Below, piece by piece: positions 1 through 32,945 of a stretch of 32,945 nucleotides of DNA. The position numbers were made by a program, and so were the translations under genes. The notes under the pieces were generated by a model. That model saw only the letters and a program-made list of their open reading frames with translations, did not search any database and was not told where the DNA came from. Source of the DNA: Alphaproteobacteria bacterium (GTDB lineage: Bacteria > Pseudomonadota > Alphaproteobacteria > Rs-D84). The stretch covers positions 1 to 32,945 of the forward strand of contig JAFURS010000012.1 of NCBI GenBank assembly GCA_017471805.1, written 5' to 3'. Within the stretch, counting starts at the first letter, position 1. Every line of letters begins with the position of its first letter.

Positions 1-258
1 GGCGATACGATCAAAGAACCGTCGCCCAAGGCTATGCAAAATTGGGTTGCGGGAACTGTTGGTTGCACAGGTGAATATATGCAGTTTGACGGAGAGAAGT
101 GTGTGTCTTGTGCAAATGGAACTTGGTCAGGCAAATATGATGAAAGTGGGAATTATTCCGGTACATGCAGTTGTTCTGGCAGTTGTACGACGAACGGTGT
201 GACAGGTGCCTGCACCTTTAGTGAGTTGTATGGATGTATCGCTTCTGGTTCAATGTAA
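1..258 (+). CDS. C-terminal fragment of a Cys-rich, probably secreted protein
   Basis: The frame is open from the first base, so this is the 85-residue tail of a larger protein cut by the window edge; the ATG at 34 is internal. The visible part has nine Cys with Gly, Ser and Thr between them and short C-x-C and C-x-x-C spacings (for example SCANGTWSG, then CSCSG). That pattern suits a disulfide-stabilised extracellular or surface repeat protein. No catalytic motif is visible and the family cannot be named from this piece. An intrinsic terminator follows seven bases after the stop. Confidence is high that it is coding and low for any function. Confidence 0.6.
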   Translation, partial: GDTIKEPSPKAMQNWVAGTVGCTGEYMQFDGEKCVSCANGTWSGKYDESGNYSGTCSCSGSCTTNGVTGACTFSELYGCIASGSM

Positions 259-264
259 TAACAC

Positions 265-290
265 AATCCCCCAGTCGGGGGATTTTTTTT
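265..290 (+). terminator. Intrinsic terminator of the Cys-rich gene
   Basis: An 8-bp stem AATCCCCC / GGGGGATT with a 4-base loop is followed by a run of T. It sits directly downstream of the stop at 256-258. Confidence 0.85.
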
Positions 291-311
291 AATGAAATCC
301 ACTCCCTAATT

Positions 312-332
312 CTCCCCGCCCTTGGCGGGGAG
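312..332. repeat. Perfect 9-bp GC-rich hairpin
   Basis: CTCCCCGCC and GGCGGGGAG flank a CTT loop without a T tail. It lies between two terminators in the gap between the Cys-rich gene and proS. It may be a REP-like extragenic palindrome; only one copy was noticed here. Confidence 0.5.
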
Positions 333-352
333 TGTCACACCCCCGGTGGGCT

Positions 353-385
353 AAATAAAAACGGGGCATTGCCCCGTTTTTATTT
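353..385. terminator. Bidirectional terminator at the end of proS
   Basis: A 15-bp stem (353-367 with 371-385) around an ATT loop has a GC core CGGGGC/GCCCCG with A/T tails on both sides. It works in either direction and overlaps the proS stop codon at 380-382. Confidence 0.85.
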
Positions 386-1660
386 ACCTAGTAATTTTAA
401 TATCGCATCAACCGTTTCTGACATATATGTGTCCAGGTCAAATGTCGTTTTCATCCCAGACGTGTCAACATCGTTCACACGATACTTAACCTCTATTGCG
501 TTATTCGCCAAATTCTTGGCCGATATTATCAGACGAATTGGCGCAGCAACCAAATCGGCGTCTGCAAATTTTTCGCCAGCACGGGCATCACGATTATCAA
601 GCAAGACTTCTATGCCTGCTGATTTAATATTTTGATAAACCTGTTCTGCCAGTGGCAATGTCTTGCCGTCCTTGTCTGGCAAACCAATAACTTCGACCAT
701 AAATGGTGCAGTTGCTGCATTCCATATTGGTCCCTTATCATCGGCACTTTCTTCGATAATTGCCGCCATTGTGCGACCAACACCAATGCCATAACAACCC
801 ATTATAGGATGCTTGGATTCGCCGTCTGGGGCGGTATAAGTCAGGTTCATAGATTCAGAATACTTGGTCCCAAGTTGGAAAATATTTCCAATTTCAATTC
901 CACGAACTTTGTTCAATTTTGCACCACATTTTGGACAAATTTCTGTGTCTTCATCGACCAATTCCTTGTTAGTGCTATACCCACAATCACACAAGAATAT
1001 TGTGTCTTCGCCCATTTCATTTACCAGTTGAAATTCGTGTGCAACACTGCCACCCATATCGCCAGTTGATGACAAAACGCTGACAACATTTTTCAGGCCA
1101 CAACGGGCAAATATGCGTTCGTATGCACCGTGACAACGATTATAATAATTTTCTAGGTCTGATTGTGTTTCGTGAAATGAATATGCGTCTTTCATTATAA
1201 ATTCACGTGTGCGGATTAACCCCGCACGAACACGCAATTCATCACGGAATTTTGTTTGAATCTGATATACCATAAATGGCATTTGACGATATGTTTCCAA
1301 AACTGACTTTACATAGTCAACGACAACCTCTTCGTGGGTTGGATTCAAGACATAATCCGCACCAGAACGCCCCTTGAACTTTGCCAGAACATCGACCGTA
1401 TCATAACGACCACTTTCACGCCAAATATCCGCCCCTGCAACAACAGGCATCAAGATTTCTTGGCCGTCAATACCGTCCATTTCACTGCGAATAATATTTT
1501 CAATATTACGAACAACACGCCAGCCCAATGGCGACAGGGTATATCCACCCTGAAACGTTTGGTAAATATAACCACCTTTGACCGCCATCTTGTGACCGTG
1601 GGTCGTGGCACCTGCAACGTCGCCAATCAGACGACGAACACATAAATTTTCAATTTTCAT
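380..1660 (-). CDS. proS: Prolyl-tRNA synthetase, short form lacking the editing insert
   Basis: Charges tRNA-Pro with proline in the cytoplasm. The class II core is clear: the PTHEE loop near residue 108, motif 2 with FRDELRVRAGLIRTREF and MKDAYSF, motif 3 GCYGIGVGR, then a C-terminal anticodon-binding domain with DNRDARAGEKF. At 426 aa it is near the length of the short alphaproteobacterial/mitochondrial type and lacks the roughly 180-aa INS editing domain of E. coli ProRS. Where INS would sit it instead has two Cys pairs, CDCGY and CPKCG, that look like a zinc ribbon. As I recall, Rickettsia-type short ProRS has no such Cys. It is the last gene of olsB-olsA-proS, 24 bases after olsA, and ends in a terminator. 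Identity is very secure. Confidence 0.96.
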   Translation of the reverse strand: MKIENLCVRRLIGDVAGATTHGHKMAVKGGYIYQTFQGGYTLSPLGWRVVRNIENIIRSEMDGIDGQEILMPVVAGADIWRESGRYDTVDVLAKFKGRSGADYVLNPTHEEVVVDYVKSVLETYRQMPFMVYQIQTKFRDELRVRAGLIRTREFIMKDAYSFHETQSDLENYYNRCHGAYERIFARCGLKNVVSVLSSTGDMGGSVAHEFQLVNEMGEDTIFLCDCGYSTNKELVDEDTEICPKCGAKLNKVRGIEIGNIFQLGTKYSESMNLTYTAPDGESKHPIMGCYGIGVGRTMAAIIEESADDKGPIWNAATAPFMVEVIGLPDKDGKTLPLAEQVYQNIKSAGIEVLLDNRDARAGEKFADADLVAAPIRLIISAKNLANNAIEVKYRVNDVDTSGMKTTFDLDTYMSETVDAILKLLGK

Positions 1661-1684
1661 TTTATAAATCTCTTTATTGCTTAA

Positions 1685-2503
1685 TTATTTTTTATCTTTT
1701 AATTCCATATATTTTTCTGAAACGATTGTGTGCAGTGTTTCAGCAATCTGCTTTCTGTTCATACCCGCCAGGGGCGGTGGTGGCAATAATGTTATTTCAA
1801 CCGTGAAACCACCCAGCATCATAATATGAAATACCTGGCCAAATGCAGAACGTTCACGTTTGCATTTCGGCCCCATTTCCATCTTTTTATTATCAAAATA
1901 CGCAAAGTGGTCGGCAAGTGTTTGTTCGTCAATTACAGTGCCATCTTTGTATCTGTAATGCATCGCCATCGGTTGAACTGTGACATTTGAGTTTTCAACA
2001 AAGTTGAACAGCGTGCTTTTAAATGGCTTTACATATGCGCCATTGGTCGTTGTGCCTTCGGGGAAAAGAATCATCGGATATTTAACATTTTGAACTGTTT
2101 TTTGCACAACCGCCAGTGCATCGTGGGCGTGCGATGGACGACGGTCAACAAAAATTACACCGAACTTTTTCGCAACCCAACCGACAAGTGGCCAATTTTC
2201 CATTTCTTTTTTTGCAATAAAACTGCCCCGAAATGCCAATGGGAATGTTGCAATTTCAAATACAGATATATGATTTGATACGACCATCAACGGACGTTTA
2301 TCGGATATTTTGCCGTGGACAATGATTTTTATTCCGCCCAACTTGACCAAAAACCACATAAACACAGGCATATACCCGACCGCCCAACGACGTGGTAATA
2401 AAATCAAAATCGGTATCTGAATAACCACCATTACCCAGAACAAGGCGAACTTAATTGCGGCAGATGTTGTGTTAAAGATGTTTTGCTTTCTTAGTTTTGA
2501 CAT
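1685..2503 (-). CDS. olsA: 1-acyl-glycerol-3-phosphate acyltransferase family, probable OlsA
   Basis: Membrane-bound PlsC-family O-acyltransferase. Next to an OlsB homologue it most likely adds the second acyl chain to lyso-ornithine lipid, though a phosphatidic-acid role is also possible. Visible features are a hydrophobic N-terminus (residues about 18-37), the acyltransferase block NHISVFE at 77-83, FVDRR at 119-123 and FPEGT at 148-152. The usual PlsC box is H-x4-D; here the acidic residue is Glu (H78, E83). The start lies 3 bases after the olsB stop, so the two are translationally coupled. Confidence 0.85.
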   Translation of the reverse strand: MSKLRKQNIFNTTSAAIKFALFWVMVVIQIPILILLPRRWAVGYMPVFMWFLVKLGGIKIIVHGKISDKRPLMVVSNHISVFEIATFPLAFRGSFIAKKEMENWPLVGWVAKKFGVIFVDRRPSHAHDALAVVQKTVQNVKYPMILFPEGTTTNGAYVKPFKSTLFNFVENSNVTVQPMAMHYRYKDGTVIDEQTLADHFAYFDNKKMEMGPKCKRERSAFGQVFHIMMLGGFTVEITLLPPPPLAGMNRKQIAETLHTIVSEKYMELKDKK

Positions 2504-2506
2504 TTT

Positions 2507-3460
2507 TTATTCTTCACTTTTTTCACTGTCTTCGATGTATTCTACATCGGCCGCATCTTCACGCAACAGAAAATCGATAAATGCACGCACAACCTTGAAC
2601 GGGCCGACAACCGGCAGGGTCATTATCTTGCCCACAGTTTTGATGATATTATCTTTGTCGACGTCTGGTTCGCCAAGTGCATTTTCACGCCCCAGGAAAT
2701 GTTTTTGATATGCGGCATTCATTTTGCGTGTTTCAATCATTACAAACACATCGTATGAATTAAACGGCGCATCAACAAATACACCACGACCAAATGTCGC
2801 CCCCAGGCGCAAATACCCCTTAATCAGTGGGGTCATTTCAGATTTTGCATCCGCTTCGTCAACAAATTCACGTGGCAAAATATTCATTCGTGACAGTTTT
2901 TGATTTACACCATCTGCAAACTTTTCCGACAAAACCGTCGCACGCAGGCGCATTGGGGACAAGTGATTGTAATACAGATATGATATTGCCTGGGCGCTGC
3001 GTGCGGGTTTGGTCCCGACAAAAGATGCCACCCCAAACAACACACCAATTTTACGACGCATAATCATTTCGCCAAGCCCAGCCCACAACATTCGCATAAC
3101 CAGCGCATTGTCACGATATGATTTTTCAACGCAGGCACGTGACATTTCGGCAATGTTGCCACGATATTTTTTTATCTTGGAAATATTAAATTCGTTTTCT
3201 GTGTAAAATCCGCCCATCTTTTCCGCAGCACGACGGTCAATAATACGATATGTCCCGACAACACGTCCCTGATGAAACACAGCCATATATTCCGCAAAAC
3301 GGTCATAGGCATCATATTCTTCGCCCAATGCACGTTGTTCTTCGGTGGCGGCGGCCCCTTCTTCCAGGCAGAATACTTGATAGCGTAATTGGCGCACCTG
3401 TTTACGTTCTTCTTTGTTTCGGGTTAATCGAACCTCGAAATCACGGATTTTAATTGCCAT
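2507..3460 (-). CDS. olsB: OlsB-like L-ornithine N-alpha-acyltransferase (hemolysin-type GNAT)
   Basis: First step of ornithine-lipid synthesis: transfer of a 3-hydroxyacyl chain from acyl-ACP to the alpha-amine of ornithine at the inner membrane. The 317-aa protein shows the family pattern: RQLRYQVFCLEEGA near residue 23, YDRFAEYMAVF, GTYRIID, FYTENEF, EMSRACVEKSYR, then a C-terminal PLIKGYLRLGA and FNSYDVFVMIE. The start is supported by an AAGGA Shine-Dalgarno sequence 8 bases upstream. It heads a three-gene operon with olsA and proS. The alternative is a generic acyl-homoserine-lactone-like GNAT, which the olsA neighbour makes unlikely. Confidence 0.88.
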   Translation of the reverse strand: MAIKIRDFEVRLTRNKEERKQVRQLRYQVFCLEEGAAATEEQRALGEEYDAYDRFAEYMAVFHQGRVVGTYRIIDRRAAEKMGGFYTENEFNISKIKKYRGNIAEMSRACVEKSYRDNALVMRMLWAGLGEMIMRRKIGVLFGVASFVGTKPARSAQAISYLYYNHLSPMRLRATVLSEKFADGVNQKLSRMNILPREFVDEADAKSEMTPLIKGYLRLGATFGRGVFVDAPFNSYDVFVMIETRKMNAAYQKHFLGRENALGEPDVDKDNIIKTVGKIMTLPVVGPFKVVRAFIDFLLREDAADVEYIEDSEKSEE

Positions 3461-3534
3461 ATATATATCCTTGTATAAATCTTAGGTTTAAGAATAGCAA
3501 ACAAATGCCGAACATTCAACGTTTTTTATTTATG

Positions 3535-3563
3535 TTGATTTTTTTATTCAAGACATTTATTAT
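3535..3563 (+). promoter_or_regulatory. Sigma70-like promoter for the 3570-3739 RNA
   Basis: TTGATT (3535-3540), a 17-base spacer and TATTAT (3558-3563) predict a start near 3570. It faces away from olsB, toward the structured RNA and the polysaccharide genes. Confidence 0.6.
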
Positions 3564-3569
3564 TTGTTT

Positions 3570-3739
3570 GTCACAGGGTGTTCCTGGGATGGGCATAAGA
3601 ACCCAAATAACGTGTCAGAGAAGACAATAAAATCTCCAACCGTGGGTTGGAGTACGTCGAATATATTGAATAAGGCGTGCAATTCGTTATGTTGTTCTTA
3701 AGCTCCAACCACCAAGTTTTAGTCTTGGTGTTTTTTTTT
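3570..3739 (+). ncRNA. Predicted multi-stem structured RNA (sRNA or regulatory leader)
   Basis: No ORF occupies this stretch, yet it has its own promoter and terminator and folds compactly by eye. P1 pairs 3591-3602 with 3694-3705 (one A-A mismatch) and continues with ATAACG 3607-3612 / CGTTAT 3685-3690. Inside P1 are P2 (3613-3616/3623-3626), P3 (CTCCAACC 3634-3641 / GGTTGGAG 3645-3652) and P4 (3653-3658/3674-3679). The sequence CTCCAACC recurs at 3703-3710, beside the terminator stem, so the P3 3' strand could pair with either copy. The roughly 170-nt length recalls 6S RNA, but the branched fold does not fit 6S. It may be a free sRNA or an attenuating leader of the gene at 3760. Not matched to a known family. 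Confidence 0.5.
3710..3739 (+). terminator. Intrinsic terminator 20 bases upstream of the glycosyltransferase gene
   Basis: CACCAAG / CTTGGTG (7 bp, 7-base loop) is followed by nine T. No ORF on this strand ends here, so it closes the 3570 RNA or acts as an attenuator for the downstream operon. Confidence 0.8.
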
Positions 3740-3759
3740 CAAAAAAATAGGGGCTAAAA

Positions 3760-5100
3760 ATGAATGTTTCTAAAAAACTGCAAGAATACTGTCCTAGTGC
3801 AAGCAAGGTAAAAAAACACTATCCTAAACTACTGAAAAACAGCATCTTTTTGCTTTACACAGACGCCAAGGATTTTGTAATGAATGCCGTTATAAATATT
3901 TTCTGCTTTTTAATCCCGTTTCCTAAAATGCGACGCAGGGTGCGCAATAATCTGAAAAATAAATGGCAGGCGAATAAAAATAATCTGGGGCGATTCAAAA
4001 GGTATCTGACGGGGCGGCCGATAATACTGTGGGTTGATCACGCACTGGGCGGCGGGACCGAAGTTTATTCAAAACGACAATTCAAAATACTGAAAAAAGA
4101 CTATGACGTCATTCGATTGCAATATTTTCCCAGAACAGAACTGTATCACATCACAATGGCAGATAACAAAAATCATATATTCACAACACGAAATATGGAC
4201 TTGATTTTTGATTTCTGTACAGGACTGGGGATAACTGAAATTGTTGTTAATAATTTGGTAGCGTATAAAAACACACTGGAAGTGTTAAAGAAAATCAAAG
4301 AACTTAAACAGCAATGCGTGGGCAAGCCAAGCGTTTCATTTCGTGGTCACGATTTTCAGGCAATTTGCCCCAGTTTTAATTTGATTAACTGTGATGGGAA
4401 ATACTGTGCGGTAAAATACAATGGCGGATGCGAAGAATGTTGGCGACGCAAAAAATTATCAGACGACCCCATATCGCACAATGTCTTGAAATCAGGCGCA
4501 GACAAGATTTGTGTATGGCGTCAGGTTTGGGGTGATTTCTTTGCGAATGTTGCCGACGACGTTATTCTGTTTTCAGGTGTGATTGAGAAAATATTCGCAG
4601 GTGCATACCCGCAAATAAAATCCAAGGTTCGTATTATTCCGCATAGTGTGCGCCTGTTTCGAAAGGTTAATGTAAAACCACACACGGATATAAACATTGC
4701 CGTTCTGGGGAATATTTCGCATAACAAGGGCGCAAATGTCGTTTGCGAAATGGCAAAAAACATCCCAGAAAACACAAATATTATTGTTGTCGGAACAATG
4801 AAGGGCGCACCAAAAAATATAACTGTGCACGGGGCATATAAACAAAATCGGTTGCCACAGATAATGGAAAAGCACAGGATAGATTTGGTCTTAATCCCGT
4901 CAATTTGGCCTGAAACATTTTCATACACAACATCCGAAGCAATTTCAATGGGATTGGCGGTGGCCTGTTATGGTATTGGGGCGCCCGCAGAACGTGTTGA
5001 ACAGTATGACAAGGGATTGGTTCTGGATAAAATATCGCCGGATGAAAATTTAACACAAATTATAAATTTTGTTAAAAGACTAAGGGAAAATGCACAATGA
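3760..5100 (+). CDS. GT-B glycosyltransferase (GT4-like) of a surface polysaccharide cluster
   Basis: Transfers a sugar from a nucleotide-sugar donor in the cytoplasm during cell-surface glycan assembly; donor and acceptor are unknown. The 446-aa protein has a basic N-terminal extension, a Rossmann start with the GGGTE glycine loop (97-101), a Cys cluster at 203, 211, 216, 224 and 227 that could bind metal, and a C-terminal GT4-type domain (VLGNISHNKGA, PSIWPETFSYTTSEAISMGLAV). The Cys cluster is also seen in some other glycosyltransferases of such loci. Its last bases overlap the next start (ATGA), showing coupling. It is the first gene of a four-gene run preceded by a terminator and a structured RNA. 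Confidence 0.8.
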   Translation: MNVSKKLQEYCPSASKVKKHYPKLLKNSIFLLYTDAKDFVMNAVINIFCFLIPFPKMRRRVRNNLKNKWQANKNNLGRFKRYLTGRPIILWVDHALGGGTEVYSKRQFKILKKDYDVIRLQYFPRTELYHITMADNKNHIFTTRNMDLIFDFCTGLGITEIVVNNLVAYKNTLEVLKKIKELKQQCVGKPSVSFRGHDFQAICPSFNLINCDGKYCAVKYNGGCEECWRRKKLSDDPISHNVLKSGADKICVWRQVWGDFFANVADDVILFSGVIEKIFAGAYPQIKSKVRIIPHSVRLFRKVNVKPHTDINIAVLGNISHNKGANVVCEMAKNIPENTNIIVVGTMKGAPKNITVHGAYKQNRLPQIMEKHRIDLVLIPSIWPETFSYTTSEAISMGLAVACYGIGAPAERVEQYDKGLVLDKISPDENLTQIINFVKRLRENAQ

Positions 5101-5984
5101 AAAATCCAAAAATTTCCGTTCTGACACCGATGTATAATACAAAACCTGATGACCTGCGGGCAATGATTGAAAGCATCTTGAATCAGACATATGGGGACTT
5201 TGAATTTCTGTTGTTGAACGACAGTCCTGATAATCAGGAATTAAAAGAAATCGTTCTTGGATACAATGATAATCGAATAAAGTATTTGGAAAATGATGAA
5301 AATCTTGGGATTACAAAATCCAGAAATAAACTGATTGAAATTGCGTGTGGCGAATACCTGGCGGTGGCAGACCACGACGATATTTCAACGCCCGACAGAT
5401 TCGAAAAAGAAGCAAAATTTTTGGATAACAATCCGCACGTTGGTGCCGTTGGCGGAAATGTTATCGAAATTAAAAATGGAATCGAAACACAAACATCAAA
5501 ACGACCTACAAACGACAACGATATAAAGATGTCTTTGGTTAATGATGCGTATGTATGCAACCCTGTGCATTCGGGATGTATGATTCGAAAATCAGTGCTG
5601 GAAAAATCAGGTGTGCGATATAATGAAGCCTGGTCGCCGTGCGAAGACAGAATGTTGTTTATGGATTTAATCGACCATACGTGTTTTCATAATTTGGACG
5701 ATGTTGTTCTGAAATATGTATGGACCGGAAATAATACAACACTGCGTCAATGGCAACGGATGTATGACCTGCCGCCGATGATAGTGGCAAACGCACGCAA
5801 AAAATATTCGGTATATTATGATATGTGGAAATGGAACAATAAAACGAACGCAAAGTATATACCTGATAAGAAAATAAAACTGTTTGGTTTTATACCACTG
5901 ATTAAAATCAGATATGCACACGGTCAACAAAAGGTTTATTTGTTCGACTTTATTCAATTGGCACGAATTAAATACGATAATTAA
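5097..5984 (+). CDS. Family 2 (GT-A) glycosyltransferase
   Basis: Cytoplasmic inverting sugar transferase. The GT2 fold is plain: ISVLTPMYNTKPDDL at the start, SILNQTYGDFE, ENLGITKSRN, then the metal/nucleotide motif ADHDD (D92, D94, D95) and a CNPVHSGCMIRKSVL acceptor-site block. The 295-aa length is normal. It overlaps the upstream gene by 4 bases. The C-terminal 40 residues (KIKLFGFIPLIKIR) resemble the short hydrophobic tail of other capsule-locus glycosyltransferases. Substrate is unknown. Confidence 0.88.
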   Translation: MKNPKISVLTPMYNTKPDDLRAMIESILNQTYGDFEFLLLNDSPDNQELKEIVLGYNDNRIKYLENDENLGITKSRNKLIEIACGEYLAVADHDDISTPDRFEKEAKFLDNNPHVGAVGGNVIEIKNGIETQTSKRPTNDNDIKMSLVNDAYVCNPVHSGCMIRKSVLEKSGVRYNEAWSPCEDRMLFMDLIDHTCFHNLDDVVLKYVWTGNNTTLRQWQRMYDLPPMIVANARKKYSVYYDMWKWNNKTNAKYIPDKKIKLFGFIPLIKIRYAHGQQKVYLFDFIQLARIKYDN

Positions 5985-5988
5985 AAAA

Positions 5989-6789
5989 ATGAAAAAAGTA
6001 ATTTACACCTGTATTACCGGCGAATACGACGACGTTTGCAAACACGTGTGGGTCGATGATTCGTGGGACTATGTAATTTTTACAGATAATAAATATCTGT
6101 TGGGATTGGGGGAATATTTGCACTGGGAAATACGCCCATTGAAATACAGCAAATTAACAAATGTGAAAAATGCACGTTGGCATAAAATTAACCCACATAA
6201 ATTATTTCCTGAATACGATTACAGTCTATGGATTGACGGAAATATCGTCGTGATGAAGCCTGAATTTTTTAAGCGCATAAATTGTTTTGTTGATAATGGA
6301 GCCAGATTGGTTGTGCCACTGCACCCAGTGCGAACCTGTATTTATGACGAAGCAAAAACTATCAAAGAACTGAAAATAGACAACAAAAATACAGTTAACC
6401 AAGAAATGTTCTGGCTGCGATTGTCCAGATACCCCAAAACCCAAGGATTAAACGAAACGTGTTTAATGTTGCGAAAACACAATGATAAAAAAATCAGGCG
6501 AATTGGAAAACGCTGGTGGCGGATGGTGAAAAATTTTTCAAAGCGGGACCAATTGGCATATAACTGGGCGGTGTGGATGCAAAAAGAAAAAACACAACCG
6601 ATGTTTGATTTTGCGGGCGAACACAGAAACAGTGATGAATTACTGTTTGTGCATAAAAAATCACACAATCAAAATCCGTCTGAAAATTTTGATAATTGGG
6701 TAATCCCCAGGTGGCTTGCCCAGGCGATTTGCATATTTATAACATCGTCCAAGGGCAAACAAAAATTTATGAAAAATCATTCCAGATAA
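5989..6789 (+). CDS. DUF616-family glycosyltransferase-like protein
   Basis: The 266-aa protein matches the DUF616 (TOD1/MUCI70-like) pattern: YTCITGEYDD at the N-terminus, WDYVIFTDN, NARWHKINPHKLFPEYDYSLWIDGN as the DxD-like core, then HPVRTCIYDEA, NQEMFWLR and RDQLAYNWA. Members are thought to be glycosyltransferases in polysaccharide loci. The ATG at 5989 is preferred because the family homology begins MKKVIYTCITG; the longer frame from 5914 only overlaps the previous gene. It starts 4 bases after the GT2 stop, implying coupling since the SD is poor. Confidence 0.75.
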   Translation: MKKVIYTCITGEYDDVCKHVWVDDSWDYVIFTDNKYLLGLGEYLHWEIRPLKYSKLTNVKNARWHKINPHKLFPEYDYSLWIDGNIVVMKPEFFKRINCFVDNGARLVVPLHPVRTCIYDEAKTIKELKIDNKNTVNQEMFWLRLSRYPKTQGLNETCLMLRKHNDKKIRRIGKRWWRMVKNFSKRDQLAYNWAVWMQKEKTQPMFDFAGEHRNSDELLFVHKKSHNQNPSENFDNWVIPRWLAQAICIFITSSKGKQKFMKNHSR

Positions 6790-6803
6790 TTACGGGAAAT
6801 AAT

Positions 6804-7595
6804 ATGAAAAATAAATACGATATTGTATATTCTATTGGACACGATTGTGCGTGCAGTATGTATCTAAGAAAACATAATTTACGGGTTGTGTCGGGACCAC
6901 TGGATTGGCTGACCAGTGTGCCGGCACACAATCGTTTTGATTTACTGCTAAACGATTTTGAAGGATTTATGAACCAAGACGATTTTCAATTCGTTGAAAA
7001 AAATCCAAATATTGTAAATGACGACAAATGCGACTATTACAAAAATATACGAACAGGCTTGTATTTTTATCACGATTTTCCAGTTAATGTGCCATTGGAC
7101 CAATCATTTCCAGATGTCGAAAAAAAGTATAAGCGACGCATAGACAAATTCTATCAAAACATAAAAAAACACAAACGTGTTTTGTTGGTGTGGTTTTCGC
7201 ATTATCACAGGACAAGCGACGAACAGTGGATTTGGTTTTTACAAAAGTTCTGTCAGAAAATGGGAAAAAATATTGACCTGTTGGTTGTTCAACATACTGA
7301 AAACCAATATCAACCCATCAGGCGACAGATTGCTGATAATATTGTTGTCTGGGAATTACATACCGTCGAAAAAGATACGCAAGGCAACAACACAACCATC
7401 GGAAACGAAAAACTGTGCAGCACTATATTTTCGCAATATCGACTGAACGTGCCACAGGATAAACGTTTGAAATACATATGGAAAATATGCGTGCTGAACA
7501 CTTTTTGTAAATTTATGCCACATCGAAATTTTAGGCATAATTGGCGACGAAAAATCAAATCAGAATTAAATAAAATGATTGTTGAACGACGTTAA
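6804..7595 (+). CDS. DUF1796 protein (putative papain-like cysteine peptidase fold)
   Basis: A 263-aa protein whose N-terminus SIGHDCACSMYLRKHNLR followed by SGPLDWL matches DUF1796, which often lies in capsule and O-antigen clusters. C43-equivalent and C45-equivalent residues in the GHDCAC block and the FYHDFP His are candidate catalytic residues of the papain-like prediction. The actual role, such as glycan modification, is unknown. The ATG at 6804 has a GGGA sequence before it; the longer frame from 6696 would overlap the DUF616 gene by 94 bases. It is the last gene of the cluster and ends in a bidirectional terminator. Confidence 0.7.
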   Translation: MKNKYDIVYSIGHDCACSMYLRKHNLRVVSGPLDWLTSVPAHNRFDLLLNDFEGFMNQDDFQFVEKNPNIVNDDKCDYYKNIRTGLYFYHDFPVNVPLDQSFPDVEKKYKRRIDKFYQNIKKHKRVLLVWFSHYHRTSDEQWIWFLQKFCQKMGKNIDLLVVQHTENQYQPIRRQIADNIVVWELHTVEKDTQGNNTTIGNEKLCSTIFSQYRLNVPQDKRLKYIWKICVLNTFCKFMPHRNFRHNWRRKIKSELNKMIVERR

Positions 7596-7622
7596 AAAAA
7601 GCCCCAATTGGGGCAATTTTTT
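7593..7622. terminator. Bidirectional terminator between the glycan cluster and the MltB gene
   Basis: GCCCC / GGGGC with an AATT loop is flanked by seven A on one side and seven T on the other. It overlaps both convergent stop codons. Confidence 0.8.
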
Positions 7623-8667
7623 AGTGCAGATAATCCGCAAGTTCGGCAATCGCAATTGCATACCAATTTGAATTGTTCCATTTCTTGATTCGATAGAAAT
7701 TCGGATAGGTCAAATATGCCGTTATAACCGGCATCGGGGCAATATCTGCGTCCATACCCGCACCTGTTTCAATTGGGGCGTTGCGAATGTCTTTAATCGC
7801 TGCAATATCCGCAACCAGCCCCGCCGACATCTCATTTTGCGGAATTGGCGAACCGTCTGGATTTACAACACCCATTGCCGCCCACTGGGGTAAAGATAAC
7901 TTGGTCTTGCCGTCCAGCAACGATAAATCAAAGTCGGCTGGCAACGTGACACGGCGCACAATTCGTTCGTTCTTGTTCCAGCCCAGTTTGTTCAAGTAAT
8001 TACCAGCACTGAACATTGCATCGCCAATATTATTTATTATGTCAACACGGCCGTCCCCATTGCCGTCAACCCCATATTGCGCCAAGGTCGTTGGGATAAA
8101 CTGAAAATGCCCCATTGCGCCCGCCCAGGACCCAGAAATACTACCAATGTCCAGATTGTTTTTATCTGCAATCTTCATAAGCGCAATTAACTGATTTGTA
8201 AAAAATGTTTCACGGCGACCATCATACATAAGCGTCAAAAATGCATCTACCAGTTTATGCCGGGCCTTGACCGCACCATAATTAGATTCCATTCCCCAAA
8301 ATGCCAGAATTATATGGGGCGGAACACCATACTTGTTTTCAACACGTGATAACATTGTCGGATATGTCGTGCGCATTTTCTGACCGTTGCGAATCCGTGA
8401 TTGACTGACCGTGCGTTCCAGATAACCATCAAGCGTTAATTTGAATTCAGACTGATTTTTATCACTGCGGACAATTGACGGAATAAAGGCAGGATTGCGC
8501 AATGTCTGCTTTATCACAGCGTCTGATATGTTTTCAGATGCGGCACGTGTGCGCACAGAATCCAACATAGAATACCACCGGTCTGTGTCAAATGGCCCAC
8601 GTTCGGCACGCACCGTCAACGGCATACAAACAATTGTCGCAATCAGCCACATTGGAATCAAACGCAT
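7621..8667 (-). CDS. MltB-type lytic murein transglycosylase
   Basis: Cleaves the MurNAc-GlcNAc bond of peptidoglycan in the periplasm, forming 1,6-anhydro ends. A signal peptide (MRLIPMWLIATIV...TVRA) leads into the SLT_2/MltB domain. The catalytic Glu is in FWGMESNYG (E127 from this start), followed by WAGAMGHFQFIPTTL and NGDGRVDIINNIGDAMFSAGNYL. The usual C-terminal peptidoglycan-binding domain is not seen. The ATG at 8667 is chosen over 8679 because a GGGGGCT sequence precedes it and it starts the signal peptide directly. It follows the outer-membrane protein gene by about 20 bases and probably shares its mRNA. Confidence 0.88.
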   Translation of the reverse strand: MRLIPMWLIATIVCMPLTVRAERGPFDTDRWYSMLDSVRTRAASENISDAVIKQTLRNPAFIPSIVRSDKNQSEFKLTLDGYLERTVSQSRIRNGQKMRTTYPTMLSRVENKYGVPPHIILAFWGMESNYGAVKARHKLVDAFLTLMYDGRRETFFTNQLIALMKIADKNNLDIGSISGSWAGAMGHFQFIPTTLAQYGVDGNGDGRVDIINNIGDAMFSAGNYLNKLGWNKNERIVRRVTLPADFDLSLLDGKTKLSLPQWAAMGVVNPDGSPIPQNEMSAGLVADIAAIKDIRNAPIETGAGMDADIAPMPVITAYLTYPNFYRIKKWNNSNWYAIAIAELADYLH

Positions 8668-8687
8668 AGCAGCCCCCATCGTTAATA

Positions 8688-10214
8688 TTAAAATGAATAT
8701 TTAAAGCCCAGATGCAACCCAAATGATTGCCAGGTCGCACGCTTTAATGAATCAGAAACCTTTTCCGTATGGGCAGGAACCGTTTCCAATAATGGAACAT
8801 AATATACATTGCCAGATTCATCAAAAACTTCTTCCATAACGTATTGACCATTTTCGTCAATTACATACTGACTGTATTCAGCAATGTATAATTCGCCGGG
8901 AATCTTGCCAACGTGGAACAGGTTTGTATCAACCTTTAACGCCAACTGCAAACGGTTTGTCAATCTGTAATTATATTCCATTTCCGCCGCATATGAATAG
9001 GCGCCATTACTGCCTTCGTCCAGGAAACTGGGATTCTGTTGCCAGTCTGTGCGATTTGGCCATATCCCCTCAGACGAATATTTAGGCAAACCAAACTGCA
9101 TATAGAAGCGCAATTTATCCTTTAATGTCATCTGCTTTTCTATTTCCAAACCAACATAAAATCCAGACCAGGTTGTGTTATATTCGTGGGTCGTTCCTTC
9201 GACAATAACAGGGCCGTCACCGCCAATTATCACACATTCGCCCGCACTAACCCCCCAGGGAATATTACCCATAGATATTTCGTAATCGCCCGTCACCAAC
9301 GAATCCCCCAGGTATGGAAACCCTTCCAGGCTGGTGCCGGTTGATGCGTTTGTGACCACCTTGATATCTTCGGGGGACATACATACCTGATACCAATCAT
9401 CGGGTGCTTCGACCCCGACTGGAACAGAAAAATATTCGCCTAATTCATTTCCGAAAACATAATGCCCCTGGTCCGTCATTAACGGTAGATAAATTCCAGG
9501 ATTCGGATAATGATGGTTGGACATTTGCAGGTTATGCTTAAATATCTCGTATCCAAAGGTTGGGGACAGTTTCCAACCGCCAATATCCCAAATATGATGC
9601 GCAGATACACCAAATCTAAAATGATTACTGCGTCCAGACTGATCCCCCATTGAAATCGTAAATATACCATAGCCTGGGTCAGACGCATCAAACGGCTTTA
9701 AGTCATAGTCCATTGACAATCCACCACCGGACATACGACCATAGGCATATTTGCCATAGACAGACAAATCAACATTACGCAAACTAAAATTATGATGGGC
9801 GCCAACGTGGATTTCATTCCACAGCATATCATCCCATTCCAAAATAGAATTTACACCCGTTTCAAATTCAAAATCGGAAAAACGACGGGAATAGCCAACA
9901 TACATTGCCGTGGCAGGTTCCATTTCAGCGGGTATTGCAATACCATTGGCGGTCATTGTGCCAACAAATGTTGGTTCTTGGACCTGGGGACGTGGAACCT
10001 GATACGAATAAGAACGTGAACCGACAACCTGTTTATTGCCAGACTTTCCAACGTATTTGGTATATCCCTGGTCGGCATATTGACCATATGCCATCTGGTT
10101 TGCAGTCGGCGCAGACGATGTTTGATAATATGCAGGAACACCTTCGTTCGCAGCAAATGCCGCAAGCGGTGCGAAAATCCCCGACAAAAATAGAATTGAC
10201 CTTGCCTTCATCAT
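8688..10214 (-). CDS. Predicted outer-membrane beta-barrel protein of unknown role
   Basis: A 508-aa protein with an N-terminal signal peptide (ARSILFLSGIFAPLAAFA) and many alternating amphipathic strands rich in aromatic residues and Gly, such as NVDLSVYGKYAYGR and WKLSPTFGYEIF. It ends in FGLHLGFKYSF, with the terminal Phe typical of BAM-inserted barrels. Long loops, including one with two Cys at about residues 279 and 329, may face outside. No porin or transporter family is recognised. Two ATGs are adjacent (10214, 10211); both are close to a TATAAT (10228-10233), giving a very short leader. It is co-oriented with the MltB gene, suggesting an envelope operon. Confidence 0.7.
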   Translation of the reverse strand: MMKARSILFLSGIFAPLAAFAANEGVPAYYQTSSAPTANQMAYGQYADQGYTKYVGKSGNKQVVGSRSYSYQVPRPQVQEPTFVGTMTANGIAIPAEMEPATAMYVGYSRRFSDFEFETGVNSILEWDDMLWNEIHVGAHHNFSLRNVDLSVYGKYAYGRMSGGGLSMDYDLKPFDASDPGYGIFTISMGDQSGRSNHFRFGVSAHHIWDIGGWKLSPTFGYEIFKHNLQMSNHHYPNPGIYLPLMTDQGHYVFGNELGEYFSVPVGVEAPDDWYQVCMSPEDIKVVTNASTGTSLEGFPYLGDSLVTGDYEISMGNIPWGVSAGECVIIGGDGPVIVEGTTHEYNTTWSGFYVGLEIEKQMTLKDKLRFYMQFGLPKYSSEGIWPNRTDWQQNPSFLDEGSNGAYSYAAEMEYNYRLTNRLQLALKVDTNLFHVGKIPGELYIAEYSQYVIDENGQYVMEEVFDESGNVYYVPLLETVPAHTEKVSDSLKRATWQSFGLHLGFKYSF

Positions 10215-10227
10215 AAACGTTGGTCAT

Positions 10228-10233
10228 ATTATA
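10228..10233 (-). promoter_or_regulatory. TATAAT -10 box of the barrel-protein gene
   Basis: A consensus TATAAT ends 13 bases before the first ATG; the -35 is poor. The predicted leader is only 6-7 bases. Confidence 0.45.
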
Positions 10234-10273
10234 TCATAATTTTAGAACTGATAAAAGTATTTTCATTTATCAC

Positions 10274-10301
10274 TTGCACCTGTTTTTTCACGGTGTAAAA
10301 T
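10274..10301 (+). promoter_or_regulatory. hemW promoter with near-leaderless start
   Basis: TTGCAC (10274-10279), 16 bases and TAAAAT (10296-10301) predict a start at about 10308, three bases before the ATG. No SD is present. Confidence 0.5.
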
Positions 10302-10310
10302 GCCCATAAA

Positions 10311-11369
10311 ATGAAAAACACACCACACAATATTTATTTTCACGTGCCGTTCTGCAAATCAAAGTGCAATTACTGCGCTTTCTTGTCCTGGGCGTGTGCA
10401 ACGCCGGACTGGGACAAATACTGCGACGACATTTGTGACGAGATTTTATATTGGGCAAATAAAATGCCAAACACTGACGTACCAACTGTGTTTTTTGGTG
10501 GTGGAACACCGTCGCTGATGCCAGCGTGGTGTTTTGAAAAAATAATGCAAACGCTGTATAACAATTTCCAGGTGGCACACAATGCAGAAATTACAATCGA
10601 AGCAAATCCTGGAACAATCGACAAAAATAAATTAAACGATTTTATTAGTTCGGGCGTTAACAGAATTTCGGTCGGGGTGCAAAGTCTGGACGACGACAAA
10701 CTAAGATTTTTGGGACGCAGACACAGTGCCGATGATGCAATATGCCTGATACGACACGCACAAAATGCAAAAATACGTCTGTCGGCGGATTTTATATATG
10801 GACTGCCTGGGGAAAATGTGACAGACACAATAAAAACAGTTGAGCAGATTAACAATCTGGGACTGCAACACTGTTCCCTTTATGAACTGACGATTGAGAA
10901 AAATACCCCATTCGGCAAAATGAATCTGAAAATGCCAGACAATGAAACAATGGCCCAGATGTATAATGCAATTGCAGAAAATTTAACCCTGAAACGATAC
11001 GAGGTTTCAAACTATGCCACCCCAGGAAATGAATGTCGGCACAACCTGAACATATGGGATGGCGGGGCATACATTGGAATCGGACAAGGCGGCGCAGGTC
11101 GAATACACATTGACAATGTGTGGTATGAGCAAATGGGAAATTACCAACATTTTAGTCCGATTGACGATGACACACGGGCGGTTGAAAAAATACTGATGGG
11201 AATACGAACGGTCAGCGGTTGCCAATTGACAGACGACGTAAAAAAGGTTATTTATACAGACTGGGTTCAGGCGCATCCTGAATTGGTTCAAATAAAAGAC
11301 AACAGAATTTCAGCAACACCCCAGGGAATGTTGATTCTGGATGATGTTGTGCTTAAAATGGTGAAATGA
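10311..11369 (+). CDS. hemW: HemW-like radical SAM heme chaperone
   Basis: Oxygen-independent coproporphyrinogen oxidase-like protein; characterised HemW inserts heme into respiratory enzymes rather than oxidising coproporphyrinogen. The [4Fe-4S] motif is HVPFCKSKCNYC (C15, C19, C22), followed by FFGGGTPSL, TIEANPGT, NRISVGVQSLDD and the HemW block EVSNYA, CRHNLNIW, GIGQGG. The 352-aa length is close to the family's usual size. The downstream peptidase gene starts one base after the stop, so the two are co-transcribed. The ATG lacks an SD and lies just after a promoter. Confidence 0.9.
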   Translation: MKNTPHNIYFHVPFCKSKCNYCAFLSWACATPDWDKYCDDICDEILYWANKMPNTDVPTVFFGGGTPSLMPAWCFEKIMQTLYNNFQVAHNAEITIEANPGTIDKNKLNDFISSGVNRISVGVQSLDDDKLRFLGRRHSADDAICLIRHAQNAKIRLSADFIYGLPGENVTDTIKTVEQINNLGLQHCSLYELTIEKNTPFGKMNLKMPDNETMAQMYNAIAENLTLKRYEVSNYATPGNECRHNLNIWDGGAYIGIGQGGAGRIHIDNVWYEQMGNYQHFSPIDDDTRAVEKILMGIRTVSGCQLTDDVKKVIYTDWVQAHPELVQIKDNRISATPQGMLILDDVVLKMVK

Positions 11370-11370
11370 A

Positions 11371-13353
11371 ATGGAAAGTAAATTTTGGAATTTTATAGGT
11401 GTGATTGCAGTATTTACCGCAATCATTTGGGCGCACAATGCAACAAAGGAGAAAGTCGTGAACGCAGGTATAAAAATTGAAAATATGGATATGACAGTAA
11501 CCCCAGGCAGTGATTTTTATACATATGCAAATGGTGGTTGGCAAAAGAAAAATCCAATCCCAGATGACTATTCACGTTTTGGTGCGTTCGAAGTGTTGCG
11601 CAACACAAACCTGGAAAGAACACGTGAAATCGCAGAAAATGATGATGGCAAAATTGGATTGCTGTATAAAATCGCAATGGATGAAAGTAAATTAAACAGC
11701 GACGGCACAAAACCTGTGATGCCGCAATTAAGCGAAATCGACAATCTGGAACGCAAAGACCTGGAAAAATATTTGGGTAAAATGCACCGGTTTTCATCGG
11801 CCTTTTGGGGTGATGGGGTTGCGTTGGACGAAATGGACAGCGAACATTTCTTGTATAATATCGGCCAGGGCGGATTGGGCCTGTCACGTGATTACTATTT
11901 TGATGACGATGCCAAAACAATTGAAATCAGAAAAAAATATCGTGAATTTATTGAAAAACAGATGAAGAATTTTGGTGTGCCGGTTGACGTTGAAAAACTG
12001 TATACACTGGAAGAAAGAATGGCAAAATCTTTCTATCCCAAGGAAAAATTACGTGACCCACACGCAAACTATCACAAAATGAGCATTGAACAGGTCAAAG
12101 AAAAATTCCCTGGATTTGATTGGGACACATTCTTGGATGCACGTGGGGCAACGGCGGCAAAATTTATTAACATTGCACAACCCGAAGCAATCACAGAATC
12201 CATTGCGATTATGAATGACACTGATTTTGACCTAATCAAGACTTATTTGAAATACAGAATTGTCAGTGCGGCGGATTCTGTTCTGGACGACAAAACATAC
12301 GATATTTCATTTGATTTCTATAACCGGACAATGGCCGGACAAAAAGAACAAAAACCACGTTGGAAGCGTGCAGTTGCAATGCTGGACGGGTCCCTGGGCG
12401 AAGAAATCGGACGGTTGTATGTAGAAAAATATTTTTCCGCCGACGCCAAGGAACGTATGCAGACATTGGTAAAAAATCTGCAACGTGCATACGCATTGCG
12501 CATTGAAAATCTGGACTGGATGTCTAATAAAACCAAAGAAAAAGCATTGGAAAAACTGTCAACGTTCAATGCAAAAATTGGATACCCTGATAAATGGCGT
12601 GACTATTCAAAACTGGAAATAAAAAATGATTCGTTGTGGGAAAATATGATACGAATCGCACAATTCGAAGATGCGTTCTGGATTGAAAAAATAGGACAAA
12701 AAAACGATCCTACAATATGGTATATGAACGCACACGAAGTGAACGCATATTACGACCCATCAACAAATGAAATCTGTTTTCCGGCCGGAATATTACAATA
12801 TCCGTTCTTTGATATGGGGGCAGATGACGCATTTAACTATGGCGCAATTGGGGCGGTTATCGGACACGAAATGACACACGGATTCGACGATTCTGGCCGT
12901 CATTTTGACAAGGACGGAAATATGAAGGATTGGTGGACCGCCGATGACGCCAAGGGATTTGATGAACGTGCTGGCGTTATGAAGGAATATTTTAACAATA
13001 TAAAAATTAACGACGAAGTAAATGCAAATGGTGAATTTACGCTGGGGGAAAATTTGGCAGATTATGGTGGTGTGACAATTGCGTTTGATGCATATAAAAA
13101 ATTTGGCACACCGTCAAGCGACGCCGAAAACATCAGCGCAGACAGACGTTTCTATATCGCATACGCAGGGGCGTGGGCGCAGAATATTCGACCTGATGAA
13201 GAATTACGCCTGACCAAGGTTGACGAACATTCACTGGGAAAAAATCGTGTTAATGGAATTTTACCACATATTAGTGCCTGGTATGATGTCTTTGAAATCA
13301 AGCCTGGGGACGCAATGTATGTTTTGCCCGGTGAACGTGTGAAATTATGGTAA
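11371..13353 (+). CDS. M13-family zinc metallopeptidase (PepO/neprilysin type)
   Basis: Membrane-anchored or periplasmic endopeptidase cutting oligopeptides. An uncleaved-looking N-terminal hydrophobic helix (residues 6-22) precedes the M13_N domain (SDFYTYANGGW) and the catalytic domain. Zinc ligands are H499 and H503 in IGHEMTHGFDD with catalytic E500, and E560 with D564 in GENLADYGG; the substrate-binding NAYYDPSTNEI block is also intact. The 660-aa length is full for the family. It is coupled to hemW by a one-base gap, a pairing with no obvious functional link. Confidence 0.93.
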   Translation: MESKFWNFIGVIAVFTAIIWAHNATKEKVVNAGIKIENMDMTVTPGSDFYTYANGGWQKKNPIPDDYSRFGAFEVLRNTNLERTREIAENDDGKIGLLYKIAMDESKLNSDGTKPVMPQLSEIDNLERKDLEKYLGKMHRFSSAFWGDGVALDEMDSEHFLYNIGQGGLGLSRDYYFDDDAKTIEIRKKYREFIEKQMKNFGVPVDVEKLYTLEERMAKSFYPKEKLRDPHANYHKMSIEQVKEKFPGFDWDTFLDARGATAAKFINIAQPEAITESIAIMNDTDFDLIKTYLKYRIVSAADSVLDDKTYDISFDFYNRTMAGQKEQKPRWKRAVAMLDGSLGEEIGRLYVEKYFSADAKERMQTLVKNLQRAYALRIENLDWMSNKTKEKALEKLSTFNAKIGYPDKWRDYSKLEIKNDSLWENMIRIAQFEDAFWIEKIGQKNDPTIWYMNAHEVNAYYDPSTNEICFPAGILQYPFFDMGADDAFNYGAIGAVIGHEMTHGFDDSGRHFDKDGNMKDWWTADDAKGFDERAGVMKEYFNNIKINDEVNANGEFTLGENLADYGGVTIAFDAYKKFGTPSSDAENISADRRFYIAYAGAWAQNIRPDEELRLTKVDEHSLGKNRVNGILPHISAWYDVFEIKPGDAMYVLPGERVKLW

Positions 13354-13357
13354 GCAG

Positions 13358-13382
13358 ACGCCCGAACGGGCGTTTGTTTTTA
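13358..13382 (+). terminator. Terminator of the hemW-M13 operon
   Basis: ACGCCC / GGGCGT around GAAC is followed by a T-rich tract. The tract also supplies the -35 region of the next promoter. Confidence 0.75.
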
Positions 13383-13401
13383 TCCAAGAATATGGTATAA
13401 T
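13374..13401 (+). promoter_or_regulatory. ldh promoter
   Basis: TTGTTT (13374-13379), 16 bases, and TATAAT (13396-13401) with an extended TGG before it. The predicted start is about 13408, leaving a 24-base leader with a GAGAGA SD. Confidence 0.65.
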
Positions 13402-13431
13402 TATACACGAACAAAAAAATCGAGAGAGAAT

Positions 13432-14367
13432 ATGAAAATATCTATAATTGGTCTGGGGTCGGTTGGCTCTGCGGTTGCAACTGCGGTTGCGAATACAGGG
13501 TTGGCCAACGAAATCGTCTTATTTGATCGTGATGGGGTTCGGGCCCGTGCCGCCGCCGAAGATTTGGGACACGCTGCGGCATTTTCGTTTGACGTGAAAA
13601 TATCGGCTGTGAACAATTATCGTGGCATACGTGGGTCTGAAATTGTAATTATTGCCGCTGGGGCGAACCAGCGTCCGGGTCAAACACGCACAGATTTGCT
13701 GGCGGCAAACACTGCGGTTATATCTGATATCGTTCCACGTGTTATGGCGAACGTAGATGCAAAAACTGTCAAACTTGTAATTGTCACAAATCCTCTGGAT
13801 GTAATGGTTATGGTCGCCCAGAAATTATCTAAATTACCGCCTGCACGTGTTATTGGCACTGGGACAATGTTGGATTCGGCCCGTCTGCGCACGATTTTAT
13901 CACGCCAGTTATCTGTATCGCCCCAGTCAATAAATGCGTATGTTCTGGGCGAACACGGCGACAGCAGTATTGTTGTTTGGTCGTCTGCATCGGTTGGTGG
14001 GATTGACCTGAATACATTTTGTCGTCAAACAAAAATAAGCCTGCCGGCAACAACCCGCCGCACAATTGAACACCGTGTTCGCAATGCTGCGTATGAGATT
14101 ATTCAGGGGCGTGGCGCAACCTGGGATGGCATTGCCGGTGCTGTTGCGGATTTAGTTCGCTGTATTGTCCGGGATGAACACCGTATATTAACAGTATCTA
14201 CTGTTGACGGCCTGGGGGCCAAGGCTTTGGCAATGTCGTTGCCACGTATTGTTGGCGGTTGTGGTGTTGTGTCAACATTGCTGCCCAAAATGGACTCGGC
14301 AGAGGCGACCGCATTACGGCGCAGTGGTAAAATAATCAGAAAAAATTACGACAGTATTCCAAAATAA
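13432..14367 (+). CDS. ldh: L-lactate dehydrogenase
   Basis: NADH-dependent interconversion of pyruvate and L-lactate in the cytoplasm, consistent with fermentative metabolism. The dinucleotide loop GLGSVGSAVA (7-16) and D32 in LFDRD favour NAD. The specificity loop GANQRPGQTR carries Gln80, where malate dehydrogenases have Arg; R86, R151 (LDSARLR) and H175 in GEHGDS complete the active site. The 311-aa length is standard. It is monocistronic, with its own promoter and a bidirectional terminator shared with secG. Malate dehydrogenase is the alternative but is disfavoured by Gln80. Confidence 0.9.
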   Translation: MKISIIGLGSVGSAVATAVANTGLANEIVLFDRDGVRARAAAEDLGHAAAFSFDVKISAVNNYRGIRGSEIVIIAAGANQRPGQTRTDLLAANTAVISDIVPRVMANVDAKTVKLVIVTNPLDVMVMVAQKLSKLPPARVIGTGTMLDSARLRTILSRQLSVSPQSINAYVLGEHGDSSIVVWSSASVGGIDLNTFCRQTKISLPATTRRTIEHRVRNAAYEIIQGRGATWDGIAGAVADLVRCIVRDEHRILTVSTVDGLGAKALAMSLPRIVGGCGVVSTLLPKMDSAEATALRRSGKIIRKNYDSIPK

Positions 14368-14395
14368 AAAATCCCCAAAACGGGGATTTTTTTTA
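14366..14395. terminator. Bidirectional terminator between ldh and secG
   Basis: ATCCCC / GGGGAT with an A-rich loop is flanked by A and T runs. It serves both convergent genes and overlaps the secG stop. Confidence 0.85.
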
Positions 14396-14761
14396 ATTTG
14401 CACTTGGTGCTTCGTCTGATGCCTGGGCAGGTGCTTCTGGGGTGGCCTGTGTATCTGCCGTTTCATTTGTGGCCGCATTTTCCTGATGCACAATTTCCTG
14501 GCGCAGATGGCTTTCCTGAACTGACATACCCGACTTTGCAGAAACCAACGCCAACGCAGCACATAAAATAAAGAAAATAGTTGCCAACCACGCAGTTGCA
14601 CGGGTTAAAAAGTTCCCCGCCGCCGCCCCGGTCAATGCACCACCGAACATAGATGCCGCCGACGAACCAGACATCCCAGACCCTTCGGATTTTTGCAACA
14701 AAATCAAACCAATCATCATAACTGCAACAATGATTAACAGAACCAGTAAAATTGAAAACAT
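14393..14761 (-). CDS. secG: Preprotein translocase subunit SecG
   Basis: Small inner-membrane subunit of the SecYEG channel. Two membrane helices (about 3-22 and 55-74) flank the conserved cytoplasmic LLQKSEGSGM and FGGALTGAAAGNFLTRAT block. A C-terminal tail of about 45 residues, rich in Ala, Glu, Thr and Pro, extends past the usual core. An AAGGGA SD precedes the start. It is the last gene of lepB-rnc-secG, so protein export and signal-peptide removal are transcribed together. Confidence 0.93.
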   Translation of the reverse strand: MFSILLVLLIIVAVMMIGLILLQKSEGSGMSGSSAASMFGGALTGAAAGNFLTRATAWLATIFFILCAALALVSAKSGMSVQESHLRQEIVHQENAATNETADTQATPEAPAQASDEAPSAN

Positions 14762-14793
14762 ATTTATTCCCTTGTGTTTATTATGTGCCGATT

Positions 14794-15441
14794 TTAATTC
14801 GCAGAATCAGAAATTGCAAGTGTTTTCAGCAATTCATTTGCTGCGGCAACACTAGCAGATTTTTTAGAATGTCCTGACCCTGTTGCCGTCTTGCCCATTG
14901 CGCTAACCCGAACATTAAAGACCGGATTGTGTGATGCGCCTGATTGTCCCAAAAATTCATACTGTGGCAGATTTCCAGAATCTTTTTGTTGAACCAATTC
15001 TTGTAATGTTGTTTTTGGGTCTTTGGGTGCGACCGCATCATTTGCCGCCAAATCCCGCCATATTTCAATGATTATTTCTTTGGCTGTATCAAATCCACCG
15101 TCGATATAGATTGCGCCCAACACGGCTTCCATTGAATTAGCCAACATATGCTTTATCCGTCCTGCAGTCATATGTCCGTGTCGAACGTGTTTTTCCAGTC
15201 CAATTTTTCGTGCGACATCACCCAATGTATCTGTCGATACCAGCATTGCGTGCCGTCGGGCCAATTCCCCCTCGGTTTCATTTGGATACATTTCATATAT
15301 CAGTTCCGCCACACTTAACCCCAACACACGGTCGCCGATAAATTCCAAGCGTTCGTTATTTCGCACAGAATCAACGCCACTTTGCGTCAGTGCCAATTCC
15401 AACAGTTTTTTATCATTAAAAGTATAGTTCAAAATATCCAT
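14794..15441 (-). CDS. rnc: Ribonuclease III
   Basis: Cleaves double-stranded RNA in rRNA and mRNA processing. The catalytic domain has the signature NERLEFIGDRVL (29-40) and the second acidic site NSMEAVLGAIYIDGG; a C-terminal dsRNA-binding domain starts about residue 142 (DPKTTLQELVQQK) and ends with GSGHSKKSASVAAANELL. Length 215 aa is close to normal. It starts 1 base after the lepB stop, giving translational coupling, as in the common lepB-rnc order of alphaproteobacteria. Confidence 0.95.
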   Translation of the reverse strand: MDILNYTFNDKKLLELALTQSGVDSVRNNERLEFIGDRVLGLSVAELIYEMYPNETEGELARRHAMLVSTDTLGDVARKIGLEKHVRHGHMTAGRIKHMLANSMEAVLGAIYIDGGFDTAKEIIIEIWRDLAANDAVAPKDPKTTLQELVQQKDSGNLPQYEFLGQSGASHNPVFNVRVSAMGKTATGSGHSKKSASVAAANELLKTLAISDSAN

Positions 15442-15442
15442 T

Positions 15443-16321
15443 TTATTTCACACCCATTCCAAATCGGTCCCAACGCATTTTATTCCCCCAGTTCCAAATG
15501 GCCAACATTGGCGCATAGTAATTATGCGAATACCATATAAACCACACTTGCCCCAAGACATTATCACGTGGCACAAAACCAACGTCGCCACGACTGTCGC
15601 CACTGTTGTCACGGTTGTCGCCCATAAAAAAGAAATGATTTTCCGGCACAACAAATACGTCTGTATTATCAAAGTATGCATCGTCTGTCATTTCTACAAT
15701 ACTGTGTTGCACACCATTTGGTAATGTTTCTGTATATTCTTTGCCCTGGAACACGCCACACGCACCATTATAAGAATAGCAAAAATCATCAGGTTTATAC
15801 TCGATTGTATATCCAAAATCGGCGGGTTTATTGTCTATCCAAATTTTATTGCCTTTGATTGACATATTGTCTTTGTAATATCCGACACTGCGCATAGACT
15901 TTGGCAGTGTTGCAATAATATACGGTCGTTCATTTTCACGTGGCACCTGTACATCGTTGATATGCAACCGTCCATTTATCATCTGAATTTTATCGCCTGG
16001 TTTTCCGATTAAGCGTTTAACATAGTCCTGGGATTCGTTTGCAGGATTTCGGAATACAATAACATCGCCGACTTCTGGTTCAGATGCCCAGAATCGTCCA
16101 TCCCACATTTTCCACGAACCAAACGGGAATGAATAGCGTGAATAACCGTATGCCCATTTTTCTACAAATATATGGTCGCCCACGTGCATTGTTGGAATCA
16201 TAGACCCAGACGGAATATTAAATGGTTCTAGCAAGAAACTGCGGAACACGATTGCAATCAGCGCCCCATAAAATATAGTGTTAAACCATTCACGTGCGAC
16301 GTTTTTGTTTTTTGCAGGCAT
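15443..16321 (-). CDS. lepB: Signal peptidase I
   Basis: Inner-membrane Ser/Lys protease that removes Sec and Tat signal peptides. One N-terminal membrane helix (about 14-30) leads to the catalytic Ser40 in IPSGSMIPT, Lys102 in DYVKRLIG, and box E GDNRDNSGDSR near 234. An insert of about 60 residues with two Cys (CYSYNGAC) sits between the domains. An AAGGAATAAAGG SD precedes the ATG, and a TATAAT at 16354-16359 gives a leader of about 26 bases. It heads the lepB-rnc-secG operon. Confidence 0.95.
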   Translation of the reverse strand: MPAKNKNVAREWFNTIFYGALIAIVFRSFLLEPFNIPSGSMIPTMHVGDHIFVEKWAYGYSRYSFPFGSWKMWDGRFWASEPEVGDVIVFRNPANESQDYVKRLIGKPGDKIQMINGRLHINDVQVPRENERPYIIATLPKSMRSVGYYKDNMSIKGNKIWIDNKPADFGYTIEYKPDDFCYSYNGACGVFQGKEYTETLPNGVQHSIVEMTDDAYFDNTDVFVVPENHFFFMGDNRDNSGDSRGDVGFVPRDNVLGQVWFIWYSHNYYAPMLAIWNWGNKMRWDRFGMGVK

Positions 16322-16353
16322 ACCTTTATTCCTTTTGATTATGTCAGATGCAT

Positions 16354-16380
16354 ATTATAACTTGCGGAAATTTAATTCAA
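16354..16380 (-). promoter_or_regulatory. lepB promoter
   Basis: TATAAT at 16354-16359 with a possible TTGAAT -35 at 16375-16380 (15-base spacer). It overlaps the divergent comM promoter. Confidence 0.5.
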
Positions 16381-16390
16381 GTTTTAATAT
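16362..16390 (+). promoter_or_regulatory. comM promoter placing the start on the ATG
   Basis: TTGCGG (16362-16367), 17 bases, TAATAT (16385-16390), then six bases to the ATG. The predicted transcript begins at the A of the start codon; no SD is possible. Confidence 0.55.
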
Positions 16391-16396
16391 AGCCCT

Positions 16397-17917
16397 ATGA
16401 TATGCTTAAAGTCAATTATATTTCACGGAATCGACGCTACGCCCATTGACGTTCAGGTTCAATTGTCATCGGGTCTGTCAAAGCCTGAATTTAACATCAT
16501 TGGATTGGCGGACCGTGCTGTCAAAGAATCTGCCGAACGTATTCGCAATGTTTTATCTGCCCTAAATTTATCATTACCGCCTAAGCGGTTAACTGTGAAT
16601 TTGTCGCCCGCAGACGTTGAAAAAACTGGTTCTCATTTTGACCTGCCGATATTGTGTGGGATATTGTGTGCGCTGGGGGTATTGCCGTCGGATGAACTTG
16701 AAAAATATTTAATCCTGGGCGAAGTTGGGTTAAATGGTGCAATTGTCAAAACAGATGCGGTTTTACCGGCCAGTGTCTGGGCAACGTCCAACGGGCTGGG
16801 GATAATATGTCCTGGCGACCAAGGGACCGAGGCACGATGGGCCGGCCATACTAATATCATTGCGCCATTTCATATTGTTCAACTGATAAATCATTTCAAA
16901 GGCACCCAGGTTTTACCTGTGCCTGAATTAGTATCTGTGTCTGACACGACCTCCACCCCACTTGATATGGCCGAAGTCCACGGTCAATCTGCGGCCAAGC
17001 GGGCATTGGAAATTGCGGCGGCTGGTGGTCACGCAATGTTGATGGTTGGTCCCCCAGGATCTGGCAAGACAATGTTGGCATCACGTTTGCCGACGATTAT
17101 GCCACCCCTTACCCCAGCCGAGATTTTAGAGACATCAACCATATATTCGATTGCCGGCCAATTAAAATCAAATGGTCTGATGACGGTTCGTCCATTTCGC
17201 AGTGTTCATCACACGTCCAGTCCGGTTGCCTTGGCGGGTGGTGGTTCTGACGCACGTCCGGGCGAAATATCATTGGCACACAATGGTGTATTGTTTTTGG
17301 ATGAATTACCTGAATTTAATCGTGCAACCCTAGAAATTTTGCGTCAGCCAATGGAATCCGGTCGTATTCTGATATCTCGGGCCCGTTGTAATGCGACATA
17401 TCCGGCCCGTTTTCAGTTAATTGCGGCAATGAATCCGTGTCCTTGCGGTCACTTGGGCAATGCGGCATTGTCTTGCAGTCGTGCGCCCCGCTGTGCCGAA
17501 GCATACCAGAACAAAATATCTGGTCCATTACTAGACCGCATAGATTTGCACGTTGATGTCGATGCTGTAAAGCCTTGGGAAATGACGACCGATGATGGTC
17601 CCCGTGAAACCAGTGCTGAAATACGGGCCCGTGTTGTTGCGGCACGTTCCCGCCAGATTGCACGCCAGGGTCGAATAAATGCCACCTTGGACGGGGCGGA
17701 ATTGGAACGTTTTGCGCCATTGACGCCTGAATTGACGACATTTTTGAATGCTGCTGCTGAAAAGATGGGTATGTCGGCCCGTGGTTATAACCGGATTAAG
17801 CGTTTGGCCCGAACGATTGCCGACCTGCGTGGTTCGTCGGATATTGAAATGTCCGACCTGGCCGAGGCTTTATCCTATCGTCCCATAAATCGTGGCAAAT
17901 ACGGTGTGAAATTATAA
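16397..17917 (+). CDS. comM: ComM/YifB Mg-chelatase-like AAA+ ATPase
   Basis: Hexameric helicase that promotes branch migration of integrated DNA during natural transformation in species where it has been studied. An N-terminal ChlI fold (residues 20-140, NIIGLADRAVKESAERIRNVL) precedes the AAA+ domain with Walker A GPPGSGKT (218-225) and Walker B GVLFLDELPEF. The NPCPCG...C...C metal-like cluster and C-terminal Mg_chelatase_C domain (RGYNRIKRLARTIADL) are present. At 506 aa it is full length. It is monocistronic and appears leaderless. No competence genes lie nearby. Confidence 0.93.
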   Translation: MICLKSIIFHGIDATPIDVQVQLSSGLSKPEFNIIGLADRAVKESAERIRNVLSALNLSLPPKRLTVNLSPADVEKTGSHFDLPILCGILCALGVLPSDELEKYLILGEVGLNGAIVKTDAVLPASVWATSNGLGIICPGDQGTEARWAGHTNIIAPFHIVQLINHFKGTQVLPVPELVSVSDTTSTPLDMAEVHGQSAAKRALEIAAAGGHAMLMVGPPGSGKTMLASRLPTIMPPLTPAEILETSTIYSIAGQLKSNGLMTVRPFRSVHHTSSPVALAGGGSDARPGEISLAHNGVLFLDELPEFNRATLEILRQPMESGRILISRARCNATYPARFQLIAAMNPCPCGHLGNAALSCSRAPRCAEAYQNKISGPLLDRIDLHVDVDAVKPWEMTTDDGPRETSAEIRARVVAARSRQIARQGRINATLDGAELERFAPLTPELTTFLNAAAEKMGMSARGYNRIKRLARTIADLRGSSDIEMSDLAEALSYRPINRGKYGVKL

Positions 17918-17920
17918 TGG

Positions 17921-18526
17921 TTATTTATGCTTGCCGTTTGTGGCCTGCAACCACTTTTTGATAAGATGGCCGGGCAGGGCGAATTTCCTGGCCGCATCTG
18001 CAATTGAATAGCGTTGTGCAAAATCAGTAATCATCTGCTTTGTTTCGTCCGAATACTTGGTTGCCTGTCTGGTTTCATATACATTGTATTTCTTATTCCA
18101 ATTTTGCAAGGTCGATTGTGGAACATTGTATTTTTGGATTACCGCCGATGCACCATTTGTTTTTGCAAAGTTCAAGATTTCCAGGATTTTATCTTCTGAA
18201 ACGATTTCACGCTTTTTTTTATTTTGGGCTTTATCCTTTTTACCTGTATAAATTGCCCTGGTTTTATTCCACTCTTGAATGGTCGCAGTATCAACCTTGT
18301 AAAGTCGCATCGCATTAGTCAGGCCACAGGTTTCAGCACACATCAGAATTTCAACTTTTTGTTCTTCTGTAAAACTGCGCATTGGTTGCATTTGATAAAT
18401 ATTATACTTTTTATTCCAACGAATAATAGTGCTGCTTTGCAACTTAAAGTGCCGTGCAGCAATTGTAGTGCCATTTTCCTTGGCCCAGTTCAGAACAGCA
18501 ATTTTATATTCTTCGGTATATTTCAT
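17921..18526 (-). CDS. Protein of four tandem helix-turn-helix repeats, no catalytic domain
   Basis: A 201-aa basic protein made almost wholly of four units of about 50 residues, each with YTEEYKIAVLNWAKENG-like helix, an A-x-x-F/Y-K turn and a closing W-N-K-K-Y-N-I-Y or W-L-Q. The fold resembles transposase-type (IS3/psq-like) HTH, but no DDE domain follows. It probably binds DNA as a multi-HTH regulator or architectural protein; the target is unknown. The ATG at 18526 is used because the one at 18547 lies between the -35 and -10 boxes. A consensus promoter puts the mRNA start at that ATG, so it is predicted leaderless. It runs opposite to comM and the stops are nearly adjacent (3 bases). 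Confidence 0.75.
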   Translation of the reverse strand: MKYTEEYKIAVLNWAKENGTTIAARHFKLQSSTIIRWNKKYNIYQMQPMRSFTEEQKVEILMCAETCGLTNAMRLYKVDTATIQEWNKTRAIYTGKKDKAQNKKKREIVSEDKILEILNFAKTNGASAVIQKYNVPQSTLQNWNKKYNVYETRQATKYSDETKQMITDFAQRYSIADAARKFALPGHLIKKWLQATNGKHK

Positions 18527-18533
18527 AATAAAT

Positions 18534-18563
18534 ATTATAATGCACATAAATGAATTTTGTCAA
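18534..18563 (-). promoter_or_regulatory. Consensus sigma70 promoter of the multi-HTH gene
   Basis: A perfect TTGACA (18558-18563) and perfect TATAAT (18534-18539) are 18 bases apart. The predicted start is at 18526-18528, on the ATG. Confidence 0.75.
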
Positions 18564-18610
18564 GCGTTCTGTATTTTGAAAACAGTCTTATGCCAATAAA
18601 TAAATTCACG

Positions 18611-18619
18611 TGATATATT
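18611..18619 (+). promoter_or_regulatory. Extended -10 promoter of the GNAT gene
   Basis: TGA then TATATT (18614-18619), six bases before the ATG at 18626. The -35 is weak. The predicted mRNA starts at the ATG. Confidence 0.5.
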
Positions 18620-18625
18620 TTGTTT

Positions 18626-18925
18626 ATGGAAAAAGAAGTTCAATATCTTTTAACCCCATCCCAAGACGGCTTTGATGCTGTCCTAAATGGACAGAAAATC
18701 GGGGAAATAACGTTTGTTCGTGTTGGTCCCGACACGCTAATAATAGATTACACGGGTGTTTCGCCTGAATTTCGTCATCACAATATCGGATTGACGCTGG
18801 TTCGCAATGTTGCCGATATGGCCCGTTCCCAACATCGGCACATAATTACATTGTGTCCATTTGCCCGTGCAATGTTCAATCGGTTTCCTGAATTTGATGA
18901 TATTCGCTTAATGAATGCGCACTAA
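18626..18925 (+). CDS. Small YjdJ-type GNAT acetyltransferase
   Basis: A 99-aa minimal GNAT of the YjdJ/Acetyltransf_CG group. It has VLNGQKIGEITF, then the TLIIDYTGVSPEFRHHNIGLTLVRNVADMA core with a degenerate acetyl-CoA loop (RHHNIG in place of R-G-x-G), and HRHIITLCPFARAMFNRFPEF. Substrate is unknown. The ATG at 18626 is chosen; a TTG two codons earlier is possible. It is divergent from the multi-HTH gene with a gap of about 100 bases that holds both promoters. Confidence 0.78.
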   Translation: MEKEVQYLLTPSQDGFDAVLNGQKIGEITFVRVGPDTLIIDYTGVSPEFRHHNIGLTLVRNVADMARSQHRHIITLCPFARAMFNRFPEFDDIRLMNAH

Positions 18926-18938
18926 AAATAGCATTGCG

Positions 18939-18944
18939 TATAAT
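18939..18944 (+). promoter_or_regulatory. Possible -10 box of the spermidine-synthase-like gene
   Basis: A perfect TATAAT lies 50 bases before the ATG; no good -35 is visible. A GGGGGA SD (18981-18986) follows. Confidence 0.4.
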
Positions 18945-18993
18945 TGTTTTTTTTACTAATATCACCTTTTGAAAGAAACCGGGGGAAAGAATA

Positions 18994-20376
18994 ATGTCAA
19001 AATTATCACGCACTGCGCTAGTGTTTTTAATATTTCTAAATGGCTATGTCAGTTTATCACTAGAATTGGTTGTATTGCGTCAATTGTCCTTCTATGTCGG
19101 CAGCAGTGCCGTCATCACCAGTATTATAATGGCGATATTTTTGGGTTTTATGTCGCTGGGGTATTTTGCTGGCGAATCCCAACGTGTGCCTGAAAAAAAG
19201 ATACGGTCAATTTTGAATTTTAGTTTCTTGTTCATTGCGTTGCTGTCTGTCTGTGCGGCCAGTTTCCCACTTATCACCCAATACTTTTTCTGGTTATATC
19301 GTGGCGGGATTCAATCTGGGGCGATTCAGACGTTTATTTATTCACTTGTGTTTTTATCGGCGGGGCCATTTTTGTTCGGCTTTAATACAACCTTGTTATC
19401 ACGTCACTTGCATACATTTAATAACAATTGCACCGGCAACATAATGGCGTGGGATACAATTGGTTCTGTGTTTGGTTCTATTGCAACGACATTGCTGTTA
19501 ATGCCGTTTATGGGGGTAAATTATACCGTTGTGTTGGTGACGACAATGGCGGTTATTGGCGCACTGGTTTTAAGTCGTCGTTGGTGGGTATGGATTGTGT
19601 GTGGACTGGTTTTAGCGGCATCATTTTATATCAACAGTAATGCCTATCAGGCCAAGCAGTATGGAATTATTGTAAATAATGCAAATTCAACGATTTCTGT
19701 ATCTGAATATGACACGACCCGCATTTTATATATGAACGGCTTGCCTATGTCTGTATATGACACGGCCCGTGGTTATGTTGCCGAATACATAGATTACTTA
19801 AATAAAAACTTTATCAACACAATGCCGCACGACCGGACATACAAGATTTTAGTCCTTGGGGCAGGGGGCTTTACCCTGGGGCTGGATGACACACGCAACG
19901 ACTATACATTTGTAGATATAGAGCATACATTAAAAGACGTATCTGAAAAATACTTCTTGGGTCGTCCGTTGCCTGAAAATAAAAAGTTTGTTGTTGCCGA
20001 CGCCAGTCAGTATCTTAAAAACACGGATACCCAGTATGATTTTATTTTATTAGATGTTTATTCAAATTCATATCAGGTCCCGGAAAGCCTTATAACGGTT
20101 GAATTTATGGAACGTCTAAAATCACGTATTGCGCCAAATGGTATTGTCGCAATGAATATGATTGTTTCCCCAGAATTTAGTGACAAATATTCACGTGTTT
20201 TTGATAATACGTTTCGTTCTGTATTTCCATACAATACCACCCGCCAGGTTATTGGGGAATATAATCCTTGGTATAATGTGATTGGACCATCGAATGTGAT
20301 ATATTTGTATTACAATATTGAAAATGATGGCCGTGTATATTCGATAAACAAAACCCCGGTTATCTATGACCGCTAG
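18994..20376 (+). CDS. Membrane-fused spermidine-synthase-like protein
   Basis: The 460-aa protein joins about seven N-terminal membrane helices (residues 8-215; for example ALVFLIFLNGYVSLSLELVVL, TIGSVFGSIATTLLLMPFMG) to a cytoplasmic aminopropyltransferase/SAM-fold domain (about 225-440). The Rossmann part shows ILVLGAGGFTLGLDD, FVDIEHT, VADASQYL and DFILLDVYS. The GAGG loop and the lack of a clear Asp pair of true spermidine synthases make the reaction uncertain; such fusions are common and uncharacterised. It has a good SD and ends in a terminator shared with sodB. Confidence 0.82.
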   Translation: MSKLSRTALVFLIFLNGYVSLSLELVVLRQLSFYVGSSAVITSIIMAIFLGFMSLGYFAGESQRVPEKKIRSILNFSFLFIALLSVCAASFPLITQYFFWLYRGGIQSGAIQTFIYSLVFLSAGPFLFGFNTTLLSRHLHTFNNNCTGNIMAWDTIGSVFGSIATTLLLMPFMGVNYTVVLVTTMAVIGALVLSRRWWVWIVCGLVLAASFYINSNAYQAKQYGIIVNNANSTISVSEYDTTRILYMNGLPMSVYDTARGYVAEYIDYLNKNFINTMPHDRTYKILVLGAGGFTLGLDDTRNDYTFVDIEHTLKDVSEKYFLGRPLPENKKFVVADASQYLKNTDTQYDFILLDVYSNSYQVPESLITVEFMERLKSRIAPNGIVAMNMIVSPEFSDKYSRVFDNTFRSVFPYNTTRQVIGEYNPWYNVIGPSNVIYLYYNIENDGRVYSINKTPVIYDR

Positions 20377-20381
20377 GTTGA

Positions 20382-20410
20382 TAAAAAAACGGGCTTAACC
20401 CGTTTTTTTT
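20382..20410. terminator. Bidirectional terminator between the SpeE-like gene and sodB
   Basis: AAAAAACGGG / CCCGTTTTTT around CTTAA has tails suited to both directions and abuts the sodB stop. Confidence 0.85.
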
Positions 20411-20997
20411 TATTGTTTTAGATTTTCGCTAACAAAATCCCAATTCACCAGTTTATCCAGAAACGAATCGACAAAATCCGCACGTTTGTTTTTATAGTCT
20501 AAATAATATGCGTGTTCCCACACGTCCAGATTCAAAATCGGCACCATATTATATGCGATTGGTGTATCGGCATTGTTTGTGTTAATTATTTTTAATTCGT
20601 CCCCATCCCGCACCAGCCAGGTATATCCGCTGCCAAACAGACTGGTTGCGGCATCTTTGAATTGTTTTTTGAAATTTTCTGTGCTGCCAAATTTTTCTAT
20701 GATTTCATCGGGGATTTTTGCGGTGCAATCTTTACACATACCGTTAAAAAAGAAGTTGTGGTTAAAGACCTGTGCGGCATTATTAAATATTTTTTTATCT
20801 TTTGGTGTATTTGCAGATTCCTGAATAATTTGGACCAACGAAACGTTTTCGTATGGAGTATTTTCAATCAGATTATTCAAATTATTTATATATGTTGCAA
20901 CGTGTTTTCCGTGATGTGTTTCTAATGTTTCTTGTGAAATATATGGGGCCAGTGCATTTGTTTCATACGGTAATGGAAATTGTGCTAAATCGAACAT
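20410..20997 (-). CDS. sodB: Superoxide dismutase, Fe type
   Basis: Dismutes superoxide in the cytoplasm. Metal ligands are H28 (LETHHGKH), H80 (FNHNFF), D158 and H162 (LDVWEHAYY). Gln76, in the N-terminal domain, is the placement typical of iron enzymes. Compared with E. coli SodB, the conserved Trp/Tyr aromatics around the metal site (QVWNHTFYW) read QVFNHNFFF here, so W71, Y76 and W77 equivalents are all Phe. The 195-aa length is normal. A GGGAG SD precedes the start. It is monocistronic. Confidence 0.93.
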   Translation of the reverse strand: MFDLAQFPLPYETNALAPYISQETLETHHGKHVATYINNLNNLIENTPYENVSLVQIIQESANTPKDKKIFNNAAQVFNHNFFFNGMCKDCTAKIPDEIIEKFGSTENFKKQFKDAATSLFGSGYTWLVRDGDELKIINTNNADTPIAYNMVPILNLDVWEHAYYLDYKNKRADFVDSFLDKLVNWDFVSENLKQ

Positions 20998-21076
20998 ATT
21001 TTTCTCCCTTTTGTGACAGGTTTATGTTGCCTGCGAAATTATAATTTTTCAACAGGAAAATTTTATTAAAAAGCAC

Positions 21077-21106
21077 TTGCGCCCCAAATAAAATATTTTC
21101 TATAAT
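21077..21106 (+). promoter_or_regulatory. Promoter of the thiol-redox / cvpA genes
   Basis: TTGCGC (21077-21082), 18 bases, perfect TATAAT (21101-21106), followed by an AAAGGAG SD (21117-21123) before the ATG at 21131. Confidence 0.65.
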
Positions 21107-21130
21107 CGGAACATCGAAAGGAGTAAATAT

Positions 21131-21727
21131 ATGAAGAAAACATCATTTTTATCAGCCATCTTGGGTTTATCATTTATTGGTGCTGCATCTGCTGCGGACA
21201 TCACGGTGTATTATTCACCATCTTGCCCACACTGTCATCACGCCCGTGAATTTATTTCCAGCACATTGGTTTATGAATATCCTGAATTAAAGGTCACAGA
21301 AGTCAATGTTATGGACCAGGCAAATATGGAAAAATTTCAGGCTGCATTAACCGAATGTAAATTTGACAACGGTGGTGTTCCTGTATTGGTAATTGGTGAC
21401 AAGTGCGAACAGGGCTATGCCGAATTTATGCAAGACACCCTGCGCCAGCACATTGAAGCAGACCTGTCAGACGAACAGAAGGCTGTTGCGGCTGAAAACA
21501 AAAAAGCCCTGGCCGCTGATGCAGAAAAGTTCAAATCTGAACACGCTGATCGTGTGAACGCTATTTCTGAATACAGTGCAACTGTTGCAGAACCTGCCAC
21601 CGAAGAAGCGACTGAATCTGAAACCGAAAAAAAAAATGAAGGCAGCGTAGCCTGGTTCTGGGGCCTGTTGATTGTCCTGGTTGCCGGTTTGGGTTATGTC
21701 TTGGTTCGCAAGGATAAACGTAAATAA
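21131..21727 (+). CDS. Membrane-anchored periplasmic glutaredoxin/thioredoxin-like protein
   Basis: A 198-aa exported thiol-redox protein. A signal peptide (residues 1-21) is followed by a small thioredoxin fold with active site C32-P-H-C35, a cis-Pro loop GGVPVLV and a second Cys pair (C76, C92). Next come a helical Ala/Glu/Lys-rich spacer (about 105-175) and a C-terminal membrane helix with a basic KDKRK end. The fold therefore sits in the periplasm tethered to the inner membrane. It could reduce or isomerise disulfides of envelope proteins; the CPHC motif is shared with DsbA, but the DsbA helical domain is missing. cvpA follows 26 bases later. Confidence 0.75.
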   Translation: MKKTSFLSAILGLSFIGAASAADITVYYSPSCPHCHHAREFISSTLVYEYPELKVTEVNVMDQANMEKFQAALTECKFDNGGVPVLVIGDKCEQGYAEFMQDTLRQHIEADLSDEQKAVAAENKKALAADAEKFKSEHADRVNAISEYSATVAEPATEEATESETEKKNEGSVAWFWGLLIVLVAGLGYVLVRKDKRK

Positions 21728-21753
21728 TCATTTACACTCAGGTTGGAACGATA

Positions 21754-22542
21754 ATGTTTGACTTAACAACACTTGATTACGTTTATGTTGCCGTTATATT
21801 GGCATCGACTGTCTGGGCAACAATTCGTGGTGGCGTTTATGAAACGATTGCGACGCTGTCGTGGGTTGTTGCTGCGATTTCTGCCCGATTTGCATCACCG
21901 GCACTTGACCGGTTGTTGCAGTCGTGGTTTGATTTATCAGAATCAACTGTTGGCACATTGGTTGCATCATACTTTATTGTATTCTTTGCAATCTTGTTGT
22001 TGGTTGGTTTCTTGAATCAGAAATTGCGTGATAAAATCCAAGACAGCATAATGAACGTCACGGACAAGACGCTGGGGGTAATCTTTGGTATTATTCGTGG
22101 TATTGTTGTTATGGGTGTTTTTTATTGGGGGGCGTTATGGTATTATTCAGACACGCCATTTTTACCCCAATGGTTGGCCCAGGCCCGCACCCGTCCGATA
22201 ATGCAGATTACTGCTGTGAAACTGGACGATTGGTTTTTCCCGGGGCCTGAAAATAAATTATTGGCCCGTGATATTGCCGGCTCTCACCAAGCGATAGAGA
22301 TTTATAATAATCTAATAAATCCCGCAATATCAACTGGGGCAATGGCCGATGATTCAACCGCCACCAAGGATGGTGACACTGCAACTGTCACACCGCCTGT
22401 GGAAACAGGGTACAAGTCATCAGAACGTGCCGCCTTGGAAAACCAATTATTACAGATTGAAACGGTTGCCCGTGCCATTGAATCACACCAAGATTCACAA
22501 GACGGTGCATCCGACGAAACCGACGAATCTGTTGCTGAATAA
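21754..22542 (+). CDS. cvpA: CvpA-family inner-membrane protein
   Basis: CvpA is linked to colicin V production and, in several species, to envelope stress or bile resistance; its biochemical role is unsettled. Four membrane helices (about 7-27, 30-47, 66-86 and 104-122) include the family pattern DYVYVAVILASTVWATIRGGVYETIATLSWVVA, then DKTLGVIFGIIRGIVVMG. A soluble acidic C-terminal tail of about 90 residues is longer than in short homologues. It probably shares an mRNA with the upstream redox protein. Confidence 0.88.
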   Translation: MFDLTTLDYVYVAVILASTVWATIRGGVYETIATLSWVVAAISARFASPALDRLLQSWFDLSESTVGTLVASYFIVFFAILLLVGFLNQKLRDKIQDSIMNVTDKTLGVIFGIIRGIVVMGVFYWGALWYYSDTPFLPQWLAQARTRPIMQITAVKLDDWFFPGPENKLLARDIAGSHQAIEIYNNLINPAISTGAMADDSTATKDGDTATVTPPVETGYKSSERAALENQLLQIETVARAIESHQDSQDGASDETDESVAE

Positions 22543-22546
22543 TCAG

Positions 22547-22570
22547 ACCGCCCATTGGGCGGTTTGTTTT
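22547..22570 (+). terminator. Terminator after cvpA
   Basis: ACCGCCC / GGGCGGT around ATT, then TTGTTTT, begins four bases past the stop codon. Confidence 0.8.
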
Positions 22571-22642
22571 GGAATTCATACCTGGTGCAAATATTGGTGT
22601 TTTATAGTATTGTGTGTATGTCAATAACCAAAGGAACCCACA

Positions 22643-23152
22643 ATGCTATTAAAATCAAAAATATGTTTTACTGCACTTGTTATATATGAAATTATTGCGG
22701 TGTCTGCGTTGCATTTTCAACGTCTGTGTGATGCGATGTTTCCGACACCATTTTGCGACAGTTGGTATCGTTATTTTTTATTTTGTATAATTGTACCATT
22801 GGTTGTGATGCTAATTTGGATGTGGATAAGTGAAATAATCCATCTGCATCGTCGTCGTAAATTCATACGTCGTGCCAAGAATACAGTATCTGGGATTATG
22901 TCAGGCATTCGTGGCAAGATAACCGAAAATCTTGATGCCCAGAATCTGGAAAAAATAATAACGGCTGCGATTTTGATTGGGATTAAGAAATACGCAGACC
23001 GTCATCCAAATCTGCGTCGCAATGTAAATAATATAATGGACATTGCAAATGGGGAAATGGAACTGGACATAATGTCCACCACCGACGAGGTGCCAATCAC
23101 GAAAAAAAGAACCGCACCAAAAGCGTCAAAAAACACACGAAATAAAAAATAG
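22643..23152 (+). CDS. Small membrane protein of unknown function
   Basis: A 169-aa protein with two predicted membrane helices (about 6-24 and 44-64), a basic HRRRKFIRRAK patch after the second, a helical region (about 90-140) and a very basic Lys/Arg-rich end. The topology suggests a cytoplasmic C-terminal domain that could contact nucleic acid or lipid head groups, but this is inference. No family is recognised. An AAGGA SD precedes the ATG, and a terminator shared with the cyclophilin gene follows. Confidence 0.65.
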   Translation: MLLKSKICFTALVIYEIIAVSALHFQRLCDAMFPTPFCDSWYRYFLFCIIVPLVVMLIWMWISEIIHLHRRRKFIRRAKNTVSGIMSGIRGKITENLDAQNLEKIITAAILIGIKKYADRHPNLRRNVNNIMDIANGEMELDIMSTTDEVPITKKRTAPKASKNTRNKK

Positions 23153-23174
23153 TTTTCTAATGTTTCTCACGCCC

Positions 23175-23203
23175 AAAAAATCCCCATTATGGGGATTTTT
23201 TTA
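23175..23203. terminator. Bidirectional terminator before the cyclophilin gene
   Basis: AAAAATCCCCA / TGGGGATTTTT around TTA, usable by both convergent genes. Confidence 0.85.
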
Positions 23204-23662
23204 TTATTCTATAATTTCTGCACTGATAATCTTGTCAGGATTTTCAACAGCGCCATTGGCCATTTCATCGCCCCGCTTGATTTTATCGACATTTTCCATC
23301 CCTGAAATAACGTTGCCCCATACGGTATATTGTCCGTCCAAAAAGCGACTGTTTTGGAAACATATAAAAAATTGAGAATCTGCGGAATTTCTGTCTGCAG
23401 CCCGTGCCATACCGACAGTTCCCCGCAGAAATGGTTCGGCTGAAAACTCAGCGGGTATGCTAACCCCGCTTCGACCTGTGCCGTTGCCAATTGGACAACC
23501 TGTTTGTGCCATAAATCCATCTATAACACGATGAAATTTTAGTCCATTATAGAACCCTGATTTTACCAGTTCGCAAATTCTAGCAACGTGTTTTGGTGCA
23601 ACATCTGGCATCATTTTTATAACAACTTCGCCCGTTGTCAGCGTCAGTTTTAAGTTCGGCAT
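23204..23662 (-). CDS. ppiB: Cyclophilin-type peptidyl-prolyl isomerase
   Basis: Catalyses cis-trans isomerisation of Xaa-Pro bonds. The compact 152-aa domain contains FHRVIDGFMAQTGCP with the catalytic Arg, GTVGMARAADRNSADSQFFICF and LDGQYTVWGNV. No signal peptide is visible, so it is cytoplasmic. An AAGGA SD precedes the start. It lies 30 bases downstream of the 722-aa solenoid gene and may be transcribed with it. Confidence 0.93.
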   Translation of the reverse strand: MPNLKLTLTTGEVVIKMMPDVAPKHVARICELVKSGFYNGLKFHRVIDGFMAQTGCPIGNGTGRSGVSIPAEFSAEPFLRGTVGMARAADRNSADSQFFICFQNSRFLDGQYTVWGNVISGMENVDKIKRGDEMANGAVENPDKIISAEIIE

Positions 23663-23692
23663 ATTTTATCCTTTTTTTATATTTTTGTTTTA

Positions 23693-25861
23693 TCAGAAGT
23701 CTTTGTCGACATAGAATCCATTTCTTTTTGCAAATTCGCCTGCAATAACTTTCTGGTCCAGTTTGTTCTTTTCGATTCTTTTTTGTTCAATCACACTAAT
23801 ACCATTTATAAATGCATTTTGATTCATTTTATTTATCAGCCCACTGAAATTCCCAACAATATGGGTATTTGGATGAACCTTAATTTCTGTCACTTGGCTT
23901 AAATCTGACCCCGTCAGGTCCAGTGATGCGACATTTGAAAAGTCCAGAACACCACGCAACCCCTTTACATTTGTTAGGGTTATCGCATATGCGTTTGGAT
24001 TAAATTTTACATCTGTTCCTGTCATATCAGAATTTGACATACAAATATTGCCAACATTACCCAGATTCAGTATTCCACTAATTCCGCTAACATCATTCAG
24101 TATCAGGCTTTTTGCATTTGGATTTGCCTTTAATTGCTTGATTCCATTTATATAACTTAGATTCAGATTACGCACCCCACTAACATCCAATATTTTATCG
24201 GCAAAATATTGTGATTTTCTTCTGCTGCGTTCAAAGAATATCGATATTGAATCAGCATTTGGATTTAGTTTCATTTCTGTTATATTTGCCAAATCGCTGT
24301 TTATAATTTTCAGTCCATCAACCTGGCTAAAATCCCAAATCCCACGCATACCATTAACTTCATCAAATTCCAGTTCTTGAACACTGCCGATTTTAATTTT
24401 TGCTTTTTTATCCAGTGTCATCCCGCTCAGCTTAAACCGTCCAACATTAACCAGATTAACATCCGACACCAAACACATATCGGCCAGTTCGATTTCGTGG
24501 GCATATGGGTTCAGTAAAATATTGCTTAGTTCCAATTGTGCGATTTCAAAAAGATACGCCTGGTTCATCTTTAATCGCCTGACCCCACTAAAATCCATCT
24601 TGTGACCATTTGGGAATGAGACATCGGTCATTTGTAATACTTCTGCATTTGGGTTTGTTTTTACCTTTGCCAGATTTATATGGTCTATATAAAGTCGTTT
24701 AACATTTGCGAAATTAAACTGTCTGCTTTTGCTTATGTTAATATACCCAGAAAAATGAATTTCATCTGCGTTTGGATTAAAAATAATATCGCCAAAAGAA
24801 TTTCGTCCTGTAAAATTAGCTTCTTTTATTTTCAGTGTTTTTACATTGCTAAAATCCTGTGTTCCCCGCAGGTGCAAAAACTTATCCAGATTTATTTCAT
24901 CGGCATCTGGCGTATTTACCCAGGAAATTTCACCATTTCTAACTTCCAGAATTTTTTTACCATTTGCCATCAAGATTTTTTCCCCATCCAGACCGTTTGC
25001 TAATTGTATTTTTTTATCCCTGATTGCATCTTCGATAAATTTACCGTTTGGTTCGTTGGCGGCAATATTTTTAACTGTTTTTGTGCGCATATCAAGAATC
25101 AGTCCCCGCCCCAGCATTAACTCAAACTGGGTATTTAGTTTTGTAATAACCCCGTCTTTGATATAAAAATCATTACCGAAATAGATATTATTTACTTCTG
25201 AATTGTATCTGCATATTTGCTTGTTAACCAAAACGAAATTCTTGGGCAGTGTCATATCAGACGATGAAAAATCCACATCGAAATAGTGACGGATTGAATC
25301 CGCCAACCCTGCGATTATATTGTCGGGATTTGAATTAAATGTATTGTCTGGGTTTTCAACGGTATGATTATATCGATTTTTAATACTGATAAATCCACCG
25401 TCTTTCAGAACCTGTATAGATATAACAGATGTCCCATATTTGTCCTCACGTTCTGGGTCTAAAAAATCCTCACGCTTTATACTTTCTGCATCTTTATGCA
25501 CTGCATTTATGATATAGTAATTTTCAAATCTGTCTGGGTCGTTAAACGTGCACAGTTCTTCGCCCCTTGCAAAGTATTTTTTAATTGCGTTTTGCTTGGC
25601 CAGTGTATCGGCAACATACGCATCATATCCGGCTTTTCTCAGCAGTTCAATTGGGTCCATATGCACCGCCATTTCTTCGATACGAATATTTTTCAACGAC
25701 ACCAGATAGTTCATAATTGGTTCGGCTTCACGTCCTGCGAATCTGACGATGTTGTCTATGTTTGGCACATCAAAAATACCGTTGTCATAGTTGCGAATTG
25801 CCTTGGCAAATCGTTCACCGTTTTGCTTTTTGATGATTTCATACATACTTTTTTTTGCCAT
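23693..25861 (-). CDS. 722-aa solenoid protein with NPNA-type repeats, unknown function
   Basis: No signal peptide or membrane helix is visible, so it is probably cytoplasmic or exported by another route. Residues 1-320 form a mixed domain containing NTFNSNPDNIIAGLADSIRHYF, VNNIYFG and a beta-rich stretch. Residues about 320-670 are a leucine-rich-repeat-like solenoid. Each unit pairs a DFSNVKxLxI strand with an LNPNADxIxL strand, about 40-48 residues apart; FNPNADEI, TNPNAEVL, LNPYAHEI, LNPNADSI, ANPNAKSL, FNPNAYAI and VHPNTHIV mark successive turns. The C-terminal 50 residues are charged. Such an Asn-ladder solenoid suits protein-protein binding. A strong AAAGGGGA SD precedes the ATG. Confidence 0.7.
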   Translation of the reverse strand: MAKKSMYEIIKKQNGERFAKAIRNYDNGIFDVPNIDNIVRFAGREAEPIMNYLVSLKNIRIEEMAVHMDPIELLRKAGYDAYVADTLAKQNAIKKYFARGEELCTFNDPDRFENYYIINAVHKDAESIKREDFLDPEREDKYGTSVISIQVLKDGGFISIKNRYNHTVENPDNTFNSNPDNIIAGLADSIRHYFDVDFSSSDMTLPKNFVLVNKQICRYNSEVNNIYFGNDFYIKDGVITKLNTQFELMLGRGLILDMRTKTVKNIAANEPNGKFIEDAIRDKKIQLANGLDGEKILMANGKKILEVRNGEISWVNTPDADEINLDKFLHLRGTQDFSNVKTLKIKEANFTGRNSFGDIIFNPNADEIHFSGYINISKSRQFNFANVKRLYIDHINLAKVKTNPNAEVLQMTDVSFPNGHKMDFSGVRRLKMNQAYLFEIAQLELSNILLNPYAHEIELADMCLVSDVNLVNVGRFKLSGMTLDKKAKIKIGSVQELEFDEVNGMRGIWDFSQVDGLKIINSDLANITEMKLNPNADSISIFFERSRRKSQYFADKILDVSGVRNLNLSYINGIKQLKANPNAKSLILNDVSGISGILNLGNVGNICMSNSDMTGTDVKFNPNAYAITLTNVKGLRGVLDFSNVASLDLTGSDLSQVTEIKVHPNTHIVGNFSGLINKMNQNAFINGISVIEQKRIEKNKLDQKVIAGEFAKRNGFYVDKDF

Positions 25862-25987
25862 AAAAATCCCCTTTCCTGGGCATTATAGCATAAAAACGGC
25901 TAAAATTTAATATTTATAGCACGAACGACCAATTTTGTCCGATGGGCGTATTATTATAAAATTGAACGCCAACCAAAGGAGTCAAAA

Positions 25988-26167
25988 ATGGCAATCGCAG
26001 CGGTCACACAACGTGGTGATTTTGTCTATGTGTATAATGAACGTGGCGGGTTATTATTTACCCTAAGCGGTGAATTACAGGGCTATACCGGCGGCACGGT
26101 CAGTATCCGTCGTGGCAGTTTTGTATATGTCTATGATGACAAGGGTCATCTTTGCTTTACCCGCTAG
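25988..26167 (+). CDS. 59-aa protein with a duplicated beta-strand motif
   Basis: A short ORF from an ATG 6 bases after an AAGGAG SD. The protein repeats one motif twice: RGDFVYVYNERGGLLFT (residues 9-25) and RGSFVYVYDDKGHLCFT (residues 42-58), joined by LSGELQGYTGGTVSIR. The pattern predicts a small beta-meander. Similar short proteins ('GYT-STVS-RRG') occur in bacteria and phages, as far as I recall, without a known function. It is divergent from the 722-aa gene and followed by a terminator. Confidence 0.72.
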   Translation: MAIAAVTQRGDFVYVYNERGGLLFTLSGELQGYTGGTVSIRRGSFVYVYDDKGHLCFTR

Positions 26168-26190
26168 GGTCCCCTGAACATCATTCTCTG

Positions 26191-26233
26191 AAAAAACGCC
26201 TTGTGGTGCATTCCGCCCCCAGGGCGATTTTTT
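26191..26233. terminator. Bidirectional terminator between the 59-aa gene and the endonuclease gene
   Basis: A short hairpin CGCCC / GGGCG (26214-26226) before seven T serves the plus strand. The wider CGCCTTG / CAGGGCG pairing (26197-26226), flanked by six A, can serve the minus strand. Confidence 0.65.
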
Positions 26234-27326
26234 ATATCAGTGATAAATAGATAATATCTTCCAAGTTATCGCCAGCCTCGACATATAACTTTGCTTCTGG
26301 TGTTCCATTAAATTGCCCGTGCGAATATCGTATCTCGTTCCGAAACGTGCAAAGTTTTCCTGTTTTTACATTCCGAATCGTTGTTTTCAAGTTTAATTGT
26401 GAATCTGGTATTGAAACCTCAACTTTTTCTATGCACCAGTTTGTATAATCAACGGTGTCAATCCCCGGAACTTTCGATATTTGCAATATATGTCCATCGT
26501 TTTTCGCATAAATATATTCGTATTTTTCCAAATTGAACAGATTTAAAATTGCCGGCGAACTATTAACCAAGTGCTGGTTTATATATTTTTCTAAATTTTT
26601 TCCAGCAGTCATTGCACAAACACGTTTTTTATCGTGATAGTTTTTATCTGCTGCATTGCTTAACCACTTGCAAAAAACTTTTTCACGAATCTTAGAATTT
26701 GTTAATTGGTTAAATTTTGCATATGTTAGATTTTGTATGTCTGGAATTTCAACTGTTGTATTATCTATTGTTAAATACAATGTTTGTTTTTCTATTCGGC
26801 CACGTGACGTATATCCCTTGGGGCTAATATATTCAAATTTTGGATTTTGCATCAGGCATTTTATTGCGCTTTCAAACCATTGTTCAAATTCATCAGGTGC
26901 AAAAGTTTCAAATATATGCACACCCCGCCTGAATTTATCAGAATTAGTTAGAATATTAAGCACAGAATACAATCCCATATTTTTTAATATCCAAGATTTT
27001 TCCTTCAGAGAAATATTCGTATCGTTGATTTGCAGGTCAATCAGGTCGTCTTTTTCATTGCCACGCCAACGAATGCTGGGATTTGATTTTCTAAATCCTA
27101 AAACATCCCCCAAACGTTTCCCCAGAATAATACCGTTTTTTATTGTTTGTAATTCACGCACGCTAAATTCATCCCCCTGGGATACAGGTGTCCGACTATC
27201 GAACCCAGAAATGTTAGATATACACAGATTACGAAAAGTTGCAGGGGTTATGTCATCAGGATTGTCAAAATAAAAGAAAGAAATGCCAACTGATAACTCT
27301 CTAAGATTTGTTAAAACGTCTGCCAT
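26232..27326 (-). CDS. Probable type II restriction endonuclease
   Basis: A 364-aa soluble protein without a recognised specific family, called a restriction enzyme because it is divergent from a complete C5-cytosine methyltransferase 69 bases away. A plausible PD-(D/E)xK active site is D97 in LIDLQIN with E109 and K110 in ISLKEKSWILKNMG. A later block (FCKWLSNAADKNYHDKKRVCAMTAG) may form the DNA-recognition part. The target sequence cannot be read from the protein. An AAAGG SD precedes the start. No separate controller (C) protein is visible. It could instead be a DNA-binding accessory of unknown action. Confidence 0.65.
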   Translation of the reverse strand: MADVLTNLRELSVGISFFYFDNPDDITPATFRNLCISNISGFDSRTPVSQGDEFSVRELQTIKNGIILGKRLGDVLGFRKSNPSIRWRGNEKDDLIDLQINDTNISLKEKSWILKNMGLYSVLNILTNSDKFRRGVHIFETFAPDEFEQWFESAIKCLMQNPKFEYISPKGYTSRGRIEKQTLYLTIDNTTVEIPDIQNLTYAKFNQLTNSKIREKVFCKWLSNAADKNYHDKKRVCAMTAGKNLEKYINQHLVNSSPAILNLFNLEKYEYIYAKNDGHILQISKVPGIDTVDYTNWCIEKVEVSIPDSQLNLKTTIRNVKTGKLCTFRNEIRYSHGQFNGTPEAKLYVEAGDNLEDIIYLSLI

Positions 27327-27395
27327 AATTAACCTTTTAGTTTACAATTTGCGTAAAATATTGTATATCTTCTTATCAGGAAAGCAAGGGCAGGT

Positions 27396-28622
27396 ATGAA
27401 AAACGTTTTGTCATTATTTAGTGGTTGTGGCGGTATGGACCTTGGGTTCGAAGGTGATTTTACCGTTTTTCAAGAATCTGTAAATACAAAAATCCACCCT
27501 AAATGGGTCAGTCGTGTGATTGACGATAAAGTCTTGCTTTGCCCGACCGGGTTCAAGACGATATTTAGTAATGATATTTTGCCAGTTGCTGCGAATGCCT
27601 GGCAATCTTATTTTTCGTCACGTCACCAGGACAATGTTTATTTAACAGATAGCATAGTTGATTTGGTAAAAAAACACAAAAGCGGTGAAGCTGTATTTCC
27701 AGAAAAAGTCGATATTGTGACAGGGGGCTTTCCGTGTCAAGATTTTAGTCTTGCGGGTAAGCGTCAGGGATTTGCATCGCACAAGAATCATTTTGGCAAG
27801 GTCGCAGATGACATTTCCGCCCAAGAGAGTCGTGGTTCATTATACCTTTGGATGAAAGAAGTAATTTCTATTACCAAGCCGAAAATATTTTTTGCAGAAA
27901 ATGTCAAGGGTCTTATATCTTTGGGGGATGCAAAAAAAATCATAGAAAATGATTTTGCGGCAATCGATGATAATGGGTATTATGTGTATCCTGCCCGGGT
28001 TTTAAATGCAGGGCAATACGGTGTTCCTCAAAAGCGGGAACGTATAATTTTCATTGGCTTAAATATAAAACATTTAAAGCCTGGTATTTTGGAAAAAATC
28101 AAAAATAAAGAACTCGATTTATACCCACCAATTACCCATAATATACACGGGAATACGGAATCAGATTTGTTTTCAGCAACAAACTTATTACCGATGGTCA
28201 CAACACAGATTGCATTTCGTGGTCTATCTGAACCTGATGTTTCATTGGACGTTTCGCAACAAACATATTCACGTGCCAAATATATTCCCAAGGGCCAGGG
28301 CAATACCGAGGTTTCGCCCCACGGTCTTGGGCCTACTATTCGGGCTGAACATCACGGCAACATAGAATTTCGGCGACTTTCGGCTGAAAACGGCGGAAAA
28401 AATACCACAGAATTGGCTTGTGGTCTGCCACAACGTCGATTAACTGTTCGTGAATGTGCCAGGATTCAAACGTTTCCCGATGATTATAAATTTGTTCAAC
28501 CCAACGTTAGTGGTTCGGGTGCATACAAGATTATAGGTAATGCAGTCCCGCCGTTATTGGCTTATAACATTGCTAAACATATATCTGAAATATGGCATAT
28601 CCTCTTTGGCGAAGATGTTTAA
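27396..28622 (+). CDS. DNA C5-cytosine methyltransferase of a type II restriction system
   Basis: Transfers methyl from SAM to C5 of cytosine in a specific DNA site, protecting host DNA. Motif I LFSGCGGMDLGF (7-18), motif IV GGFPCQDFSLAGKRQGF with nucleophile C114, motif VI AENVKGL, motif VIII QYGVPQKRERIIFIG, the target-recognition region (about 245-325, including LGPTIRAEHHGNIEFRRL), motif IX RRLTVRECARIQTFPDDY and motif X YKIIGNAVPP are all intact. The 408-aa length is normal. Target sequence is not assigned. It is divergent from the endonuclease, which allows methylase-first expression. Confidence 0.93.
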   Translation: MKNVLSLFSGCGGMDLGFEGDFTVFQESVNTKIHPKWVSRVIDDKVLLCPTGFKTIFSNDILPVAANAWQSYFSSRHQDNVYLTDSIVDLVKKHKSGEAVFPEKVDIVTGGFPCQDFSLAGKRQGFASHKNHFGKVADDISAQESRGSLYLWMKEVISITKPKIFFAENVKGLISLGDAKKIIENDFAAIDDNGYYVYPARVLNAGQYGVPQKRERIIFIGLNIKHLKPGILEKIKNKELDLYPPITHNIHGNTESDLFSATNLLPMVTTQIAFRGLSEPDVSLDVSQQTYSRAKYIPKGQGNTEVSPHGLGPTIRAEHHGNIEFRRLSAENGGKNTTELACGLPQRRLTVRECARIQTFPDDYKFVQPNVSGSGAYKIIGNAVPPLLAYNIAKHISEIWHILFGEDV

Positions 28623-28641
28623 TGTAACTATGGGCCAGGGG

Positions 28642-28671
28642 TTGATTTTTCATTATTATTATATATATCAT
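28642..28671 (+). promoter_or_regulatory. Possible promoter of the 134-aa ORF
   Basis: TTGATT (28642-28647) with a TATCAT or TATATC -10 (16-18-base spacer). An imperfect ATCAT/ATGAT inverted repeat follows near 28666-28680, and an AAAGGGG SD before the ATG at 28697. Confidence 0.35.
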
Positions 28672-28696
28672 AGCATATGATATAAAGGGGTAAAAA

Positions 28697-29101
28697 ATGG
28701 ATAGAAAAAAAGATTTTCAAAATGCGGCGAAAAAGGTTCTGACCTATGGCCAGGTTATGACCCGTCTGAATGATATTGCAAAGCAATCCGGCAATAGCGA
28801 GGCTTATTTTACAACCGAACTTGCCGATATCGACACCGGAACACAAACTGGTTTTAAGTTTTCATCAGCCGCCCAGGCCCAATCATTATCTCAATTACTA
28901 AATGATTTAGGGATTGCCTTTATCCGTCATCATTCGGGGCTGGATGTTAATGTTGGCGAATTGTATATTTCTCCTACCCACGTTGCCACGGCCCAGAAAA
29001 TATTTAACAATTGGTCATCGTGGATAATCGTTGAACCCCGTGTCACCGGGAATCAAACCCAGAACACAAAATGGGCGCAACCAATTTTCCACACCCGTTA
29101 A
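28697..29101 (+). CDS. 134-aa protein of unknown function
   Basis: The soluble 134-aa protein is mostly helical at the N-terminus (KKDFQNAAKKVLTYGQVMTRLNDIAKQSG) and mixed later (LNDLGIAFIRHHSGLDVNVGELYIS). No motif or family is recognised. It lies between the methyltransferase and a recombinase remnant, so it is probably island cargo. A clear AAAGGGG SD supports expression. Its stop is followed in the same frame by the recombinase tail. Confidence 0.55.
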   Translation: MDRKKDFQNAAKKVLTYGQVMTRLNDIAKQSGNSEAYFTTELADIDTGTQTGFKFSSAAQAQSLSQLLNDLGIAFIRHHSGLDVNVGELYISPTHVATAQKIFNNWSSWIIVEPRVTGNQTQNTKWAQPIFHTR

Positions 29102-29338
29102 ATTCTGGGACGTGTCATCGTTCCGAAACGTGCAAATATTGAAAACCTGCGCATCCATAACTTGCGCCGCTCAATGGGCAGTTACCAGGCCATCATCGGA
29201 ACCAGCCTGCACATCATCGGCCAGTCGCTGGGGCATTGTTCCACCGCCGCCACCCAAATCTATGCCAGATTATCCTGCGACCCCGTCCGTGAATCTATGC
29301 AACGCACCACCAATTCAATGCTGGGATTGTTGGGTTAG
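29102..29338 (+). pseudogene. C-terminal remnant of a tyrosine recombinase (phage-type integrase)
   Basis: The frame open after the previous stop reads VPKRANIENLRIHNLRRS, then GTSLHIIGQSLGHCSTAATQ, IYARLSCDPVRESM and a TAG at 29336. This is the conserved C-terminus of an integrase: the H-x-L-R-R box (HNLRR, usually HDLRR), the LGH box and the Tyr nucleophile in IYARLS. About 78 residues remain, with no start codon and no N-terminal half. Its codons are visibly richer in G and C than its neighbours, suggesting separate origin. It marks a decayed mobile element beside the restriction system. No att site or tRNA was found. Confidence 0.78.
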
Positions 29339-29436
29339 GAAATATCTATCAATGGTTCGGGATTGTGTTTGTAGAGTAAGAAATATTGCTTGATTTATTT
29401 TTTTTATATATTACGCTAAAAAAAAACGGCTCAAAA

Positions 29437-31062
29437 ATGCTTCTTGTAAAAAATCTTGAGAAGTCTTTTGATAGTAATGTAATTTTCAAAAACTTGAATT
29501 TTTCTGTTCAGGACGGTGAAAAAGTCGCTGTTGTCGGTTTAAATGGTGCCGGAAAATCCACCTTGTTTAGAATTTTATTGAATCAAATTGATAGTGATGC
29601 AGGCGAATTCTATATGGGTAAAAGTCCACGTATTGGTTGGATGCCACAAACGATAGACGAATTGAATCTGCCGGATGATGTTATTGTTTATGATTTCTTG
29701 CGTTCGGGGCGACCTTTGGCCGAAATAGAACGACGTATGACGGAAATATACACCAAAATGGCCGACGGCGATGATTCAGAAGAATTGTTACAGCAATTGG
29801 GGGTGTGTCAATCTGAATTTGAATATTGGGATGGATATACTGCGGAATCTGAATTAGAAACTATGATAGACCAGATGGGTATCGATCGTCAGAATCTGAA
29901 CAAAAAGCTAGGTGAATTATCAGGTGGTCAAAAATCCAAGATTTCATTTATCCGAACATTATATTCACGCCCCAGTATTTTATTTTTAGACGAGCCGACA
30001 AACCACCTGGATGCCACCAGTCGTGAATGGATGACAGATTATCTGGTTGCAACAGATGCGTCGGTAATATTTATATCGCACGATGAAGAATTCATAGACA
30101 AGGTCGCGGATAAGACTCTGTATTTAGATGCTATGATGCATACTGGGACATTATATGGGTTTGGGTATAAACGTTTCTTGCGCACATTGGCGGAAACAAA
30201 CGAGAGTTTGGAACGGCAATTACAAAAGCAAATGCGTGAAATAAATCGTATCCAGGCATTTGTTGACAGCCAACGTGGCAAATCGGGTAAGGCAAAAAGA
30301 CAGGCGCAAAGTCGTGAAAAAATGTTAGATAAAATGCGTCAGAATCTGGTGGTTGCACCCATGGAAAAGAAAGATATTGATTTGGAGCTAAGTCCAAATC
30401 GTGAAGCGGATATTTTGCCAATCACGGTGGAAAATTTAAACTTTTCATACGTTACCAATAGGAAAGTAATTAAAAATCTTACATTTTCATTAAATCGGGG
30501 CGAGAAATTTTTAATTGTTGGGGAAAATGGCGCAGGTAAATCGACCTTGTTAAAATTATTATACAAAATATTAAAACCTGATTCTGGTATTGTTCGTATT
30601 GGTAAAAAAACCGACTTGGGATACTATGCCCAGGAATACGAGACATTAAACCCAAATATAACAATTCTGGAAAACGCATCAAGTGTAACAAATATCGGCA
30701 CATCAAAACTGCGTTCTGTTTTAAATCACTTTAATTTTGTTGGGGACAAGGTAAAACAAAGCGTAAAAACAATGTCGCCAGGCGAACGCAGCCGTTTAGA
30801 ACTGGCCAAATTATGTCTTGGTGGTGCCAATGTTTTATTATTAGACGAACCAACAAATCATCTGGATGTAGCAACCAAGAAAACCATCGCACAAAGTTTT
30901 TCAGAATATGGTGGTACATTGATTATAGTCAGCCATGACTTAGAATTTTTGAAACACCTGGGCATAGATAGAATGTTAATGTTGCCCAGTGGCCGGTTAC
31001 AGTTTTTTGATGAAAGCATTGTTCGCAGGTATATGGAACAAGAAAAACTAAAAGGACATTGA
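29437..31062 (+). CDS. ABC-F family ATPase (ribosome-associated or resistance type)
   Basis: Soluble duplicated ATPase without membrane helices. The first domain has Walker A GLNGAGKST (34-42), signature LSGGQKSKI and Walker B FLDEPTNHLD; the linker (about 245-300) is a charged helix pair with SQRGKSGKAKRQAQSR, as in the ribosome-contacting P-site tRNA motif of ABC-F proteins; the second has GENGAGKST, a divergent signature MSPGERSRL and LLDEPTNHLD. The 541-aa length is typical. Family members act on stalled ribosomes or protect them from antibiotics. The ATG at 29437 is chosen as homology starts MLLVKNLEKSF. The radical SAM gene starts one base after its stop. Confidence 0.9.
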   Translation: MLLVKNLEKSFDSNVIFKNLNFSVQDGEKVAVVGLNGAGKSTLFRILLNQIDSDAGEFYMGKSPRIGWMPQTIDELNLPDDVIVYDFLRSGRPLAEIERRMTEIYTKMADGDDSEELLQQLGVCQSEFEYWDGYTAESELETMIDQMGIDRQNLNKKLGELSGGQKSKISFIRTLYSRPSILFLDEPTNHLDATSREWMTDYLVATDASVIFISHDEEFIDKVADKTLYLDAMMHTGTLYGFGYKRFLRTLAETNESLERQLQKQMREINRIQAFVDSQRGKSGKAKRQAQSREKMLDKMRQNLVVAPMEKKDIDLELSPNREADILPITVENLNFSYVTNRKVIKNLTFSLNRGEKFLIVGENGAGKSTLLKLLYKILKPDSGIVRIGKKTDLGYYAQEYETLNPNITILENASSVTNIGTSKLRSVLNHFNFVGDKVKQSVKTMSPGERSRLELAKLCLGGANVLLLDEPTNHLDVATKKTIAQSFSEYGGTLIIVSHDLEFLKHLGIDRMLMLPSGRLQFFDESIVRRYMEQEKLKGH

Positions 31063-31063
31063 T

Positions 31064-32122
31064 ATGCAAGGATTTGGCTTACAGATAAAACCCGCAGGCA
31101 ATAATTGTAATCTAAGGTGTAAATATTGTTATGCGGCCCCTTTCGCCAAATCATGTATCAAAATAATGCCCCTGGATATTCTTGAAACCGCGATAAGAAA
31201 AAATTTAGCTTTTCAAGGCAGTGTATTTTTCTCTTGGCATGGTGGTGAACCGTTACTTGCGGGTATAGACTTTTTCAAAAAGGCAGTTGAATTTATAGAT
31301 AAATATAAAAACAGTGAACATATTGTAACAAATATGGTGCAAACAAATGCTACATTAATAACCCCAGAATTTGCTCGGTTCTTCAAGGATAATGATATCA
31401 CTGTTAGTGTCAGCATTGATGGGCCAGAATTTTTACATAATTTAAACCGTGTTGACCATGTGGGGATTGGCAGTTTTTCGAATGTAATGCGTGGTGTTAA
31501 ATATCTAAGGGATGTTGGACTGCAACCCCCGGTGATTGCAACAATTACGCAAGACAGTATAAAATACGGCAAAGAAATATTTGATTTTTTGGTCGCCAGC
31601 GGTTTTACCGATATCAAATTTAGTCCAGTTTATGATTCTTGTTCTGATAATTTTAGCGTTAGTTCGGATGATTGGTTTTACTTTTTAAAAGATGTATTAC
31701 ACGCATGGTTTGAACATGCTGACACATCTGTCAAGGTTCGCGAAATAGATGAAGTTGTTGCGTGGTTGTCAAATAAAACGATGAACCTGTGTTCAAGCAA
31801 ACATTCTTGCTTAAGTTGGATATCTATAGACCCAGATGGGAATATTTATCCATGTGAATATTTGCGCAGTGAAATGCCATACGGAAACATATTAGACATG
31901 GATTTGGCTGATGTTTACAAGACCGCTTCTTATGCAAGATTTAAAAAACTATTTTTACACAAACCAGAAAAATGCCAGAAGTGTCGTTTTTGGGATTTGT
32001 GTGGAAATGGCTGTCCTGCGACTCGTGTCAAGGACGGTCTAATGACCCATGATGGTGTCTATGTTTATTGCGAGGAAAGAATCAAACTATATAACGAACT
32101 AAAAACTATTCTTGAATCCTGA
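31064..32122 (+). CDS. Radical SAM / SPASM maturase (anSME-like), possible RiPP enzyme
   Basis: SAM-dependent radical enzyme acting on a peptide or protein. The radical SAM cluster is C15-x3-C19-x2-C22, then SWHGGEPLLAG and QTNATLIT. The SPASM domain has Cys at 243, 249, 264, 304, 307, 313, 317 and 336, spaced almost as in clostridial anSME, so two auxiliary [4Fe-4S] clusters are expected. At the place of the anSME catalytic Asp (YPCD) it has Glu (YPCE, E265). The protein (352 aa) is slightly shorter than anSME. An AAAGGA SD lies in the end of the ABC-F gene. A 31-aa ORF follows. No sulfatase gene is in the window, so a RiPP or sulfatase target are both possible. Confidence 0.88.
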   Translation: MQGFGLQIKPAGNNCNLRCKYCYAAPFAKSCIKIMPLDILETAIRKNLAFQGSVFFSWHGGEPLLAGIDFFKKAVEFIDKYKNSEHIVTNMVQTNATLITPEFARFFKDNDITVSVSIDGPEFLHNLNRVDHVGIGSFSNVMRGVKYLRDVGLQPPVIATITQDSIKYGKEIFDFLVASGFTDIKFSPVYDSCSDNFSVSSDDWFYFLKDVLHAWFEHADTSVKVREIDEVVAWLSNKTMNLCSSKHSCLSWISIDPDGNIYPCEYLRSEMPYGNILDMDLADVYKTASYARFKKLFLHKPEKCQKCRFWDLCGNGCPATRVKDGLMTHDGVYVYCEERIKLYNELKTILES

Positions 32123-32152
32123 ACATAAATATCTTCATGTACAAAGATAGAC

Positions 32153-32157
32153 AGGAG
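32153..32157 (+). promoter_or_regulatory. Strong ribosome-binding site of the 31-aa peptide
   Basis: AGGAG lies 7 bases before the ATG and follows a small hairpin (ATCTT 32131-32135 / AAGAT 32144-32148). It is one of the best SD sequences in the window and argues that the peptide is translated. Confidence 0.7.
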
Positions 32158-32164
32158 AACTAAC

Positions 32165-32260
32165 ATGAAAAAACAAATGTTGTTGGCCGCTATCCATAGA
32201 ATAGAAGAGCAATCTGCTATGAAATGGCGTGGCGTCATGGTCAACTGGATTAAATGTTGA
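32165..32260 (+). CDS. 31-aa cationic peptide, candidate radical-SAM precursor
   Basis: A small ORF, 42 bases after the radical SAM gene. The peptide starts MKKQMLLAAIHRIEEQSAM and ends KWRGVMVNWIKC. Residues 1-18 could be a helical leader; the C-terminal 12 residues hold two Trp (W21, W28), three basic residues and a final Cys. W28-I29-K30 fits the aromatic-x-Lys pattern crosslinked by radical SAM enzymes, as in darobactin and triceptides. No signal peptide is present. The strong SD and an intrinsic terminator 3 bases downstream support it as a real gene in an ABC-F / radical SAM / peptide unit. It could instead be an unmodified small peptide or a toxin. Confidence 0.62.
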   Translation: MKKQMLLAAIHRIEEQSAMKWRGVMVNWIKC

Positions 32261-32263
32261 TAT

Positions 32264-32945: not shown

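Follow-up and report, generated by a model that had tools for sequence, protein, structure and literature searches.

The stretch of DNA analysed here, referred to below as the window, comprises 32,945 nucleotides of contig JAFURS010000012.1 from an alphaproteobacterium of the Rs-D84 lineage. It carries a glycan cluster whose first gene (3760-5100, forward strand, ATG at 3760) encodes a glycosyltransferase (Glycos_transf_1; Pfam PF00534, E = 4.8e-13). Directly upstream, on the same strand, positions 3568-3739 hold one member of a family of structured RNAs. The anatomy common to this family runs, 5′ to 3′, from a -10 box through helices P1-P4, a 5′ copy of a repeated segment, a middle strand, P6, P7, the 3′ copy of the segment and a terminator to the ribosome-binding site and start codon. 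In the window, a sigma-70-type promoter-like site (TTGATT-17-TATTAT) lies at 3535-3563, its -10 box being conserved at the same place across copies, and we infer that transcription would start at about 3568-3571. The RNA ends in an intrinsic terminator (3710-3739) with the stem CACCAAG-TTTTAGT-CTTGGTG at 3710-3730 and a run of nine T residues to 3739; it stands 20 bases before the glycosyltransferase gene, as an earlier note on this DNA had reported. A purine-rich, Shine-Dalgarno-like AGGGG (3749-3753) can be read 5′ of the start codon.

The helices of the window copy were evaluated against 122 aligned copies. Hairpin P1 (3571-3577 with 3583-3589) covaries in all seven pairs, with 96% of cells paired. 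The GGG/CCC hairpin P2 (3591-3593 with 3602-3604; 97% of cells paired) presents its loop to a pseudoknot helix (3596-3601 with 3695-3700), in which 99.2% of cells are paired, all six pairs show two-sided changes and several pairs show all four Watson-Crick types. P3 (3607-3611 with 3686-3690) has its 3′ strand inside the P7 loop; its inner four pairs are 97.7% paired and all covary. P4 (3613-3616 with 3623-3626) is absent from short members and enlarged in long ones, and is 97.9% paired where present. Hairpin P6 (3654-3658 with 3674-3678) covaries in all five stem pairs, and its loop GAATATATTGAATAA (3659-3673) is near-invariant, with several letters conserved at 92-100%; the GAAUAUAUUGAAUAA within it recurs across the family. 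Such near-invariant unpaired nucleotides are as expected of a candidate binding site. P7 (CAAT/GTTG, 3680-3683 with 3691-3694; 96% of cells paired) becomes CUAU/AUAG in other members, the pair 3681-3693 being AU in 69 copies and UA in 44. The long closing helix of 3591-3612 with 3685-3705 that the earlier note had drawn resolves into two covarying helices (3596-3601 with 3695-3700, and P3). That note had not mentioned the two pseudoknots, for both of which covariation is very strong.

Between these elements lie the three segments on which the proposed switch depends. The 5′ copy CTCCAACC (3634-3641) can pair with the middle strand GGTTGGAG (3645-3652) to form P5a (3634-3652), the proposed OFF, or terminating, state. 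Alternatively, the middle strand (3645-3653) can pair with the 3′ copy (3702-3710) to form P5b (3645-3710), the proposed antiterminator and the closing helix of a P5b/P6/P7 junction. The earlier note had located CTCCAACC at 3634-3641 and again at 3703-3710, and its partner at 3645-3652, correctly in both sequence and coordinates. The region 3570-3750 folds at -54.9 kcal/mol (z = -4.25), and none of 200 dinucleotide shuffles did as well. Nested folding of the window copy gave -52.1 kcal/mol with P5a against -42.6 kcal/mol with P5b; this preference is consistent with termination as the default, in a calculation that does not count pseudoknots.

A DNA search within the same family recovered homologues from 116 of 142 genomes, and on alignment these proved to be one module repeated upstream of different genes. 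By covariance model (R1), 128 of 142 genomes from the order carry the RNA; these are host-associated Alphaproteobacteria resembling Candidatus Enterousia and Rs-D84, and Candidatus Enterousia avistercoris is one of the named records carrying loci. Enterousia has been placed in Rs-D84, an order of reduced-genome, host-associated bacteria (PMC12306168). With R1 the source genome carries six copies, and six genomes that were searched more thoroughly yielded 49, 25, 24, 14, 14 and 6; a broader model (R2) found 52 copies in one 1-Mb relative and 34 in another. Beyond the order, 28 of 385 genomes matched at class level, in 16 families, and in a phylum sample of 398 genomes matches were confined to alphaproteobacteria and added one further family, so that distant copies are known from about 17 other alphaproteobacterial families. 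An exact-pattern scan of genome contigs with CCAACCGTGGGTTGGAG returned mostly unrelated inverted repeats when checked with R2. At 12 loci the RNA forms tandem arrays of two to four copies, 51-109 nt apart and in the same orientation, with -10 boxes before individual copies. In one of these (L116, 70-859) four tandem copies stand 5′ of a single small HTH-like gene.

The covariance search of homologues that the earlier note had proposed revealed very strong covariation, P2, P5b and P7 included. Pairing was counted on 37 copies for two structures, which differ in whether the middle strand is paired with the 5′ copy to form P5a (A) or with the 3′ copy to form P5b (B); both lay far above shuffled and slid controls. 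For structure B in 122 copies (44 pairs), 94.7% of cells were paired, against 42-45% when partners were slid, and 42 of the 44 pairs showed two-sided changes. The covariation score reached 0.669, compared with 0.183 ± 0.005 after shuffling and 0.065-0.082 after sliding. Compensatory changes, whose absence had been named beforehand as grounds for abandoning the fold, amounted to 1359 double-change cells against 380 ± 19 in shuffled alignments of the 122 copies. The alignment of these copies (A3) was fitted to the nested structure of R1, which consists of the P2-loop pseudoknot helix, P1, P3, P4, P5a and P6; P2, P5b and P7 lie outside the search model, and the support for these three is therefore not circular. 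P5b is even under-counted in A3 because the members with longer copies are out of register.

Both alternative helices have been kept by evolution, which bears out the earlier observation that the middle strand can pair with either copy. A P5b of 9 bp or more can form in 113 of the 122 copies and in every one of the 40 distant ones, compared with 10-11% of shuffled sequences; for a P5a of 7 bp or more the figures are 111 of 122 and 37 of 40, compared with 32-36%. The three segments change together between members, for example from CTCCAACC/GGTTGGAG/CTCCAACC to CTCCTGACC/GGTCAGGAG/CTCCTGACC. Since the length of P5b is nearly constant while that of P5a varies from 4 to 11 bp between members, these data suggest that P5b is part of the conserved core, with P5a as an adjustable platform. 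In some distant families (genomes G324 and G347) the 5′ strand reaches the 5′ strand of P6, CTACCTTTTTGCC pairing with GGCAGGAAGGTAG, and P5a would therefore disrupt the core itself.

A terminator-like stem is found in 121 of the 122 copies and in 37 of the 40 distant ones. In 83 of the 122 members the 5′ arm of this stem shares 4-5 nt with the 3′ copy, and among the 37 distant members with a terminator 28 show an overlap of 4-6 nt; once P5b is formed, the median terminator energy rises from -8.8 to -0.8 kcal/mol. That the 3′ copy touches the terminator stem, as the earlier note had remarked, holds for the window too, but there the overlap is a single nucleotide (3710), where most homologues have 4-5. 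Its terminator would keep -6.5 of its -8.3 kcal/mol with P5b formed. Among the glycosyltransferase-linked copies, including that of the window, CACCAAG/CTTGGTG forms a shifted terminator, which in most cases shares only 1-3 nt with P5b. These copies may be weaker switches, or they may use the adjoining helices differently; the shifted terminator leaves the family-level case untouched. Because of the 1-nt overlap, switching is the least certain part of the account of the window copy.

Taken as a whole, the element is probably a cis-acting, riboswitch-like transcription attenuator in which a ligand tips the balance between P5a and P5b. Transcription would begin just 5′ of P1. By default, the 5′ copy would be paired with the middle strand in P5a, the terminator would fold and RNA polymerase would halt before the gene (OFF). 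A signal that stabilised the pseudoknotted core (P2 loop, P3/P7 and P6 loop) would lead the middle strand to pair with the 3′ copy instead; P5b would then close the P6/P7 junction and remove the 5′ arm of the terminator, and the gene would be transcribed (ON). The ligand that may tip the balance would most likely be a small molecule with its binding site near the P6 loop, and binding would be expected to mean ON because P5b is part of the core and removes the terminator. The fold switch foreseen in the earlier note is supported by the covariation, the alternative helices, the position before genes and the competition with the terminator. On this comparative evidence, a structured, switching, cis-acting RNA family is well supported; we infer strongly that most of its members would control termination and more weakly that the window copy does, and the sensing of a small molecule by the family is plausible. 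Several points speak against the ligand-tipped attenuator: the terminator is shifted in the window copy and its glycosyltransferase-linked relatives, nested folding has a strong preference for P5a, dozens of copies per 1-Mb genome with very mixed targets are unusual for metabolite riboswitches, and the target genes do not indicate one ligand.

Taken alone, the promoter reported by the earlier note does not stand out from chance (3 matches found, 4.6 expected). It becomes credible because the -10 box is conserved across copies: a box with at least five of six matches lies just upstream in 107 of 123 copies, compared with about 28% in shuffled sequence, and these boxes mostly end 3-5 nt 5′ of the core.

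The genes downstream were surveyed in a second set of copies. In 65 of the 84 copies with an ORF, an ORF with a Shine-Dalgarno sequence and start codon lies 34-60 nt downstream in the sense direction, and several of the remaining copies are upstream members of tandem arrays. Of the 41 targets with 120 aa or more, 36 begin with what a crude rule scores as signal-peptide-like, compared with 29 of 157 other ORFs at the same loci. Pfam and NCBIfam assignments include HTH/XRE regulators, outer-membrane beta-barrels, Opacity, Surface_Ag_2 and an adhesin family, with glycosyltransferases, RgpF, PilS/bundlin-like pilins and a YadA anchor in other genomes, and many targets are exported cysteine-rich proteins that belong to no family. 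The target list looks like a surface-remodelling regulon. Short copies (126-136 nt, with P4 reduced or missing) stand before small HTH/XRE paralogues at L120, L130, L133, L136, L138, L139, L143 and L168, and long copies with an extra GC-rich arm before exported cysteine-rich proteins; each type of RNA seems to be duplicated along with its gene family.

c-di-GMP riboswitches (GEMM) likewise occur in many copies per genome before exported, pilin-like or surface targets. The present family resembles GEMM-I and GEMM-II in this type of regulon, that is, in copy number and in its surface, exported and pilin-like targets, but it has no Rfam match, and six genomes from the window's own family that carry it have no GGDEF protein. 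No such protein (PF00990) was detected in G000, G010, G023, G036, G065 or G072, which hold 6-49 copies each, while control genomes did match. With genomes so heavily loaded lacking GGDEF proteins, c-di-GMP is an unlikely signal, and we rejected it as the ligand in the family of the window; more distant carriers do have GGDEF proteins.

A comparison with Rfam, also suggested in the earlier note, gave no match: with cmscan at curated thresholds against Rfam 15, neither the window RNA nor 20 loci of diverse members gave any hit other than tRNAs, and at E values up to 10 there were only weak, chance-level matches. 6S RNA, our first idea from size and structure, was rejected, since RF00013 matched nowhere in the genome and nothing in Rfam matched at the locus. 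Phage and plasmid records held no DNA match to the window copy or to a copy on viral contig L202, and no description turned up when open-licence literature was searched for the motif sequence and for similar candidates. The passages searched in two Breaker laboratory screens (PMC8632094 and PMC11109978) describe no motif with such anatomy. The candidates there are, like ours, structured leaders found by comparison, and the odc1 motif is also alphaproteobacterial and pseudoknotted; however, as described in PMC8632094, odc1 consists of one hairpin plus a pseudoknot and has an upstream ORF, unlike the multi-helix family of the window.

Like riboswitches generally, this RNA is structured, conserved and placed in the 5′ leaders of genes. 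Mutually exclusive helices with a terminator, as in an expression platform, are found in most members and only marginally in the window copy, where the overlap is 1 nt. In classical terminator-type riboswitches such as SAM-I, and in purine ON switches, a closing helix, an alternative strand and a terminator similarly compete for strands, but the present family has two pseudoknots, a P5b/P6/P7 junction with the GAAUAUAUUGAAUAA loop and no Rfam match. T-box leaders share the multiple copies per genome and the choice between terminator and antiterminator; membership of that class was rejected, as the Rfam T-box model is not matched and the targets are not aminoacyl-tRNA synthetase or other amino-acid genes. 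Riboswitch-like attenuators are thus a known kind, of which the window RNA belongs to an apparently undescribed family.

Several other explanations were weighed. The attenuator could work as proposed but respond to a protein, or to another RNA, bound at the junction and the conserved P6 loop. Control of so many copies by one regulator, and the small HTH genes among the targets, would suit a global RNA-binding regulator, and a near-invariant single-stranded loop could be where a protein binds. However, no RNA-binding protein emerged as a candidate, and a base-pairing RNA would hardly be expected to use strands as variable as those of P3 and the pseudoknot. Covarying pseudoknots flanking a conserved loop are commoner in ligand aptamers, and the two found here fit that pattern better; we regard a protein or RNA signal as unlikely, though not negligibly so. 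An RNA that senses by itself, through folding kinetics, temperature or Mg2+ acting on the P5a/P5b balance with no dedicated ligand, is improbable: mutually exclusive helices would suffice for it and host-associated bacteria do meet temperature changes, but the near-invariant loop letters and the conserved pseudoknots would then be superfluous.

The earlier note had also allowed for a free small RNA, here a multi-copy family with the downstream gene incidental. Each unit does have its own promoter and terminator, even in tandem arrays where each copy has a -10 box. We favour the attenuator because of the fixed 34-60 nt sense position before ORFs and because the terminator overlaps and competes with the switching helix; exposed sequence, moreover, is conserved only in the P6 loop, and a free small RNA is very improbable. 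There seems still less reason to see the RNA as a mobile repeat or duplicated promoter cassette carried along as gene families spread, without any part in regulation, although up to 52 copies per genome, tandem arrays and copies on viral contigs would fit one. Structure and alternative pairings were kept despite strong sequence divergence, orientation and gene distance are fixed, and no terminal repeats or transposase were noticed, in a search that was not systematic. Leader-peptide attenuation, which depends on the ribosome, is scarcely credible; it shares competing hairpins and a terminator with the preferred mechanism, but no upstream ORF is conserved. A Shine-Dalgarno-preceded upstream ORF was present in 25 of 123 leaders (0.20), the same as in shuffled leaders (0.20), and attenuation through such ORFs was rejected for this lack of enrichment.

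The ligand-tipped attenuator preferred here may be of wider interest. Tentatively, and with a little less than an even chance of being right, it could be a new riboswitch class that responds to a ligand for which no RNA sensor is known yet and runs a global surface-remodelling regulon without c-di-GMP in reduced-genome Alphaproteobacteria, and that phages have adopted for anti-repressor genes. The regulon of such a class would take in exported cysteine-rich proteins, outer-membrane barrels, adhesins, pilins, glycan enzymes and small HTH regulators. One RNA class would then be a main surface regulator in gut bacteria that are widespread but uncultured, with its ligand as the signal they use. 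The scale is unusual: as many as 52 copies are found in a genome of 1 Mb, frequently as tandem arrays and mainly before exported, surface and regulatory genes. The question of the ligand can be tested on synthetic RNAs with no need for culture.

Strong matches were also found on IMG/VR viral contigs (L193, L196 and L197). On two further IMG/VR contigs the RNA lies immediately 5′ of Bro-N/anti-repressor (Ant) genes (L202:1311-2333; L253:4100-5114 and 8662-8851), and one of the two carries the RNA twice, adjoining an integrase; the best phage relatives of the integrase beside these copies are from Gammaproteobacteria. The L202 and L253 copies show further compensatory changes, with CTCG/CGAG in P7 and GGTGGTG/CACCACC or GGTGAGTG/CACTCACC in P5b.

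The glycan genes behind shifted-terminator copies share an N-terminal tag, YCPSA...Y, seen in the window (3760-3830) and at L002:1703, L003:1483(-), L004:1473(-), L007:1695 and L011:1615. The tag varies to NCPSA in L003 and YCPGA in L004 and is followed by different catalytic domains (GT1, GT2 and RgpF), as if RNA cassette and short tag had been fused to different enzymes. In the window, the divergent gene upstream of the RNA (2507-3460) encodes a GNAT acyltransferase related to autoinducer and N-acyl amino acid synthases (Acetyltransf_5, Autoind_synth, FeeM), and another acyltransferase gene (1685-2503) adjoins it. Further downstream, an ORF at 8688-10214 matches the Protochlamydia outer membrane protein family (PF17251), which is unexpected for an alphaproteobacterium.
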